A stretch of 64,000 bases of DNA from Flexithrix dorotheae DSM 6795 (lineage in GTDB: Bacteria > Bacteroidota > Bacteroidia > Cytophagales > Flammeovirgaceae). The translations under genes were made by a program, and so were the position numbers. Below the pieces are notes generated by a model. The model did no database searches. It was not told the DNA's origin and worked only from the letters and a program-made list of their open reading frames with translations. Shown piece after piece: positions 1-64,000 of this stretch (positions are counted from its first letter, which is position 1; every line of letters starts with the position of its first letter). Where the stretch lies: positions 248,001 through 312,000 of the forward strand of contig NZ_KB903443.1 of NCBI RefSeq assembly GCF_000379765.1, written 5' to 3'.

Positions 1-295
1 CAGCCAATGCATTTGACTTTGAGGCCAATTCGCTTGTCGGTTGGTTTTTAGTAGGGTCATATACCACGGTCAATTCCCTTTTATTAAGGTTTATTTCTAA
101 AATATTAATATTTTGCGGAGCATTAAAAACGGTAGTATGAGCCTGTTTCCAGACAAGTCCGTTGGCTACGGTTTTAGTATTCCAGGAAACAGCATCTAAT
201 GATATTTCCTGCGCCAAAAGCACGTTTGAAGCTAATAATAGGAAAAGAAATGGAAGTGTAATTTTAAATTTTAATGAAGTTGTTTGTAATTGCAT
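1..295 (-). CDS. N-terminal part of a secreted phosphodiester-glycosidase-like protein (runs off the left edge)
   Basis: Reading back from the ATG at 295-293 gives 98 codons with no stop before the window edge. The protein opens with a signal peptide (residues 1 to about 27, basic start, Leu/Phe-rich core, ending LLAQ). After it come a VSWNTKTVANGLVWKQAH segment and an INILEINLNKRELTVVYD segment, then SNALA at the cut. This order (WN..K.V..G..WK, N.LEI.L..R, SKSNALA) resembles the start of the phosphodiester glycosidase family (DUF2233/NAGPA-like), which acts on sugar phosphodiesters outside the cytoplasm. The catalytic region lies outside the window, so the family call is tentative. The gene is separated from the next minus-strand genes by a palindromic repeat. 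Confidence 0.55.
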   Translation of the reverse strand, partial: MQLQTTSLKFKITLPFLFLLLASNVLLAQEISLDAVSWNTKTVANGLVWKQAHTTVFNAPQNINILEINLNKRELTVVYDPTKNQPTSELASKSNALA

Positions 296-393
296 ACTTT
301 GAATTTTTATGAGTGTTGTTATTGAAATTCAAAGGTAATGAAATTGGGAAATGAATAGAGCTTATCACTTACCTTACTTTATATAAATGCTAT

Positions 394-483
394 GCGACTT
401 TTGCAAAGTCGAATCACCATCATAGGATTTGCAATCCGAATTAAAAATCCTACGATAGAACTTCGGGATTTGCAATCCCGAAG
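394..483 (+). repeat. Composite palindromic (REP-like) element, copy A
   Basis: Three palindromes lie in a row: gcgacttttgcaaagtcg, then aggatttgcaatccg with a returning ttaaaaatcct, then cttcgggatttgcaatcccgaag. The whole block returns in the opposite orientation at 58127-58231. It sits just downstream of the small membrane-protein operon and upstream of the edge gene. The organisation resembles REP/BIME elements, but no RAYT-type transposase is in the window. Confidence 0.7.
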
Positions 484-498
484 AGCAAACCAGAAAAG

Positions 499-693
499 TC
501 AATTAAAAAAACTATAACAAGCTCCTGACCCTATTAACAAGTACACTGTTCCCCAAATTAAATACACTTTTACTCCTTTCTCTTTATTTAGAAACCTGTC
601 CCAACTTAAATATAGTAAAATCAGCCCTGGACTATAAAAAATCAAAATGCCTATAAGTATTAATTCATATGCCATAATCCCAAATAAATCCAA
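499..693 (-). CDS. Small two-helix membrane protein (64 aa), paralogue of its upstream neighbour
   Basis: A 64-residue protein with two hydrophobic segments (about residues 8-28 and 42-60) joined by a basic loop. It shares a clear pattern with the 63-residue protein encoded just upstream: Y/M-SPGLILL at the first helix, W.R...K-K..KVY..G..Y at the second, and a terminal cysteine-containing segment. The pair looks like a tandem duplication. It lies 4 bp after that gene and is the last member of a four-gene minus-strand operon with a radical SAM enzyme and an Lgt-like enzyme. I do not recognise the family. The preserved paralogy argues that both are real genes. Confidence 0.6.
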   Translation of the reverse strand: MDLFGIMAYELILIGILIFYSPGLILLYLSWDRFLNKEKGVKVYLIWGTVYLLIGSGACYSFFN

Positions 694-697
694 TTCT

Positions 698-889
698 CTA
701 CAACGAAAAACAAATCCCTATGCCAACCAAAAAATATAAAGCACCTAAAATAAAATAGACTTTTGCATCTTTTTTCTTCTTCACCAACCTTCTCCAACCG
801 ATGAGGAGTAATATAATTCCCGGACTGTACATCACTACCAGGGCAAAAATTATCATTGGCAGCAGCCCGTCCATTTCAAGTAGTATCAT
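698..889 (-). CDS. Small two-helix membrane protein (63 aa)
   Basis: A 63-residue protein with two predicted membrane helices (about residues 9-30 and 43-62) and a strongly basic loop containing RRLVKKKKDAKV. Its ATG overlaps the stop of the upstream radical SAM gene in an ATGA arrangement, which suggests translational coupling. It is paralogous to the next gene downstream (499-693). The family is not recognised. The context suggests an accessory subunit or membrane anchor for the lipid-directed enzymes encoded upstream, which is inference only. Confidence 0.65.
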   Translation of the reverse strand: MILLEMDGLLPMIIFALVVMYSPGIILLLIGWRRLVKKKKDAKVYFILGALYFLVGIGICFSL

Positions 890-2280
890 AGATTTTCCTC
901 CTGTAATTTTTTTAAATATTCCTTTTTATCGTCCCGGTAAAACAAATTCATGGTTTCAAATGGAATGATTTTATTGTCTTTGTTCACAATATGCACACAG
1001 GATTTTTTAATTGCCCTTACATCAAAATTATAGGCATCCACAAATTGCATGATGATTATCCTGAATAAATTCTCATAACCTAAGGTAGGGGCTTTTACAA
1101 AAGGCAGGCAACACAAAATCTGATGCAGATTTTTGCTGGCCACTTCCACTGAATTTCCTGTACTAAATAAATCCAGCATTTTCCCATGCAAAGCCTCATC
1201 CTGTTCATAAACTATTGTATTTTTTCCATTATCCAGTAAATCTGCAGGGTTTACGTATCTGGTTAAAGGCACCACCTTTCCTCCCAATTTTAACGCATAA
1301 CCCATCACAAGAGCGTCCGGATTACAGGGTACAGGGATCAGGTCATCTTCATTAAAAATATCGGTTTGTTCCAGTATTTTCCTACGGACTTCTGTAAGCG
1401 TAATTCTGTCTGTCTGGCTATTAAAATTATCCAGTCTTCCGGCAATTTGGGTAGGTTGCAGTGTAACTCCACGAACACATTTCTGTTTTAATGCAAAGTC
1501 AATGGTTTGCCCAATTTCATCGTCATTCAGATGTTTTTGCAGGGTAACTACCAGCGTGGTAGATAAATTTAATTTATTTAAATGCGCCAAAGCTTTTTCT
1601 CTAATTCCAAGTAAGTTCGCTCCACGCATGGTTTCCAAAACATCTTTTTTAAAGGAATCAAATTGCAAATAGATTTCAAAATCAGGGGAATAGGCAGCAA
1701 GTTTTTTTGCATATTCAAAATCCCGGGCAATCTTTATCCCATTGGTATTGAGCATGATATGCTTTATGGGTAAAGACTTCGCATAGTCTAAAATTTCAAA
1801 AAGCTGTGGATGTAAGGTGGGTTCTCCCCCACTGATTTGTACCACATCGGGCTCTTTCTCATTTTCAACCACTACATCCAGCATTTGCTTTACTTCCTCT
1901 AAAGTTCTGTGCCGGCCGTAGGATGGAGATGAACCTGCATAACAGGTTGGGCAGGTCAGGTTGCATCGGTCTGTGATTTCCACCACTGTGAGGCAGGAAT
2001 GTTGTTCGTGATCCGGGCAAAGCCCACAATCGTAAGGACAGCCATAATCCGTTTTGGTATTGAACTTATAAGGCGTTTCCGAAGGTTTGTTGTAGTTTCT
2101 GATGTTTTTATAATATTCCAAATCATCGGCAATCAACACTTTTGAAGTACCGTGTTCTTTACAGCGTTTCAGCATGAAAACATTCCCATCTTCAAATACG
2201 ATTTTGGCATCAATCCTTTTGAGGCATTCCGGGCATAGGCTTAAGGTATAATCGTAATAAGTATATTTTCTAGTAGGCAT
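886..2280 (-). CDS. Radical SAM protein of the tetraether-synthase (Tes/MJ0619)-like group
   Basis: 464 residues. The radical SAM cluster motif is CNLTCPTC (C106, C110, C113), followed by ISGGEPTLHP, the SAM-binding GGEP element. The protein has further cysteines before the core: a CxxC at residues 16-19, C40, and a second CX3CX2C-spaced set CPYDCGLC (C81, C85, C88) with C96. A late VPCNPDAL motif is also present. Extra N-terminal cysteines of this kind are known from the MJ0619/Tes group, whose archaeal member joins lipid tails. Bacterial members have varied or unknown roles, so the substrate is not assigned. The start overlaps the end of the Lgt-like gene by 11 bp and the stop overlaps the next gene by 4 bp, so the three are probably one transcript. 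Confidence 0.8.
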   Translation of the reverse strand: MPTRKYTYYDYTLSLCPECLKRIDAKIVFEDGNVFMLKRCKEHGTSKVLIADDLEYYKNIRNYNKPSETPYKFNTKTDYGCPYDCGLCPDHEQHSCLTVVEITDRCNLTCPTCYAGSSPSYGRHRTLEEVKQMLDVVVENEKEPDVVQISGGEPTLHPQLFEILDYAKSLPIKHIMLNTNGIKIARDFEYAKKLAAYSPDFEIYLQFDSFKKDVLETMRGANLLGIREKALAHLNKLNLSTTLVVTLQKHLNDDEIGQTIDFALKQKCVRGVTLQPTQIAGRLDNFNSQTDRITLTEVRRKILEQTDIFNEDDLIPVPCNPDALVMGYALKLGGKVVPLTRYVNPADLLDNGKNTIVYEQDEALHGKMLDLFSTGNSVEVASKNLHQILCCLPFVKAPTLGYENLFRIIIMQFVDAYNFDVRAIKKSCVHIVNKDNKIIPFETMNLFYRDDKKEYLKKLQEENL

Positions 2281-3013
2281 GCCTAAGGAATTTAAATACT
2301 GTTTTTCTGTAATATAGGAAACATATTATACAAAGCCATTGGATACTACTCAATCCCAATATAAAAAATACATTTGGTTTTAGGAACTCAATAAGAAATC
2401 GAAATCCAAAATAAAAAAGCATGAAAACCTGGAATAAATAGCCATTTTCCAATTTCTTCAGTTTTTTTAATTTCAAACACATTAAGAATAAAAACACTAA
2501 AAATATAAGCTCATATAATGCCACAGGATGCCTTAACAAACCATCACCCAAATCCATTCCCATAAAAAAGGCCGTTGGTTTTCCATAAGTAAACTCATTT
2601 GTGCCCGAAAGAAAACAACCAATTCTCCCAATAAAAATCCCTAATATTATTGGAAGTGTAAATAGATCTCCTGAAGACTGTTTTTCCCCAATAATAGATT
2701 TGGCAATTTCCACCCCCAGTAAACCACCAAACAAGCCCCCCATTATCGTTTTCACATTAAGCAATTGCATCAGGTTTTCAGGGGAATAAGAAAAGACCGG
2801 GTTTTCCAGAAAACCCATCAACCTGGAGCCAACCAATGCCCCCAAAGCTGCTCCCAATATAATAGATAACCTATTTCCAGAAGAAATTTTATCCTTTTCC
2901 CTGCCTCTCAGAAAAACATAATACCTAAATGCAATGAAAAATGCCAGATACTCCAGAATAAGGTGAAGATTAATATTTATCCCGGCAAATTCCGGTTCGA
3001 AAGGGATTTTCAA
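2270..3013 (-). CDS. Lgt-like (prolipoprotein diacylglyceryl transferase family) membrane enzyme
   Basis: 247 residues with about seven hydrophobic segments. Lgt-family signatures are visible: GRIGCFLSG (compare GRxGNFINGE of true Lgt), RHPVALYE (compare RHPSQLYE), and a glycine-rich GGLFGGLLGVE segment in place of the HGG motif. The usual Lgt asparagine after GRIG is cysteine here, so this is more likely a divergent paralogue than the housekeeping enzyme. Canonical Lgt moves diacylglyceryl from phosphatidylglycerol to a lipobox cysteine. This homologue probably also acts on a phospholipid, but its acceptor is unknown. It is the first gene of the operon with the radical SAM protein. Confidence 0.8.
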   Translation of the reverse strand: MKIPFEPEFAGININLHLILEYLAFFIAFRYYVFLRGREKDKISSGNRLSIILGAALGALVGSRLMGFLENPVFSYSPENLMQLLNVKTIMGGLFGGLLGVEIAKSIIGEKQSSGDLFTLPIILGIFIGRIGCFLSGTNEFTYGKPTAFFMGMDLGDGLLRHPVALYELIFLVFLFLMCLKLKKLKKLENGYLFQVFMLFYFGFRFLIEFLKPNVFFILGLSSIQWLCIICFLYYRKTVFKFLRHAY

Positions 3014-3056
3014 TTTGAAAAATGGCTTTGATCAAAAAATTAGAAAAATCGAACAA

Positions 3057-3887
3057 CTATTCTTCCAACCTAGCAGTCCAGCGGATGCCTTCCAGAAAAC
3101 TTGGCATAAATAAAGAATTATGGGTTTCCTCTTCAAACTTTCGATATTTCAATTCAAAACATTGATGCTTTTTTAATTCTTCTATAAAACATTCAATTTT
3201 ACCAGAGTGAAATTCGGGAACAGGTTGGTAACTTACAAATATTTTAACTTTATCCTGCTTTGGAACACCATTTTTAATTTTCTCGATCACCTCCCCATCA
3301 CTAAACCAGATAGAAGGATCATATATATGAATAGTAGAAAAAGGATGATTCATGGATAATATATAACCTCCAAAATATCCTCCATAGGAATGACCAATGA
3401 GGGTATTTTCTCCATTAGTATTGTAATTTTTTTCGACATCAGGAATTAGTTCTGTGTTAAGGTATTCATAAAAAGCTAAACCACCACCAGAGTTTTTATT
3501 ATTGTACCAAGTCGAATCCACCTTTTCTCCATCATATTCCATTCGGGAATGGCTAAAAGTTAGATCAATACCTCGTTTTAACTCCCAATCTATATGAGGA
3601 ATGCCCACAATAATATGTCCTTTAATTTTCTTATTTCCGGCAAGGTCAAATTCAATATTCCTCACCAGGTTAAAGCGCCACTCTGCATCGAGCAGGTAAA
3701 TTACAGGATACTGAACTGTGTCAGAATAATGCATGGGCAGACTTACCCAATACTCCCGACTTTCATTTAAGGAATTAGATTTAATCGTGTGTTTTTTGAA
3801 CATAAATACGCAGGAATCTACCTGAGCGAATAAGGAAATTGAGGGGAAAATTAATCCGAAAAAAATAAAAAAAATGCTTTTTTGCAT
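3057..3887 (-). CDS. Secreted alpha/beta-hydrolase esterase (PF00756-like)
   Basis: 276 residues with a signal peptide (about 1-22, ending LFAQ). The serine nucleophile motif is GHSYGG (S167). A plausible acid is D190 in YDPSIW and the histidine is H256 in EETHNS. PVIYLLDAEW near residue 61 and the overall order match the putative-esterase group that includes iron-siderophore esterases and feruloyl/acetyl esterases in Bacteroidota. The substrate cannot be told from the sequence. It lies 26 bp after the 1231-residue secreted protein on the same strand and may be co-transcribed with it. Confidence 0.8.
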   Translation of the reverse strand: MQKSIFFIFFGLIFPSISLFAQVDSCVFMFKKHTIKSNSLNESREYWVSLPMHYSDTVQYPVIYLLDAEWRFNLVRNIEFDLAGNKKIKGHIIVGIPHIDWELKRGIDLTFSHSRMEYDGEKVDSTWYNNKNSGGGLAFYEYLNTELIPDVEKNYNTNGENTLIGHSYGGYFGGYILSMNHPFSTIHIYDPSIWFSDGEVIEKIKNGVPKQDKVKIFVSYQPVPEFHSGKIECFIEELKKHQCFELKYRKFEEETHNSLFMPSFLEGIRWTARLEE

Positions 3888-3913
3888 GGTTTAGTTTACA
3901 GGTGTTTAAAAAG

Positions 3914-6900
3914 TTAGAACTTCACCAACTTCACACGAAAGTCTTCTATTTCCAGCAAATATATTCCCGGAATTAATTTCTGGGTGGATATCTTTTCCTT
4001 TACTTTACCAGCGTCTAACCGGATTCCAGCTAAATTTCGAATTATATAGTTTTTGTTTTGAAGGGCCTGGTCTAAATATAGAAAATCTGAGACAGGATTG
4101 GGATAAATTTGATATTCCGGCAAAACTTCATCCTCAACTCCACTAATGACTCCATCGAAATTATTAATCAAATAGTTGGTATGAATCACATTTTTGGTCT
4201 GTGATCCTTCCCATTGTAATTTGATAGCGGCTTCACCTGAAGTATGCGTATATTCCACTACAAGGTTATAAGCCTGGTTTTGGGCAAAATTGTATTTTCC
4301 CGAAGTAGCATCCTTATCAATTACAAGTGTATTATCAATCCAGACACTAGCTTCCCCATTAGCCTGTTCCAGGAAAATGGTATACTCCTGTGCTTCTTGG
4401 GCCATCACCTGCCCAGTCCATCGTACACTAAAATTATCTTTAGGTATTGCAGATATTGGGCTTTTAAATTCCCAGTCCCAGGAAATCATGGGTTCTTTTC
4501 TCTGAACAGAATCTCCTGTAAAATCAGGATTGCTATAATAAGTAGCCATTAACCCTTTTCCTGCATCAGGGTCAGAAGTGGCAATTCCCTTTCCATGAAA
4601 CTCAAACCAGTTTACATTACCCAACCCAACTGGGTTAGTATTATTTTTAAAAATGAAAAAAACCTCATGTGTGCCTACAGTTTTCTGGACTGGGAGGTTA
4701 AAATAATCGTAATCCTGCCATCCCCCGGTTGGAGAAAGTTTACCTGAAGCGATTACCGGTCCATCCACACTATCAATCCGCACCTCAAGATTGCATGAAT
4801 TAGTTTCAGAGCCGTACCTTACTGTTAAAAAATCAATGCCCTTAAAATTCATTGGAGTAAATTTGAGATAGGAATTGTGATTAATAAATCCAATATTTTG
4901 TCCACCTCCTAAAAAATCCATGGATGCTTCCGGTTTCAAATCGAATAACTCTTGTGCATGCTCTGCCTGTTTTAGTTTGGGTTGCAGTACATGTACATCC
5001 TCCACTTTTATAGGTTCATTCACGGTCCCACCATTGTCCTCATAAGCAGCTTTGAGCACATAAAAAACATTATCCGAACCATCACCGTGGCTTTGCGTGA
5101 CAAAATTTCCCTCACACCCGGGCTCGGCTCCTGTTCCATGAGCATGATCATCATGTCCTATAGAAGGTTCAACTATAATTTCTTCACAGTTTACTTCTTC
5201 ATCCCCGTCAATTGCAGTAACCTTGTATAAAATTGTATCCCCATCAGCATAAAAACCTCCGTTTAACGGATATTCAATAGAAATTTCCGGAGCGGTATTG
5301 CCTACAGTAATAGTCACCTGTGCCTTTGAGAATAAACTGTCCTGGTCAAAGACGGTCAATGTAGCGATATAAACCCCTTCCTTTTCAAAAACATAAGTGG
5401 CGTTTGCAGTATTCGCATCTTCATTTTCATCCCCATCAAAGTCCCAGGAATAAGTCAACTGATCTCCTTCATCGGGATCAGAAGATTCATCCCCTTTAAA
5501 ATCGACAGATAAGGGCGCAAATCCATTGTCGATTGACACAGATATTTTCGCTTGAGGGGCACTTTTTGGATTCTCTCCTTTAAAAGATATTTTTAAAATA
5601 CGCGCATCGGGGTTGGCATCAGTGAAACCTGTTCCCCACTCTACCAGATACATTGCACCTTCAGGGCCAAAATGCATATCAATAGGACTATTTAGCTCCA
5701 GATCTGGCAAAAATTTATTAATCTGTAATATATTTCCGGACCCATCAAACCTTACTTCCCTGATCCAGTTTCTTGCCCATTCCATAATAAATAAACTATT
5801 ATCATAATATTGGGGAAAGCCCTGCCCCTTATTGGTATTTCGATCAAAATAATAATAGTCTCCGGCTGCGGCAGTCCGTCCCCCTTCTGATTCAAACTCT
5901 GGTCTTTCATTGAAAAAACCATAGGGATAGTGTAACCAGGCAGGGATGGCTGGAGGAAGTGCAGTTGCACCAGTATTATTGGGGGAATTATTAATCGGAG
6001 TATTAGGATCAAAGTAATTACCAGAGGAGGAAGAACTAAAATCGTAATCTTTATAAGCCTTGTTATCAGCTATAAAATATGGCCAGCCAAAATTCCCACC
6101 AACACTGGTTTTATTAAATTCATCATAACCCTTTGGCCCACGATTGGTATTGTCATTTTTGGCATCTGGCCCAACATCACCCCAAACCAACTCCTTTTTT
6201 GTTTTATTCACCGCCATCCTAAATGGATTACGGACACCCATCACGTAAATTTCCGATTTACCCTGGGCCTTATCGGCAAACAAATTACCCTGGGGTATGG
6301 TATAAGTTCCATCGGCTTCTGGATGAATCCGCAAAATCTTCCCCCTTAAATCATTGGTATTGCCGGAAGTTCCCTGCGCATCGTAGGCACTCCTCCCAGC
6401 CCTCTCATCAATTGGGGCAAATCCATCAGATTCAAATGGGTTTACATTATCACCAGTGGAAATATACAAATTCCCTTCTCCATCAAATTCCAGATCGCCC
6501 CCGGAATGACAGCAAAGCTCCCGCTGAACGGGGATAGTCAATATAACCTGCTCTGAAGATAAGTCCAGTTCCTTATCTTTTAACTTAAACCGGGAAATAT
6601 TTTGGACGGAAAAACCCTCGGGAGAATAGAAAAAATAAATCCAGTTATTGGTTTCAAAGTCCGGATCCAATACCACTCCTAAAAGTCCATCCTCCTGATC
6701 ACTAACCACATCTATAGTTCCTGCTACATTAATTATTCCTGAATTAATATCCCTTATTTTTACCTTGCCTGCCCTTTCAATATACAATACACTTAAATCC
6801 GGTAAAACAGCTACCTGCATTGGGCTAACCGGATTGTTATCCAACACAGTGATTTCAAAACGGTCATCAATTCCTGCTTCAAAATCGCCTTTTATATCTC

Positions 6901-7609
6901 CACTGGCATATAAAATTCCCCCTAATAAATGATCTAAAAATTCCTTTTCTGTAAAACTTTCCTTGGTATGTCCCCCTCCGGTATACCATGCCCTTCCCCC
7001 ATCAAAAGGATGACACCAGGAGATGGGATGATCATAACCCATATTTCCTCCTGAATAGGTGGATTCATCCAATGTGGCCAACACATGGACCTTCCCTCTG
7101 GGATTCCCTTTGAAATTATACCACTCATCTTTCCGCTGCCAATACTCTGGTAAATTTTTGGTGGAAGGGTGAATTTTATCCGCTACTTCTATGGTGGCTG
7201 TTTGGATGGAAGGATGACTATCGAAGTATGCCCCTACCAGTTCACCGTACCAGGGCCAGTTGTATTCTGTATCTGAGGCCGCATGAATACCCACATATCC
7301 TCCTCCATTCTGAATATATTTTTCGAAAGCTTCCTGTTGAGAGGAATTGAGCACATCCCCTGTAGTACTAAGGAAAATTACCGCATCATAATTTATTAGA
7401 TTATCAAAGGTGAATTTTGACGCATCTTCAGTAGCTTCTACGATAAAATTATTTTCTGAGCCTAATTTTTGGATTGCTGCTATTCCATCTTCTATGGAAT
7501 TGTGCCTGTATCCGGCAGTTTTGGAAAAAATTAAAACCTTAAAGCTATGAGCTTCCAGATAAAATGAAAGGCAACAAAAAAGCAGACAAAAAAATACCTT
7601 GAATTTCAA
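3914..7609 (-). CDS. Large secreted ThuA / PQQ-type sugar dehydrogenase / PKD / CBM / PA14 protein with T9SS sorting domain
   Basis: 1231 residues. Order: signal peptide (1-20); ThuA-like domain (about 22-235, VLIFSKTAGYRHNSI, GGGYVGIHAASD); glucose/sorbosone dehydrogenase-type six-bladed propeller (about 255-665, with CCHSGGDLEFDGEGNLYISTGD and GVRNPFRM); PKD domain (about 685-775, YSWDFDGD); an Ig-like segment; a CBM6-like jelly roll (about 880-1010); a PA14-like domain (about 1020-1150); and a type A sorting domain (YQIYPNPVSDFLYLD to the end). It is probably cell-surface or released, and oxidises or modifies a carbohydrate at a bound glycan. This architecture recurs in Cytophagales and related bacteria. 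The ThuA activity is unproven. Confidence 0.88.
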   Translation of the reverse strand: MKFKVFFCLLFCCLSFYLEAHSFKVLIFSKTAGYRHNSIEDGIAAIQKLGSENNFIVEATEDASKFTFDNLINYDAVIFLSTTGDVLNSSQQEAFEKYIQNGGGYVGIHAASDTEYNWPWYGELVGAYFDSHPSIQTATIEVADKIHPSTKNLPEYWQRKDEWYNFKGNPRGKVHVLATLDESTYSGGNMGYDHPISWCHPFDGGRAWYTGGGHTKESFTEKEFLDHLLGGILYASGDIKGDFEAGIDDRFEITVLDNNPVSPMQVAVLPDLSVLYIERAGKVKIRDINSGIINVAGTIDVVSDQEDGLLGVVLDPDFETNNWIYFFYSPEGFSVQNISRFKLKDKELDLSSEQVILTIPVQRELCCHSGGDLEFDGEGNLYISTGDNVNPFESDGFAPIDERAGRSAYDAQGTSGNTNDLRGKILRIHPEADGTYTIPQGNLFADKAQGKSEIYVMGVRNPFRMAVNKTKKELVWGDVGPDAKNDNTNRGPKGYDEFNKTSVGGNFGWPYFIADNKAYKDYDFSSSSSGNYFDPNTPINNSPNNTGATALPPAIPAWLHYPYGFFNERPEFESEGGRTAAAGDYYYFDRNTNKGQGFPQYYDNSLFIMEWARNWIREVRFDGSGNILQINKFLPDLELNSPIDMHFGPEGAMYLVEWGTGFTDANPDARILKISFKGENPKSAPQAKISVSIDNGFAPLSVDFKGDESSDPDEGDQLTYSWDFDGDENEDANTANATYVFEKEGVYIATLTVFDQDSLFSKAQVTITVGNTAPEISIEYPLNGGFYADGDTILYKVTAIDGDEEVNCEEIIVEPSIGHDDHAHGTGAEPGCEGNFVTQSHGDGSDNVFYVLKAAYEDNGGTVNEPIKVEDVHVLQPKLKQAEHAQELFDLKPEASMDFLGGGQNIGFINHNSYLKFTPMNFKGIDFLTVRYGSETNSCNLEVRIDSVDGPVIASGKLSPTGGWQDYDYFNLPVQKTVGTHEVFFIFKNNTNPVGLGNVNWFEFHGKGIATSDPDAGKGLMATYYSNPDFTGDSVQRKEPMISWDWEFKSPISAIPKDNFSVRWTGQVMAQEAQEYTIFLEQANGEASVWIDNTLVIDKDATSGKYNFAQNQAYNLVVEYTHTSGEAAIKLQWEGSQTKNVIHTNYLINNFDGVISGVEDEVLPEYQIYPNPVSDFLYLDQALQNKNYIIRNLAGIRLDAGKVKEKISTQKLIPGIYLLEIEDFRVKLVKF

Positions 7610-7730
7610 TAGAATAAGAATTTAATTTTAAAAAAGCAGGAAAGTAGGTCGATAGGTCTAAACGTAATCAAAAATACTCGGGTTGGGGATAAAATTCAAG
7701 TTTTGCAGCCTTTAACAAGACTATGGAAAT

Positions 7731-7756
7731 AAAAAAGCCCCGGCAATTGCCGGGGC
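7731..7756 (-). terminator. Intrinsic terminator after rocD
   Basis: A perfect 10-bp GC-rich stem (gccccggcaa/ttgccggggc, 7737-7756) is followed on the minus strand by six Us (7736-7731). It lies 22 bp past the rocD stop. Confidence 0.9.
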
Positions 7757-7778
7757 TTCATTTAATTTTGAGATTCAA

Positions 7779-9017
7779 TTACTTTTTAAACGCCAAAATA
7801 GTTTTCTCAATAATATCACAGCATTCATGCAGTTCTTTTTCGGTAATGACCAATGGTGGGGCAAACCGAATGATATTCCCATGAGTAGGTTTGGCTAACA
7901 AGCCATTTTCCTTCAAAGCCACACAAATATCCCAGGCGGTGCTGCTTTCTTCTGAATCATTAATTACAATGGCATTTAACAACCCTTTTCCCCTTACCAG
8001 TTTTACCAATTCGCATTTTTGAATCAAATCATTCATTCTGTCTCGGAAAACCTCCCCCAATTTCAGTGCATTTTCAGTCATTTTCTCATCCTTCAACACT
8101 TGAAGAGCTACCATGGCCACTTTGCTGGCTAATGGATTCCCTCCATAAGTGGAGCCATGTTGCCCGGGTTTAATTGTCATCATAATTTCATCTCTTGCCA
8201 ACACAGCTGATACAGGCAACACACCACCCGACAAAGCTTTTCCCAAAATCAGGATATCAGGTTTTACTCCTTCATAATCGCAAGCCAGCAATTTTCCAGT
8301 TCTGCCAATTCCGGTTTGGACCTCATCAGCAATGAACAATACATTGTGCTTTTTACATAACTCATAGGCCCCTTTCAGATAGCCTTCATCCGGTACTTTT
8401 ACTCCCGCTTCTCCCTGAATTGGCTCCACCATAAATCCGGCAACATTGGAGTTCTGAAGTGCTTTTTCCAATGCTTCCAGGCTGTTGTAAGGAATTAATT
8501 GAAAACCAGGCATGAATGGTCCATATTCCCCATAACTCTCCGGGTCGTCTGAAGAGGATACTGCTGCCAGTGTTCTTCCCCAGAAATTTCCATTGGCAAA
8601 TAAAATAGTAGCCTTGTTTTCTTCAACTCCTTTAACCTGATACGCCCATTTTCGGCAGAGTTTGATAGCCGTTTCTCCACCTTCTACGCCAGTGTTCATG
8701 GGAAGGACTTTATCATAGCCAAAATAATCTGTAATATATTTTTCATATCCCCCCAGGATATCATTATAAAATGCCCTTGAGGTTAAAGTCAGTTTTGAGG
8801 CCTGATCAACCAGTGCTTCCACTATTTTTGGATGGCAATGCCCCTGATTAACCGCAGAATAAGCTGAAAGGAAGTCATAATATTCCTTGCCTTCCACATC
8901 CCATACTTTTACCCCTTTCCCTTTGGAAATTACAACTGGAATCGGATGATAATTATGGGCGCCATATTTGTCTTCCAAATGCATGGCTTCAGCAGAACTT
9001 GTAATTTTTGTGGTCAT
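7779..9017 (-). CDS. rocD: Ornithine--oxo-acid aminotransferase
   Basis: 412 residues, the usual length for this class III PLP aminotransferase. It transfers the delta-amino group of ornithine to 2-oxoglutarate, giving glutamate semialdehyde/pyrroline-5-carboxylate (arginine and proline metabolism, cytoplasm). Seen: the PLP lysine K260 in ILGKALSGG, the PLP-binding aspartate D231 in [25 protein letters not shown] near residue 108, and [10 protein letters not shown]. The start at 9017 gives [12 protein letters not shown], directly before the conserved NYHPIPVVI segment. It is a single gene bounded by terminators on both sides. Confidence 0.95.
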
Positions 9018-9063
9018 AATTGTGCTAATTTATGTTTGTTTATTTATTGGTTTTGGTTTTCTA

Positions 9064-9112
9064 AAAAAAGAAAAAGCCAGCTGAAATTTAATAAAAATCT
9101 TTCAACTGGCTT
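9064..9112 (-). terminator. Intrinsic terminator after the cystathionine beta-synthase gene
   Basis: Inverted repeat aagccagctgaa (9074-9085) with ttcaactggctt (9101-9112), one G-U pair. On the minus strand it is followed by a U-rich tract (9075-9063). It begins 18 bp past the stop codon. Confidence 0.8.
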
Positions 9113-9129
9113 ATCATTATTAGTGAAAT

Positions 9130-10503
9130 TTAATTAGTCATTGCTACTAACAAATCGTGTTGGGTGATGATGTGTACATTATTGGATTCATCTCTTACCA
9201 TTAGTGCAGGGCAGTTTTTGTTTATCAGTGAGGAAAGCACATCCACCGTATTATCCATACCTACAAATGTGAATGGGTCGTCCATGATTTCCTTTACCGA
9301 TTGATTTTTCAATTCCGGGCTCTCAATTAATTTAGCCAGGATTTTTGAATCAGTAAGACTGCCTACAATATGGTTCGGACCCTCACTTACCGGGATTTGG
9401 GAAATCCCCTCCTTATTCATTAAGGAAATTGCCTCACCAACTTTTTGATTTACATCCACAGTCAGTAATTGATTTCCATTTTTTCTGGCAATAATATCTT
9501 TGGCAGTGGCAAATTCCCTTTCTTCCAAAAATCCATGATCCTTCATCCAGTTGTCATTATAGATTTTCGCCAGATATCTGGTACCGTGGTCAGGAAGGAT
9601 TATCACCATCACATCATCTTCTTTAAGATTTTCTCTGGCATACTCCAATGCTCCAAAAACAGCGGACCCACATGACCAGCCAACAAAAAGGCCTTCTTCT
9701 TTGGCTAGTCTTCTGGTCATGATAGCCGAATCTTTATCAGTAACTTTTATAAAGGTGTCGATCAGATCAAAGTTTACGTTTTTAGGCAAAATATCTTCCC
9801 CAATTCCTTCAGTCAAATAAGGATAAACTTCATTTTCATCAAAAACTCCTGTTTCCTTAAACTTCTTAAAAACAGAACCGTAGGTATCCAGCCCTACAGA
9901 AATAATATCAGGATTTTGTTCTTTTAAATATTTGGATGTTCCACACATAGATCCTCCTGTTCCCACACCTGCTGCATAGTGGGTGATTTTACCTTCAGTT
10001 TGCTGCCAGATTTCCGGACCTGTGGTTTCGTAATGGGCTGCAGTATTCGATAAATTATCGTATTGATTCGGATAAAAAGAATTAGGAATCTCCTTGTTCA
10101 ATTTCCTGGCTACAGAATAATACGATCTTGGATCTTCAGGGGGAACATTGGTAGGGCAAACAATTACCTCAGCCCCAACAGCCCTGAGAATATCAATTTT
10201 TTCCTGCGACTGTTTATCAGACACGGTGAAAATACATTTATATCCTTTTGAAATTGCGGTTAAGGCAAGACCCATTCCGGTATTTCCCGATGTTCCTTCT
10301 ATAATGGTTCCTCCAGGCTTTAGAATACCGGCTTTTTCCGCATCTTCAATCATTTTCACCGCCATCCGATCTTTCATGGAATGTCCGGGATTGAAGTACT
10401 CTACCTTTACCAAAATGGTTCCTTTTATCCCTTTGTTTACCTTATTAAGTTTAATCAAGGGTGTATTTCCTATGGTTTCAATGATTGAGTTATAGTATTG
10501 CAT
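9130..10503 (-). CDS. cbs: Cystathionine beta-synthase (PLP enzyme with two CBS domains)
   Basis: 457 residues. The N-terminal part (about 1-325) is a fold-II PLP enzyme: PLP lysine K44 in PGHSMKDRMA, GTSGNTGMGLA phosphate loop, AAGVGTGGSMCGT. The C-terminal part (about 335-457) holds two CBS domains (QLLTVDVNQKVGEAIS, then VKEIMDDPFTFVGMDNTVD). The combination is that of cystathionine beta-synthase, which condenses serine with homocysteine, rather than CysK, which lacks CBS domains. An O-acetylserine-dependent variant cannot be excluded. The gene stands alone with a recognisable promoter upstream and a terminator downstream. Confidence 0.88.
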   Translation of the reverse strand: MQYYNSIIETIGNTPLIKLNKVNKGIKGTILVKVEYFNPGHSMKDRMAVKMIEDAEKAGILKPGGTIIEGTSGNTGMGLALTAISKGYKCIFTVSDKQSQEKIDILRAVGAEVIVCPTNVPPEDPRSYYSVARKLNKEIPNSFYPNQYDNLSNTAAHYETTGPEIWQQTEGKITHYAAGVGTGGSMCGTSKYLKEQNPDIISVGLDTYGSVFKKFKETGVFDENEVYPYLTEGIGEDILPKNVNFDLIDTFIKVTDKDSAIMTRRLAKEEGLFVGWSCGSAVFGALEYARENLKEDDVMVIILPDHGTRYLAKIYNDNWMKDHGFLEEREFATAKDIIARKNGNQLLTVDVNQKVGEAISLMNKEGISQIPVSEGPNHIVGSLTDSKILAKLIESPELKNQSVKEIMDDPFTFVGMDNTVDVLSSLINKNCPALMVRDESNNVHIITQHDLLVAMTN

Positions 10504-10547
10504 AGTGATATCTTTTGGTTTTTCCTTTTAGGTTTTATGCTTAGGTA

Positions 10548-10583
10548 CAAAGTTACAAATAACTAATGTGAAAGGTTCAAAAA
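10548..10583 (-). promoter_or_regulatory. Bacteroidota-type promoter for the cbs gene
   Basis: Read on the minus strand: a TTTTTG -33 box (10583-10578), a 22-bp spacer, and a TAACTTTG -7 box (10555-10548), matching TAnnTTTG. Transcription would start near 10541, leaving a leader of about 38 nt. Confidence 0.6.
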
Positions 10584-10688
10584 CTAAAATGAAGATTTCA
10601 AGGCTTCTGGTATTTCTCCGATTCTCCATTCATTTTCCAAAGAGCAAAACCTTTAATTCATGGCGCAAATCTTTTGATTCAAATAAAA

Positions 10689-10734
10689 TTGATTATCGGT
10701 GTGGGTATTACCGGTAATTTAGTATCGTAATCAA
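10689..10734. promoter_or_regulatory. Nested dyad upstream of the 153-residue protein gene
   Basis: Outer arms ttgattatcg (10689-10698) and cgtaatcaa (10726-10734) flank a perfect 12-bp palindrome attaccggtaat (10708-10719). It ends 36 bp before the start codon at 10771, an operator-like position. No regulator can be named. Confidence 0.4.
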
Positions 10735-10770
10735 TCAACAATACTTTTTTCTCATCTCATATCTATAAAA

Positions 10771-11232
10771 ATGATAGACGCAATTTTTTCATCACTCAAA
10801 GGGGAATTTTCAAATAGATTGTTAACTCAGTTTAATATCCCACAGGATAAAGTAGACGATACGGCAGTATTGGCTAAAGATAGCATTACCAATGAAATCC
10901 AAAATCAGGTAAGTCAGGGAAATATTTCAGGTCTTACAGATTTGTTCTCCGGCCAAAATCTGCTTTCCTCACCCATTGTAAAAAATATGATCCAGCAATA
11001 TGGAACATCCATGGTCACTAAATTGGGATTTTCCAATGAAATGGCTTCAGGTATTAGCCAGTTTGCGATTCCTTTTATCATCCAAAAATTTACCGATTCT
11101 AATAAAGGAAAAAGTTTTGATCAGGAAACCATTAGCAAATTATTTGGTGATACCATGCAAAAAGGTCTTACTGACCAATTGAAAGACGGGATAGGCAAAA
11201 ACTTAGGAAGCCTGGGCGGACTTTTTAATTGA
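10771..11232 (+). CDS. Small soluble helical protein of unknown function (153 aa)
   Basis: 153 residues, no signal peptide or membrane helix. It reads as mostly helical and ends in a glycine-rich tail (GIGKNLGSLGGLFN). The pattern of short Ile/Leu/Phe-rich helices with LFSGQNLLSSP and MVTKLGFSNEMASGISQFAIPFII is reminiscent of DUF937/DUF2780-type proteins, but I cannot assign it firmly. It is followed after 65 bp by the DUF4332 gene on the same strand, and the two share a terminator, so they may be co-expressed. A nested dyad lies just upstream. Confidence 0.75.
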   Translation: MIDAIFSSLKGEFSNRLLTQFNIPQDKVDDTAVLAKDSITNEIQNQVSQGNISGLTDLFSGQNLLSSPIVKNMIQQYGTSMVTKLGFSNEMASGISQFAIPFIIQKFTDSNKGKSFDQETISKLFGDTMQKGLTDQLKDGIGKNLGSLGGLFN

Positions 11233-11297
11233 TAACTAATGATTTGATCATTCCAAAACAAAATTATTTTTTAAACACTATTTAAACCCAAATTAAC

Positions 11298-11705
11298 ATG
11301 TCAAAGAAGATAACTGATATTGAAGGTATAGGTCCTGCATTCGCAGAAAAATTGTCAAAAGCACAAATCAGATCTGTAGAAAAACTATTAGAAAAAGGGG
11401 CTACAAAAAGTGGCAGAAAACAAATTGCAGAATTAAGCGGTGTGGATGAGTCAAAAGTGCTTGATTGGGTAAATATGGCTGATTTATTCAGAGTAAAAGG
11501 AGTAGCATCTCAATTTGCGGAATTACTGAAGGCCAGTGGAGTGGATACTGTGAAAGAATTAAAAATGAGAAATCCGGAAAATCTGCACAATAAAATGGTG
11601 GAGGTGAATAAATCAAAGCATCTTACCAGAGTAGTACCTGGAGTAGCTCAACTGGACTATTTTATTAATCAGGCCAAAACCCTGGATCCAAGAATTACTT
11701 ATTAA
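11298..11705 (+). CDS. DUF4332 helix-hairpin-helix protein
   Basis: 135 residues. Two successive helix-hairpin-helix-like units are visible: ITDIEGIGPAFAEKLSKAQI (residues 5-24) with VEKLLEKGATKSGRKQIAE, then LFRVKGVASQFAELLKASGV with VKELKMRNPENLHNKM. This is the DUF4332 pattern, related to the DNA-binding HhH folds of polymerases and radA-like proteins. A nucleic-acid-binding role is plausible but unproven. It may share a transcript with the 153-residue gene upstream and ends at a good terminator. Confidence 0.85.
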   Translation: MSKKITDIEGIGPAFAEKLSKAQIRSVEKLLEKGATKSGRKQIAELSGVDESKVLDWVNMADLFRVKGVASQFAELLKASGVDTVKELKMRNPENLHNKMVEVNKSKHLTRVVPGVAQLDYFINQAKTLDPRITY

Positions 11706-11773
11706 ACATACAAGATATTTTCATAAAGTTTGATTGTACTTTAAGCATAATTAAAATAGCGTTTCAATTTACT

Positions 11774-11804
11774 AAGAAGGGTTAGTATTCTAACCCTTCT
11801 TTTT
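11774..11804 (+). terminator. Intrinsic terminator after the DUF4332 gene
   Basis: aagaagggttag (11774-11785), loop tatt, then ctaacccttctt and a T-rich tail. It is a 12-bp stem and lies 69 bp past the stop. Confidence 0.85.
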
Positions 11805-11829
11805 GATTTTAAAAATTTAAATTATTCCA

Positions 11830-14673
11830 TTACTCTTTCATCAGACGAAGCGTTTCAATATCGCCTGCTACCCCAATTACATTTAGGAAATAAATTCCTT
11901 TTTGAAGTAATTGATCACTTACTTCCAGTTGGATAAACCGTTCTTTATAGTCTGCCCCAAAATTCTGGAAGAAAACTTCTTTTCCTGTGGCATTGAACAA
12001 TTTTACCCCAGCTGGTTGAGAAAAATCTTTATCAAGGGATATATTTATTTCCTGAATAAATGGATTAGGAAAAACTGAAACTGAAGCACTTTTTCTCAGG
12101 TTATTTCCTGTAAGAATTGATGTAAATAAGCTTTCACTGGTACAATTGGCTTTGTCCCTTACCAATTTCACATAATTGTCTGATAAATCCCAGCATTCGT
12201 CTGTTAAGCTATCAACCTCTCCTACATTATCTCCAACTTTTACAGTGACATTGCCTGTATAGGAAAGCCCCCAGATTAAACAAATTCCCTCTCCTGCTCC
12301 TTCTACATTTACCTCATTTCCGGGAGGTAAGCCCAATACATTCAGGTTTTCATCTGTAACTACATAGGCATAATTCGAATTCGATTCTGTTTCATGCATT
12401 GCCATGATCACATCATCAATCCCATCTCCGGGACAGGTGTAAACTACTGTATCTCCTGCTGTGGTGGAAACTGTTCCGCCATCGGGCATATCTCTGATTA
12501 ACTTCACATAATTGTCTGATAAATCCCAGCACTCATCAGTTAAACCTTCAACCGCTCCTACATTATCCCCAACTTTTACAGTAACATTGCCTGTATAGGA
12601 AAGTCCCCAAATCAGGCAAATTCCTGGGCCTGCACCTTCTACATTTACTTCATTGCCGGGAGGTAAGCCCAATACATTCAGGTTTTCATCTGTGACTACG
12701 TAGGCATAATTCGAATTAGATTCTGTTTCATGCATTGCCATGATCACATCATCAATTCCATCTCCGGGACAGGTGTAAACTACTGTGTCTCCTGCTGTGG
12801 TGGAAACTGTTCCCCCATCTGGCATATCTCTGATTAACTTCACATAATTGTCTGATAAATCCCAGCACTCATCAGTTAAGCCTTCAACCTCTCCTACATT
12901 ATCTCCAACTTTTATAGTGATATTGCCTGTATAAGAAAGCCCCCAAATCAGGCAAATTCCTGGGCCTGCGCCTTCTACATTTACTTCATTGCCGGGAGGT
13001 AAGCCCAATACATTCAGGTTTTCATCTGTCACTACATAGGCATAATTGGAATTGGATTCTGTTTCATGCATTGCCATGATCACATCATCAATCCCATCTC
13101 CGGGACAGGTGTAAACTACTGTATCTCCGGCCGTGGTGGAAACTGTTCCGCCATCTGGCATATCTCTGATTAACTTCACATAATTGTCTGATAAATCCCA
13201 GCATTCGTCTGTTAAATCTTCAACCTCTCCTACATTATCCCCAACTTTTACAGTGACATTGCCTGTATAGGAAAGCCCCCAAATCAGGCAAGTTCCTGGG
13301 CCTGCTCCTTCTACATTTACTTCATTTCCGGGAGGTAAGCCCAATACATTCAGGTTTTCATCTGTGACTACGTAAGCATAATTGGAATTCGATGCTGTTT
13401 CATGCATTGCCATGATCACATCATCAATTCCATCTCCGGGACAGGTGTAAACTACTGTGTCTCCTGCTGTGGTGGAAACCGTTCCCCCATCGGGCATATC
13501 TCTGATTAACTTCACATAATTGTCTGATAAATCCCAGCACTCATCGGTTAAGCCTTCAACCTCTCCTACATTATCTCCAACTTTTATAGTGACATTGCCT
13601 GTATAGGAAAGCCCCCAGATTAAACAAATTCCCTCTCCTGCTCCTTCTACATTTACCTCATTTCCGGGAGGTAAGCCCAATACATTCAGGTTTTCATCTG
13701 TGACTACGTAGGCATAATTGGAAGGTGAATCAGAAGAATTCATCACCATAATAATATCATCCACACCATCTCCGGGACAGGTGTAAACAGTTGTTTCTCC
13801 GGCTAAGGTGGAAACTTCAGCTCCATCCACATCACAATCAGTCACTTCAAATGTTACTGAAATTGACATCCCATTCATACCTTGCCCATTTGCTTTCGTA
13901 TATGGAGTTGCAGTGACGGTATGCATACCAAATGGAGGAGTAAAACCATTATAATCACCATCAGTATCTCCGACCAGAGCATATGGATAAAAATTTTCAG
14001 TACGAAACTTTTCCTGATCATTTAATCCAAATACCACACTTCCAATATCTTTACCCTCAAATTCGGCTTTGATATTCAGGTTTTCTGTGGGTAAACCTTT
14101 AAGGTTTATTTTATCCCCATTTTTTAATGGTTGAATGGCTTCATCTGTATCTGCATTAATTAAGGTAAACCCAATCATTTTTCCAGATACTACTTTAAAT
14201 GAAATTGTCATAGATTTTCCTGTATCTCCTTTGCCTGCGCTTTCTGAAAAAGGAGTAGCAGTCACGGTGTGCATCCCAACTGGAGGGGTAAATGGATGAT
14301 AATCTCCTTCATTGTCACCTGCAAGGGCAAACGGCACCACATTCTCAATTCTAAAAGGATCAGTTTCGTTTAGTTGGAAAACCACACTTCCAGGTACTTC
14401 TCCATCAATTTCTGCCCGAATATTCAAGTATTTTGTGGGTAACATGGATAACACGAGTTCATCCCCATCCATCAGGGGCATAAGGTCTTCATTAGTTTCT
14501 GCATTCACGAGTGTAAACCCGATAATTGAGGTAGTTTGAGCAAAGACAGGTGAAAAGAAAAAAGCCATAATTAGAGTCATAAAAGCAGACCCTATCCATC
14601 GCTTTTCTTTCGGCTTTTTGGAGTTTTCCCAATAAGGAAATTTTAATTGGGATTGGAGGTATTTTAGCTTCAT
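11830..14673 (-). CDS. Secreted tandem-repeat protein with T9SS sorting domain (947 aa)
   Basis: Signal region at residues 1 to about 46 (positively charged start, then a hydrophobic FMTLIMAFFFSPVFAQ stretch). Two related modules of about 115 residues follow (about 48-165 and 166-285), each IGFTL.NA.T.E...PL..GD and ending in GMHTVTATP. Five nearly identical 112-residue modules come next, each with VYTCPGDGIDDVIMAMHE, NYAYVVTDENLNVLGLPPGN, CLIWGLSYTGNVTVKVGDN and CWDLSDNYVKLIRD. Each repeat carries cysteines at TCPGD, CLIWG and DECWD. The C-terminus (SVFPNPFIQEINISL to KGIYFLNVIG) is a type A sorting domain. It is probably a surface-anchored adhesin-like or structural protein with no enzymatic motif. 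Confidence 0.9.
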   Translation of the reverse strand: MKLKYLQSQLKFPYWENSKKPKEKRWIGSAFMTLIMAFFFSPVFAQTTSIIGFTLVNAETNEDLMPLMDGDELVLSMLPTKYLNIRAEIDGEVPGSVVFQLNETDPFRIENVVPFALAGDNEGDYHPFTPPVGMHTVTATPFSESAGKGDTGKSMTISFKVVSGKMIGFTLINADTDEAIQPLKNGDKINLKGLPTENLNIKAEFEGKDIGSVVFGLNDQEKFRTENFYPYALVGDTDGDYNGFTPPFGMHTVTATPYTKANGQGMNGMSISVTFEVTDCDVDGAEVSTLAGETTVYTCPGDGVDDIIMVMNSSDSPSNYAYVVTDENLNVLGLPPGNEVNVEGAGEGICLIWGLSYTGNVTIKVGDNVGEVEGLTDECWDLSDNYVKLIRDMPDGGTVSTTAGDTVVYTCPGDGIDDVIMAMHETASNSNYAYVVTDENLNVLGLPPGNEVNVEGAGPGTCLIWGLSYTGNVTVKVGDNVGEVEDLTDECWDLSDNYVKLIRDMPDGGTVSTTAGDTVVYTCPGDGIDDVIMAMHETESNSNYAYVVTDENLNVLGLPPGNEVNVEGAGPGICLIWGLSYTGNITIKVGDNVGEVEGLTDECWDLSDNYVKLIRDMPDGGTVSTTAGDTVVYTCPGDGIDDVIMAMHETESNSNYAYVVTDENLNVLGLPPGNEVNVEGAGPGICLIWGLSYTGNVTVKVGDNVGAVEGLTDECWDLSDNYVKLIRDMPDGGTVSTTAGDTVVYTCPGDGIDDVIMAMHETESNSNYAYVVTDENLNVLGLPPGNEVNVEGAGEGICLIWGLSYTGNVTVKVGDNVGEVDSLTDECWDLSDNYVKLVRDKANCTSESLFTSILTGNNLRKSASVSVFPNPFIQEINISLDKDFSQPAGVKLFNATGKEVFFQNFGADYKERFIQLEVSDQLLQKGIYFLNVIGVAGDIETLRLMKE
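12150..13829 (-). repeat. Five tandem 336-bp coding repeats
   Basis: The motif ggacaggtgtaaac recurs at 12431, 12767, 13103, 13439 and 13775 on the plus strand, an exact 336-bp spacing each time. Five units make 1680 bp. Units differ only by scattered, mostly silent changes; the unit at the gene 5' end (about 13494-13829) is the most divergent. Confidence 0.92.
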
Positions 14674-14741
14674 GTTAAAAATATTTATGATTAAAAAAAT
14701 GCGGTAGAATTACCAATTATGAAGGTATGGGTGAGGTATCA

Positions 14742-14749
14742 CAAAATTA
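14742..14749 (-). promoter_or_regulatory. Possible -7 box for the tandem-repeat protein gene
   Basis: On the minus strand TAATTTTG (14749-14742) matches TAnnTTTG and sits 69 bp before the start. No clear -33 TTG is seen at the right distance, so this is weak. Confidence 0.3.
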
Positions 14750-14924
14750 TCACGGAAGGTTAACGAAAGGGTATTGATATAGGGGACTTAACTTTTTTAA
14801 AAAAAAGTTTAATATTTAATATGCCCTTTCCAACCCTTTGCAATTTTCCGGTTACCTATAATTACAAATCACCTACAAACTACTATTTAATTAAAATAAA
14901 AATTTAAATAACCGCCTTTTTACA

Positions 14925-17900
14925 ATGGAAAACACCAGCACTTTCAATCATAAGTGTATATTAATCTCTATTGCCTTTATGGTAATTTCTCTTCAGGAAT
15001 TATATGCCACACACATCCGAGGAGGATATTTAACAGGAGTTAGAACTTCGAGTTCAAGCCTTACCTACAAGTTTACCGTTACCCTATTCAGAGATACCGA
15101 AGGAGTACCTGCACAGCCAGGAACTTTTGAGTTTGGATATGCGAACGCCAATCCAGCAGTCGTTGATCCTATATCGGTAGGGTTTATAGATGACGATACA
15201 GAAATCATTATTTACCAGATAGAGCATACCTTCCCCAGCGCAGGAACATTTAAGGTAACATATTTTGAACAAAACAGGAATCCTGGAGTGAAAAATATTT
15301 CTGCATCCGGTAACACTGCATTTTTTCTGGAATCCAATTTCAGGATTAGCCCTTTATTTGGGTTAAATAGTTCTCCGGTTTTCTTACTCCCTCCAGCTTT
15401 TAGGGCGAATACAGGCAAAAAGTATATATATAATCATGCTGCTTATGATATTGATGGAGATAGTTTATCCTTTAGATTAGTCCCTTGCAAACAAGGTAAA
15501 AACACGGATGGAGTAGCCATTGATGTAAATGGATATTTATACCCAGATCATCCCTCTTTTGGAGGAACCAGAGAAGATGGAAGTTCTCCAGCCATTTTTG
15601 AAATCGACCCGGAAACTGGTGTAATTACCTGGGATGCTCCTGGAGAAATTGGGGAGTATAATTATGCTTTTTATGTAGATGAATGGCGGGATGGAGTACA
15701 AATCAGTTCTATCAATTATGATATGCAGGTAATTGTGGTAGATGAAGATTTTGACATCCCAAAACCTGAAATGGGTGTTGACATTCCCGGAGATCAGTGC
15801 CTCCAACCGGATGAGGCATTTTCTACCCAGATTATTATCAAAAATGCCAGTAGTTATCAATTACAAAATGAATTAATAGATGCAGGAAAAGTTACCGTAA
15901 CAGATAGTTTCTTAATAGCAAAAGATACCATAAACTGGATAATTGATTTGAACTTTAAAAACCTGACGACCGATGAAATACGAGATCAGGCTTATGAATT
16001 TAAAATAGATGCCATTTTACATGCTGATACCATTACAAAAAAATGGAATGTTAAAGTATTGGGAGAAAAACCTTCCACACCAACAGCCCAATGGGATTTG
16101 GATCAAAAAAATATTAACCTGAGTTGGTCGGAATACCCAGATCAGACCGCTTCTAAAATGACGATTTGGAGAAAATCCCAAACACCACCTCCTGATGATT
16201 TAAATTGTTTTAGTATTGACTCTGTTGGGAGCGGATTCACTAAAGTTGGAGAAGTAAATATTTCTGATACCACTTTTATAGACTTTAATGATGGAGAAGA
16301 ATGGAAACCATTCAATTATTACTACATTTTAGTTGCCCAATATGATGATGAAAATGGAGGGCAGAGCCAACCTTCTGATTATGCCAAGGCTGAAAATTTA
16401 TATCCTGATGCAGAGCGATTTAAAATTGGGGGACAGGTTTTTTATGATGTTAATGAAAACGGGTTAAATGATGAAGGAGAATTGGGGGTCAGTGGAATAA
16501 AATTGCGGTTGCTTCCAGAAAATATTGTGACCATAAGTAATGATGATGGAAATTATCATTTTGATCTGCCAAAGGGAAATTACAGTATTCATTTAATCCC
16601 GGAAGATCATTGGGAACTATCCTCGGATGCTAGTGAATATAATATTAGTGTAGATGGACAAGATACTACAAATTACCAGTTTGGAATTTCCCCTACAGGC
16701 CAAAGAAGTGATTTGGAAATTCACCTCAACAATCCAAGAACAAGGTGTTCCTTTGAGGTTGATTATCATTTGAGCTACAAAAACAAGGGCACCCAAACGG
16801 AGGATGGAAAAATAATATTGGACTATGATAATAAATTAACTTTTAAAAGTAGTATCCCATCTCCATCATCGACTGAAAATGGGCAACTTAAATGGGATTT
16901 TTCGAATCTACAGCCATCAGGCAAAGAGGTAATCAAAATAACCTTTCAGGTGCCCGGGGTAGAAAATATTGGAGAAAAAATATTAAATAAGTTTGCCCTG
17001 CAAACACAGTTCTTTTCCATTTCAGATTCCACCTCTCAAACCATCACCTGTGCTTATGATCCCAACGATAAGCTGGTCACTCCGGCAGGGGTGAAATCTA
17101 AAAATTACACATTGAAAGATGAGGTTTTAGCATATACTGTACGATTTCAAAATACAGGAAATGATACCGCTTTTAATGTGGAAATCCGGGATGAATTGGA
17201 TTCGGACCTGGATCTTAATTCCCTGGAAGTAATTAATCACAGTCATCCGGTGCGTACTTACATCAGTAAGTTTGGAGAAGCTATTTTTAAGTTTGATGAT
17301 ATTCATCTGCCAGACAGCAATGTGAACGAAAAAGCCAGCCATGGTTTCGTTACTTTTACCATCAAACCCAAACCAAATCTTCCCGATTTTACACAAGTGA
17401 CCAATACTGCCCATATTTATTTCGATTTTAATCCGGCAATTGTCACCAACACTACTTTAAATACACTGGTGACTCATATTCCCCCAGAAGCACCTGATAG
17501 TTTAAAAGTTTCGGAAAAATCCGCAACAACAATTACCTTAAGCTGGCAAGACCTTTCTGAGGATGAATCAGGTTTTGCATTGGAAAGGGCGGAAAACCAG
17601 CAATTTGAGATGAGTACTACCATAAACTTAACCGCTGAAACTTCGTCTTATGTCGATACCGCTCTTACAAGCAATACCACTTACTATTACCGATTAAGGG
17701 CAAAAACAGAGGAGATTTATTCTGCTTACAGCAATACCCTGAAAGTGAAAACCGAAAAAATTCAGATTAGTGCACCAACAGATTTGCAAATTGTATTTGA
17801 GGATACCTACTTTCCTAAATTGACATGGAGGGATCATGCAGACAATGAATTCAGATATGCCATTGAACGAGCCTTATCAGCTAATTTCAGTCCTTCTGAA

Positions 17901-18311
17901 TTGTTCTACACTTTTGCCAATGCTGAGGAATATGTGGATGAAACTGTGAGTATTGGGCAAAACTATTTCTACAGGGTAAAAGCCACAAATACAGAAGGTA
18001 GTTCGGATTTTAGCAATATTGTCAGCACCATCATTACTGGAATAAAACTGGAAGAAAAGGCAACTGCCATCAACATTTATCCCAATCCGGTTGGAAGGGA
18101 AATGGTACTCCATCTTTCCCAAAATTTGGGAAAAGGTTTGATAATCACTTTTTACAACAACATTGGAGAACTGATACTGACAAAAACGGTCCTAAACACT
18201 CATCCAAATCAGGATTTAAAATTAGACCTAGCTGATTTACCAAAAGGTTTTTATGTTATGCAACTGAATTTGGGGAATCAAATCATTTCCAGAAAGTTGA
18301 TAAAGGAATAA
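14925..18311 (+). CDS. Large secreted surface protein with FnIII domains and T9SS sorting domain (1128 aa)
   Basis: Signal peptide about 1-28. The mature protein begins THIRGGYLTG, an opening often seen in Bacteroidota gliding or surface proteins. Next come an Ig-like region with AAYDIDGDSLSF and NYAFYVDEW motifs, a SdrD-B/carboxypeptidase-regulatory-like module (about 497-595, GGQVFYDVNENGLNDEGE), and a DUF11/DUF7619-like region with CAYDPNDKLVTPAG (about 707). Two fibronectin type III repeats (about 850-943 and 945-1035) follow, then a type A sorting domain (INIYPNPVGREMVLHL to the end). It lies divergent from the tandem-repeat protein gene. It is probably a T9SS-exported adhesin or matrix protein. 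Confidence 0.88.
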   Translation: MENTSTFNHKCILISIAFMVISLQELYATHIRGGYLTGVRTSSSSLTYKFTVTLFRDTEGVPAQPGTFEFGYANANPAVVDPISVGFIDDDTEIIIYQIEHTFPSAGTFKVTYFEQNRNPGVKNISASGNTAFFLESNFRISPLFGLNSSPVFLLPPAFRANTGKKYIYNHAAYDIDGDSLSFRLVPCKQGKNTDGVAIDVNGYLYPDHPSFGGTREDGSSPAIFEIDPETGVITWDAPGEIGEYNYAFYVDEWRDGVQISSINYDMQVIVVDEDFDIPKPEMGVDIPGDQCLQPDEAFSTQIIIKNASSYQLQNELIDAGKVTVTDSFLIAKDTINWIIDLNFKNLTTDEIRDQAYEFKIDAILHADTITKKWNVKVLGEKPSTPTAQWDLDQKNINLSWSEYPDQTASKMTIWRKSQTPPPDDLNCFSIDSVGSGFTKVGEVNISDTTFIDFNDGEEWKPFNYYYILVAQYDDENGGQSQPSDYAKAENLYPDAERFKIGGQVFYDVNENGLNDEGELGVSGIKLRLLPENIVTISNDDGNYHFDLPKGNYSIHLIPEDHWELSSDASEYNISVDGQDTTNYQFGISPTGQRSDLEIHLNNPRTRCSFEVDYHLSYKNKGTQTEDGKIILDYDNKLTFKSSIPSPSSTENGQLKWDFSNLQPSGKEVIKITFQVPGVENIGEKILNKFALQTQFFSISDSTSQTITCAYDPNDKLVTPAGVKSKNYTLKDEVLAYTVRFQNTGNDTAFNVEIRDELDSDLDLNSLEVINHSHPVRTYISKFGEAIFKFDDIHLPDSNVNEKASHGFVTFTIKPKPNLPDFTQVTNTAHIYFDFNPAIVTNTTLNTLVTHIPPEAPDSLKVSEKSATTITLSWQDLSEDESGFALERAENQQFEMSTTINLTAETSSYVDTALTSNTTYYYRLRAKTEEIYSAYSNTLKVKTEKIQISAPTDLQIVFEDTYFPKLTWRDHADNEFRYAIERALSANFSPSELFYTFANAEEYVDETVSIGQNYFYRVKATNTEGSSDFSNIVSTIITGIKLEEKATAINIYPNPVGREMVLHLSQNLGKGLIITFYNNIGELILTKTVLNTHPNQDLKLDLADLPKGFYVMQLNLGNQIISRKLIKE

Positions 18312-18387
18312 GTCATGCAATTGGCTCACTTAAAAAAAACTGTTACTTTGGTATATTACTTTCGGGTAATTAAGCATTTTGTTTTTA

Positions 18388-18414
18388 CAGGGTTGTTTAC
18401 AACCCTGATTTTTT
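18388..18414 (+). terminator. Intrinsic terminator upstream of gldA
   Basis: cagggttgt (18388-18396), loop tt, acaaccctg (18399-18407), then attttttg. It closes the 1128-residue protein gene and separates it from gldA. Confidence 0.85.
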
Positions 18415-18455
18415 GATTACAAATAACATTTTTTCGGTTCAATTTTTTCCTTGTA

Positions 18456-19367
18456 ATGAGCATTAAAGTCACCAATCTGGTAAAGCAATACGGCACACAA
18501 AAAGCAGTAAACAATATTTCCTTCGAAGCCAAAGAAGGGGAAATATTGGGATTTCTTGGTCCAAATGGAGCAGGGAAATCTACTACGATGAAAATTGCCA
18601 CCTGCTACCTTCCTCCTACTGAAGGACAGATTGAAGTATGTGGCTACAAAGTTACTGAGAGCCCTATTGAGGTGCGAAAAAATGTGGGATACCTGCCAGA
18701 ACACAATCCCCTTTATCTGGATATGTATGTGCAGGAATATCTTGGCTTTATTGCCTCTTTGCATAAGATTACTGGCAAAAATGCCAAGTCCAGAGTTTCG
18801 GACATGATTGAACTTGTGGGGTTGACCAGAGAACAAAACAAAAAAATCGGGGCATTGTCAAAAGGTTATCGCCAGCGGGTTGGTTTGGCTCAGGCGCTTG
18901 TGCACGATCCGAAAGTCTTAATTTTAGATGAACCCACCACAGGTTTGGACCCTAACCAGATTCTTGAGATCAGGAATGTGATAAAGTCTATCAGTAAGGA
19001 AAAAACGGTTGTTTTCAGTACCCACATTATGCAGGAAGTTCAGGCACTTTGTGACCGTGTTATTATTATTAACCTGGGGCAAATTGTGGCCGATAATAAT
19101 GTGAACCAGCTAAAAACTGAAACACAAAATGAAACCAGAATTTCCCTTGAATTTGAATCTCCTGCTACCATCGAAATATTTAGTCAGCTGGAAGGAGTGG
19201 AAAAAGTGGAAAATCTGGCAGAAAATAAATTCATGATCATTACCAATAGTCAAAAGGACATTCGGGCGGATATTTTCAGGTTATCAGTAGAAAAAAACCT
19301 GGTTTTAATTGGAATGCATCAGGAAGAAGTTTCTTTGGAAAATGTATTCCAGCATTTGACACAATAA
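18456..19367 (+). CDS. gldA: Gliding-motility ABC transporter ATP-binding subunit GldA
   Basis: 303 residues, about the length of GldA. Walker A is FLGPNGAGKSTTMK (about 34-47), the signature is LSKGYRQRVGLAQAL, Walker B is VLILDEPTTGLDPNQ, and the switch histidine is in FSTHIMQEVQALCDR. The C-terminal about 80 residues are the extension typical of GldA. GldA partners GldF and GldG in an ABC exporter needed for gliding in some Bacteroidota. Neither partner is encoded next to it here. An unrelated ABC-2 ATPase is the alternative. Confidence 0.85.
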   Translation: MSIKVTNLVKQYGTQKAVNNISFEAKEGEILGFLGPNGAGKSTTMKIATCYLPPTEGQIEVCGYKVTESPIEVRKNVGYLPEHNPLYLDMYVQEYLGFIASLHKITGKNAKSRVSDMIELVGLTREQNKKIGALSKGYRQRVGLAQALVHDPKVLILDEPTTGLDPNQILEIRNVIKSISKEKTVVFSTHIMQEVQALCDRVIIINLGQIVADNNVNQLKTETQNETRISLEFESPATIEIFSQLEGVEKVENLAENKFMIITNSQKDIRADIFRLSVEKNLVLIGMHQEEVSLENVFQHLTQ

Positions 19368-19624
19368 CCATATTTCTTAACAAAATCTTTCACTTTACAT
19401 AGTTATCACACCAAAAACCTACAATTACCAATTAAAATCCATAATATTTATAAGAACTAAAAGGTCATTCACAGAGCCTGGCATTGTCACCATCCTCCCA
19501 TTTCAAAAAAAATATATTTTTTTCTATCAGAAATATATATAAATTGAAATAGGCCTCCTCTTATAAGAAATAGGGAAATGATTTTTTGGCTGTATTTAAA
19601 ATTACTCATTCCCTGAATTAACAG

Positions 19625-19644
19625 GTAATGTACTTGTACATTAC
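19625..19644. promoter_or_regulatory. Perfect dyad (operator-like) in front of the ECF sigma gene
   Basis: gtaatgtac (19625-19633), two bases, gtacattac (19636-19644): a perfect 9-bp inverted repeat of 20 bp overall, ending 17 bp before the sigma-factor ATG. A GTAC..GTAC core is common for dimeric repressors such as the GntR type, but no such repressor is encoded in the window. Confidence 0.5.
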
Positions 19645-19661
19645 TCCATAACTACGGAAAT

Positions 19662-20375
19662 ATGAAAATGAAAAAGGCAGATGATTTAAACCTTCATCCT
19701 GAAACTAAACACCTCTCTGCCAGAGATGACTATAAATCCTATTTCAATAACCAACTTCAATCTAAAAAAGATCAGGAAGTTTGGGCATTGTTTCAAAAGG
19801 GAGATGAAGAAGCTTTTTTGTATATCTACAATCAATATTTCTACGAATTGATGGATTACGGTATCCAGTTTTCCAAGGATATTGATTTATTGAAGGATTG
19901 CATTCAGGATTTGTTCATTAATATGCGCAGGAAAAGAGAAAGTTTGGGGAAAATATCTTATTCAATTAAGGCATATCTCTTCAAATCTCTGAAAAGAAGT
20001 GTAATTAAAAAACTCACAAAAACTAAAAATACACCTTATAAAGACTATCTTAAAAAAGAAGAAGGTTTCGAAATCCAGCTATCCACCGAAACCGAAATGA
20101 TTAACAGTCAGCTTAATGCAGAAGTAAAAACACAACTCAAAAACTCAATCAACAAGTTACCAAAAAAACAAAGAGAAGCTATCTTATATTACTACTACGA
20201 AGGGTTTACTTACGAGGAAATCACCTCAATAATGGAATTTTCAAGAATAGAATATGCCAGAATTACGGTGAGTAATGGAATAAAAAAGCTCAGAAGGGAA
20301 ATGGTATTATTAAAAGCCAAATTATTCGATATAGTTGTTATGCTAATTGCTTACTCAGTTTTTTTTAATGCTTAG
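19662..20375 (+). CDS. ECF RNA polymerase sigma factor of a SusCD locus
   Basis: 237 residues. Region 2 lies at about 55-115 (ALFQKGDEEAFLYIYNQYFYELMDYG, DCIQDLFINM) and region 4 at about 155-205 (INKLPKKQREAILYYYYEGFTYEEI). It has an N-terminal extension of about 40 residues. The final 18 residues, after LLKAK, are strongly hydrophobic and could contact the membrane or the anti-sigma factor. It is followed by its FecR partner and then susC, the standard order of trans-envelope signalling loci in Bacteroidota. It probably directs transcription of the susCD genes when the outer-membrane receptor is occupied. Confidence 0.9.
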   Translation: MKMKKADDLNLHPETKHLSARDDYKSYFNNQLQSKKDQEVWALFQKGDEEAFLYIYNQYFYELMDYGIQFSKDIDLLKDCIQDLFINMRRKRESLGKISYSIKAYLFKSLKRSVIKKLTKTKNTPYKDYLKKEEGFEIQLSTETEMINSQLNAEVKTQLKNSINKLPKKQREAILYYYYEGFTYEEITSIMEFSRIEYARITVSNGIKKLRREMVLLKAKLFDIVVMLIAYSVFFNA

Positions 20376-20434
20376 TGAATTCTTTCAGGGTATCAAAACC
20401 TGTAAGGACAGACTAAGGACAAGAGACAAATAAA

Positions 20435-21502
20435 ATGTTAAAAAGGTCGAAATATAAAGATTATAATTTAGAGGCATTTTTAAATGACAGCTTCTTTGTA
20501 GAGTGGGTCATTAATAAGGATTCTAAAAACAATTTTTTTTGGGTAAAATGGATTTCCAATCATCCCGAAAAACTGGAGGTGGTATCTAAAGCCAAAGCGA
20601 TTATTTCCTCGGTGGAATACAAGGTAAAATACCAACGAAATGAGAAGGATTTTATAGAAGTGCTGGAAAATATATTAGATAGCAATGAAAATCAGGGTAT
20701 TAGAAAACTTCGCAAGGAGAATGGAAATAAAAGCTGGCTTAAATATGCTGCGGTAATCCTTCTTCTTTTAGCCAGTGGGATATTTTTTTGGAAAAACTTT
20801 CACCAGGATACTCAGACATCTTTTGCTGAAACGCCTGTAATTACCACCAAAAAAACCACCAGAGGGCAGAAAATGACCCTTATTCTTAATGATGGCACCG
20901 AAGTGAAACTTAATGCTGAAACTAAACTTACCTATGCCAAAGGGTTTTCACCCGAAAAAAGGGAAGTATTTCTGGAAGGAGAGGCTTTTTTTGATGTAAG
21001 TAAGGATACCTTAAGGCCTTTTATCATCCATTCCGGAAGTTTATCTACCAGGGTGTTGGGCACTTCTTTTAATGTGAAGGCTTACCCCAACCAGGAACAA
21101 ATTACTGTTGCGGTAGTTTCGGGCAAGGTTCAGGTAGTCAAAAAGCAAAAAAGTGACAAGGCTCCTAAACCTACATATTTCAACCTTACGCCAAATGAGG
21201 CGCTGGTTTATGAAAAGTCGAATGAAGCATTTAAAAAGCAGAAGGTGAAAAATATCAATGCCTTTATTGCCTGGAAAAATAACCATATCATTTTTGAAAA
21301 GAGCAGCTTTCCGGAAATTGTAATGGTACTGGAGCGATTTTATGATGTGGATTTTGAATTAAAGAAAAAGGTAGTAATGGGAGAAAAAGGATTATTTACC
21401 GGAGAATACAATAACGAACCCTTAAAAAATATTCTGGAAAGCCTCAGCTATGCCGGTGATTTTAAATTTGAAATAAAAAAAAGTAAAGTGATAATTTATT
21501 GA
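20435..21502 (+). CDS. FecR-family anti-sigma factor
   Basis: 355 residues. The cytoplasmic N-terminus (about 1-100) is followed by a single membrane helix (WLKYAAVILLLLASGIFFW, about 104-122). The periplasmic part has a FecR domain (about 135-245; TTRGQKMTLILNDGTEVKLNAETKLTY, EGEAFFDV, VLGTSFNVKAY) and a C-terminal DUF4974 domain (about 270-355; IVMVLERFYDVDFEL, FTGEYNNEPLKNILESLS). It holds the upstream sigma factor inactive and releases it on a signal from the SusC receptor's N-terminal signalling domain. Confidence 0.92.
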   Translation: MLKRSKYKDYNLEAFLNDSFFVEWVINKDSKNNFFWVKWISNHPEKLEVVSKAKAIISSVEYKVKYQRNEKDFIEVLENILDSNENQGIRKLRKENGNKSWLKYAAVILLLLASGIFFWKNFHQDTQTSFAETPVITTKKTTRGQKMTLILNDGTEVKLNAETKLTYAKGFSPEKREVFLEGEAFFDVSKDTLRPFIIHSGSLSTRVLGTSFNVKAYPNQEQITVAVVSGKVQVVKKQKSDKAPKPTYFNLTPNEALVYEKSNEAFKKQKVKNINAFIAWKNNHIIFEKSSFPEIVMVLERFYDVDFELKKKVVMGEKGLFTGEYNNEPLKNILESLSYAGDFKFEIKKSKVIIY

Positions 21503-21902
21503 TAATAAACGAGAAAATACTTACTTTGTGTAAGGTATTCTCTCAAAATATCAAAACAATAATTCAATTGCCTCAACCAGCCACCCGGGTAATTTAATTT
21601 TGGAATAGCAAACCACAATTTTAGGATGCTGCTTCCCTATTCATTTTTGCCAGGCTCCATTGTCAGGGTAAATTCTCAATAAGGAAGTGTATTGGTCAGG
21701 GATTTTATTTTGAAATCACCATCCTGACCGATAACAAAGAATAGAATTTTAATTTTTAGCAAAAAAAATAGTCAGTTATTCTCAAATAACTGACTACTAC
21801 GATATACGTCTTCATTGTTAATAGGAAACTTTGGCGAGTGACATTAACAACAAAGACTACATGGCTTTGATCAACAATTTTTCACCAAAACCATCTAAAT
21901 AT
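21503..21902. promoter_or_regulatory. Structured susC leader between fecR and susC
   Basis: About 400 bp with no gene and three inverted repeats. First, gagaaaatacttac (21511-21524) with gtaaggtattctctc (21530-21544), directly after the fecR stop. Second, ggtcagg (21694-21700) with cctgacc (21723-21729), followed by a T-rich stretch. Third, a perfect 12-bp repeat at 21769-21796. This is where SusCD loci with an ECF/FecR pair can carry a cis-antisense sRNA. No clear plus-strand promoter match was found. Confidence 0.45.
21761..21796 (-). terminator. Minus-strand intrinsic terminator inside the susC leader
   Basis: tagtcagttatt (21769-21780), loop ctca, aataactgacta (21785-21796): a perfect 12-bp stem. 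On the minus strand it is followed by eight Us (21768-21761). No minus-strand protein gene ends here, so the transcript it would stop is unexplained. Confidence 0.6.
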
Positions 21903-24900
21903 ATGAATTTGAAAATAATACAACAAATTTTAAGGATGTCGAAGTATACAATTTTCGGTATAATACTCCAAAGTTGCTTATGCAGTATGCTGGTGGCCAA
22001 TGATACTTTCGGGCAAAAGAAAAGTATCTATGAAATTTACCTTAACCTTGATGTAAAAGATGCCAATGTTAAGGAAATCTTTGAAATCATTGAAACAGAA
22101 ACAGATTTCAAATTTGGCTATAATGTCAGTTCCTACCTCGAAGAGGAAAGATTTAATTTCAATTTGAAGAACAATTCTCTCGGAGAAGTACTAACCGTTA
22201 TATCAAAAAACACAGACCTTTCATTTAAGCGGGTAAATCAATTGATAACGGTAAAAAGGAAGGGTATCTTTACGCGTTCTTTATCCGAATCCATTATTCC
22301 CGAAATTCCACAACAGTTTACTGTTTCCGGAAAGATCATTACAGAAGAAGATCAACAACCTCTACCCGGGGTAAGTATCCTGATAAAAGGAACTACCATA
22401 GGAACTACTACCAATGTAAACGGAGACTATTCTCTTCAGGTAAGCGAAGGAAATACCTTACAATTTAGCTATATAGGCTATGTTACCCAGGAAGTGGAAA
22501 TCACCAATCAGTCCACTGTAAATATCTCTCTTGTAGCCGATGCCGAACAACTGAAAGAAGTAGTGGTAACGGCCTTAGGTATTGAAAAAGACCAGGCTAC
22601 TCTGGGATATGCTACCTCCAAAGTAAAACCAGATGAGTTTAATGTAAATCGTACGCCAAATTTCATGGATGCCCTGCAGGGAAAAATTGCCGGTGTAAAT
22701 ATTTCCAATATGGGTTCAGGGCCGCAGGGAAGTAGTAAGATTCGTATAAGAGGAATTTCTTCATTTGGGGGAAATAACTCTCCACTGATTGTAGTAAATG
22801 GCGTTCCCATTGACAATAGCAATTATGGGGTAAGCAGTGATAAAGGAGAAGTAGGAAGCAATCGAAAGTCTGATAGTGGTGATGGATTGAGTAGTATCAA
22901 TCCTGATGATATTACCAGCATGACTGTGCTGAAAGGTGCCGCAGCCTCAGCTTTATATGGCTCTCGGGCAAAGGATGGTGTAATTATGATTACCACCAAA
23001 AACAGAGCTGAAGGTAAAGGAATCCAGGTCCAATACAATACTAACTATATGAATGGTACCCCATTGGACTATACTGATTATCAATATGAATATGGGCAAG
23101 GTGAAGGTGGTGTAAGACCAAATGCTCCGGGTCCTACTTCTGGTGTATGGAGTTTTGGGGAAAAGTTTGAACCTGGGATGACTCAAATTCTATTTGATGG
23201 TGTAGAAGTGCCCTATGTACCTACTCCTGGCAAAATCAGGCACTACTACCAAAATGAGTCCACTTGGACAAATACCATTACAGTTTCTTCCGGTGGTGAT
23301 AATGGAGGAGTAAGCCTTTCCGTGGCGAATATGGACAGCCGAGCAGTATTACCAGGTTCGGAGTTTAATAGAAAAACGGTAAACTTTGGTTTTACGCAAA
23401 AAACCAAAAAACTGACGGTATCTGGAAATATCAACTATTCCAATGAAAAAAGGAAAAATCCACCAAACATTGCCGAACAGGATTTTAGCCCTGTAGTACT
23501 TTATACCCTTTCTTCTTCCATGCCAATGGATTTATTGGAACAATATGCCTTTGATGAAAATGGGGATGAAATCAAGTATTCCAGATTTACCAACCGGACT
23601 AATCCATATTTTGCACTTTCCAGATTTGAAAACAATTTTAGAGACAGAATTTATGGAAATTTAACTGCCAAATATGATTTTACAGACTGGTTGTATTTGC
23701 AAGCCAGGGTTGGTCAGGACTTTTATTACAGAGATGTAGAATATAACCTGCCTACCGGTTCTCAAAGACAATCTGCTCCCCCTCCGGGTTTTGTAAATGG
23801 ACAATATATTCAGGATCAGCGGAAATTCCGTGAGCTTAATGCCGACTTTTTAATTGGTTTTAATAAAACCTTTGGAAACTTTGGTATAGTGGCCAACGCA
23901 GGTGGTAACCACATGTACAGGAGGTTTGATATCAATACGATTTTAGGGGAAAACTTCTTTACCAGGGACCTTTATACTATAAGAAATGCCAGTAAGGTAT
24001 CACCAAACTATTCAGTTTCGGAAAGAGAGGTAAATTCATTTTATGGATCTGCAGAGGTAGGTTACAAAGATTTCCTTTACATAAATGCTACCCTTAGAAA
24101 TGACTGGTTCTCCACACTTTCCCCTGCCAACAGAAGTATCCTATACCCTTCAATTACAGGTAGCTGGGTATTCTCAGAGACTTTCGATTTACCAAGCTGG
24201 TTGTCATTTGGTAAATTCAGGTTAGCATATGCAGAAGTGGGAAGTGATACTGATGTGTCTCCTTATTCCAATAATTTATTTTATCAGATCAACGCACAAC
24301 AATTCCTCAATCCTCAGGGAAATGCCCAACCAGTAGGAAGTATAAATGGTTCTACTGTGCCAAATGCTAACCTGAAACCGATGAGAGTAACGGAAAAAGA
24401 GATAGGCATTGAATTAATCATTGCGGATAATTTAAGATTTGAAGCATCTTATTATGACAAGCTTTCTTCTGATCAAATCCTTACCGCACAAATTTCAGAT
24501 GCCTCAGGTTTTGAAAACCAATTGATAAATGTAGGGGAAAGCCAAAACAAAGGTGTAGAAATGTTTGCCTCTTTTTATCCAATAAGACAAGGTAGTTTTA
24601 ACTGGAACCTTTCAGTTAATGCCACTTATAATACTTCTGAGGTGCTAAGTCTGGGAGAGGATGTGGATGATTCCTTTATTACTGTGGGTGATGCAGAATT
24701 TCATGGGGAACTCAGACAAGTAGTAGGTAAACCTATGGCTCAATTATACGGATGGGGTTATTTGAGAGATGAACAGGGAAGACAGGTTTTTGATCCTAAT
24801 AGTGGACGTCCTATGCGTTCCGAGGAGCAGCTTAATTTTGGCAGTGCATTACCAGTTTGGTGGGGAGGAATCACTAACTCATTTGATTACAAGGGCATTC

Positions 24901-25376
24901 AGTTGTCATTTTTAATTGACTTTAAGTTAGGACATAATATGATTTCGGGTACACATACCAACGCCTACCGTCATGGCCTGGATAAAGCTACACTGGTTGG
25001 AAGAGATCAGGGCTTTATTGTAGGGGATGGTGTAAATCCCGATGGTTCGATAAATTCTACTCCTGCTGAAATTCAGCCTTATTATGAAACCATTAGATCT
25101 TTCCGAATGTCGGAACAGTCGGTTTTTAATGCCGGATATTGGAATTTAAGACAAATTACGCTGGGTTATGATTTCACAAGTCTTTTAAAATCCCAAAAGT
25201 ATATAAAAGGATTAAGGCTTAACCTGGTGGCTTCAAACGTGGCTATTCTCAAAAAACATGTACCCCACATTCATCCAGAGCAGAACGGTATAATTAACGA
25301 CAGAAATGTTGGATTGGAAGCAACAGGGTTACCTGTTACCAGAAATTTGGGTTTCAACTTAAATGTTAAATTCTAA
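21903..25376 (+). CDS. SusC/RagA-family TonB-dependent outer-membrane transporter with STN signalling domain
   Basis: I place the start at the ATG at 21903 (MNLKIIQQILRMSKYTIFG), a typical opening of this family; the frame is open back to a TTG at 21831 and an ATG at 21861. Residues are counted from 21903. Order: signal sequence (to about 40, ending DTFGQ); secretin/TonB short N-terminal domain (about 45-110, VKEIFEIIETETDFKFGY), which talks to FecR; carboxypeptidase-regulatory-like domain (about 140-215, PLPGVSILIKGTTIGTTTN); TonB plug (about 220-340, LKEVVVTALGIEKD, GAAASALYGSRAKDGVIMITTK); and a large beta-barrel ending ...NLGFNLNVKF. It imports a ligand across the outer membrane with the SusD protein encoded next. 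The neighbouring catabolic genes point to an aldarate or a glycan that releases one. Confidence 0.93.
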   Translation: MNLKIIQQILRMSKYTIFGIILQSCLCSMLVANDTFGQKKSIYEIYLNLDVKDANVKEIFEIIETETDFKFGYNVSSYLEEERFNFNLKNNSLGEVLTVISKNTDLSFKRVNQLITVKRKGIFTRSLSESIIPEIPQQFTVSGKIITEEDQQPLPGVSILIKGTTIGTTTNVNGDYSLQVSEGNTLQFSYIGYVTQEVEITNQSTVNISLVADAEQLKEVVVTALGIEKDQATLGYATSKVKPDEFNVNRTPNFMDALQGKIAGVNISNMGSGPQGSSKIRIRGISSFGGNNSPLIVVNGVPIDNSNYGVSSDKGEVGSNRKSDSGDGLSSINPDDITSMTVLKGAAASALYGSRAKDGVIMITTKNRAEGKGIQVQYNTNYMNGTPLDYTDYQYEYGQGEGGVRPNAPGPTSGVWSFGEKFEPGMTQILFDGVEVPYVPTPGKIRHYYQNESTWTNTITVSSGGDNGGVSLSVANMDSRAVLPGSEFNRKTVNFGFTQKTKKLTVSGNINYSNEKRKNPPNIAEQDFSPVVLYTLSSSMPMDLLEQYAFDENGDEIKYSRFTNRTNPYFALSRFENNFRDRIYGNLTAKYDFTDWLYLQARVGQDFYYRDVEYNLPTGSQRQSAPPPGFVNGQYIQDQRKFRELNADFLIGFNKTFGNFGIVANAGGNHMYRRFDINTILGENFFTRDLYTIRNASKVSPNYSVSEREVNSFYGSAEVGYKDFLYINATLRNDWFSTLSPANRSILYPSITGSWVFSETFDLPSWLSFGKFRLAYAEVGSDTDVSPYSNNLFYQINAQQFLNPQGNAQPVGSINGSTVPNANLKPMRVTEKEIGIELIIADNLRFEASYYDKLSSDQILTAQISDASGFENQLINVGESQNKGVEMFASFYPIRQGSFNWNLSVNATYNTSEVLSLGEDVDDSFITVGDAEFHGELRQVVGKPMAQLYGWGYLRDEQGRQVFDPNSGRPMRSEEQLNFGSALPVWWGGITNSFDYKGIQLSFLIDFKLGHNMISGTHTNAYRHGLDKATLVGRDQGFIVGDGVNPDGSINSTPAEIQPYYETIRSFRMSEQSVFNAGYWNLRQITLGYDFTSLLKSQKYIKGLRLNLVASNVAILKKHVPHIHPEQNGIINDRNVGLEATGLPVTRNLGFNLNVKF

Positions 25377-25411
25377 TAGCCTTAAAATATTTTTTATCAA
25401 ACTAACAATAG

Positions 25412-26950
25412 ATGAAAATGGAAAGATTTAATAAATATATTTTTTGTTTAATTGCCATCCTATTCTTTACCACTGCCTGTGATGAAGGATTTGATGAACT
25501 GAATACCGATCCTGTTCGGCAGACCTTAGTAGATCCAACCTTTCAGCTGAATCATGCCATCATCAACAGTGCCTACGGATATAATAACCTTACTTACGAA
25601 ACCACCATTGTAAGGCAAATGATTACTCCTTTTATTGGTGTAGGTACCGGTGGAAACTTAAATCAGGATAATAGGTCTGCCACACAGGGAAACTGGCAGA
25701 ATTTATACAGGAATGTTATAAAAAACATTGTCGATGGAATTGAGAATTCTAAAGAAAACCCAGACAGGGCAAACCTTATGAATTTATTGATAATCTGGAA
25801 AGCTCATGCCACAATGGTTCTTACCGATACTTACGGTGATGTGCCTTATTCCGAAGCAGGAATGGCTTATATTGACGGTACAGTTTTTCCAGCTTATGAT
25901 ACACAGGAGGCCATCTATACCTCAATGTTAAGCGAACTGGAACAGGCTATTGCCGCATTGAACCCTGCTACCAGGGGTGTACCACAGGAAATCATGTATG
26001 GAGGAGACCTTGACCGATGGAAAAGACTTGGTAATTCTTTAATGCTCAGAGCTGCTATGAGATTGGTAAAAGTGAATCCGGGATTAGCGGAGGAATATAC
26101 TAAAAAAGCAATTGCAGGGGGAATTATGGAATCTAATCTGGATAATGCGGTAGTTCGTCATGATGCAAACTATAGAAATAATGTTGGAACTAACCTCAAT
26201 GGAGGACAGGCCCCATTTTATTACCTGGATAAAGAATTTGTGGATTTTCTAAAGACTAATAATGATCCAAGATTAACTTCCATCGCTGTAAGATATGTTG
26301 GAGCCCAACAGGAAGGAGATCAGGTAGAGGAAAATGCAGACCGCACTTTTGATGCCCAAATCGGTATGCCTCAGGGTTATGACAACTCTTCCATCCCTCC
26401 TGTAGCTGAAGCTGATGGATTAAATAGTTTATATGACTATAGCCAATTGGATAGGAACAGACTTGGAAATCCTGAAGCACCTAGTTTTCTGGTGACCTAC
26501 TCTCAAACAATGCTGTTATATGCTGAAGCAATAGTAAGAGGATGGGCAACTGGTGATCCTGGCGAAGCTTATGCTAAAGGAATTCAGGCAAATATGAGAC
26601 AGTATGCGCAATGGCCGGGGGAAACCACCATTGAGGAAGCCGATATTGATGCTTACATTGCTGCCCATCCGCTTGAAACAGGCAGGGAGTTAGAACAAAT
26701 CAATAATCAATATTGGGTATCTTCTCTGCTAATCGGTCCAGAAACCTGGGCAAATTTCAGAAGAAGTGGCTTCCCGGTTGTAGAACCGAATAAATATCCG
26801 GGCAGTGATTTAAAAACTGAGGATTTTATCAGAAGATTAACATATCCCGATTCAGAACTTACAGTAAACAAAGACAATGTTGATGCCGCTACCAGCAGAC
26901 AGGGACCGGATATTCTGGATACCCGGGTTTGGTGGGATGTAAAACAATAA
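25412..26950 (+). CDS. SusD/RagB-family outer-membrane lipoprotein
   Basis: 512 residues with a lipoprotein signal (C23 in FFTTACDEGFDELN). CDEGF-ELN-DP after the cysteine and the TPR-like helical region (NLLIIWKAHATMVLTDTYGDVPYSEAG, DRWKRLGNSLMLRAAMRLVKV, MLLYAEAIVRGWATGDPGEAY) place it in the SusD-like superfamily, close to SusD-like_2. It forms the lid over the SusC barrel and binds substrate at the cell surface. It begins 35 bp after susC and is followed by a strong terminator. Confidence 0.92.
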   Translation: MKMERFNKYIFCLIAILFFTTACDEGFDELNTDPVRQTLVDPTFQLNHAIINSAYGYNNLTYETTIVRQMITPFIGVGTGGNLNQDNRSATQGNWQNLYRNVIKNIVDGIENSKENPDRANLMNLLIIWKAHATMVLTDTYGDVPYSEAGMAYIDGTVFPAYDTQEAIYTSMLSELEQAIAALNPATRGVPQEIMYGGDLDRWKRLGNSLMLRAAMRLVKVNPGLAEEYTKKAIAGGIMESNLDNAVVRHDANYRNNVGTNLNGGQAPFYYLDKEFVDFLKTNNDPRLTSIAVRYVGAQQEGDQVEENADRTFDAQIGMPQGYDNSSIPPVAEADGLNSLYDYSQLDRNRLGNPEAPSFLVTYSQTMLLYAEAIVRGWATGDPGEAYAKGIQANMRQYAQWPGETTIEEADIDAYIAAHPLETGRELEQINNQYWVSSLLIGPETWANFRRSGFPVVEPNKYPGSDLKTEDFIRRLTYPDSELTVNKDNVDAATSRQGPDILDTRVWWDVKQ

Positions 26951-26967
26951 TCAATAATTTTTAACCA

Positions 26968-27012
26968 AACCAGCCTGTTATTCCTGTCAGAAATTACAGG
27001 CTGGTTTTTTTT
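26968..27012 (+). terminator. Intrinsic terminator between susD and the catabolic genes
   Basis: aaccagcctgt (26968-26978) pairs perfectly with acaggctggtt (26996-27006), followed by T6. An 11-bp stem and U-tract make it strong. The downstream catabolic genes therefore probably need their own promoter or read-through. Confidence 0.88.
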
Positions 27013-27135
27013 AAGCAAATTTTAAAATATCATTCTAACCAGTGAAAAATTTAGGTACAAATGCTTTCCTATTCTTGACACAGTTGGCATGCACCATCTT
27101 TCAAGCATTTGTTGCTAAATAACCATTTATAACTT

Positions 27136-27909
27136 ATGAATAACAACAACTTAAAGCAAAGATTAAAAAACGGAGAATCACTTAATGGCTGTTGGTTAAA
27201 CCTTGGTAGTCCACTTACTGCAGAAATTGTAGGTCAGGCCGGATTCGACTGGGTATTAATTGACCTGGAACATGGTTCGGGCACGGAAAAAGATGTACTC
27301 TATCAACTACAAGCTTTGGAAGCCAGCCCTACAGGGGCCATTATCAGGGTGGAAGGACATGCCCGGCAAAGAATCTCACGGGTTTTGGATTTTGGCGCCC
27401 AGGGAGTGATGTGCCCGCAAATTAAAACAGTGGAGGAAGCCAGAGCCGCTATCAGTGGAATTTACTATCCGCCTGACGGCATTCGGGGAGTAGCCAAAAT
27501 GGTGAGAGCTACAGGATTTGGAAAAAATTTCGATGATTATAAAAAAGGAGCAAAGGAAAATATTTTAGGGATTATTCAGATTGAAACTGCCGAAGCACTT
27601 AACCATTTGGATGAAATTGCCGCTCTGGAAGGTGTAGATGTGCTATTTATTGGACCCGCTGATCTTTCCATGTCCCTGGGAATATTCGGCCAATTGGATC
27701 ATCCCAAATTTAAGGAAGCTCTCAAAGCCATCGTAACCGCAGCGGAAAAAGCCGGCAAGGCTACCGGGATATTGTTATTCAACCCCGATGATTACACCAC
27801 TTACCATAATATGGGAATAAGATTGATTGCCTGTGGTTCTGATGCAACTTTTGTGGCGAATGGAGCACAAAATATTGCCAATGCGCTCAAGTCGAAAAGG
27901 GATGGATAA
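27136..27909 (+). CDS. HpcH/HpaI-family class II aldolase (2-dehydro-3-deoxyglucarate aldolase type)
   Basis: 257 residues, the normal length. Motifs: GFDWVLIDLEHG (residues 34-45), RVLDFGAQGVMCPQI, YPPDGIRGVA, the metal-site glutamate in GIIQIETAEAL and aspartate in LFIGPADLSMSLG. Members such as GarL cleave 5-keto-4-deoxy-D-glucarate to pyruvate and tartronate semialdehyde, as expected between the GudD-like and GarR-like enzymes encoded downstream. Related family members cleave 2-keto-heptenedioate, so the substrate is inferred from the operon. Confidence 0.88.
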   Translation: MNNNNLKQRLKNGESLNGCWLNLGSPLTAEIVGQAGFDWVLIDLEHGSGTEKDVLYQLQALEASPTGAIIRVEGHARQRISRVLDFGAQGVMCPQIKTVEEARAAISGIYYPPDGIRGVAKMVRATGFGKNFDDYKKGAKENILGIIQIETAEALNHLDEIAALEGVDVLFIGPADLSMSLGIFGQLDHPKFKEALKAIVTAAEKAGKATGILLFNPDDYTTYHNMGIRLIACGSDATFVANGAQNIANALKSKRDG

Positions 27910-27992
27910 TTTAATTTCCTCCCTAAATTTTGATTGGCTACAGTGGCAATCCTAAACTAATTAACACTCACCTTATAAAATATCCACAAACA

Positions 27993-29423
27993 TTGAGTTC
28001 ATCTACTTTCACCACCGACCCGCTATTCATTCTATTAATTGGAATAATTACAGTTGTAGGCGGAATCATTGTCTTAAGACTACATGCTTTTTTGGCACTG
28101 TTACTTGCCGCATTCATTGTAGCCATTCTTACGCCTGCCACTGCCATTGAAACTTATGCCTTAAGCAAAGGTATTTCGGCTGATCTGGCCAATTGGCATG
28201 TAGGAAAGCGAATTGCCACTGAATTTGGAAATACTTGTGGGAAAATAGGTATTCTGATTGCCATGGCTTCTATCATTGGAAAATGTATGCTGGAAAGTGG
28301 AGCAGCGGAAAAAATAGTAAGGTCCACCCTCAAAATAACGGGAGAAAAACAGGCTCCGGTAACTTTTCTGGGTAGTAGTTTCTTTTTAGGGATTCCTGTT
28401 TTTTTTGATACTGTATTTTACCTGATGATTCCCCTTGCCAAAGCGATGGCAATGAGATTAGGGAAAAATTATTTACTGTTAGTTTTGGCTATCACCGCTG
28501 GAGCAGCGATGGCCAATTCTCTTGTCCCTCCCACTCCCGGTCCATTATTTTTAATTAGTGAAATGAATATTCCCATTGGGATGATGATGATGGGAGGATT
28601 CATTGTGGGATTATTTACCATTGCGGCAGGTTATACTTTTGCTTTGTGGGCCAATAAAAAATGGCCAGTTCCTTTGAGAGATTCCATTGATGCACCTTTA
28701 AAAAATATTGAATCCCTGGCTGCCAAAACTGATGAAAACCTTCCTCCTTTGTGGTTTTCTCTTATGCCTATTTTAATTCCACTGATATTAATAACCACCA
28801 AAGCAGCATTTGACACCTTTTTATCTCCTGATAGTAATTCAATAATTTTTGGTTTTATCCAGTTTTTTGGAGAAAAGAATACCGCACTGATTTCTGGTGC
28901 GCTTTCCGCACTGATCATGTTGGCCATACAGAAAAGTGGAGATAAATCTGCCCTGGTAGAATCGGTTCAGACAGCCCTGATGAGCGGAGGAATCATCATT
29001 TTAATCACCTCAGCCGGTGGAGCTTTTGGGGGAATGTTACAGCAAACAGGCATCAGTGCCAGAATTGGAGAGCTAACCAGTGGTTACCAAATGGCCTTAA
29101 TTCCATTAGCTTTTCTGATTGCAGCTGTTGTAAGAACAGCCCAGGGTTCCGCCACAGTGGCCATGATTACCGCATCGGGTATTTTAGCAGGGATGTCCGG
29201 AACAATGGGTTTATCTTACCACCAGCTATACCTTGGTTTGGCCATTGCCTGCGGTTCAAAATTAATCCCCTGGATGAATGATAGTGGATTCTGGATTGTT
29301 TGTAAAATGAGCAATCTTACCGAACAGGAAGCTTTAAAAACATTCTCGCCTATGCTCACTATCATGGGTATTGCCGGTTTAATCATCATTTTGATTGCCG
29401 CACAAATATTTCCTCTAATTTAA
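27993..29423 (+). CDS. GntP-family sugar-acid:H+ symporter
   Basis: About 476 residues with some twelve hydrophobic segments. Gnt-family features: GIITVVGGIIVLRLHAFLALLLAA at the start, FGNTCGKIGILIAMASIIGKCMLESGAAEKIV, GIPVFFDTVFYLMIPLAKAMA, SLVPPTPGPL and AAVVRTAQGSATVAMITA. These transporters move gluconate, glycerate or related acids across the inner membrane. The neighbours suggest an aldarate or a breakdown product. The start is uncertain: the frame is open from a TTG at 27930, but the 21 extra residues are not membrane-like, so I prefer the TTG at 27993 just before TM1. Confidence 0.88.
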   Translation: MSSSTFTTDPLFILLIGIITVVGGIIVLRLHAFLALLLAAFIVAILTPATAIETYALSKGISADLANWHVGKRIATEFGNTCGKIGILIAMASIIGKCMLESGAAEKIVRSTLKITGEKQAPVTFLGSSFFLGIPVFFDTVFYLMIPLAKAMAMRLGKNYLLLVLAITAGAAMANSLVPPTPGPLFLISEMNIPIGMMMMGGFIVGLFTIAAGYTFALWANKKWPVPLRDSIDAPLKNIESLAAKTDENLPPLWFSLMPILIPLILITTKAAFDTFLSPDSNSIIFGFIQFFGEKNTALISGALSALIMLAIQKSGDKSALVESVQTALMSGGIIILITSAGGAFGGMLQQTGISARIGELTSGYQMALIPLAFLIAAVVRTAQGSATVAMITASGILAGMSGTMGLSYHQLYLGLAIACGSKLIPWMNDSGFWIVCKMSNLTEQEALKTFSPMLTIMGIAGLIIILIAAQIFPLI

Positions 29424-29456
29424 ATTGAATACTAATTGTAAGACTTTAAAAACAAA

Positions 29457-30629
29457 TTGAAAATGAAAAAAAACAACAATATTAACCGATCTAAAAGAAG
29501 AAATTTCTTTAAAAAATTAACAGTAGGCTCTCTGGGAGCCATAGCTTATGGTTGCAAAACTCCTGCCCCCGAGGAAAAAGTAGAAATGGCTTCCATGACA
29601 CCAAAAAAAGAAGTGAAAATGAAAGTGGGTTGCCAGCATGGGGGAACAGGAAAAGAAAACCTGGAATACCTTGCCCGGCATGGTGTTTTTAATATTGATG
29701 GCGGTTCTCCAAAATTTATAGAAGGAGTAGGCTGGGATTTAGAGGATTCTCTTGCCAAAAAAGAGGCCTGTGAAAAATACGGAATCAGCCTGGATGCCTA
29801 TCATCTGCCTTTATCTTCGGCAGGAATTGACAGGGTTTCCACCCCTAATATCTTCTTAGGGAAAAGCCCGGAAAGGGACAGGGAAATTGAACTGATTCAG
29901 CAAATGATTGAAGTTGCAGCAAAAACGGATGTCAAATTATTGCTGTACAACACTATTATTCATCCGGTTTTAAGAACAGGAAGAACCATAGATCCCAAAA
30001 GGGGGAATGCTTCTTATAGCACCTGGAATTACGAAGAGGCCCTGAAAACTAAGGACCAGAAAACTATAGCTGGTGATGTTTCTCTGGATATGATGTACGA
30101 AAGAATTACTTATTTTTTAGACCGGGTTCTTCCTGTAGCTGAGGAATTTGGGGTAAGGTTGGGAAATCATATCGCTGACCCTCCTACTCCACTTGGCTAC
30201 AGAGGAATTGACCGATGGAACAGCCCTGATGTATTTGCCGGAATTAAAAGGTTTGCCCAATTGTATGACAGTCCTTCTCATGGATTTAATTTATGTCTGG
30301 GTTCTGTAGCAGAGGGATTGAAAGACCCCAAAACCGAAATTCTGCCTATCATCAAATGGGTTGGGGAAAGGAACCAAATTTTTAATATTCATATGAGAAA
30401 TATTAAAGGTGGCTGGAATAATTTCATGGAAGTTTATCCTGACAATGGAGATATGGATTTTGTGCAGGTGGTAAGGGCGCTTAGAGATGTTGGTTATTCG
30501 GGAATGGTCATGCCAGATCATACACCAAAGCACGAAGATCCGGCTGCTGGTTTACAGGGACATGCTTTTTCTTTTGGCTATAATATCGCCTTGATTCAGG
30601 CGGTGGCTTCAGAAGGGCAGACTGCTTAA
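29457..30629 (+). CDS. UxuA (mannonate dehydratase)-like TIM-barrel protein with export signal
   Basis: 390 residues. The C-terminal about 335 residues match the UxuA/xylose-isomerase-like barrel: KVGCQHGGTGKENLEYLARHGVFNIDGG, LGNHIADPPTP, GFNLCLGSVAEG, IFNIHMRNIKGGWNNFMEVYPDNGDMDF, GMVMPDHTPKHEDP. The last segments hold the expected metal and substrate residues. Residues 1-45 carry a Tat-like twin-arginine (RSKRRNFFKKLTVGS) with a possible lipobox cysteine (AYGC), whereas classical UxuA is cytoplasmic. It probably acts on a sugar acid in the periplasm. The true reaction is open. Confidence 0.8.
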   Translation: MKMKKNNNINRSKRRNFFKKLTVGSLGAIAYGCKTPAPEEKVEMASMTPKKEVKMKVGCQHGGTGKENLEYLARHGVFNIDGGSPKFIEGVGWDLEDSLAKKEACEKYGISLDAYHLPLSSAGIDRVSTPNIFLGKSPERDREIELIQQMIEVAAKTDVKLLLYNTIIHPVLRTGRTIDPKRGNASYSTWNYEEALKTKDQKTIAGDVSLDMMYERITYFLDRVLPVAEEFGVRLGNHIADPPTPLGYRGIDRWNSPDVFAGIKRFAQLYDSPSHGFNLCLGSVAEGLKDPKTEILPIIKWVGERNQIFNIHMRNIKGGWNNFMEVYPDNGDMDFVQVVRALRDVGYSGMVMPDHTPKHEDPAAGLQGHAFSFGYNIALIQAVASEGQTA

Positions 30630-30690
30630 AACCAGTTAATCAATGAAAAACTAATCAAATCATTTTTAACTAAAAAATATAACACTACTC

Positions 30691-31566
30691 ATGGAAAAAA
30701 TTGGATTCATAGGTTTGGGAATAATGGGAAAACCCATGGCTTTGAATTTGGTAAAAGCCGGATATAAGGTACAAATTCTGGAATCAAGTGGAGCGGCCAA
30801 ATCACTCTTAGATGCCGGTGCTGAGGCTTTCCCCAACAATAAGGAACTGGCAGCAGCCAGTGATATTATCATTACTATTGTACTAGATTCTCCTGAAGTA
30901 GAGGCAGTGGTTTTTGGTGAAAATGGTGTTTTGGAGGGCATTAAGTCCGGCTCATTATTCATCGATATGTCCACCATTGCCCCATCTACCGCAAAGAATA
31001 TTTATGGTAAATTAAAGGGAAAAGGTGTTGAGGCACTCGATGCTCCGGTTTCAGGTGGGCAAGTGGGGGCTGAAGGAGGAACTTTATCCATAATGGTCGG
31101 GGGTAACCAAAAAGCTTTTGATCGAGCCTTGCCATTATTTGAAATCATGGGAAAAAGTGCAGTATTAATTGGAGATGCCGGGGCCGGTCAAACTACCAAA
31201 GCTTGTAATCAAATGATTGTGGGCATGACCATTCAGGCCGTTGCAGAAGCTTTCGCCCTGGCCAAAAAAGCGGATGTAAACCTAGAAAAAATGAGAGAAG
31301 CATTGTTGGGAGGATTCGCCCAAAGTCGTATTCTGGATTTACACGGACAAAGAATTATTGATGATAACTTCAAACCAGGTTTCAAAACCAAACTGCACCG
31401 TAAAGATATGAACATTGCCCTTCAGGCAGGAAAGGAATTTTCTGTTCCACTTCAGGGTACTGCTCAGGTGGCAGCCAATATGGATGCTTTACTGGGAATG
31501 GGCAAGGGAGAACTGGACCACAGTGCATTATATGTATTATTGGCCAAACTTTCAGGGATAGATTAA
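30691..31566 (+). CDS. garR: Tartronate semialdehyde reductase (2-hydroxy-3-oxopropionate reductase)
   Basis: 291 residues, the standard length of beta-hydroxyacid dehydrogenases. NAD(P) site: IGFIGLGIMGKPMALNLVKAGY (residues 4-25). Substrate motif: DAPVSGGQVGAEGGTLSIMVGG. Catalytic lysine in GAGQTTKACNQMIVGM. C-terminal motif: KLHRKDMNIALQAGKE. GarR/GlxR reduces tartronate semialdehyde to D-glycerate. The position between aldolase and glucarate dehydratase genes supports that over 3-hydroxyisobutyrate dehydrogenase. Confidence 0.9.
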   Translation: MEKIGFIGLGIMGKPMALNLVKAGYKVQILESSGAAKSLLDAGAEAFPNNKELAAASDIIITIVLDSPEVEAVVFGENGVLEGIKSGSLFIDMSTIAPSTAKNIYGKLKGKGVEALDAPVSGGQVGAEGGTLSIMVGGNQKAFDRALPLFEIMGKSAVLIGDAGAGQTTKACNQMIVGMTIQAVAEAFALAKKADVNLEKMREALLGGFAQSRILDLHGQRIIDDNFKPGFKTKLHRKDMNIALQAGKEFSVPLQGTAQVAANMDALLGMGKGELDHSALYVLLAKLSGID

Positions 31567-31620
31567 ATTTAATCCAAATTTACCAATAACCTTTATTTCA
31601 ATTAAATAAACTACCAGAAA

Positions 31621-32913
31621 TTGAAGATATCAGACCTTATCATTACACAGATTGCCATTACAGATCCGCCCTTATTGAATGCGGCAGGACTTCATGCGCC
31701 TTATGCCCTGAGGATAATTGTAGAAGTGGTTACTGAGGAGGGAATAATCGGACTAAGTGAAATCCCGGGCAGTGAAAAAATCTTTCAGTCCCTGGAAAAA
31801 GCCAAGCCGTTTTTAATTGGGCAGGATGTTTTTCATCATCATGCCATCAAGCAGCTATTACAGGAAAATTTTGGGGATAATGATACAGACCAAAGAGGCG
31901 TAGCTCCCTGGGACCAACGGCTACTTGTACATCTTTTTAGTGCTATTGAAGTGGCTTGTCTGGATATAATAGGGAAAAAACTAAACCGGCCTGTGTTCGA
32001 TCTTTTGGGAGGAAAATCAAGAGATAAAGTTCCTTTTGCGGCTTATTTATTTTACAAATACAAGGGAGCTGGTGGGAAACTGGAGTTTGAAACAGACCCA
32101 AAGGCTTCAGGGTGGGCAAAAGCCAGGCAGGAAGAAGCTCTTACCCCTGAGCAGATTGTGGCTCAGGCCAAAGCTATGTGTGAAGCATTTGGTTTTCAGT
32201 CCATCAAATTAAAAGGAGGTGCCCTTCCACCTGATGTGGAATGTGACAGTATGTTCGCCTTAAGAGATGCCTTTGGACCGGATGTTCCTTTGAGACTCGA
32301 TCCAAATGCAATCTGGTCACTGGAAACAGGCATAAAATATGGGAAGAAAATGGAAGGAATTCTGGAATACTATGAAGATCCGGTGAGAGGGCAGGAAAAT
32401 ATGGCTGCTTTAAGCAAGGAGGTTAATATTCCCCTGGCTACAAATATGTGCACCACTTCATTTGATGATATTCCTAAAAGTATTGCATTAGGTTCTGAAC
32501 AGATTATCCTCTCAGATCACCATTTCTGGGGAGGGCTGAGGGCTTCTATGGAATTGAATAAAATCTGTCAGGTTTTTGGCAGAGGATTTTCCATGCATTC
32601 CAACAGCCATTTGGGAATTTCCATGGCAGCAATGGCTCATTTGGGGGCTGCTGTTCCCTATTTGGATAATGCACTGGACACACATTACCCCTGGCAGTCA
32701 GAAGAGGATGAAGTGATAAAAGGAGGAAAAATTCCCATTGTGGATGGATACGTTACACCTCCGGCAGGGCCTGGGCTCGGGGTGGAGCTGGACAGGGAGA
32801 AATTAAAAAAGCTCCACCAAAACTATTTGGATTGTGGACTGAAAGAAAGGAATGATGAAATAGAAATGCAAAAGGTAGTTCCCGACTGGAAGTTTCAACT
32901 ACAACGATGGTAG
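31621..32913 (+). CDS. gudD: Glucarate dehydratase (enolase superfamily)
   Basis: 430 residues; the start is a TTG at 31621 giving MKISDLIITQ. Enolase-superfamily glucarate-dehydratase motifs are all seen: the KxK base in SIKLKGGALP, metal ligands in RLDPNAIWSL, YYEDPVRG and ATNMCTTSFDD, the second base region SDHHFWGG, and SMHSNSHLGISMAAM. GudD removes water from D-glucarate (and often L-idarate) to give 5-keto-4-deoxy-D-glucarate, feeding the aldolase and reductase encoded upstream. It is the last gene of the operon and ends at a terminator facing the convergent regulator. Confidence 0.92.
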   Translation: MKISDLIITQIAITDPPLLNAAGLHAPYALRIIVEVVTEEGIIGLSEIPGSEKIFQSLEKAKPFLIGQDVFHHHAIKQLLQENFGDNDTDQRGVAPWDQRLLVHLFSAIEVACLDIIGKKLNRPVFDLLGGKSRDKVPFAAYLFYKYKGAGGKLEFETDPKASGWAKARQEEALTPEQIVAQAKAMCEAFGFQSIKLKGGALPPDVECDSMFALRDAFGPDVPLRLDPNAIWSLETGIKYGKKMEGILEYYEDPVRGQENMAALSKEVNIPLATNMCTTSFDDIPKSIALGSEQIILSDHHFWGGLRASMELNKICQVFGRGFSMHSNSHLGISMAAMAHLGAAVPYLDNALDTHYPWQSEEDEVIKGGKIPIVDGYVTPPAGPGLGVELDREKLKKLHQNYLDCGLKERNDEIEMQKVVPDWKFQLQRW

Positions 32914-32932
32914 TTTTTTTGAAACAAAGTAG

Positions 32933-32984
32933 AAATAGACGGAGACATGATGGAAAAAGCTTGTGATCCGTCTATTTTCTTTTA
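32933..32984 (+). terminator. Intrinsic terminator after gudD
   Basis: aaatagacgga (32933-32943) pairs perfectly with tccgtctattt (32967-32977) over a 23-nt loop, followed by a T-rich tail. It separates gudD from the convergent regulator gene. Confidence 0.75.
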
Positions 32985-33037
32985 ACAATTTTCCGTGTAT
33001 TTCTACCTGTTTTTAAGCAATCCTGATTATTGGTATT

Positions 33038-36000
33038 TTAACTTTTCCCTACCATAAATTCTGAAGGAGAGACGCCAAATTCTTTTTTAAAGCACTCTGC
33101 AAAATAAGACGGACTGTTGAAACCCGCTTCAAAAGCGATCTCGGAAATATTTCCGTAATTTTGCTCAATAAGTTGCTTGGCAAACTGCAACCTGTAGGAC
33201 CGTATAAATTCAATAACCGACTTGTGGGTTATCGCCTTTATTTTTCTGTGGATTTGCGACCTGCTCATCCCAAATTCCTTAATGAAGGCCTCAGCATTAA
33301 AATTTGGATCAGATTTATGGGATTCTACTATTTCTATGGCTTTTTGTAAAAACTTCTCTTCCACAGAATTTACAGAAACCTTTTCGGTATAAATTACCTG
33401 TTCCTGTTCCACCTTTTCCTCAACACGTTTTTTCAATTCCAGCAGATTTTTAATTTTCAATTCCAATTCTACCAGATCGAATGGTTTGGTGATAAAATCA
33501 TCTGCCCCGTTTTTAAGGCTTTCCATCTTGCTCCTTTCACCTGTTTTGGCAGTGAGCAGAATGACCGGAATATGATCAGTTTTATCATCGCCTTTTATCT
33601 GATGGCAAAGTTCCTGGCCATCTATTTCCGGCATCATCAAATCTGTAATAATCAGGTCCGGATGTTTTTTTCTGGCTAATACCAAACCAGCCATGCCATT
33701 TCTGGCTTCCAATATCTGATACTTTTCTTTCAGAGCATTCTTTAAAAAAGTCCTCATATCGGCATTGTCATCCACAATCAAAAGCTTGGGTAAGGCCGAA
33801 GACTTTTTATTTTTCACTACATCGTCATCAAAACCAATCTCTGTATCTTCAAGAATATTGGCAAAATTACTTACACAATAATTCTGGTGTTTAAACTGGA
33901 CTAATTCAGCGGAGCTATAGTGCTCTTTTCCCACCGGCAATAAAATTGAAAATGTAGTACCCTCCCCTTCTTTACTTTTTACCCTTATCTTTCCTTTATG
34001 TAATTCTACCAATTCTTTCGTAAGGGCAAGACCTATTCCCGAACCTTCATTTTTCCGGTATTCACCTTGTTTTTCAGCCTGATAAAATCTATCGAAAATA
34101 TGTGGGATAGCTTTCTCCGGAATACCAATCCCGGAGTCCTGAATGATAAATTCAACAAACAAATTATCATTTTTCTGCCAATTTTCCCTTAGCACATAAT
34201 TATTCCAGTCAATATTTTTTGTATTAACTTCAAAGCGAATACTTCCTTCCCTGCCCGTAAACTTCAGGGCATTGCTCAAAAGATTGGTCAGCACTTTTTC
34301 CACTTTGTCCCCGTCAAAATAAGCCTGAAAAGAAAGGGTATCTGCATGAAAGCTGAAGTTTAAATTTTTCAGTTTGGCGGTGTTTTCAAAAGTATCCACC
34401 AAAGGTCTGATAAAGGAAATTAAATTACCCTTCCCAATACTCAATTGCATATTTCCCGATTCCAGCTTGGAAATGTCGAGCAACTGGTTGATCAGATTAA
34501 GCAGTTTTTGTGCATTTCGGGTCATTATATTGTATTGCAAATTCACATCTCCCTTAAATGTACCTGATTTCAGACTTCTAAGTGGCCCAAGAATTAAAGA
34601 TAAAGGCGTCCGGAATTCGTGTGAAACCTGCGTGAAAAATTTTGATTTCAACTCACTAAGTTCCTGCAATTTGTGGGTTTCAATATCTTTGAGCCTGAAT
34701 TGATTTTTAAGCCTTTCCTTATAGATAATTTGCCTTCTGGCAATCACCAGAATGGTTACCGAAAGTAAAAAATATCCCAAATAAGCCCACCAGGTTTTCC
34801 ACGGAGGCGGAAGTATGGTAATTTTAATCGAAGTACCTGCTTCATTCCAGATATTATCATTATTGCAGGCTTTCACCCGGAATACATATTCACCAGGAGC
34901 CAGGTTGGTATAGGAAACAAACCTTCTTGTGCCTGACTCAATCCAGTTTTCATCCAGGTTCTCCATTTTATATTCATACCTGCTTTTTTGAGTGGGTGTA
35001 AAGTTCAGTGCGGCAAATTCAAAACTAAATACATTCTGGCAATGTAATAAAGTAATTTCATTAGTTTCCGAAATATGCTTTTTCAATGGAGAATTTTCTC
35101 CACCAATTTCCACAGGTTTGTTGAACAGTTGGAAATCAGTTACCACGACTTTGGGAATTTTAGGGTTCACTTTTATTTCCTCAGGTTTAAAAACCGTAAA
35201 TCCGTTTATTCCCCCAAAATACATTTTCCCGGATTTTCCTTTAAAATAAGAACCCTGAATAAACTGGTTACTTTGCAGGCCATCACCGGAATCGAAGTTT
35301 CTAAACTGCCTGGTAAGTGGATTGAAACATGATAAACCTTTATTGGTACTCAACCACAATTTTCCCGAATAATCTTCCAAAATACCATAAACCACATTAT
35401 TAGGCAATCCATCTTCAATAGAGAAGGAGTTGAGTATTTTGGTCTTGCGGTTGTATTTTTTTAATCCACTACTTGTACCCAGCCATAAATTGTTACTGGC
35501 ATCTTCATAAATTACCCATACATCGTTTACGATTGAAGAAATTTCTGATGAATCACTAACCATATCAACATCAAGCACCAGACCATTTGCTTTATCGAAA
35601 GTTTTCAGGCCATCTCCTAGAGTCCCTACCCACAAGTTATTTTGCCTGTCTTCATAAATGGAAATAATATGATTTCCATTGCCGGGTAAAGAATCCTGGC
35701 AGCCCTCAAAAGAAATAAAAGCATCATTTTTTCTATCGTAAAGGCTCAACCCTCTTCCAAACGTCCCTATCCATAAGTTTTTTTCTGAATCTTCGAAAAT
35801 ACTCCAAATGTGTTCGCTGGAAATATTCCCTTTTTGTTCTCCAGACCCGGGCAGGTACCTGATAAACTTTTCGCTCCCCTTTTCTTTTTTATTTAAACCG
35901 CCATCCCAGGTGGCCGCCCAAAGATTTCCTTCAAAATCTTCAAGTAAATCCAACACCTTATTGCTACTTAAACTTTTTGTATCAAAAGGATCATGTTTAA

Positions 36001-37213
36001 AGTGTTCAAAACTGTTTTCCTTTTTCTGAAATAAATTTATTCCTCCCCCGTCTGTAGCAATCCAAATATCCCCATTTTCTCTTTCGTAAAAGCCATTTAC
36101 CGCACCGTTATTCAAGCTGTTTTTGTTGGGGAAACCGGGGCGATAATGTTTAAAATATTGTCGGGAGGGATTGGCATAACACAAACCACCCCAGGCCAGA
36201 GCTCCCACCCAAATATTACCATCTCTGTCTTCAAACAGACATTTTAGGGCATTACTCTGAAGGCTGTAAGGGTTATTCACTTCATGCCCAAACCGTGTGA
36301 AAGCATGATGTTTTTTATCAAATAAATTGAGCCCTCCTCCATCGGTAGCCACCCATACTTTTTGATTACTATCCTCAATGATCGCCCTGATTGAATTATG
36401 GGAAAGGCTGTTTTGCTCCTCTGGCTGGTATCTTAAACTCAAAACACTTTTTTCATACAAATTATAAATAATGATCCCATTTTTTTCGGTACCCAGCCAA
36501 ATATTCCCCTGGGAATCCTCCGTAATAGTATTTACCAGAGTTTTAGCTAAACCATTGTTTATATTTAATGTATTTTGTAAAGTACCATTTTTTGAATTTA
36601 GAATAAATACTCCCTTGTCGGTACCTATCCAGAGCTGCTCATGGCTATCCCGAAGGAGCGAATAAATATTTCGTGCTGTATCCAGGTCGGCATTTTGTCC
36701 AGCAAGTTGACTAAAATTTATTCGTTGAAAGGTTTGAGAAACCGAATCAAATTTATTTAGGCCTTCCTCAGTTCCCACCCAAATATGACCTTCCCCGTCC
36801 TCTTCTATGCTGGTTATATAATTTCCATTTAGGCTGTAAGGGTTACCTTCATCTACATTATATCTGCTGAAATTATTCTGGTACCGATTAAATAAATTCA
36901 ATCCATCACGGGTACCCACCCATAGATTTCCTTTACTGTCTTCAAATAAAGTCGTTACCACAATATCAGAAAGGCTTGTGGAATCAGCCGGATCAGATTT
37001 AAAAACCGAAAATTTATGACCATCATATTTGTTTAGTCCCTCCCAGGTTCCAAACCACATAAAGCCTTTATTGTCTTGTAAGATACAGTTTATGTTATTC
37101 TGAGAAAGTCCATTTTCAATAGAAAGACGATTGAATTTAAGGTAAGGCTTTGGGTTTGGGGTCCACCAAAAGCTGGATAAGGTTAGTACCAGAAAAATAG
37201 AATATACTTTCAT
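33038..37213 (-). CDS. Hybrid two-component regulator (HTCS: propeller sensor, kinase, receiver, AraC)
   Basis: 1391 residues. Order: signal peptide; periplasmic two-component-regulator propellers (about 25-690, many repeats of the type EDS.GNLWVGT..GLN.F); Y_Y_Y domain (about 720-800); a membrane helix (about 805-826); HisKA with the phospho-histidine in QVSHEFRTPLS (about 858); HATPase (about 965-1085, DSGIGIPEKAI, GSGIGLALTKEL); receiver (about 1140-1255, LLIVDDNADM, LIITDLMMPEIDG); AraC HTH (about 1290-1391, IAFEAGFNSPSYFAECFKKEFGVSPSEF). Such proteins sense a glycan fragment in the periplasm and switch on the neighbouring locus. It is convergent with the aldarate operon, so that operon is the likely target. 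Confidence 0.93.
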   Translation of the reverse strand: MKVYSIFLVLTLSSFWWTPNPKPYLKFNRLSIENGLSQNNINCILQDNKGFMWFGTWEGLNKYDGHKFSVFKSDPADSTSLSDIVVTTLFEDSKGNLWVGTRDGLNLFNRYQNNFSRYNVDEGNPYSLNGNYITSIEEDGEGHIWVGTEEGLNKFDSVSQTFQRINFSQLAGQNADLDTARNIYSLLRDSHEQLWIGTDKGVFILNSKNGTLQNTLNINNGLAKTLVNTITEDSQGNIWLGTEKNGIIIYNLYEKSVLSLRYQPEEQNSLSHNSIRAIIEDSNQKVWVATDGGGLNLFDKKHHAFTRFGHEVNNPYSLQSNALKCLFEDRDGNIWVGALAWGGLCYANPSRQYFKHYRPGFPNKNSLNNGAVNGFYERENGDIWIATDGGGINLFQKKENSFEHFKHDPFDTKSLSSNKVLDLLEDFEGNLWAATWDGGLNKKEKGSEKFIRYLPGSGEQKGNISSEHIWSIFEDSEKNLWIGTFGRGLSLYDRKNDAFISFEGCQDSLPGNGNHIISIYEDRQNNLWVGTLGDGLKTFDKANGLVLDVDMVSDSSEISSIVNDVWVIYEDASNNLWLGTSSGLKKYNRKTKILNSFSIEDGLPNNVVYGILEDYSGKLWLSTNKGLSCFNPLTRQFRNFDSGDGLQSNQFIQGSYFKGKSGKMYFGGINGFTVFKPEEIKVNPKIPKVVVTDFQLFNKPVEIGGENSPLKKHISETNEITLLHCQNVFSFEFAALNFTPTQKSRYEYKMENLDENWIESGTRRFVSYTNLAPGEYVFRVKACNNDNIWNEAGTSIKITILPPPWKTWWAYLGYFLLSVTILVIARRQIIYKERLKNQFRLKDIETHKLQELSELKSKFFTQVSHEFRTPLSLILGPLRSLKSGTFKGDVNLQYNIMTRNAQKLLNLINQLLDISKLESGNMQLSIGKGNLISFIRPLVDTFENTAKLKNLNFSFHADTLSFQAYFDGDKVEKVLTNLLSNALKFTGREGSIRFEVNTKNIDWNNYVLRENWQKNDNLFVEFIIQDSGIGIPEKAIPHIFDRFYQAEKQGEYRKNEGSGIGLALTKELVELHKGKIRVKSKEGEGTTFSILLPVGKEHYSSAELVQFKHQNYCVSNFANILEDTEIGFDDDVVKNKKSSALPKLLIVDDNADMRTFLKNALKEKYQILEARNGMAGLVLARKKHPDLIITDLMMPEIDGQELCHQIKGDDKTDHIPVILLTAKTGERSKMESLKNGADDFITKPFDLVELELKIKNLLELKKRVEEKVEQEQVIYTEKVSVNSVEEKFLQKAIEIVESHKSDPNFNAEAFIKEFGMSRSQIHRKIKAITHKSVIEFIRSYRLQFAKQLIEQNYGNISEIAFEAGFNSPSYFAECFKKEFGVSPSEFMVGKS

Positions 37214-37710
37214 TTAAAAAAAATTATTTTTGGCTAGTGCAACAAGCATGAAACCGGTGAGGTGTTACAGCAAATTAACAAACTGATTATTCTCACCAAA
37301 CTTATTTCATTTAATTTAATGTTTGTGGCACTAGTTCTGTTTTGGTAAATACTGTGGTTACCACCCTCCCTCCATACCTTGTCACATTCTGGTATAAAAA
37401 ACCGGGCAAAATTAATCCTTTCTTCAGCAAGAAGGAACATAGGCTATTTTTACCCCAAAAAGGGCTATACTTTGTTAATCTATTTGATCCTTGGCAGTTT
37501 TCAGGATGATTTAAATCACCCATTAATAGGTATACATTGTTAAAGTTAGTATTTTGCCTCATCAAAAAATAGGAAAAAACGGACAAGGCCTGTTTGGGAA
37601 AGATGTATTTTGTAAAGTTTCTCATCTGCTGGTTATTATAATTTACCTGTACTATTACATGAATTCATCAAATTTAATTAAAGAATCTGAAGGAATTTTA
37701 TATAAAAGAA
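37214..37710. other. Intergenic region upstream of the hybrid regulator
   Basis: About 500 bp, presumably holding the regulator's promoter. A minus-strand reading frame of 104 codons (37311-37625) crosses it, but its composition is not protein-like and it resembles no family I know. No clear repeats, terminator or promoter were recognised. Confidence 0.4.
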
Positions 37711-38193
37711 TTATCTGGAAAGTCCCAGAAGTTCCTGCTCGTAGTCTATCTCAAATCCATACTTTTTCAGCAGATCCGAGCCTATAATGCCAGAAATTTT
37801 CAGTCCGGTGTTTCTTGCCACAGATTCGGTTATGTTGGTAAGATCAATAGCATAAATATTTCCGGTAAGAGGAATTTTATTTATCCTTACATCCAAATCT
37901 CTTACCTCCCACAACCTGGCAGCTCTTCCGCTAAATCCAACTATACTTTTTTGAGAATCGGGAAAGGCAAGTTTATAAGCATACTTTTTAGCATCCTTCG
38001 AGTGAAGCATACTGACATCAGCCCCTGTATCTATCAGGAAAAAGGCATTTTGCCCATTAATTTTTCCCTTCACCACCGGCTTGGCTTTTAAACTTGAAAT
38101 TTTCATGTATACTTTTTCTTCCTTGTTTTTATTACTGGTAAAAAACACCAACGAGCTTAGTAAAATTAAAAGAACGGACTTTTTCATGATCAA
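37711..38193 (-). CDS. Retropepsin-like aspartyl protease family protein
   Basis: 160 residues with a hydrophobic signal or anchor (about 3-20). The catalytic-type motif is NAFFLIDTGADVSMLHSKDA (D55 TGAD), with a late GIIGSDLLKKYGFEIDYEQELLGL segment, the usual second landmark of bacterial single-domain retropepsins. Such proteins dimerise to form one active site. The role is unknown and it probably works in the periplasm. The start could be at residue 1 or 3 (MIMKK). Confidence 0.82.
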   Translation of the reverse strand: MIMKKSVLLILLSSLVFFTSNKNKEEKVYMKISSLKAKPVVKGKINGQNAFFLIDTGADVSMLHSKDAKKYAYKLAFPDSQKSIVGFSGRAARLWEVRDLDVRINKIPLTGNIYAIDLTNITESVARNTGLKISGIIGSDLLKKYGFEIDYEQELLGLSR

Positions 38194-38248
38194 AAAATGA
38201 TTTAGGTTTCGTAAACATTTTAATTTTGATAGTAAAGGATAATGTGAA

Positions 38249-38473
38249 CTAAGAAACGGTATGTTTTATTGGTAAAAAAGCGGTAAGTGCCTTGCCAATT
38301 TCCTTAAAATTAATTGGCTGTTCACAAGATTTTCTCTTATCTCTAATTAAAAAATAATGAATGAATCTGTCCTCCAAATTCATTGCTTTTGAACTAAGAA
38401 AATAAGGCAAAAAATCGCGAATAATTTCGCACCTCCCAATAAGGATTGTTGTATTTGATAATAGACCTGGATA
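38249..38473 (-). pseudogene. Short protein-like frame, possible gene remnant
   Basis: On the minus strand the frame from 38473 to a TAG at 38251-38249 is open for 74 codons. It reads protein-like, with RCEIIRDFLPYFLSSKAM, then NLEDRFIHYFLIRDKR, then NFKEIGKALTAFLP. The only ATG (38383) would give 44 residues. A stop precedes the frame, so it is either a small gene with a non-ATG start or the 3' end of a decayed gene. I do not recognise the family. Confidence 0.3.
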
Positions 38474-38989
38474 TTAAATGATATTCATTTTAACTCAGCA
38501 AGGGCAAAAGCATAGACTACTCCTGTACAGCTCATCCTGGTTTGAGTTGTTTTTGTGGTAAATTAGTTGAGAAAGGTAATTATACAGTACCAAAGATAGG
38601 ATTTAGATTCCCAAAAAGCTATAACAAATTGCCCAAAAGTTGGGATAAATGTTCCAAATCCTGTTATTTTTTCATTATGTTGCCAATATACTTGGTGTAA
38701 TGAAGGATTTAATTTATTTTTCATATACCTTACCACAAAGCACAAAAAACTGATATTGGTTGTGAATTTAGATTTTACCAGAAGCAAAAAAATGTTTAAT
38801 TGATCATTTGGATGGACGAATACTGTCAAACAGAAAAATCATAAACCTGAATCTTTTTTAGAATTGCAATCAGCACATGGAAAAATGAAGTTTCGGAGGA
38901 ATTTTTAAGCCTGAAAATTCCGGAATTTTACTAATTTTTTTAATTTTCATCTCCATGGTTAAACTAAATTCCTGGCACTTTTTAAACAA
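38474..38989. other. Intergenic region upstream of the glycerophosphodiesterase gene
   Basis: About 515 bp. Frames are open on both strands around 38563-38829, as expected by chance in AT-rich DNA, and neither reads like a known protein. No terminator or clear promoter was recognised. Confidence 0.4.
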
Positions 38990-39874
38990 ATGAAGAAATT
39001 TGTATTTTTTACTATTCTTATCATTATTTCAGTAATTCTGATTGCCCTGAGAGGCTTTTTTTTAAATTCATTTTACGAAGTTCCCGAAATCACTGCTTTG
39101 AAAAACAAAAAAATAACCATAATAGCCCATAGAGGGGCCTCTGGCCATGCCCCTGAAAATACCCTTGCTGCATTTTCCAAAGCATTGGAAATGGAGTCGG
39201 ATGTGATAGAACTGGATATCCACCTTTCAAAAGATGGTGAGGTAGTAGTAATACATGATGCCACTGTAGACCGGACTACCGATGGTTTCGGTCTGGTGAA
39301 CGAACTTACACTTCCGGCACTCAAAAAATTTGATGCCGGAAAATGGTATGGTGAAGATTTTACTGGGGAAAAAATCCCGACACTGAAGGAATCTCTTCAA
39401 TTGATAAATGGAAAAGCAAAAGCTTTAATTGAAATCAAAACCGGATCAGACGGATATATTTATACCAATATTGAAAAGAAAACCATAGAAATAGTAAAAG
39501 AACTTGATGCAATGGATTGGTGTATTATTCAATCCTTTGAGCCTTATTATTTACAAACAGCCAGAAAGTATAGTGAAGAAATTGAAATTCAAAGACTACT
39601 GTTTTCTGATTTTAGCCCATTTCCTTTTTTCTCTGACACCAGCCTGAAAGCAGGGGATTTTGTTGAACATGAAGTAAGGTACACCGCTATCAACCCCCAC
39701 TTCATGTCTCTGACAAAAGGAAAAGTGGCCACCCTTCATGAAAGAGGATTTAAAACCTTTCCCTATACGGTGAATAAAGCAGACGAAATGAAAAAACTAA
39801 TGGCTATGGGAGTAGATGGAATTATTACCAATTACCCAGATGTACTCAAAAGTATTTTGGATGATATTCCCTAA
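38990..39874 (+). CDS. Membrane-anchored glycerophosphodiester phosphodiesterase
   Basis: 294 residues. An N-terminal membrane anchor (about 4-25) is followed by a GDPD barrel. Motifs: IIAHRGASGHAPENTLAAF (catalytic His/Arg and Glu), VIELDIHLSKDGEVVVIHDATVDRTTDGFG (metal ligands and second catalytic His), KALIEIKTG, and the C-terminal VDGIITNYPD. It cleaves glycerophosphodiesters (deacylated phospholipids) to glycerol-3-phosphate and an alcohol, at the periplasmic face. Only 45 bp separate it from the PAS-LuxR gene downstream. Confidence 0.92.
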   Translation: MKKFVFFTILIIISVILIALRGFFLNSFYEVPEITALKNKKITIIAHRGASGHAPENTLAAFSKALEMESDVIELDIHLSKDGEVVVIHDATVDRTTDGFGLVNELTLPALKKFDAGKWYGEDFTGEKIPTLKESLQLINGKAKALIEIKTGSDGYIYTNIEKKTIEIVKELDAMDWCIIQSFEPYYLQTARKYSEEIEIQRLLFSDFSPFPFFSDTSLKAGDFVEHEVRYTAINPHFMSLTKGKVATLHERGFKTFPYTVNKADEMKKLMAMGVDGIITNYPDVLKSILDDIP

Positions 39875-39919
39875 TGCATCATTTTTAAAAAGAGAAAGTT
39901 CTACTTTTTAAGCAAAAAA

Positions 39920-40702
39920 ATGGATGAAGAAAAAAAGAAGGCAATCGACAAATTAAAAATGTTATGGCGTGAGAAAACTCCTCTCACCAACATGGTAGAA
40001 GGTTATCCTGAAGAGGCTATTCTTCATCAAATTGCCAGCTTTTTTGCTCCGGGAAGCTACTATTATTACATTTTCAACTTTTCTACCCTGCAAATTGAAT
40101 ATGTTCATCCGAATGTGGAAAGTGTATTGGGCTTAAAACCAATAGAGTTTACTGTAGAAAAGATTCTTTCTCTTTATCACCCGGAAGACCTGGAGATGAT
40201 GCATAAAAAAGAAAAACTGGCTATCGATTTTCTATTCAATTATCTTCCTCCTGGTGACATTATAAAGTATAAATGTGTCTATCTAAACAGAATCAGGAAA
40301 ACTGATAATACCTATACTACTATTTTGCATCAGGCAAAAGCCATTTCTCTCGATGAAAATGGCAGAATTCAAAAAGTACTTGGTGTGCACACAGATATCA
40401 CCTACCTCTCTCCTACCATCGATCATAAAATCTCCTTTATTGCCGAAACTAAACCCTCTTTTTATTCTTTGGACCCTAATGTGCCCAAATTTGAAAAAAT
40501 CACTAATTCAAATTTTTTCACTACCCGTGAGTTAGAAATTATTCAATTACTTTCAGAGGGAAAATCCACAAAAGAAATCGCTGATTTTCTTTCCGTTTCC
40601 ATCCATACTATTTCCACTCATAAAAAGAATATCCTCAAGAAATCGAAAGCTGCCAACACTACTCAACTGATTGCAGATTGTATTAGAAATGGCATCATCT
40701 AA
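39920..40702 (+). CDS. PAS-domain LuxR-type transcription regulator
   Basis: 260 residues. A PAS-like domain spans about 40-165 (GSYYYYIFNFSTLQIEYVHPNVESVLG, LYHPEDLEMM, VLGVHTDITYL). A LuxR-type HTH lies at about 199-258 (FTTRELEIIQLLSEGKSTKEIADFLSVSIHTISTHKKNILKK). There is no receiver domain. It probably senses a small molecule or an upstream partner in the cytoplasm and binds DNA directly. It may be co-transcribed with the phosphodiesterase upstream. Confidence 0.85.
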   Translation: MDEEKKKAIDKLKMLWREKTPLTNMVEGYPEEAILHQIASFFAPGSYYYYIFNFSTLQIEYVHPNVESVLGLKPIEFTVEKILSLYHPEDLEMMHKKEKLAIDFLFNYLPPGDIIKYKCVYLNRIRKTDNTYTTILHQAKAISLDENGRIQKVLGVHTDITYLSPTIDHKISFIAETKPSFYSLDPNVPKFEKITNSNFFTTRELEIIQLLSEGKSTKEIADFLSVSIHTISTHKKNILKKSKAANTTQLIADCIRNGII

Positions 40703-40847
40703 AGCAAATTCAAGTGATGTAAAGATTAATTCTCATTTCTTTTTGTTGATTTCTGGGAATTAATGGTTATTCTTAAGCCTGGGAAAAAGAGGGCTATCCA
40801 TAGAAAAGCTTTCCTCCATAGAGGATCATAAAAAATTAACCAATTAA

Positions 40848-41378
40848 TTGAAGTATCAATATTTTTTAAGAGAAGACAATTCCCCCAGGAATATTATTAT
40901 TCCTATGGAAAGTGAGGAAATAAGCAGACAAAAGGAGCTGTATTTTTCTTATTCATATAATTATGAATGGCTGGGGAAGGAAAAAAATTCTTTAGGAAAA
41001 TACTATTTGAACTATGGGGAATTTATGGAGCTAACCGAAAATGAAATAATCATCTTTAAAGATAAAAAAATGCACTTTTTCCCTTTAAAACAAGTAAAAC
41101 CTATTGAAATAAATTTCAGGTATTTTATCATTCCCCTCATAACCGGTGGCATCGTCACCCCACTATCCCTGGTTGCCTTTTTCAACCAGTTTTTACCCAG
41201 ATGGCCGGGAATCGCTTTTATTTTTGTGGGCGCTATGCTTATTTACTACGGTCTGAAAGGCACGTATCAGGTGGCCATTAAAACCTGGAATGATCAATAT
41301 GCTTTTTTTGTAGATGAGAAAAATAGTGAACTGGAGGCCTTCATCAAAAAAATTAATCACCTGATTTACAGGAAGTAA
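40848..41378 (+). CDS. Two-helix membrane protein of unknown function (176 aa)
   Basis: 176 residues starting from a TTG at 40848; a later ATG at residue 20 is the alternative start. The cytoplasmic N-terminal part (about 1-90) reads as a small beta-rich domain (YYLNYGEFMELTENEIIIFKD). Two membrane helices follow (about 92-112 and 119-138), then a charged tail with another strand-like part. A PH-like membrane-associated domain is possible. I do not recognise the family. It lies just upstream of the tRNA. Confidence 0.7.
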   Translation: MKYQYFLREDNSPRNIIIPMESEEISRQKELYFSYSYNYEWLGKEKNSLGKYYLNYGEFMELTENEIIIFKDKKMHFFPLKQVKPIEINFRYFIIPLITGGIVTPLSLVAFFNQFLPRWPGIAFIFVGAMLIYYGLKGTYQVAIKTWNDQYAFFVDEKNSELEAFIKKINHLIYRK

Positions 41379-41408
41379 GCTATTAATTGAAGAAAAATAA
41401 AAGAAATG

Positions 41409-41440
41409 TTTTGCAAAAATAAGACAATGACTTACTTTTG
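41409..41440 (+). promoter_or_regulatory. Bacteroidota-type promoter of the tRNA-Gln gene
   Basis: TTTTG (-33 box, 41409-41413), a 19-bp spacer, TACTTTTG (-7 box, 41433-41440), an exact TAnnTTTG match. Start of transcription is expected near 41447, about 23 nt before the tRNA. Confidence 0.75.
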
Positions 41441-41469
41441 TGGCTCGATTTAGCACAAAGCTGCTAGAC

Positions 41470-41542
41470 AGACCCATGGTGTAATTGGCAACACGTCTGA
41501 TTTTGGTTCAGAAGAGTTCAGGTTCGACCCCTGATGGGTCTG
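41470..41542 (+). tRNA. trnQ: tRNA-Gln (anticodon TTG)
   Basis: Folds as a 73-nt cloverleaf: acceptor AGACCCA/TGGGTCT, D arm GTGT/ACAC, anticodon stem TCTGA/TCAGA with loop TTTTGGT (anticodon TTG), 5-nt variable loop, T arm TCAGG/CCTGA with loop TTCGACC, and discriminator G. CCA is not fully encoded (only CA follows the discriminator), so it must be added by the CCA enzyme. Confidence 0.95.
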
Positions 41543-41557
41543 CAAAGTTCAAGTCTT

Positions 41558-41593
41558 AAGCCTCATAATTTTAATAAATTATGAGGCTTTTTT
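41558..41593 (+). terminator. Intrinsic terminator after tRNA-Gln
   Basis: aagcctcataattt (41558-41571), loop of four, aaattatgaggctt and a run of T (41588-41593). It begins 16 bp after the tRNA. Confidence 0.88.
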
Positions 41594-41918
41594 AATTCCC
41601 ATTGATTACATTTGTCAAAGAGATTATTACTATCATACACCCTACCTTATTCTTACCTTTTCGCTGTGTAATTTTTAACTATCATTTACCAAAATCCCTA
41701 AAAATTGGGAGAGAGTGATACCCCTATCCTTTATAACTTGTCGAAAAATTTGGCTGTGTATTTTTTCCCAATCAATTAATCTGTTGTTCATATTTTCAAA
41801 ATATAGAACGCTTACTTTTTTGGCTGATAAACAAACTAAATACAACACTTAATTTAAAGGCAAACAAAATTCTATCAACTAAGTTAAATTTAACTGTTAC
41901 TTCCTAATTGACCTAAAA
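41594..41918. other. Intergenic region upstream of the 437-residue secreted protein gene
   Basis: About 325 bp without a gene. The only structure seen is a perfect 14-bp palindrome agttaaatttaact (41882-41895), 23 bp before the ATG, which could be an operator. A weak TACTTTTTTGG promoter-like stretch lies near 41812. Confidence 0.4.
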
Positions 41919-43232
41919 ATGAAAACTATTTTATTATTCTGCCTGGTACTTGCAGAATTTTCAACCTTTGCTTCAGCTCCTAAAGCGAGCCTTAGTGGAA
42001 AAATTGAACTACCCGAATCCGTCCTTCCTAACCAGGATATCCATGTAAATTTATATGTTGGAATAAACCCTGCCCTTCCCAGAGACAAATGGGGGGAACC
42101 CATGCAACAATTAACTGTGAAAGCAGGGAAATTTAGTATTAATGCCCCTGTGGGAAACTATTTCCTCACTATTTCTTCTTTCAATTGCAATCCATATGAA
42201 TTACCTATTGTAATAGGCAAAGATTATGAGAGTTTTTCGGTAGAACTTGCTCCGCTTAACATCCCGCCCGACATCAATACGGTGGAATTATACCTGATGA
42301 ACAAGGGTGAGAATCGTCCAAAAAAATACGAAATGGTTCTTAAAGGCAGCAGATGGTTGCCCAAAGACAGCCTGCAGCTGGAAAAGGGACAGCAATATTT
42401 TTTCATTTTGAACAACAACAATATTCCTGTTTACCGGCCTGATAAACTTGTGAATTTTTCTATTGAGAAAAGTTGTTTTCAAAACTTTTATAATAATGGA
42501 GAAATTGAATTTGAACCTCATACTATTCCACAACCCTATGTGGCTTCCAAAGGACAATGGAAAGGAAATTCTTTAAATCCGGAATATAGTAAGGTTGTAT
42601 CAGAGCTTAATCAGTGGAAAAAAGATTATCAGAAAATATTTGCCGGTTTCCTAAAGGGGGAAATCACAGAAAAAGATCCAGCTTACCTTGCTTTTATAGA
42701 CGATTTTGAGTCAATCCAGGAAAAATACAGCCATCAATTCCCGCAGTTATTTATTGAAAAGAAATTATTTTTAATGGATAGCGCCTCAAGCATAAAAAAA
42801 GCGCTGGATTCAAAAGATCTGACTGAAAAAACCAAAATGATTCAGTCTGAAGAATTCACGACTTACTTAATGGAATATATGGCTCTAGTTGATCGCCTAA
42901 GTCCTGATTCTCCATTTTTGGAAGGAGGTTTTATCAACTCTCTAATATCATTTGAGCAAATCATTATGAACAATAGCCTGACAGATGCTCAAAAAAACAC
43001 ATTGGGACTTTCCTCAGATAAAATTGAAAATTTATTCCAAAAGTTTTTACAATCGGAAAGCCCTTATGCATTGGCGAATATTAAATACATTTTGGGCACA
43101 TACTATAGTGAGAAAGGTGAATTAGAAAAAGGAGAAATTCTTTTAAATGCAATTAAATCGGATTGCCCCTATCACTATACCATAACCAAAGGCATTCTGG
43201 ATCAGGAAATACTGGGAATGAAATCCAACTAA
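41919..43232 (+). CDS. Secreted protein of unknown function (437 aa)
   Basis: 437 residues with a signal peptide (about 1-19, FSTFASA). The N-terminal 100 residues look like a beta-sandwich with SGKIELPESVLPNQDIHVNLYV and KFSINAPVGNYFLTISS, as in carboxypeptidase-regulatory-like domains. The later half (about 210-437) reads as helical with TPR-like spacing near the end (YALANIKYILGTYYSEKGELEKGEILLNAIKSDCP). No catalytic motif is seen. N-terminal regions of this type also occur in Bacteroidota thiol-disulfide proteins, but no CxxC thioredoxin motif is present. Confidence 0.72.
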   Translation: MKTILLFCLVLAEFSTFASAPKASLSGKIELPESVLPNQDIHVNLYVGINPALPRDKWGEPMQQLTVKAGKFSINAPVGNYFLTISSFNCNPYELPIVIGKDYESFSVELAPLNIPPDINTVELYLMNKGENRPKKYEMVLKGSRWLPKDSLQLEKGQQYFFILNNNNIPVYRPDKLVNFSIEKSCFQNFYNNGEIEFEPHTIPQPYVASKGQWKGNSLNPEYSKVVSELNQWKKDYQKIFAGFLKGEITEKDPAYLAFIDDFESIQEKYSHQFPQLFIEKKLFLMDSASSIKKALDSKDLTEKTKMIQSEEFTTYLMEYMALVDRLSPDSPFLEGGFINSLISFEQIIMNNSLTDAQKNTLGLSSDKIENLFQKFLQSESPYALANIKYILGTYYSEKGELEKGEILLNAIKSDCPYHYTITKGILDQEILGMKSN

Positions 43233-43251
43233 ATTTTAGATTTCCCGGAAT

Positions 43252-43298
43252 GGGTTTGATTATATCTCCTTAAAGGAAATATGATTAGACCCTTTTTT
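43252..43298 (+). terminator. Intrinsic terminator after the 437-residue protein gene
   Basis: gggtttgattatat (43252-43265) pairs with atatgattagaccc (43279-43292), including three G-U pairs, and is followed by T6. It starts 19 bp past the stop. Confidence 0.7.
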
Positions 43299-43382
43299 AT
43301 TGCACAAAGTATATTGGCAAAATTATTATTTTAGGTAAATTGAGCACAAAATCAGATTCAACTTCATCAACTACCTAAAACC

Positions 43383-43907
43383 ATGAAAAAAGCTTTCCTG
43401 TTTATTAAAAAAGAGTTTATGGAAATGCTTCCACCCACTATCTTTTTCCTGATCATTTTTCACATTACAGCTTTTATCCGTGCCCTTATGGCTGAGCAAT
43501 ATGGGATAACAATTACCTCTACTGCATATGCCACTATTGGAGCATTAATCGTTGGGAAAGCCATATTAATTGCAGATAAATTTCCCATCCTTCGGATTTT
43601 TAAGGATAAACTGGCGATTTATAATGTATTGTGGAAAGTATTTATCTACTTCTTCATCGTATTGTTGTTCCAGTTTGCGGAGGAAATGATTCCATTAATT
43701 TCCGAGCATGGTTCATTTAATGAGGCCTTTCATCACCTGGCTTCAGAAATAAAATGGCCAAGATTTTGGGCAACACATATCTTCCTCATGCTTTTCCTTA
43801 TCATTTATGTAGTTTCAGTTGAAGTAATCAAGATTATTGGAAGAGAAAATTTTATTAAAATATTCTTTGGTTTGAAAGACAATAAACCGGAAAACACACA
43901 GAATTGA
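43383..43907 (+). CDS. Four-helix membrane protein of unknown function (174 aa)
   Basis: 174 residues with four hydrophobic segments (about 15-36, 46-66, 82-104 and 128-152). Conserved-looking features are KKEFMEMLPPTIFFLIIFH at the start and IGALIVGKAILIADKFPILR. I recognise no enzymatic motif. It stands alone on the plus strand, with a terminator upstream and a convergent gene downstream. The start ATG at 43383 is preceded by an A-rich stretch. Confidence 0.75.
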   Translation: MKKAFLFIKKEFMEMLPPTIFFLIIFHITAFIRALMAEQYGITITSTAYATIGALIVGKAILIADKFPILRIFKDKLAIYNVLWKVFIYFFIVLLFQFAEEMIPLISEHGSFNEAFHHLASEIKWPRFWATHIFLMLFLIIYVVSVEVIKIIGRENFIKIFFGLKDNKPENTQN

Positions 43908-43948
43908 TATTTTCAGAAATCAATTAAAAGTTGATTTTATTAAAAACA

Positions 43949-44272
43949 TCAATTTAATTTTCGGGTATTTTCTAAAGCCTGATGTGTATAGCTTTCCCAA
44001 AGTCTCTTTTCCTGTTCTGGCACCACAAACCAACCACTTAAAGATCCCTTATTTTTAAATGGATTGAAAACATGTATGCCTTTACTTTCGGAAGTATCCG
44101 GATCAAAATCCTTTCCCAAGCGAAAGACCATATCCCCATTTTTAGAGAAAAAGGCAAAGACTTTATCCTTCACTTTAATGGCCTGGGAACTCATCATTTT
44201 TCCAGGCTGCACATCGGGGTATTTTGTTGAATAATCAGTAGTTATCTTTTCAAATAGTGCTTTTCCTTCCAT
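43949..44272 (-). CDS. TfoX N-terminal-domain / YjbR-like small protein
   Basis: 107 residues without signal. The pattern VQPGKMMSSQAIKVKDKVFAFFSK..DMVFRLG, then FNPFKNKGSLSGWFVVP and LWESYTHQALE resembles the TfoX-N/YjbR-type small fold. These are often annotated TfoX N-terminal-like, though most are unrelated to competence regulation. The function is unknown. It is convergent with the 174-residue membrane protein gene. Confidence 0.7.
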   Translation of the reverse strand: MEGKALFEKITTDYSTKYPDVQPGKMMSSQAIKVKDKVFAFFSKNGDMVFRLGKDFDPDTSESKGIHVFNPFKNKGSLSGWFVVPEQEKRLWESYTHQALENTRKLN

Positions 44273-44519
44273 TTTTCATAGTTTTTCAGGTTAGACGAAT
44301 GAGAATCCAAAATCAGACAGGGTTTGATCATTAATTCCAAAAACAAAAACTTTTTTAGCTGATTCAGCTTAAATTATTGCATATCCAAACAAATCCTAAC
44401 TTGTTTTAACAATTGTTTTCCCTAAATTAAGATTGGAAATCATTTTGTATTTTTATACTCAACTGAAACCAGCATGTTGCCAGACTGATAATCTGATAAC
44501 ATCAATTAATAAACTAACA

Positions 44520-44552
44520 GGTTTTAGCCCGTAGAGACGGGTTGAAAAAACC
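44520..44552 (+). repeat. Hairpin-forming sequence in the 5' leader of the S41 peptidase gene
   Basis: ggttttagcccgt pairs imperfectly with acgggttgaaaaaacc across an agag loop. It ends 15 bp before the ATG at 44568. It could be a leader structure or one copy of a dispersed short repeat; only one copy was noticed in this window. Confidence 0.4.
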
Positions 44553-44567
44553 AAAATAGAAGATAAA

Positions 44568-46031
44568 ATGCTAAACTATTACTTAACCCTTATTTTGGGT
44601 TTGCTAATGGCTTCACCGCTGTTCGCTCAAAATGAGATCATTACGAATTATGACTTCAACCAAAAAATCCCGGTTGAGCAATTGCGAGAGGATTTCGTAT
44701 TTTACACTTCCTTGTTGGAAAAACACCATCCAGCCCTCTTTAAATATCAGACTGAAAAAGAATGGGAAGATTTTCTTCTGGCCTCATCTGCACAAATAAA
44801 TTGTGCAATGACCGAGCATGAATTTTTCAGCATTATCAGTAAAGTGAATGCAAAAATCAGATGTGGTCATTCATATATCAAACCTTCCGCAACCCACCAT
44901 TACTATAGAGATACTCAACTGAAATTATTTCCCATTGACATCAAATTGATTGATGGGGAAATTGTTATTGAAGAAAATTTCAGCGAATTTCCTTTTGAAA
45001 CAGGTTCGAAAATCCTGGCGATTAATGGGGTAAAAGCCGATAAACTTATCGAAGAATTAAAAAAACACATTCCTGCGGACGGCTTTTCCGAAACTGGCAA
45101 ACACCATGAACTGGATAACTGGTTTTGGTTGTATTATAGCTTTCAGTATGGTTATCCTCAAATTTTCTCCATTACCTATTCCAAACCAGCATCTGCAGAA
45201 ACAGTTAAAATTTTTGTGCCAGGAGTTGCCAGAGAAGACTTTTTTAAAGAAGAAAACCAACCTCCTGTTTCCTTTCAGTTACTTAATAGTCCTCACAATG
45301 AAAATATTGGCTACTTAAAAATTAATAGTTTTGTCAATAAAGATCAGATAAAATTCAAAAAAGCACTAGAAGGGATTTTTAAGGATTTAAATAAAAAGCA
45401 AACTACTCGGCTTATCATTGATCTAAGAGGAAATCCCGGGGGAAGGGATATCTATGGAGCAGAATTATTTTCCTATCTCACTCAAAAACCTTTTCACTAT
45501 TATGATGAACTTTTACTTAAAAAGCCTTCAAAAAAATACCTGAAATGGTACCATAAATTAAAGTTTAATATTTCGCCAAAGGATGACGAACTTTATAATT
45601 ACACCAGTCACCAAAACTTAAGACTGATACAACCCAAAACAGCCAATTACTCAGGAATGGTTTATTTCCTGATTGATGGAGGAACATTTTCAGCAGCTAC
45701 AGAAGTTTCTTCCATCGCCTACGCACAGGAAAGAGGTGTTTTCATTGGAGAAGCTACAGGAGGCGGACTGGTTGGGAATTCATCAGGATTTTCTGTTTTG
45801 GAAACTTTACCTAATTCAAAAATTGGGGTGTCCATTCCAGCCATATGGCACCAAATGGCCATTAGCCAATTACCGGATGACAATGCCGGCTTACCCCCCC
45901 ATTACCTGGTTCAAACTACCATCTCTGATTTAATTGAAAAAAGAGATGCAGTTTTGGAATTCACCATCCAGCTAATTGATCACAATATCAATACTGTAAG
46001 TAAAAATGCAGGAAAGTTATTGGTGGAGTAG
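44568..46031 (+). CDS. Secreted S41-family (tail-specific-protease-like) peptidase
   Basis: 487 residues with a signal peptide (about 1-21, ASPLFAQ). The N-terminal region has a DUF-type helical lead (LREDFVFYTSLLEKHHPALFKYQ) typical of Bacteroidota S41 proteins. A PDZ-like segment (GSKILAINGVKADKLIEELK, about 147) follows. The S41 core has LIIDLRGNPGGRDIYG (about 284) and the serine motif FLIDGGTFSAATEVSSIA with GEATGGGLVGNSSG. It cuts unstructured proteins or peptides in the periplasm. A short hairpin precedes the start. Confidence 0.88.
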   Translation: MLNYYLTLILGLLMASPLFAQNEIITNYDFNQKIPVEQLREDFVFYTSLLEKHHPALFKYQTEKEWEDFLLASSAQINCAMTEHEFFSIISKVNAKIRCGHSYIKPSATHHYYRDTQLKLFPIDIKLIDGEIVIEENFSEFPFETGSKILAINGVKADKLIEELKKHIPADGFSETGKHHELDNWFWLYYSFQYGYPQIFSITYSKPASAETVKIFVPGVAREDFFKEENQPPVSFQLLNSPHNENIGYLKINSFVNKDQIKFKKALEGIFKDLNKKQTTRLIIDLRGNPGGRDIYGAELFSYLTQKPFHYYDELLLKKPSKKYLKWYHKLKFNISPKDDELYNYTSHQNLRLIQPKTANYSGMVYFLIDGGTFSAATEVSSIAYAQERGVFIGEATGGGLVGNSSGFSVLETLPNSKIGVSIPAIWHQMAISQLPDDNAGLPPHYLVQTTISDLIEKRDAVLEFTIQLIDHNINTVSKNAGKLLVE

Positions 46032-46050
46032 AAGTTGATAATTGTATTTC

Positions 46051-46203
46051 GAGCATTTCAAATGCTCTCCCCCGATTTCGATTAACATGCAATTGCTGCC
46101 GAGCTTTTCCTGTTTACTGGCTCAGGAGCAATTGTATTGCAACTGTAACAAATATGGTATTTGTAATGCCAGGATAATTTTATTTAAAATGAAATTATCC
46201 TGG
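46051..46203. repeat. Cluster of four palindromes after the S41 gene
   Basis: gagcatttcaaatgctc (46051-46067); caattgct with agcaattg (46090-46097/46127-46134); acaaata with tatttgt (46148-46164); and a perfect 12-bp stem ccaggataattt/aaattatcctgg (46169-46203). The layout recalls the composite elements at 394-483 and 58127-58231 but the sequence differs. The last hairpin may also end the S41 transcript. The rest of the 559-bp gap is AT-rich with one possible tiny frame at 46364-46498. Confidence 0.55.
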
Positions 46204-46363
46204 TTTAAGTATAAGCAAAACGACTACTTAAACCTAACCAATAATTGAAAGCTTGTAACTTTCATTATTCCATTCCCAAAAAACTTTCATTTTTTTCCTC
46301 TAATAATGTGACCTTTTTATTGCGCTTCGTAATGGTGTTGTTTATCCCACAATTCTCTTAGAA

Positions 46364-46498
46364 ATGGATGAAAAATATTGCCAAAAAATTTTGAAATCAT
46401 TCAATGATCTTGGCATAAAAGCGCAAAAACAATTAAATTATGGATATATTAACTACAAAAAAAATGGTGTGGGAATATGTAAGTTATTTGCCACTTAG
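46364..46498 (+). CDS. Possible 44-residue small protein upstream of the PLP/DUF1611 operon
   Basis: ATG at 46364, TAG at 46496-46498. The 44 residues begin MDEKYCQKILKSFNDLGI and end in a YKKNGVGICKLFAT tail, which reads more protein-like than random AT-rich sequence. There is no ribosome-binding site or known family, and a chance frame of this length is quite possible. Confidence 0.22.
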   Translation: MDEKYCQKILKSFNDLGIKAQKQLNYGYINYKKNGVGICKLFAT

Positions 46499-46590
46499 AA
46501 TCCGGGCACTTACAATTAATTTCCTATGTAAACCATTAGTAGTTCACTTTAAAAACTGGTTTGGCTAGCGCCTTATATTTTATTAGATAA

Positions 46591-47676
46591 TTGAAACAGC
46601 TAAAAAACGAAATCGGAAATTTGCTGGATGGAGCCACTGGAAGTGGTGCGGCAATTTCCCTGGAATCGCTTGAACTAAGCAAAATAGTTAAAGACCTTTC
46701 CCAACCTACCATTGAAAGGATTAATTCCTTTGAAGATATCATTAACATTGAAGTAGGAGATACTTCCCTTACCCGGGCCAGAAATGTAGAAAGGGAAACC
46801 GGCCTGCGTCAAATCTTCCTGAAATTTGAGGGTGGAAACCCCACCGGCACACAAAAAGACAGAATTGCTTTTGCGCAGTGCCTTGATGCTTTGCGAAGGG
46901 GCTATGATACAGTCACGCTGGCAACCTGCGGAAACTATGGGGCTTCTATGGCATTAGCGGCTTGGCTTGCTGGTTTAAAATGTGTGGTTTGTATTCCTGA
47001 AGCTTACCATACCGAGCGGATAAAAGATATGGAAAAGTTTGGAGTGACCATTTCCAGAACTCCCGGGGCCTATGAAGATGCCGTGCTGTTTTCCCAAAGA
47101 TTAGCGGAAAAAGAAGAGTTTTACGATGCCAACCCCGGTGGAATAAACACTGCACTTCAATTGCAGGCTTATGGTGAACTGGCTTTTGAAATTTATGATA
47201 TATTGCGTGATGCACCAAAGGTTGTAGCGGCTCCAGTTTCCAATGGGACACTTCTGGCAGGCATCTATCGTGGGTTTGTCAGTTTATATAAAAGAGGAAA
47301 AACTTCCAGAATTCCCAAAATGATAGGTGCATCCTCCACCAATAAAAACCCTATTATTCTTTCTTTCAAAAAAGGTTTGGACCACTGCATTGACCTTTCT
47401 CCTGAATCCATCAAGGAGACTAAAATTAACGAGCCTCTGATCAACTGGCATTCTTATGATGGGGAAGAAGCTTTGCATGCCATTAACCATTCAAAAGGCT
47501 GGGCAACCTGGGCCAGTGATAACAAACTGTCGCACTACAGCAAATTGCTGAAGGAAAAAGAAGGACTAAATGTGCTTCCGGCCTCTACGGCTGGTTTGGT
47601 GGGCTTGTTGGAAATGCATAAAACAATGCCTTTTGAAGGAGATCGGTTTGTGGCGATTCTGACCGGAAGGAAGTAA
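46591..47676 (+). CDS. Threonine-synthase-like PLP-dependent enzyme
   Basis: 361 residues from a TTG start at 46591. Fold-type II PLP enzyme: the PLP lysine is K89 in EGGNPTGTQKDRIAF, the phosphate-binding loop is TCGNYGASMALAAW, and a second glycine loop is AAPVSNGTLLAGIYRGF. The order resembles threonine synthase and its relatives. It lacks the N-terminal domain of full threonine synthase and sits in a non-threonine context. It probably does a beta/gamma elimination or replacement on an amino-acid substrate made or used by the two downstream genes, 53 bp away. The exact reaction is unknown. Confidence 0.82.
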   Translation: MKQLKNEIGNLLDGATGSGAAISLESLELSKIVKDLSQPTIERINSFEDIINIEVGDTSLTRARNVERETGLRQIFLKFEGGNPTGTQKDRIAFAQCLDALRRGYDTVTLATCGNYGASMALAAWLAGLKCVVCIPEAYHTERIKDMEKFGVTISRTPGAYEDAVLFSQRLAEKEEFYDANPGGINTALQLQAYGELAFEIYDILRDAPKVVAAPVSNGTLLAGIYRGFVSLYKRGKTSRIPKMIGASSTNKNPIILSFKKGLDHCIDLSPESIKETKINEPLINWHSYDGEEALHAINHSKGWATWASDNKLSHYSKLLKEKEGLNVLPASTAGLVGLLEMHKTMPFEGDRFVAILTGRK

Positions 47677-47729
47677 TCCTTTCAACAAAAAAAAAGTCTT
47701 TCATTCAACAAAAAATTTAAAAAAATAAA

Positions 47730-48806
47730 ATGGATAGAATAATTGATGGAAATGCCATTGTTTATTGCCAGGGTGCTTTCAATACACCTAATGGAAAAAC
47801 TGCTCATGGTCTGGTGAGATTTACGGAAAGATATAATGTAGTGGCTGTGGTAGATTCTAATTATGCGGGAAAAGATGCAGGAGAAGTGTTAGATGGCAAA
47901 AAAGCGGATATTCCCATATTTGGTCATTTAAAGAAGGCGGTAGATTTCGCCAGAAAAAAAGGCAATCCGGCAAAATATCTGGTCATTGGCATTGCTCCTG
48001 ATGGCGGAAAGTTATCAAAACCTGCCCGGGAAGATGTACTTCAGGCCTTAACTTTTGGGCTAAATGTAGATTGTGGCCTGCACGATTTTCTTACCGAAGA
48101 CAAAGAAATCAGGAAAACAGCAGAGAAATATAAATGTACTGTAAGAGATATCAGAAAGCCTCCAAAGCGATCTGACCTACATTTCTTTTCAGGAGAAATT
48201 GAAAAAGTGGACTGCCTGAAACTTGCTACGCTGGGCACAGATTCAGCTGTGGGAAAAAGAACTACAGCCTGGCTGGTAGTCCATGGCTTAAGAAAAGCAG
48301 GCTTTAAGGCAGAACTTATTGGTACTGGGCAAACGGCCTGGATGCAGGGCGCAAAATATTCCCTTGTACTGGATTCACTGATTAATGATTTTGTATCGGG
48401 AGAAATTGAGCATGCAGTAGTTGAAGCCTGGAAAAATGAAAAACCTGATGTGATCGTAATCGAAGGTCAGGGCAGTTTAATGAATCCTGCCTATCCGGGT
48501 GGGTTTGAAATTTTAGCAGCAGGCCGACCTGACTATGTCTTGTTACAACATGCCCCGGCCAGATTGGAATACGATGGTTTTCCCGGTTATCCCTTGCACC
48601 CACTACCTCACCAAATTCAGGCAATTGAAGTGATTTCAGGTAAAAAGGTGATGGCAGTAACCGTAAACCATGAAGAAATGAAAGCAGAAGAAGTGCCTGC
48701 AGCCTGTGAAAAAATCACACGGGAAACGGGATTACCAGCCACAGATGTCCTACTGGATGGCCCAGAAAAATTATTAGAAAGCATTATCCCATTAATCAAA
48801 AAATGA
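47730..48806 (+). CDS. DUF1611 (DgcN-like) P-loop protein
   Basis: 358 residues, the family's usual length. The N-terminal Rossmann-like part (about 1-130) has VVAVVDSNYAGKDAGEVLDGK and LVIGIAPDGGKLS. The C-terminal part carries a P-loop, LGTDSAVGKRTTA (169-180), and VIVIEGQGSLMNPAYPGG. One DUF1611 member, DgcN, N-acetylates D-glutamate in a marine catabolic pathway. Others sit beside enolase-superfamily epimerases. By analogy this protein may modify an acidic amino acid. Its stop overlaps the next start as ATGA, so translation is coupled to the PP-loop/creatininase fusion. Confidence 0.85.
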   Translation: MDRIIDGNAIVYCQGAFNTPNGKTAHGLVRFTERYNVVAVVDSNYAGKDAGEVLDGKKADIPIFGHLKKAVDFARKKGNPAKYLVIGIAPDGGKLSKPAREDVLQALTFGLNVDCGLHDFLTEDKEIRKTAEKYKCTVRDIRKPPKRSDLHFFSGEIEKVDCLKLATLGTDSAVGKRTTAWLVVHGLRKAGFKAELIGTGQTAWMQGAKYSLVLDSLINDFVSGEIEHAVVEAWKNEKPDVIVIEGQGSLMNPAYPGGFEILAAGRPDYVLLQHAPARLEYDGFPGYPLHPLPHQIQAIEVISGKKVMAVTVNHEEMKAEEVPAACEKITRETGLPATDVLLDGPEKLLESIIPLIKK

Positions 48807-51148
48807 CCGAATCTAAAAAAGTAGATAAAAATTCTTTAGTCGTATTTAAACACCTGAAAGTTGGCCCCCTTTTAATAGAAAAAAAGCGTGTGAAAGCACC
48901 TTATGAAGTGCTAAAAAAGGATGGAAGCATTGAAACCAACGAATTAATTTATGCTTACGAAGAGGATGTTTTTGATCCCAAAAAATCGGAAAGTGTAAAC
49001 CTGGCTTCTGTGATAGCTGCCCAGGTGGCAATTAACTATGGTTTATTTTGTGAAGAAATCATTTTCGATGGGATTTATGATGATTCTGACAAACGGTTCA
49101 TTTCCGATATGATGGAAAACACCAGTCGGGAGATTTTTGTGAATAAAATTTTAATGCCGAATGAATTCCTGAAGGATGATTTTAGGAATATACAACCGGA
49201 AAAAAAGAACAGGTATACTGCGGCTAATCTGCTTTTTTTAGACTCCGACTACAAACACCTGAATCTGGACTGGAGTTTTCGGGAAAAAGATGAAAATGGA
49301 TTCGCCATCCTGAGTAGTGGAGGAAAGGACAGCCTGCTTTCCTATGGTTTAATGAAAGAAATGGGTAAAAACGTCCATCCTGTTTTTGTGAATGAATCCG
49401 GCCGGCATTGGTTCACCGCTATTAATGCCTATCGGCACATGAAGGAAACTGAGTCCAATACCAGCAGGGTTTGGTGCAACAGTGACAGGATTTTCAACTG
49501 GATGCTACGCCAAATGCCTTTTATTAAGGAAGATTTTAATAAAATGAGGGCGGATATGTATCCTATCCGGCTGTGGACAGTTGCAGTATTTTTATTTGGG
49601 GTATTGCCCGTTTCCAAAAAAAGAGGCGTAAGAAATATTTTGATCGGGGATGAATACGATACCACTGTAAAATCAAATTATCAGGGTATTACTCATTACA
49701 ATTCATTGTACGATCAGAGTAAGTATTTTGACAATGCCCTTACCCGGTATTTCATGAAAAAGGGCTGGAATATGTATCAGTATTCCATTCTGAGAAGTTT
49801 ATCAGAATTATTAATTCTAAAAATTCTGGTAAAAAGGTATCCGGAGCTGCAAAAGCATCAGACTTCCTGCCATGCCACCCATGAAAAGGATGGAAAAATT
49901 TATCCCTGTGGAAATTGCGAAAAATGCCGAAGAATTGTGGGTATGCTCAAGTCTCTTGATGAGGATCCACAAAGGTGTGGATATACCCCGGAGCAAATTG
50001 AAAAATGCCTGAAAAGTCTGGAGCACAACAAGGTAAAACAAATTGGTCCTGATGCTGCCCAACTGTATCATTTGCTTTTAGAAAAAGGACTAATTGCCCA
50101 AAACGAACACACCAAAAAACTGGCTAAACAACATGAAGAAATTTTAAATCTGAGATTCGATAATGAAAGGTCATTAATTTCAGATTTACCTTCTGGTATC
50201 CGAGAAGAAATGTTTAAAATTTACCTGGAATATGCGGATGGATCGGTGGTTTTGCAAAACAGGAAATGGAACAAAATTGACCTTTTAAATAGTCCAATAA
50301 TTAAACAACCTTATCCATTTGAATTGAAATTGGAACCAAATACCAACAATGGTCAGGCCAAAAAAGACAATGGCCACCTATGGGAAAAACTCACCTGGGA
50401 AGAACTGGATGAAAAGCTTAAAGTATCTGATACAGCCATTTTACCCTGTGGTGCTATAGAACAGCACGGTCCACACTTGCCTGTGGATATCGATTACTAT
50501 GATGCAAATTACCTGGCCAGGAAAGTAGCAGAAGCCTGCAGTGAACCAAAACCTCTGGTAATTCCTCCAATCCCCTTTGGCGTCTCCTATCATCATGAAG
50601 ACTTTAAAGGTACGATTAGTGTGAGTAATGATGCGCTTTCAAAATTTGTATATGATATTGGGATGAGCCTTGCCCAAAACGGTATTAAAAAACTGATCAT
50701 TATCAATGGACATGGGGACAATGCCCCTACCCTGAATTATGCTGCACAAATGATCAACCGGGATGCCCATATCTTTGTATGTGTAGATACCGGGGAAACA
50801 AGTGATGAGGATTTGTATCATTTAATTGATACACCTAATGATATTCATGCCGGGGAAATAGAAACCAGTACCACATTGGCTTTGCGACCGGAAATGGTGA
50901 AAATGGACAAAGCCGTAAACGAAACCCTGAAATTTGGCAGCACATACCTTGATTTTACGTCCGAAAGAAGTGTTTCCTGGTATGTAAGAACCAAGAAAAT
51001 TTCCGAATCGGGCATTATGGGGGATCCTACCAAAGCCACTGCTGAAAAAGGCAAAAAGATGTGGGACATTATGATTGCCCATTTGGTGAAATTTGTGGAG
51101 GAAATCAAAAGCAGCAAACTGGAAGATCTTTATCAGAAAAGGTATTGA
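48803..51148 (+). CDS. PP-loop ATP-pyrophosphatase / creatininase-family amidohydrolase fusion
   Basis: 781 residues. Part 1 (about 1-165) is an unrecognised N-terminal domain. Part 2 (about 166-400) is a PP-loop ATPase with FAILSSGGKDSLLSYGLM (SGGKDS 172-177), IGDEYDTT, and a QueC-like cysteine set C356, C369, C372, C375 that probably binds zinc. Part 3 (about 525-781) is a creatininase-type metalloamidohydrolase with ILPCGAIEQHGPHLPVDID (E553, H555, D562), LIIINGHGDN (H636) and HAGEIETSTT (E685). PP-loop enzymes adenylate a carboxyl or amide; creatininase-fold enzymes open or form amide bonds in small molecules. Joining both in one chain suggests sequential steps on one metabolite. Confidence 0.85.
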   Translation: MTESKKVDKNSLVVFKHLKVGPLLIEKKRVKAPYEVLKKDGSIETNELIYAYEEDVFDPKKSESVNLASVIAAQVAINYGLFCEEIIFDGIYDDSDKRFISDMMENTSREIFVNKILMPNEFLKDDFRNIQPEKKNRYTAANLLFLDSDYKHLNLDWSFREKDENGFAILSSGGKDSLLSYGLMKEMGKNVHPVFVNESGRHWFTAINAYRHMKETESNTSRVWCNSDRIFNWMLRQMPFIKEDFNKMRADMYPIRLWTVAVFLFGVLPVSKKRGVRNILIGDEYDTTVKSNYQGITHYNSLYDQSKYFDNALTRYFMKKGWNMYQYSILRSLSELLILKILVKRYPELQKHQTSCHATHEKDGKIYPCGNCEKCRRIVGMLKSLDEDPQRCGYTPEQIEKCLKSLEHNKVKQIGPDAAQLYHLLLEKGLIAQNEHTKKLAKQHEEILNLRFDNERSLISDLPSGIREEMFKIYLEYADGSVVLQNRKWNKIDLLNSPIIKQPYPFELKLEPNTNNGQAKKDNGHLWEKLTWEELDEKLKVSDTAILPCGAIEQHGPHLPVDIDYYDANYLARKVAEACSEPKPLVIPPIPFGVSYHHEDFKGTISVSNDALSKFVYDIGMSLAQNGIKKLIIINGHGDNAPTLNYAAQMINRDAHIFVCVDTGETSDEDLYHLIDTPNDIHAGEIETSTTLALRPEMVKMDKAVNETLKFGSTYLDFTSERSVSWYVRTKKISESGIMGDPTKATAEKGKKMWDIMIAHLVKFVEEIKSSKLEDLYQKRY

Positions 51149-51300
51149 AAACCGGACGGAAAGTTCAGGCTAACGGGAAGCTTTAGAGTACAAAGGATGG
51201 AAAAAGCTTCAGTATTCGCTTTTGCTTATAATTAAGCCAGAAAAAAATTTGAATGTAATTAATTCTGGTGAAAATGGACTAACTGCATAAATATTTGTAA

Positions 51301-51388
51301 TTTGAATGAGGAGATATTTCGTTCAGGAATTCTCCTCATTCAAAAAATGTTTTCACAGAACAGTCCATAATTTTTATAGTCTGTTCTG
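51301..51388. terminator. Two hairpins after the fusion-protein gene
   Basis: A perfect 14-bp stem, tttgaatgaggaga (51301-51314) with tctcctcattcaaa (51331-51344), and a second 8-bp stem cagaacag (51356-51363) with ctgttctg (51381-51388). The first is probably where the three-gene operon ends, although it lacks a clean T-run. The second lies 28 bp before the next gene. Confidence 0.45.
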
Positions 51389-51416
51389 ATTTCCTCTAAC
51401 CCTAACCAATATCGCC

Positions 51417-52106
51417 ATGCAAGACAATCCTTTTGTAAGATACCGAAGATTTAACACTCAGGAAGAAGTATTGGATATTATTGATTTATTACAAAAAGAA
51501 AACATCCCATTTGAAGTTTCTGATGAATCCCCAGTATTTGACCTGACCTTTTCCCCCAACAATGAATTGGTAAAAGAATATCATCTGAAGCTAAAGGGAG
51601 AAGATTTTAGCAAGGTAGATAAATTATTAAATGAAGAAGCCAAGGAAGATATACATAATGTAAAACCAGATTATTATCTTTTCGAATTTACTGAACCTGA
51701 GTTGGTGGAAATTCTGATGAAACCTGACGAATGGAGTCCTTTCGATTTTCAACTTGCACGTGATATTCTCGAACATAAAGGCCGTACTTTTACAGATGAG
51801 GAGCTTAATCTGCTCAGGAAACAAAGGATAAAAAAACTGGCTCAACCTGAAAAAAATATTACTCCATGGATTGTTGCAGGGTATATTTTCGCCCTTCTTG
51901 GTGGAGCACTTGGTGTGTTTATTGGCTGGTATGTGGTCTCATTCAAAAAAGTGCTTCCCAATGGAAAGAAAGTAAATGCCTTTAGCGAAAAAGACAGAAC
52001 TCATGGAAAAATCATCCTTTTCACCGGACTGATATTTTTCTTTGTGAGTATCTGGTTCAACTTTTACGATACCATTTTTATGTGGTGGAATCAGACGGAA
52101 TGGTAA
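51417..52106 (+). CDS. Membrane protein of unknown function with a DUF2007-like start (229 aa)
   Basis: 229 residues. Residues 1 to about 75 (YRRFNTQEEVLDIIDLLQKENIPFEVSDES) resemble the small signal-transducing PII-like/DUF2007 fold. A helical segment (about 80-140, LARDILEHKGRTFTDEELNLLRKQR) follows. Two membrane helices lie near the end (about 145-170 and 200-221). No catalytic motif is seen. It is convergent with the serine hydrolase gene, and a hairpin-rich element lies between them. Confidence 0.75.
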   Translation: MQDNPFVRYRRFNTQEEVLDIIDLLQKENIPFEVSDESPVFDLTFSPNNELVKEYHLKLKGEDFSKVDKLLNEEAKEDIHNVKPDYYLFEFTEPELVEILMKPDEWSPFDFQLARDILEHKGRTFTDEELNLLRKQRIKKLAQPEKNITPWIVAGYIFALLGGALGVFIGWYVVSFKKVLPNGKKVNAFSEKDRTHGKIILFTGLIFFFVSIWFNFYDTIFMWWNQTEW

Positions 52107-52121
52107 AGCTTTAATACATCA

Positions 52122-52361
52122 TTTTTCCTGAGCAAGGTTTCGTCTGGATAGCAATTCCTAATGTGATAAAAAAAGGATGTCCTGGCAGGGACTACATTTT
52201 CGCGCTACTGGTTGGACGCAGCATTTAATCCAGTCTTAGCGGGGTCTGTTGCAAACGACCCCGCGTGCCAGAACCCAGATAATGTACCATAACGCAGGGT
52301 TCTCTCACGAGAAACCCTGCTAGGACAGAAGGATTCCAGCTAAAACCTTGCTCAGGATTTT
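52122..52361. repeat. Hairpin-rich inverted-repeat element between convergent genes
   Basis: Perfect 14-bp outer arms, cctgagcaaggttt (52127-52140) and aaaccttgctcagg (52343-52356), flanked by T/A tracts. Inside are at least three hairpins: gtcc/ggac (52179-52192), gcggggtc/gaccccgc (52239-52264) and gcagggtt/aaccctgc (52294-52320). The interior is visibly richer in GC than its surroundings. The right arm overlaps the last codons of the serine hydrolase gene. There is no reading frame inside. It could be a MITE, a structured RNA or an elaborate bidirectional terminator. Confidence 0.6.
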
Positions 52362-53998
52362 TTCACAAACTCAATATCTTTTACCGTGCCTTCAGAAGCC
52401 ACCAACAGCTTAATGATTTCATTATTTTGATTCCGAACAAATTCATAATTTGTCCTGTATCCATTTCCAAATTCATCTTTAGGACCAGGTACTAATGGAA
52501 TTCCTTCATTTTTTGGATAGGAAAGCTGTAACTGATTGTCTTCTAAAGAAACCTGATAAGTCACTTCCAGCTCTGCTGAATAAAAACTTCCGCAAAATTC
52601 CTTCAGATTAATCTGACCTGGGTCAACCAGTGTTATCCTTTCAAAATAAAATGGAGTAGCCCCAAAATAGACTACTAAATCACAGGACTGATCTTCCGGA
52701 TTGAATATGTATTTCACACTTTCTGCATCCAGCCTGTGAAGGGTATTTTTATTTTTAGAAACCAGTGAAATATAGCTTCTGCCCAAACTACTTTTGGATT
52801 TTAAGGTATCCCCCTGAAGGGAAATATTCATTTTCAGGCTACTATTAATTTCCTGATAATCCCCTTCAAATTTGGCCAATTCCTTTAAGGAGTGTATATA
52901 TGGTTTTTCTACCTTTTGTGATGCTGCAAAATTCTCCAGAAATAAGTCCAGCACCTGGTAGGATAATGAACCAGGATCAATGGATTGCGAATTAGTTAGT
53001 ATCACAATTGAAAGTTCCAACTCTGGAACAGACATCAATTGAGATCTGTATCCGGCCGTATAACCTCCATGATGAACGGTTTCCACGTTTTTGTATTCAT
53101 CCACCATTACTCCCCGGGAATAACTGGACAATTCCCCGGATAGCAACTGATCCTGATGAAGAAGAAATTCCATTAAGTCTTTAGTATCGGGAGTAGGATT
53201 AATGAAATAGCTGCTCCAAATCAATAAATCATCCACACTCGACCAAAGACTTCCTGCGCCAAAACAAGTTTCAATTCTATTAATTTGGATAAAGCCAGCC
53301 TCTCCCTCTTTTTTATAACCAGTGGCTCTGTTTTTTACAATGGCTGTATTTGTTATTCGGAAATGAGTATTTTTCATACCCAGAGGTTTGAAAAGATGAC
53401 TTTTTGCATATTCACCAAAGCTTTGATTTGTGATCCTTTCGATGATAATCGTCAAAAGATTATAAGGAGTATTCCCATACAAAACTTTTTCTCCCGGGAT
53501 ATTATTAAGTCCTTTTTGCCTGCAGGTCAATTCAAAAACAGATTGATTACTAAATTTTTGTTGAGTATAATCCACCCCGGCCAGTTCCAGAATGGAGGCA
53601 TAATTTCTTAACCCACTGGTGTGATTGAGCATATGCCTTATTTTTATGGTATCTCCGTAAAAAGGCAGTTCCGGAAGGTATTTTCTCACATCGTCATCAA
53701 GGGAAATTTTGCCACTGTCCAATAAAGTCCAGATGCAGGCAGCCGTAAATTGTTTGGCAATAGAACCCACATCGAGCAGGCTTGAAGTGGCATTTTTTAT
53801 TCCATAATCCAGATTGGCAGCGCCATACCCTTTTTTAAATATTAAATCGGAACCCTTAATTACGCCAACACTTAATCCGGGCTGATCGATTTGATCAAAA
53901 GATTGGAATATTGTTTCTATTTTCCCGGAAGTAGAAGTCTGGGCAAAGAGCGCTTTTTGAGTAAAAAACAAGCAAATAAGCAAGCTGAAGATTTTCAT
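52352..53998 (-). CDS. Secreted serine hydrolase of the beta-lactamase/class C family
   Basis: 548 residues with a signal peptide (about 1-20, KALFAQ). Motifs of the class C/penicillin-binding fold: SxxK in DVGSIAKQFTA (S79, K82), YGN in VLYGNTPYN (about 173-175), and HHGGYTAG (about 310), replacing KTG. A C-terminal domain of about 180 residues (from KPYIHSLKELAKFEGDYQEI) resembles the lipocalin-like DUF3471 tail common in these proteins. It is likely a peptidase or esterase rather than a true beta-lactamase. The 3' end overlaps an inverted-repeat arm. Confidence 0.88.
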   Translation of the reverse strand: MKIFSLLICLFFTQKALFAQTSTSGKIETIFQSFDQIDQPGLSVGVIKGSDLIFKKGYGAANLDYGIKNATSSLLDVGSIAKQFTAACIWTLLDSGKISLDDDVRKYLPELPFYGDTIKIRHMLNHTSGLRNYASILELAGVDYTQQKFSNQSVFELTCRQKGLNNIPGEKVLYGNTPYNLLTIIIERITNQSFGEYAKSHLFKPLGMKNTHFRITNTAIVKNRATGYKKEGEAGFIQINRIETCFGAGSLWSSVDDLLIWSSYFINPTPDTKDLMEFLLHQDQLLSGELSSYSRGVMVDEYKNVETVHHGGYTAGYRSQLMSVPELELSIVILTNSQSIDPGSLSYQVLDLFLENFAASQKVEKPYIHSLKELAKFEGDYQEINSSLKMNISLQGDTLKSKSSLGRSYISLVSKNKNTLHRLDAESVKYIFNPEDQSCDLVVYFGATPFYFERITLVDPGQINLKEFCGSFYSAELEVTYQVSLEDNQLQLSYPKNEGIPLVPGPKDEFGNGYRTNYEFVRNQNNEIIKLLVASEGTVKDIEFVKKS

Positions 53999-54102
53999 GT
54001 GTTATTGTAGAAAGTTTTTTGTGAAGGGAAAATTAAAATGACGATCAGAAATTGATTATTTATCTGAGTGCTTTTGGTGATTGGGGATAATTCCAGAATG
54101 GA

Positions 54103-54702
54103 TTAGCTTTCCTTTTGGTAAAGGCTATAGAAAAAATAAGGTACGGCAACTAATGCGCCTCCTATAAATCCTACAATTAAAAAATAGGCTCCACCGGGTA
54201 GGTGCTGAAGTTTAAAGAAAGCTCCAATTATAAGAGAGGAAGAAAATAAAGCAGCTAAAGCAAAAGCCAGCTTTTTCTTAATGTTCATTTTTTGCCTTTT
54301 ATAATTATATACCAAAGAAATGAGGTAGAATCCTATAAAAAATGGCCAGAAAATATTGCCTAATTCGCTGGCACCAGGCCAGTGCATAACATGAAACAGG
54401 AAATTTATCAAAAATATGGAAGCAGATAATGCACCTAAGATATACATAGCTTTTCTCATGATAAATAATTTATAGTTGACAAGATGAATGGTTTCATTTT
54501 CAATCTCTTTAATATTACTGGTAGAAACTGTTTTGGAAAATTCCATGAAAGCTTCGGGAAAACTCATTCCCTCATCCATTAATTCCTCAATTTCGCAACA
54601 AACATGGTCCAGCATTTCACCTTTTAAAGGATCGTACTTTATTTCCTTTTTAATGAGGTGCTGGTTCAGGTATTCAATGTTTTCCAGCGTCAGATTCCCC
54701 AT
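54103..54702 (-). CDS. HAAS-like domain membrane protein, partner of PadR
   Basis: 199 residues. The N-terminal soluble helical part (about 1-75, EYLNQHLIKKEIKYDPLKGEMLDHVCCEIEELMDEGMSFPEAF) looks like the HAAS/DUF1700 signalling domain often paired with PadR regulators. Four membrane helices follow (about 85-106, 115-134, 145-166 and 170-193). Its start overlaps the end of the PadR gene by 13 bp, so the two are co-translated. It probably transmits an envelope signal to the regulator or is repressed by it. Confidence 0.8.
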   Translation of the reverse strand: MGNLTLENIEYLNQHLIKKEIKYDPLKGEMLDHVCCEIEELMDEGMSFPEAFMEFSKTVSTSNIKEIENETIHLVNYKLFIMRKAMYILGALSASIFLINFLFHVMHWPGASELGNIFWPFFIGFYLISLVYNYKRQKMNIKKKLAFALAALFSSSLIIGAFFKLQHLPGGAYFLIVGFIGGALVAVPYFFYSLYQKES

Positions 54703-55046
54703 AAATTCAGATTCGTTTTGGTAGATGGATTTAAAATAAGCTTCATGGCTTCCACAAAATTGTTGAACTCTTTCAGTTTCTCTTTCACGGTTTCATTTCC
54801 TTTCTGAGTAAGCTGGTAATACTTTCTGGCCCGGTTTTCCACCAAAACAGTTTCCGTAACCAGTTCCCCTTCTGCCTCCAGTTTATGGAGAATCGGATAA
54901 AGTGCCCCGAATTTGATTTCCAATTGACCATTCGACAATTCCTTTACCTTTTGGGTAATTTCATAGCCGTACATTTTTCCATTTTCCGAGAGCAACTTCA
55001 ACACAATGGTCTTCATAGTTCCCCTCAATAAATCTTTAGATGGCAT
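54690..55046 (-). CDS. PadR-family transcription regulator
   Basis: 118 residues. The winged-helix motif is seen in TIVLKLLSENGKMYGYEITQKVKELSNGQLEIKFGALYPILHKLEAEGELVTE, followed by YYQLTQKGNETVKEKLKE. This is the standard PadR layout. It is the first gene of a two-gene operon with the HAAS-like protein. Two 14-bp direct repeats upstream may be its own operator. Confidence 0.92.
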   Translation of the reverse strand: MPSKDLLRGTMKTIVLKLLSENGKMYGYEITQKVKELSNGQLEIKFGALYPILHKLEAEGELVTETVLVENRARKYYQLTQKGNETVKEKLKEFNNFVEAMKLILNPSTKTNLNLWGI

Positions 55047-55572
55047 ATTTTAAATTTACTATATATAAGATTCTATAATATAAATACAACTATAATATAA
55101 ATATTTAAGAATGTAAAGTCTTTGAGTAAAAAAATTTAGAAATGATGTTGGGTTTTCACACCAAAAAGTAAAAAACTTATTTTTGATTTTAGGACTGAAC
55201 TTTCACTCAAAACTCCTTTACTACAATATAGGGAAAGCATAACGAATAAGCTTATGTCCCTTTTTCCAATCGATGAAAAAGAGACGAAAAAATCTCACCT
55301 TCAAAAAGGTTTTCCGAGAAAGATATGAAGTTACCTGCAACATTTCCTCACTAAGGACAAGCATTAAGGTTAGCTTTGTCTGATACATTATTACCACACT
55401 AATTTTGAAGGTATTATACTGTTTTTTTTACGATTTGATAAAATAAAACCTATAATTTTAAGCAAGAGGTTAATTATTTCATACCAAAACCAACTCCCCA
55501 AAAAAACTTGCATTTCCCCCAACAAGTCCTTACTTTCCTCCTACCAATTATTTTTCATAACTACACTACAAA
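55047..55572. other. Divergent intergenic region between padR-like gene and lipoprotein esterase
   Basis: About 525 bp. Apart from the direct repeats near 55073-55103 I see no gene, terminator or strong palindrome. The first part is very AT-rich, and both divergent promoters should lie here. Confidence 0.4.
55073..55103. promoter_or_regulatory. 14-bp direct repeats upstream of the PadR gene
   Basis: ctataatataaata occurs at 55073-55086 and again at 55090-55103, a 17-bp period, 27 bp upstream of the PadR start. The spacing and place suit an autoregulatory operator or promoter region. The AT-rich content makes chance repetition possible. Confidence 0.4.
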
Positions 55573-57327
55573 ATGAAACACAACAACAAATTTTGGGTAA
55601 ACCTCCTGGCAGGTTTTACCTTCCTCCTTTTATTTTCAACTTGCACTTCTTCTGAAAAGGAAAAGTCTTCTGAAATCAAATTTTCAGTTTCCTTTAATGA
55701 AAGCCAAAGTGCTAAACCCCTGGATGGCAGGATTTTGCTTTTACTGGCGAAAAATGATAAAGAAGAACCCCGCTTTCAGATTAATGATGGCTCAAAATCC
55801 CAGCTCATTTTTGGAATTGATGTGGATGGACTAAAACCCGGAGAAAAGGCGATAGTCAATGCTGAAGTTTTTGGCTATCCGATAAACAGTATAAAGGATA
55901 TTCCCGCTGGTGACTATTTAGTTCAGGCAGTTTTCAATAAATACGAAACTTTCAACTTAAGTACTGGTCATTCGGTAAAACTTCCTCCAGATAAGGGTGA
56001 AGGGCAAAAGTGGAATATCAAACCGGGAAATTTATACAGTACACCACAAAAAATCAATTTCGATCCGGGGAAAAACCAATCTTTCGAAATTGAGTTAACC
56101 AATGAAATTCCACCAATTGAGCCACCCAAAGACACCAAATACATCAAGCATATTCAAATGAAAAGTGAAATGCTTAGCAAGTTTTGGGGGCGGGATATGT
56201 ACCTGGGTGCACATGTTTTATTACCAGAAGGTTTTGACGAACATCCCGATGCCAGATATCCTTTGGCGATTATGCACGGGCATTTCCCAAGTGACTTTGG
56301 AGGTTTCCGATCCACCCCTCCTGACCCTGACCTGAAACCAGAATACAGTGCCCGATTTGGTTTGGAAGGCTATAATAAAATCGTACAACAGGAAGAATAT
56401 AACTTTTATAAACAGTGGACCGGACCGGATTTTCCAAGGGTAATTGCCATTGAAATCCAGCACCCTACTCCTTATTATGATGATTCTTATGCAGTAAATT
56501 CTGCCAGTATGGGTCCTTATGGTGATGCCATCACCTACGAACTTATTCCCTATATTGAAGAAAAATTCAGAGGTTTGGGAGAAGGCTGGGCCAGATTTGT
56601 GTATGGTGGCTCAACCGGAGGCTGGGAAGCTCTTGCCGTACAGGTATTTTATCCTGATGAATACAATGGCTGTATTGCCGCCTGCCCGGACCCGATTGAT
56701 TTCCAGGCCTATACGGTGGTCAATATTTATGAGGACAAAAATGCCTATTACATTGAAAGTGATTTTAAAAAGACAAAAAGACCGGGACATAGAGATTCTC
56801 TGGGGCATATTAATAGTACCATTGAAGATGCCAACCATAGGGAACTGGCATTAGCCACAAAGGGAAGGTCGGGTGATCAATGGGATATCTGGCAAGCGGT
56901 TTATTCTCCAATGGGTGAAGATGGCTACCCCAAACCCATCTGGGATAAACTGACTGGGGAAATCGATCATGAAGTAGCTGCCTATTGGAAAGAAAACTAT
57001 GACCTCACTTACATCATGCAGAGAGATTGGGAAACATTAGGTCCAAAACTGAGGGGGAAATTAAATATCTATTGTGGTGATATGGATAATTATTACCTCA
57101 ATAATGCGGTCTATATCACAGAAAAGTTTTTGGAAAATACCACAAATCCCTACTATGAAGGCGAAGTAGATTATGGAGACCGGGCTGAACATTGCTGGAA
57201 TGGGGATCATAAAAATCCAAATGCTATTTCCAGATTGCGGTATCATCAGATGTTTATACCTAAGTTTGTGGAAAGAATTAAGAAAACAGCTCCGACTGGT
57301 GCTGATTTAAGCAGTTGGAAGTATTGA
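55573..57327 (+). CDS. Lipoprotein esterase-like alpha/beta hydrolase (584 aa)
   Basis: 584 residues with a lipoprotein signal (C24 in LLFSTCTSSEK). An N-terminal beta domain (about 35-190, IKFSVSFNESQSAKPLDGRILLLL) precedes a hydrolase domain (about 200-584). The nucleophile motif is YGGSTGGWEALA, as in the putative-esterase/PHB-depolymerase-like group, with the late histidine probably in DRAEHCWNGDH. It is probably anchored in the outer or inner membrane. The substrate is unknown. It ends 9 bp before the BtuF-like gene, so the two are likely co-transcribed. Confidence 0.8.
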   Translation: MKHNNKFWVNLLAGFTFLLLFSTCTSSEKEKSSEIKFSVSFNESQSAKPLDGRILLLLAKNDKEEPRFQINDGSKSQLIFGIDVDGLKPGEKAIVNAEVFGYPINSIKDIPAGDYLVQAVFNKYETFNLSTGHSVKLPPDKGEGQKWNIKPGNLYSTPQKINFDPGKNQSFEIELTNEIPPIEPPKDTKYIKHIQMKSEMLSKFWGRDMYLGAHVLLPEGFDEHPDARYPLAIMHGHFPSDFGGFRSTPPDPDLKPEYSARFGLEGYNKIVQQEEYNFYKQWTGPDFPRVIAIEIQHPTPYYDDSYAVNSASMGPYGDAITYELIPYIEEKFRGLGEGWARFVYGGSTGGWEALAVQVFYPDEYNGCIAACPDPIDFQAYTVVNIYEDKNAYYIESDFKKTKRPGHRDSLGHINSTIEDANHRELALATKGRSGDQWDIWQAVYSPMGEDGYPKPIWDKLTGEIDHEVAAYWKENYDLTYIMQRDWETLGPKLRGKLNIYCGDMDNYYLNNAVYITEKFLENTTNPYYEGEVDYGDRAEHCWNGDHKNPNAISRLRYHQMFIPKFVERIKKTAPTGADLSSWKY

Positions 57328-57336
57328 GAAAAACAA

Positions 57337-58116
57337 ATGATATTTAAAGATCAGTTAAACAGAGAGGTGATGCTAGAGGGTTTTCCCAAAAGAATCATCT
57401 CTCTTGTTCCTTCTACCACCGAGACTTTGTTCGATTTAGGACTGGAAAATGAAGTCATAGGCATTACAAAATTTTGCAAGTACCCCAAAGATAAATTGAA
57501 AGGTTGTTTGAAAGTTGGGGGGACGAAAACCTTTCATTTTGACAGGGTAGAAAAACTTCAACCAGATTTGATCATTGCCAATAAAGAAGAAAACAGGAAG
57601 GAAGACATTGAAGCGCTTGAAAAGCAATTCCCCGTCTGGGTAAGTGATATTTGTAATATTGTCGATAGCCAGGAAATGATTCGCAGCATTGGGGGAATCA
57701 CGAACAGACAGGAAAGGGCAACTAAAATCATTACGGATATTGACAGTGGTTTTGAGCGTATTACCCAAAAACTACAGCCTAAAAAAGTACTTTATTTTAT
57801 CTGGCGAAATCCGTATATGGTAGCAGGTAAAGGGACTTTTATTGATTCCATTTTAACCAAAATTGGATTTGAAAACATAGCTCCTGAAAGCCGATATCCA
57901 AAACTGGATCAGGAAACAATTGAACAACTCAATAAAAAGGTGGATTTGATTTTACTTTCTTCAGAGCCATTTCCTTTTAAGGAAAAGTATCTTGCTGAAT
58001 TTCAGGAAATATTCCCAGGCAAGGAAATCAGGTTAGTAGATGGGGAAATGTTTTGCTGGCCAGGCAGCAGATTGAAATATGCGTCTAAATATCTTTTGGA
58101 GACTTTTTTCACTTAG
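57337..58116 (+). CDS. BtuF-like helical-backbone metal/corrinoid-binding protein without signal peptide
   Basis: 259 residues. The sequence PKRIISLVPSTTETLFDLGLENEVIGITKFCKYP with KVGGTKTFHFDRVEKLQPDLIIANKEEN is the start of a periplasmic-binding-protein fold of the BtuF/FhuD type. FWCWPGSRLKYASKY-like ends are usual. There is no signal peptide or lipobox, so unlike BtuF it should be cytoplasmic. It starts 9 bp after the lipoprotein esterase gene and no transporter genes are near. A role in cobalamin or metal-chelate handling inside the cell is only a guess. Confidence 0.82.
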   Translation: MIFKDQLNREVMLEGFPKRIISLVPSTTETLFDLGLENEVIGITKFCKYPKDKLKGCLKVGGTKTFHFDRVEKLQPDLIIANKEENRKEDIEALEKQFPVWVSDICNIVDSQEMIRSIGGITNRQERATKIITDIDSGFERITQKLQPKKVLYFIWRNPYMVAGKGTFIDSILTKIGFENIAPESRYPKLDQETIEQLNKKVDLILLSSEPFPFKEKYLAEFQEIFPGKEIRLVDGEMFCWPGSRLKYASKYLLETFFT

Positions 58117-58126
58117 GACACATGCT

Positions 58127-58231
58127 CTTCGGGATTTGAAATCCCGAAGCACTATCGCAGGATTTTTAATCCGGCTTTAGTAAACGGATTCCAAATCCTA
58201 TGAAAATCATTCGACTTTACAAAAGTCGAAT
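58127..58231 (-). repeat. Composite palindromic (REP-like) element, copy B, inverted relative to copy A
   Basis: On the plus strand: cttcgggatttgaaatcccgaag, then a caggatttttaatccg...cggattccaaatcct pair, then attcgactttacaaaagtcgaat. Its reverse complement aligns block by block with 394-483, with about 14 extra bases in the middle stem. It follows the BtuF-like gene. Confidence 0.7.
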
Positions 58232-58253
58232 AGCCCCATCTTTATAAAACTAA

Positions 58254-58286
58254 AAAAGCCAACAGAAATAAATCCTGTTGGCTTTT
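58254..58286. terminator. Bidirectional terminator between the BtuF-like gene and hslV
   Basis: aaaagccaacag (58254-58265) pairs perfectly with ctgttggctttt (58275-58286). The A/T tracts at both ends let it serve both convergent genes. Confidence 0.88.
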
Positions 58287-58309
58287 GTTTATCTAAAATT
58301 TCACCTGAA

Positions 58310-58849
58310 TTACTCCAAATTTTCAATTACCAGATTATGGTTGGTATAGATACAAATATCTGCGGCAATATTTAAGCCTTCCCTCACCATTTCCTCTGCT
58401 GAAAGCTGTGGAGCATGTTTCTTCAAAGCTGTGGCTGCTGCCTGGGCATACATACTTCCAGAACCAATTGCAGCGATCTGGTTGTCCGGCTCCAATACAT
58501 CTCCTGTTCCGGAAATAATCAAAACTTCTTCCTTGGTGGCTGCAATCATCATGGCTTCCAGTTTCCTCAAAAACCGGTCGGTTCTCCAGTCCTTGGCTAG
58601 TTCTATGGCAGCCCTTTTCATATTTCCACCATAAGAATTCAGTTTATCCTCAAACCTTTCTATAAGGGTGAAAGCATCCGCAGTAGATCCGGCAAAACCA
58701 ACGGCTATTTTTCCGTTTTGCAGCTTCCTCACCTTTCGCACATTACTTTTTGCTACGGTATTTCCCATAGTGGCCTGTCCATCTGCTCCGATAGCCACTT
58801 TGCCATCATGTACAATGGCCAATACTGTTGTTGATCTTATTTTAGTCAT
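58310..58849 (-). CDS. hslV: ATP-dependent protease peptidase subunit HslV
   Basis: 179 residues, the normal length. The sequence [38 protein letters not shown] is the HslV signature. The catalytic threonine is T7 (TTV), so a six-residue leader must be removed. [17 protein letters not shown] and [17 protein letters not shown] are also typical. HslV forms the proteolytic double ring opened by the HslU ATPase. hslU is not next to it in this window, so it must lie elsewhere. It precedes no other gene and faces a bidirectional terminator. Confidence 0.95.
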
Positions 58850-58889
58850 ATATTTTAATTATTTACCTTCTATTAAATTTCAAGTTACA

Positions 58890-59357
58890 TTAGTTACCAG
58901 CAGCAGCTTTATCAATCACCAGCCCTACTTCCATAACTCCACTCACAATTTCGGGTTCCATGGTATGAGAAATTTTAAACTTGTAAGTCCCCTGTTCATC
59001 GAATTTCATTCCTTCTTCTACCGGCACTTCAATATCCGTCACATCACCCATGGCCGAGCCTTTTACGTCCCCATTTTGATCTCTAAGGCTTATAATATAT
59101 TCTTTATCAGTGGATTCACCCGATGGTGTAACCATATTCAGGTTTACAGAAATATCCCCATATTGGATACCGGTATAATGCCTTAATCCTATTTGAACAG
59201 TATAGGGTATATCCTCACCAGGGGAATCGAAGGTATAACTCAATGCATTATCTCTTTCCCAATTGAGCTCGGCAATTCCCTCATAATTGTTTACCACTCT
59301 GTTTTCATTACAGGAAACCAGAAATAATACTAAAATAGCGAAGGTTAATTTTTTCAT
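58890..59357 (-). CDS. gldH: Gliding-motility lipoprotein GldH
   Basis: 155 residues with a lipoprotein signal (C16 in LFLVSCNEN). After it YEGIAELNWERDNALSYTF, IQIGLRH-type strand with Y.GI.YGDISVNL and GTYKFKISHTMEPEIVSGVMEVGLVI follow the GldH pattern and length. GldH is needed for gliding and T9SS function in Flavobacterium-type gliders. It is 40 bp upstream of hslV on the same strand. The match rests on pattern recognition without alignment, so an unrelated small lipoprotein is possible. Confidence 0.75.
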   Translation of the reverse strand: MKKLTFAILVLFLVSCNENRVVNNYEGIAELNWERDNALSYTFDSPGEDIPYTVQIGLRHYTGIQYGDISVNLNMVTPSGESTDKEYIISLRDQNGDVKGSAMGDVTDIEVPVEEGMKFDEQGTYKFKISHTMEPEIVSGVMEVGLVIDKAAAGN

Positions 59358-59637
59358 AAAATTTTTTGTTTTGCCAATGATAATTTCAATGCTACTTTTA
59401 TTAAGTTAAGAATAGATTTGATATTAATCTAAAATGGCTATTATTATTTGAAGAATTGTTTAAAAGGTTAAAGCGTGAAAATTTTGATAATATTTCAACT
59501 GAATCCATTAATTCCCTTACCATTGGTGTAAATTCTATTCAAGAATTATGTAAATTGTTCTATAATAGACAATATGTCAGTCAATTTTTTGAATGATATT
59601 CTCAATTTGATTTAAAAAACCTAAAAAATATAAGCTA

Positions 59638-60630
59638 ATGAAACCTAAAAAACAGGACAAAAAAGTAAGAATTCACTTTGAAGGCATTCATCCCAATTCA
59701 TGGGAGCACCCTGCCGATAAAGTTGCGCTAAACTCTCTGCAGAAAGTACCTGGTCTGGACATTGCCATCAAAACTTTTTTTGGCAGTACCACCGAAAAAT
59801 CCCTTAAACTTATTGCCCTGGGCTCTGCAGTAAGGGTATCCAAAAAACAATTCCCCCGATTGCACAAACTGTTTACAGAAGCCTGCGAAACACTGGATAT
59901 GGAAAGAAGACCTGAACTTTTTGTATCTCAAAATCCATTTTTCAATGCCGGAGCCGTAGGGATGGACGATCCTTTCGTCATATTGAACTCGGGACTGATT
60001 GATATTATGGATGATCAGGAGATTCTTGGCGTAATGGGACATGAGTTAGGACATATCAAAAGTGGGCATGTATTGTATAAAACTCTGTTGATTTTGATGA
60101 TCAGGTTGTCCACTTTTACGCTCAACATTCCACTGAGTGGACTCGCCATTGCCGGAATAATCGCAGCCCTTAAAGAATGGGATAGAAAAAGCGAACTTTC
60201 TGCGGACAGAGCAGCTTTATTAACCACTCAGGACCCGGATGTATCTATTCACATGCTCATGAAAATGGCAGGAGGCAAACAACTGGAAGAAATGGATTTG
60301 GGGGAATTTATCGCTCAGGCAGAAGAATACAACAATTCCAACTCCATGATGGAATCCGTTTATAAATTCCTGAATACACTTGGATTATCTCATCCCATGC
60401 CGGTAATCAGGCTTCTGGAATTAATGAACTGGGTTCGTTCAGGAGCTTATGACAATCTGCTTAGAGGATTTTACAGCAAGGAAGAAGGAGATTTTACCGA
60501 TGATTTTAAGGAGGCTGCCAATTCCTACAAAACAGATATTAAAAGTACAATTGATCCAATAATTGACAGCACCACCAAAAAAGCCAGAGAAATTTTTGAT
60601 GGCCTTTTCACCAGTGAGAAGGAGAATTAA
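59638..60630 (+). CDS. M48-family zinc metallopeptidase
   Basis: 330 residues. The zinc motif HELGH is in GVMGHELGHIKSGHVLYK, and the third ligand is probably in ELSADRAALL (E). A hydrophobic stretch follows the zinc motif (LLILMIRLSTFTLNIPLSGLAIAGII), as in HtpX-like peptidases, though the long N-terminal helices of HtpX are absent. It probably works in the cytoplasm or on the membrane in protein quality control. It stands alone and is closed by a terminator. Confidence 0.9.
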   Translation: MKPKKQDKKVRIHFEGIHPNSWEHPADKVALNSLQKVPGLDIAIKTFFGSTTEKSLKLIALGSAVRVSKKQFPRLHKLFTEACETLDMERRPELFVSQNPFFNAGAVGMDDPFVILNSGLIDIMDDQEILGVMGHELGHIKSGHVLYKTLLILMIRLSTFTLNIPLSGLAIAGIIAALKEWDRKSELSADRAALLTTQDPDVSIHMLMKMAGGKQLEEMDLGEFIAQAEEYNNSNSMMESVYKFLNTLGLSHPMPVIRLLELMNWVRSGAYDNLLRGFYSKEEGDFTDDFKEAANSYKTDIKSTIDPIIDSTTKKAREIFDGLFTSEKEN

Positions 60631-60660
60631 GGGATATTAATTTTCAGTTTGGTAAGAAGT

Positions 60661-60686
60661 AAGGCAGGTGAAAACCTGCCTTTTTT
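60661..60686 (+). terminator. Intrinsic terminator after the M48 peptidase gene
   Basis: aaggcaggt (60661-60669), loop gaaa, acctgcctt and T-run to 60686. A 9-bp stem with a good U-tract. Confidence 0.88.
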
Positions 60687-60695
60687 CATTCAGCC

Positions 60696-63600
60696 TTATC
60701 CCTTATTTAATGATTTAGACAACCAGATTTTTACCAAAGTGCCCTCTTTTTTCCCAGGTTTTAATTCTATTCTACCCTGATGTTGTTCTATAATACTGTA
60801 ACTAATGGACAAGCCTAGTCCGGTTCCCTTGCCTATTTCTTTAGTGGTAAAAAATGGTTCAAATACTTTATCTCTTATTTTCCTGTCAATGCCTTTTCCA
60901 GTATCTTCAATACTAAGCATAATTTCTTCTGACAAATTATGCGTAGAAATGACAATTTCTCCTTCCCCATTAATAGAATCAATGGCATTACTAATGATAT
61001 TCATAAACACCTGATTCAGTTTTCCGGCATAACATTCAATTTTGGGGATTCTGCCATATTGCTTCACCACTTTAATCCTATGTTTCATTTGGCTTGACAA
61101 CAAGATTAATGTGGAATCAATGCCTTCATGCACATCAAACTTCTTTATTTCAGTCTCATCAATTCTGGAAAATGTCCTCAATTCCTTCACAATGTCTGCT
61201 GTTCTTTTTCCTCCAATTTCAATTGCTGAAAGCACCTTTTCAGTAAGTGCCAAGGTATCCTCCAGTTTATATTTTTCTTTTAGCTGACCTATAATTTTTC
61301 GTTTTTCTTCAAAATTTTCCTGATCAATAGACTCATATTCTCTCAATACCACATAAAGATGGTTTAAAGATTTTTTTAAGCCTGCAATCCCGGAATTAAT
61401 ATAGTTTACCGGATTATTTATTTCATGGGCAATACCGGCTGTCAACACACCCAAAGAGGCCATTTTTTCGGAGTTTATTAATTTAGTTTGAGTTGATTTC
61501 AAATTCTCGAGCGTAGCATAAAGCTCCTCCTTTTGTTTGGTGATTAACCTTGTTCTTTCTTCAATAATTCTTTTTAGCCGTATTTCTTCCTTCTTCATTC
61601 TGTAAGAATTTATCCGAATGGAGGCGAGTAATAACAAAAGAAAGGCGACTAAATAACCTATCCAGGCCGTCCAGGTATTATACCAGGCTTTCTGCACACT
61701 AAAAGAATACACCAGAGGGTCACTCCAGTACTGTCCACTATTTTGTCGTGCCCTTATTTCCAGTTTAAAGTCTCCACTTGGGAGCCCGGGAACAAGAATA
61801 GTATTTTCATTTTGAGGTGCTGACCATTCGGGCTGAACATTGTTCAATCTGTACTGATACTCTACCTTTTCCCCCGGGTAGGTAAGAGAAATAAATTCGG
61901 AAGCCAGGATAGCATTGTTCTCAAAAGCAGGGGAATTGAGCATTTTGGCGACTTCATTATTCACTCTCACAGAAAGCATCTTAGGAGTAAGTGTTTTGGG
62001 AAAATCCCCTGTTGCTTTTTCCTTATAAACCATTCCCCTTACCGTCCCAATCCACAACCGGTTTTTCCAGTCTATCACCATTGCCCTGGAATTAACTGTT
62101 TTTGAAGGAAGACCATTTTTATTTTTTAGAGGCACAAGATTACCCGACTTATAATTTAATAACCCTAATTCAGGATTTACAAACCAGAATTCGTCATCGG
62201 ATACTACTCCAATCGTGTGGCCTTCCATATTTTCATATCCTTTAAAATTAATATTTGAAAGTGTTTTGGTCTTTTTCTCAAATTTGAAAAGGCCATGATT
62301 GGTGGCAAGAAGAATAGCGTTATTATCTTTTTCGGCAAAATCATTGATCCAAATTTCTTCCTCTTTAGGAAAAGGGAAATGAATATTAAGATCATCAAAT
62401 GACTTCTTTTGTGGATTCCATTTTAAAAAAGAACCTTCATTTCCGATGCCACAAAGATAAACTTCTCCATTTTCAAGGCATTTTACGATATTGACTATAC
62501 TGGAGATTCCCTCCTTTTCTCCATAATGATAAACACTGTCCTCCGGAGTGATTTTGTAAACACCCTGGTGATTATGTTGGGTTACCCAAACATTTTCCTG
62601 GTGATCTACAGCCATGCTCACAATCAATTGATTAGCAGACCCGATTTTGGAAACCTGTATCGTTTTGATTTCCCCCGATTGAAAATTGTAACTCATTACT
62701 GCCCCTTCTGAAGTAGCTGCGTAAACCTTTTCAGAGGTATTACATAACCTCACCAAATGTCCGTAATCTGCCCTGATTAAAGATTTTTCCATCCACCTTC
62801 CTTCCTCCTGCTTCAGGCTAACCACTTCCTGAGTATTACTGGCATAGATTTCCTCTCTTTCCTCATTCTGATCAATATTAACGATTCCTTTTATTTTGGG
62901 AGGAACAAACGGGGAAATAAACATATTTTCCTTTAGCAGGGCTACTCCTTCATTGGTTGCTATCCAAATATCATTTTCTTCATTGATGAAAATATTATTT
63001 ATGGTAGAATAAGGTAACTCAGTTATTTTTTTCAGTTTAGAGGGATTAATATCATTTACCATATATAATCCATCATTCCAGGTGCCAATAAAAACATTCC
63101 CGTTTTTATCTCTTTTCCCCGAAGAAACGTAAGGAAGCGTGAACAGTTTTTTGATTGAGTTTACTTCCTTGTGGTCATTTAGGGAAATTTCCAGTACACC
63201 TTCTTCATACCCGGCCCAAAACACATTCTCCCTTTTTTTAAAAAAGAAGGTAATTTCATTTCCGGGCAGCTTTTTATTTAACTGGACAAAATCCTCCTTT
63301 TCCCGATCAAAATAGAATAGATAACCAGTGTAGGAAGTTACCCAAAGGGTTTGGTCATCATTTTCAGCAAAGCAAAAACTTCTAACAAAACTTGGTGACT
63401 TATAGATATCCGAATATGCATACCGCTTTATTCCTTCCGGCATCAGCCTTACAATATTCTGGTTTTCAGCCACCCAGATACTCCCTTGTGAATCCTCATA
63501 CAAACCTTTGGGATAACGGACTGTAGAGTCACTCAATACCGGGGCACCAACTGCGATTTTTGGAAAACTAGTAGAATGATTAGAGTTGAAAACCTCTACT

Positions 63601-63932
63601 ATTCCCAAATCATAGTAAGTCAATAGTTTTTCATTGCTCAACTTTAATAAACCTTTGAAATATGGATTTGGGAAGCTATCGGTAAAACTTACAAAAGATT
63701 TTCCATCAAATCTGATCAGACCTCCGGAGCTTGCAATCCAGATAAACCCTTCCTTGTCCTGGTTTATATCTTTGATCAGTTCGTAGTGTAAACCTTCCTC
63801 AAGACCATAGGTAAAAACACTATATTGTTGAGCAAAAAGAGATACATGGACAATAGACACTATCCCTGTGAAAGAGAATAGTAAAAACCTCAACCCAAAA
63901 AAATTCGATAAAAACTTAGTTTTTTTTATCAT
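60696..63932 (-). CDS. Propeller-type sensor histidine kinase without receiver or DNA-binding domain
   Basis: 1078 residues. Signal region (to about 35); periplasmic two-component-regulator propellers (about 36-670, e.g. INQDKEGFIWIASSGGLIRFDG); Y_Y_Y domain (about 690-755); a membrane helix (about 757-778); a coiled-coil linker (EERTRLITKQKEELYATLENLKS); HisKA with phospho-histidine in VLTAGIAHEINNPVNY (about 830); HATPase (about 960-1075, NAIDSINGEGEIV, EDTGKGIDRKI, GKGTGLGLSISYS). It shares the sensor type with the 1391-residue hybrid regulator but lacks receiver and AraC parts. Its response regulator is not in view; upstream lies the window edge. Confidence 0.92.
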   Translation of the reverse strand: MIKKTKFLSNFFGLRFLLFSFTGIVSIVHVSLFAQQYSVFTYGLEEGLHYELIKDINQDKEGFIWIASSGGLIRFDGKSFVSFTDSFPNPYFKGLLKLSNEKLLTYYDLGIVEVFNSNHSTSFPKIAVGAPVLSDSTVRYPKGLYEDSQGSIWVAENQNIVRLMPEGIKRYAYSDIYKSPSFVRSFCFAENDDQTLWVTSYTGYLFYFDREKEDFVQLNKKLPGNEITFFFKKRENVFWAGYEEGVLEISLNDHKEVNSIKKLFTLPYVSSGKRDKNGNVFIGTWNDGLYMVNDINPSKLKKITELPYSTINNIFINEENDIWIATNEGVALLKENMFISPFVPPKIKGIVNIDQNEEREEIYASNTQEVVSLKQEEGRWMEKSLIRADYGHLVRLCNTSEKVYAATSEGAVMSYNFQSGEIKTIQVSKIGSANQLIVSMAVDHQENVWVTQHNHQGVYKITPEDSVYHYGEKEGISSIVNIVKCLENGEVYLCGIGNEGSFLKWNPQKKSFDDLNIHFPFPKEEEIWINDFAEKDNNAILLATNHGLFKFEKKTKTLSNINFKGYENMEGHTIGVVSDDEFWFVNPELGLLNYKSGNLVPLKNKNGLPSKTVNSRAMVIDWKNRLWIGTVRGMVYKEKATGDFPKTLTPKMLSVRVNNEVAKMLNSPAFENNAILASEFISLTYPGEKVEYQYRLNNVQPEWSAPQNENTILVPGLPSGDFKLEIRARQNSGQYWSDPLVYSFSVQKAWYNTWTAWIGYLVAFLLLLLASIRINSYRMKKEEIRLKRIIEERTRLITKQKEELYATLENLKSTQTKLINSEKMASLGVLTAGIAHEINNPVNYINSGIAGLKKSLNHLYVVLREYESIDQENFEEKRKIIGQLKEKYKLEDTLALTEKVLSAIEIGGKRTADIVKELRTFSRIDETEIKKFDVHEGIDSTLILLSSQMKHRIKVVKQYGRIPKIECYAGKLNQVFMNIISNAIDSINGEGEIVISTHNLSEEIMLSIEDTGKGIDRKIRDKVFEPFFTTKEIGKGTGLGLSISYSIIEQHQGRIELKPGKKEGTLVKIWLSKSLNKG

Positions 63933-64000
63933 ATCTCATCGCTATCCATTTTCCAGAGTTGGATCGTAATTTCAAATCAGAAAGGTAAAAAAATCTGACT

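Follow-up and report, generated by a model that had tools for sequence, protein, structure and literature searches.

A multi-phylum enzyme module around a PLP enzyme, a DUF1611 protein and a PP-loop/creatininase fusion of Flexithrix dorotheae, with a possible role in small D-amino acid amides

Several described enzyme systems resemble the locus considered here. The DgcN/DgcA pair, D-glutamate N-acetyltransferase (EC 2.3.1.312) and N-acetyl-D-glutamate racemase (EC 5.1.1.25), combines a DUF1611-type protein with an enolase-superfamily racemase, as do relatives of the locus, and PMC11747546 provides the precedent for such reactions. The QueC family (QueC, Cap9 and QatC) shares with the locus a PP-loop (SGGxDS), a four-cysteine site and a fold; in PMC13279940, QatC has zinc cysteines and Cap9 joins the N-terminus of a protein to a carboxylate. 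In PP-loop synthetases resembling GMP synthase, an amidohydrolase is fused to the synthetase or stands beside it as a separate protein depending on lineage (PMC13329287), an arrangement that recurs here. Additionally, the MftE/creatininase family has the same creatininase fold and E/H/D/H residues, and the dipeptide epimerases of B. subtilis (1jpm) and M. capsulatus (3rit) agree with the epimerases of related loci in catalytic lysines, metal ligands and DxD motif.

The operon that we describe is conserved in multiple phyla, with enzymes labelled ‘threonine synthase’, ‘DUF’ and ‘creatininase’, and the module is not mentioned in the best matches from the open-licence PMC literature searched. The enzyme set is uncharacterised, and the PP-loop/creatininase fusion is unusual in joining amide-making and amide-breaking enzymes. 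The module may serve to assemble or alter a small amide that contains a D-type amino acid.

The window, the whole 64,000-nucleotide stretch analysed, carries three open reading frames on the plus strand. In gene order, their products are a PLP enzyme of fold type II, a DUF1611 protein and a fusion of PP-loop and creatininase domains. The first frame starts with TTG immediately 3' of an in-frame TAA; 53 bp separate it from the second, which overlaps the third by ATGA. This layout and the protein families, both given in the initial annotation, are borne out by the open reading frames, by Pfam and, for the PP-loop part, by its motif and predicted fold. The features are as follows.

46591-47676, plus strand: PLP-dependent enzyme of fold type II (PALP), 361 aa, PRK06381 clade and not ThrC (Pfam, NCBIfam, alignment)
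47730-48806, plus strand: DUF1611_N + DUF1611 protein, 358 aa (Pfam, alignment)
48803-51148, plus strand: fused PP-loop (QueC/QatC-like) and creatininase protein, 781 aa (Pfam, structure comparison)
48803-50317, plus strand: QueC/QatC-like domain, about residues 1-505 (structure comparison)
49313-49333, plus strand: PP-loop motif SSGGKDS, residues 171-177 (sequence, alignment)
49868-49927, plus strand: four-cysteine site C356...C369xxC372xxC375, resembling the QueC/QatC zinc site (alignment)
50384-51097, plus strand: creatininase domain, residues 528-765 (Pfam, structure comparison, alignment)

Relatives of the locus were compared as a set of 82 loci, comprising the window, one relative and 80 database loci kept out of 147 relatives in a collection scan that relied on a pair of short peptide patterns, one covering three of the four cysteines; PP-loop loci L051-L053 were read outside this set, and L092 and L119 share one genome. 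The repeated gene order is PLP enzyme, DUF1611 protein, PP-loop protein, creatininase and enolase-superfamily epimerase, the full set of five occurring in 49 of the 62 loci whose flanks are long enough. Among evaluable stretches (those with 2.5 kb or more upstream, or 2.3 kb or more downstream), the PLP gene occurs in 67/75, DUF1611 in 70/75, a separate creatininase in 49/50 and the epimerase, a usual 3' partner that the initial annotation did not mention, in 57/66. In 30 of the 82 loci PP-loop and creatininase form one fused protein, the module genes found lie on the same strand in all 82, and median spacings are 5, -4, -12.5 and 1 bp (each start being the first start codon of its frame). Eight loci have no PLP gene in the stretch; five were followed up (the others being L081, L122 and L127), and all five genomes proved to have one, just past the stretch in three and away from it in two (G672 and G673). 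By their record titles, the loci belong to Bacteroidota, Ignavibacteriota, Calditrichota, Acidobacteria, Planctomycetota, Latescibacterota and deltaproteobacterial lineages, many as MAGs. Mirror-tree correlations, taken without a species-tree control, are 0.71-0.89. The joint pathway put forward in the initial annotation is supported by an operon repeated in several phyla, and the trio, whose rarity in other genomes would have spoken against it, is often together.

The PLP protein matches PALP in Pfam (169 bits) and passes the cut-off of NF004996, the PRK06381 family (419.6 bits versus 266), with a catalytic-type Lys89, SNGT at 217-220 and Gln190. NCBIfam names this family ‘threonine synthase’, which would favour ordinary threonine biosynthesis beside two unrelated neighbours. 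However, the protein scores only 94 bits against TIGR00260 (ThrC; cut-off 167.1), whereas a true ThrC on contig C47 of the same genome reaches 309.5 bits. Furthermore, the Arg of the NPxRxEGQ segment in the four solved threonine synthase chains compared (from a PDB search at 1e-15, the search at 1e-40 being empty), presumably a phosphate contact, is Gln (Q190) in 68/68 module PLP proteins, and the gene linkage recurs in several phyla. An ordinary threonine synthase is therefore rejected, and threonine biosynthesis is scarcely credible as an explanation; the initial annotation had named such an enzyme as a finding that would count against its proposal, and the separate ThrC over the cut-off settles that point in its favour.

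The N-terminal half of the third protein has no Pfam match at E <= 0.01, QueC (PF06508) included, and the PP-loop profile matched PDB sequences at no better than E 0.1. A PP-loop fold is nevertheless predicted around SGGKDS at residues 172-177; in SSGGKDS, S171-K175 and S177 are conserved in 80/80 relatives and D176 in 79/80. The four cysteines are present in 12/12 sequences found before the pattern scan and in 80/80 afterwards, the latter count being partly by construction because the scan pattern PCG[KN]CEKC was one of the two used. In structure comparison, the domain matches QatC 9y01 (Z 14.3, rmsd 4.5, 319 residues aligned, range 14-435), QueC 2pg3 (Z 13.3, rmsd 4.3, 209 aligned), QueC 3bl5 (Z 13.2, rmsd 3.0, 192 aligned) and Cap9 9nto (Z 12.5, rmsd 2.8, 177 aligned). 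Since the QatC alignment begins at residue 14, the N-terminal extension seems partly common with QatC. With PP-loop, four-cysteine site and a structurally QueC-like core all present, the predicted fold is of the QueC type. This QueC/QatC-type fold did not figure in the initial annotation.

By structure, the best match is QatC, which aligns over about 100 residues more than QueC does. This would suit a defence or protein-modification system akin to Qat or type IV CBASS, in which the QueC-like domain would modify the N-terminus of a protein. Yet no PADLOC model matches the three window proteins at E <= 0.1, nor the split PP-loop protein of locus L043, and in homology clustering of neighbours no further family exceeded 10 of the 82 loci; we regard a defensive role as very improbable. 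Membership of Qat by PADLOC is rejected for the window proteins; among four further neighbour proteins, one matched a HEAT-repeat model.

Another reading takes the PP-loop protein as a MurL-type, ATP-driven epimerase that would adenylate the terminal residue of a peptide, on a cell-wall or peptide route to D-residues. At E <= 0.1, the MurL model picks up 38 of 42 PP-loop domains (best 4.2e-7), MurL requires ATP and releases AMP (PMC5808125), and a glutamate racemase over the cut-off is missing in 3 of 10 module genomes searched. Against this, the window protein scores 18.7 bits where the NF041275 cut-off is 700, and the other 7 of the 10 genomes, F. dorotheae included, have the racemase; with MurI at 229 bits, it is unlikely that the module stands in for glutamate racemase in this genome. 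No MurL structure turned up for comparison, and a MurL search with no match in the F. dorotheae genome was uninformative since its controls were equally blank. MurL membership is rejected on score, and we hold a MurL-type role to be quite improbable.

The creatininase domain is clear in Pfam (PF02633, 239.7 bits, residues 528-765, above cut-off) and in structure, with Z 24.9 to both 1j2t (rmsd 2.3, 230 aligned) and 3lub (rmsd 3.0, 235 aligned). E553, H555, D564 and H637, which we take to be of metal-ligand type, are kept in 78/78 relatives. Equivalog scores stay below their cut-offs for creatininase (TIGR04448, 109.8 versus 235 bits) and MftE (TIGR03964, 144.7 versus 172 bits), and membership of both is rejected.

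The DUF1611 protein, at 215.7 bits to PF07755 (gathering cut-off 25) and 83.9 bits to DUF1611_N, is a distant relative of DgcN and of the solved chains 2g0t, 2obn and 7xrj; the motif positions tested are unchanged in 69/69 relatives, except F221 (68). Its score against the DgcN model NF041892 is 154.7 bits versus a cut-off of 480, and three module epimerases score 142.5-152.4 bits against the DgcA model NF042940 (cut-off 400); membership of DgcN and DgcA is rejected for both proteins. The same three epimerases fall below both Ala-Glu epimerase cut-offs (NF041118, 241-255 versus 500 bits; NF011708, 91-104 versus 343 bits), and L-Ala-D/L-Glu epimerase membership is likewise rejected. Judged by their residues, module epimerases have the characters of the dipeptide-epimerase group, namely two catalytic lysines, Asp/Glu/Asp metal ligands and a DxD motif: K162, K268, D190, E216 and D241 occur in 64/64, and D318 and D320 in 63/64 (one gapped). 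Where the Ala-Glu epimerase 1jpm has Arg24, a residue we presume to be functional, 62/64 module epimerases carry Glu in the alignment. Arg occupies this position in 3rit as well as in 1jpm, and as we take 3rit to be an epimerase of cationic dipeptides, Glu24 alone is no proof of a cationic substrate. The adjacency of DUF1611 and epimerase in relatives supports the D-amino-acid or N-acyl chemistry suggested in the initial annotation; the acidic amino acid that it also suggested finds no support in this Glu or in the DgcN score.

The nine Bacteroidota genomes described next bear on how these parts fit together. The PLP family is over its cut-off in 16 of 296 Bacteroidota genomes, nine of which lie outside the PP-loop matches (an absence that rests on 11 PP-loop matches and 18-19 kb read), and in all nine DUF1611 and epimerase genes adjoin the PLP gene. 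PP-loop and creatininase thus seem to be additions to a core of PLP enzyme, DUF1611 protein and epimerase, an aspect that the initial annotation had not raised. Because the core exists without both, the place of ligase and creatininase in one pathway rests on linkage.

We tentatively favour a pathway that would N-acylate an amino acid, epimerise it and couple it as an amide, with the creatininase domain as the amidohydrolase partner of the ligase and the window trio as a locally truncated copy of the five-enzyme module, a joint reading that we place somewhat short of an even chance. The PLP enzyme would make (or consume) an L-amino acid via beta/gamma elimination or replacement; the DUF1611 protein, as a DgcN-like enzyme, would transfer an acyl or aminoacyl group to an amino acid, and the epimerase would invert the alpha-carbon of the N-acylated residue. 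The QueC-like domain would then adenylate a carboxylate and join it to an amine or ammonia, and the creatininase might either release that amine or ammonia for the ligase, by analogy with the glutaminase domains of other PP-loop synthetases, or trim the amide, yielding a small D-residue amide or dipeptide-like metabolite. A bolder version, which we consider unlikely, would make the QueC-like/creatininase protein a new class of amidohydrolase-coupled ATP-dependent synthetase, in which the metal-dependent creatininase, replacing a glutaminase, would cleave a cyclic or peptidyl amide and pass the amine or ammonia set free to a carboxyl-adenylate formed by the QueC-like domain, on an undescribed multi-phylum pathway to a D-residue small molecule. 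The motif residues intact across relatives are in keeping with the proposed pathway.

The same enzymes could instead serve DgcN/DgcA-like catabolism, in which a D-amino acid is N-acetylated by the DUF1611 protein, racemised by the epimerase and deacylated by the creatininase before a PLP lyase breaks down the L-amino acid. For this speak the DgcN/DgcA-type precedent (PMC11747546), a weak but clear likeness to the DgcN and DgcA models, the many ammonia-lyases among the fold-type-II PLP matches and the amidohydrolases homologous to creatininase. Catabolism, however, does not account for the ATP-using ligase, both key enzymes are far below the DgcN and DgcA cut-offs, and no uptake-transporter family lies beside most copies as judged by homology clustering; we consider it somewhat unlikely. 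Given the ligase and the lack of a transporter or regulator family beside most copies, the biosynthetic direction is favoured. On the other side of this lean, an ECF-sigma-like family (named by its look) occurs in 10/82 stretches and a transporter-like MFS/HEAT protein in 8/82, and transporters unrelated to one another would be invisible to homology clustering.

Within the favoured biosynthetic pathway, epimerisation is only assumed for the window and for loci G049 and L055, since all three have no adjacent epimerase; in the window operon the step would come from elsewhere or be skipped. An unlinked epimerase on contig C47 of the F. dorotheae genome (L142), with Lys24 and about 37-40% identity to module epimerases, is a candidate supplier. 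Among the ten module genomes found without an adjacent epimerase, searched with a profile built from module epimerases, eight have a second-clade epimerase (269-319 bits), one has an unlinked module-type epimerase (544 bits) and one has none at E <= 1e-60. By comparison, none of 15 chosen module genomes with the epimerase has another that reaches 260 bits, and one has a 240-bit one (Fisher p 4e-5 for second-clade epimerases, with a post hoc cut-off and confounding by taxonomy). The second-clade epimerase adjoins its own DUF1611 paralogue in 6/8 genomes and may therefore form a parallel pair rather than a substitute; in F. dorotheae that paralogue lies on contig C58.

If the favoured pathway is true, DgcN/DgcA-type chemistry would extend past D-glutamate, the QueC fold would gain a role in metabolism beyond defence and 7-deazaguanines, and the operon would allow the idea of a new amine-donor domain to be put to the test. 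Compared with QueC, Cap9 and QatC, the PP-loop domain is only 10-18% identical and lacks a Pfam QueC match, and its protein differs in having a fused or adjacent creatininase and no PADLOC match. The creatininase domain stands apart from the MftE/creatininase family in falling below both of its cut-offs and, here, in its fusion to a PP-loop domain. In contrast to GMP synthase-like enzymes, the module’s amidohydrolase is a metal-type creatininase and not a glutamine amidotransferase. The module epimerases form their own clade apart from 1jpm and 3rit (support 100/99), with Glu24 instead of Arg. Finally, although both the DgcN and DgcA models match, the module differs from DgcN/DgcA in scoring far under both equivalog cut-offs, in the Glu that its epimerases carry where 1jpm has Arg24, and in adding a PLP enzyme, a ligase and a creatininase.

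The window trio belongs to a larger gene module. The three genes that the initial annotation described as closely packed lie where and as it placed them, with 53 bp between the first two and an ATGA overlap between the second and third, and Pfam confirmed their families:

46591-47676, plus strand: PLP enzyme (protein 1; PALP)
47730-48806, plus strand: DUF1611 protein (protein 2; DUF1611_N and DUF1611)
48803-51148, plus strand: PP-loop/creatininase fusion (protein 3; Creatininase)

An in-frame stop directly precedes the TTG start of protein 1, whose true start may therefore differ by some residues. In protein 3, the N-terminal half contains SGGKDS and gave no Pfam match at E <= 0.01. Elsewhere in the window (57337-58116), a Peripla_BP_2 gene without a signal-like start stands behind a 584-aa esterase-like gene, start and esterase being named by look.

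When protein 3 was searched against 291 genomes of the same order, the PP-loop half was matched, among the matches listed, only in its own genome and in G049, a genome in which four separate genes for PLP, DUF1611, PP-loop and creatininase stand side by side, without the fusion; a profile of this half matched 11 of the 395 genomes searched across the phylum. A genome-collection scan found 147 PP-loop relatives, and the 80 loci kept, together with the window and G049, form the set of 82 loci used for counting. The conservation on which the initial annotation wished its operon to be judged was borne out: PLP, DUF1611 and creatininase recur together, in the order PLP, DUF1611, PP-loop, creatininase, enolase-superfamily epimerase, with all five present in 49 of the 62 loci flanked on both sides. 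PLP lies upstream within the stretch in 67/75 evaluable loci and DUF1611 in 70/75 (four of these ~8 kb away). PP-loop and creatininase form a fusion in 30/82; where they are unfused, 49 of the 50 evaluable loci carry a separate creatininase after the PP-loop gene. The epimerase is found downstream in 57/66. The module genes found share one strand in 82/82 loci, with median spacings along the module of 5, -4, -12.5 and 1 bp. By record title, the module occurs in Bacteroidota, Melioribacteraceae and other Ignavibacteriae, Calditrichaeota, Aminicenantes, Latescibacterota, Zixiibacteriota, Planctomycetota, Acidobacteria, deltaproteobacteria and SAR324. When the five proteins are compared by their pairwise distances, raw correlations, uncorrected for the species tree, are 0.71-0.89, as would be expected if they travel together.

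Of 296 Bacteroidota genomes, 16 encode a PLP protein above the cut-off of family NF004996, seven of them being among the PP-loop profile matches. In all nine others the PLP gene adjoins DUF1611 and the epimerase (divergently in two), and no PP-loop or module creatininase was found within the 18-19 kb read. Thus, PLP, DUF1611 and epimerase look like a core able to stand alone, and PP-loop and creatininase like an extension to it. Eight PP-loop loci lack PLP in the stretch; all five traced further have it in the genome, just past the stretch and adjoining DUF1611 in G694, G695 and G696, and away from the PP-loop gene in G672 and G673 (G674, searched alongside, already had an adjacent PLP). In two Lewinella-type genomes (L056, L067), PP-loop and creatininase are kept together as a gene pair, and PLP is encoded at another place in the genome. 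The window, G049 and locus L055 have no adjacent epimerase; in G049, a SET-domain protein (L043:11830-12432) occupies its usual position.

Protein 1 scores 419.6 bits with NF004996 (PRK06381), named 'threonine synthase', and the initial annotation had weighed whether it might be an ordinary enzyme of that kind. It reaches 94 bits as ThrC against a cut-off of 167.1, and a ThrC above cut-off is encoded elsewhere in its genome (309.5 bits). Aligned to four solved threonine synthases, its Gln190 replaces the Arg of NPxRxEGQ, which we take to bind substrate phosphate, and the PLP-phosphate loop GNAGN has become SNGTL; Gln190, Lys89 and S217-G219 are each kept in 68/68 module PLPs. The low ThrC score, the separate ThrC gene and these changes argue that protein 1 is a fold-type-II PLP enzyme whose substrate probably differs from that of threonine synthase. 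The 16 Bacteroidota members of NF004996 above cut-off sit in the module or core, and the family name looks wrong for this clade.

For protein 2, the proposed likeness to DgcN holds as relatedness (154.7 bits with the DgcN model) but not as membership (cut-off 480). The tested DUF1611 motif positions are invariant in 69/69 sequences except F221 (68/69), and GTDxxxGK, TGQT and EGQG are common to protein 2 and its solved relatives 2g0t, 2obn and 7xrj.

The module epimerase keeps the metal ligands, DxD and both catalytic lysines of dipeptide epimerases, named K162 and K268 in YkfB (PMC5808125). Among solved structures it is best matched by 1jpm, 3jva and 3rit, and three module epimerases fell below the cut-offs for both Ala-Glu epimerase and DgcA. 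At the position of 1jpm Arg24, which presumably binds the Glu side chain of the substrate, module epimerases carry Glu (62/64), Asp (1) or Gln (1), leaving the acidic amino-acid substrate suggested earlier unsupported and a cationic side chain possible. This position alone decides nothing, since 3rit, which we take to be an epimerase of cationic dipeptides, also carries Arg there. On contig C25 of the window's own genome, a DgcA-like epimerase (L143, 227 bits) has neighbours resembling, by look, a D-aminoacylase-like amidohydrolase, an N-acetylmuramoyl-L-alanine amidase and a D-threonine aldolase, a cluster perhaps for peptidoglycan-peptide or D-amino-acid recycling.

The best epimerase in the window's own genome is unlinked, on contig C47, and scores 315 bits with the module profile versus 536-590 for 15 module-type epimerases. 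Together with unlinked epimerases from further genomes that lack a module epimerase, it forms a separate clade (support 100/99). This second clade is present in 8/10 genomes lacking an adjacent module epimerase, versus a further epimerase of at least 260 bits in 0/15 hand-chosen module genomes having their own, a contrast confounded by taxonomy. In six of the eight genomes it adjoins a DUF1611 paralogue, and a paralogue of that kind lies on contig C58 of the window's own genome. The second pair could either substitute for the missing epimerase or serve a parallel pathway. In L082, a module without DUF1611, the sole DUF1611 found in the genome is of the paralogous kind, which favours interchangeability of the two.

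AlphaFold modelled the fusion with mean pLDDT 82.8 and pTM 0.67, and its PP-loop half alone with 92.3 and 0.91. This half ranks closest to QatC (Z 14.3, rmsd 4.5, 319 aligned, range 14-435), QueC (2pg3: Z 13.3, 4.3, 209; 3bl5: Z 13.2, 3.0, 192) and Cap9 (Z 12.5, 2.8, 177), with other PP-loop enzymes at Z 10.6 or less. QatC is described as extended at both its N- and C-termini and as having a zinc site of four cysteines, and Cap9 as joining a carboxylate to a protein N-terminus (PMC13279940). Four cysteines occur in 12/12 PP-loop sequences found ahead of the pattern scan and in 80/80 later ones, three of the four belonging to one scan pattern. Similarity to MurL, described as a peptide epimerase using ATP (PMC5808125), is weak but consistent (38/42 PP-loop domains at E <= 0.1, best 4.2e-7). 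Sequence and fold both identify the C-terminal half as a creatininase, with the E/H/D/H residues in 78/78; it falls below the cut-offs for both creatininase proper and MftE.

Linkage, core/add-on structure, intact motif residues and the predicted ligase fold are the observed basis for a possible pathway. The PLP enzyme would act on a beta- or gamma-substituted amino acid, the DUF1611 protein would acylate or aminoacylate, the epimerase would flip the acylated residue, the QueC-like domain would adenylate and then form an amide, and the creatininase could supply the amine or trim. We lean towards biosynthesis over catabolism, since the module includes a ligase that consumes ATP and no further gene family occurs in more than 10 of the 82 stretches.

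Ten stretches (L054, L058, L075, L086, L088, L092, L094, L096, L097, L124) hold an ECF-sigma-factor-like protein, named by look and counted anywhere in the stretch rather than by linkage to the module. Ten (L060, L061, L062, L069, L071, L076, L079, L081, L094, L095; e.g. L071:791-8758) hold a secreted-looking class-A beta-lactamase-fold protein with SLPK, S[DN]N and KSG in 10/10; a second such protein is present in eight stretches. An MFS/ATP-ADP-transporter-like protein whose HEAT repeats match a PADLOC HEAT model occurs in 8/82; module copies beside it or the ECF-sigma-like protein may have a transporter or regulator of their own. Eight stretches contain a PPDK_N (ATP-grasp) protein, whose five complete copies all begin with a signal-like segment; it would be odd for an enzyme that uses ATP to lie outside the cytoplasm beside an ATP-transporter-like protein. 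A GNAT-nitrilase fusion (~509 aa, carbon-nitrogen hydrolase) is found in 7/82 (L069, L071, L075, L076, L078, L108, L113), by title Flavobacteriia and Melioribacteraceae.

The enzyme families of the module are already known; among the papers listed by searches of open-licence PMC, none turned up on their combination, on the fusion or on the core module. GMP synthase is described as a PP-loop synthetase whose amidohydrolase is either fused to it or separate, depending on the lineage (PMC13329287), and PP-loop and creatininase are likewise fused (30/82) or separate here; searching the main text of that review for creatininase, DUF1611 and MurL returned no mention of them. DUF1611 beside an enolase-superfamily epimerase has a described functional precedent (PMC11747546). 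The DUF1611-epimerase pairing is alike in DgcN/DgcA and the module, with protein 2 below the DgcN and three module epimerases below the DgcA cut-off, and by analogy the module may represent DUF1611-epimerase chemistry to which a QueC-like ligase has been added.
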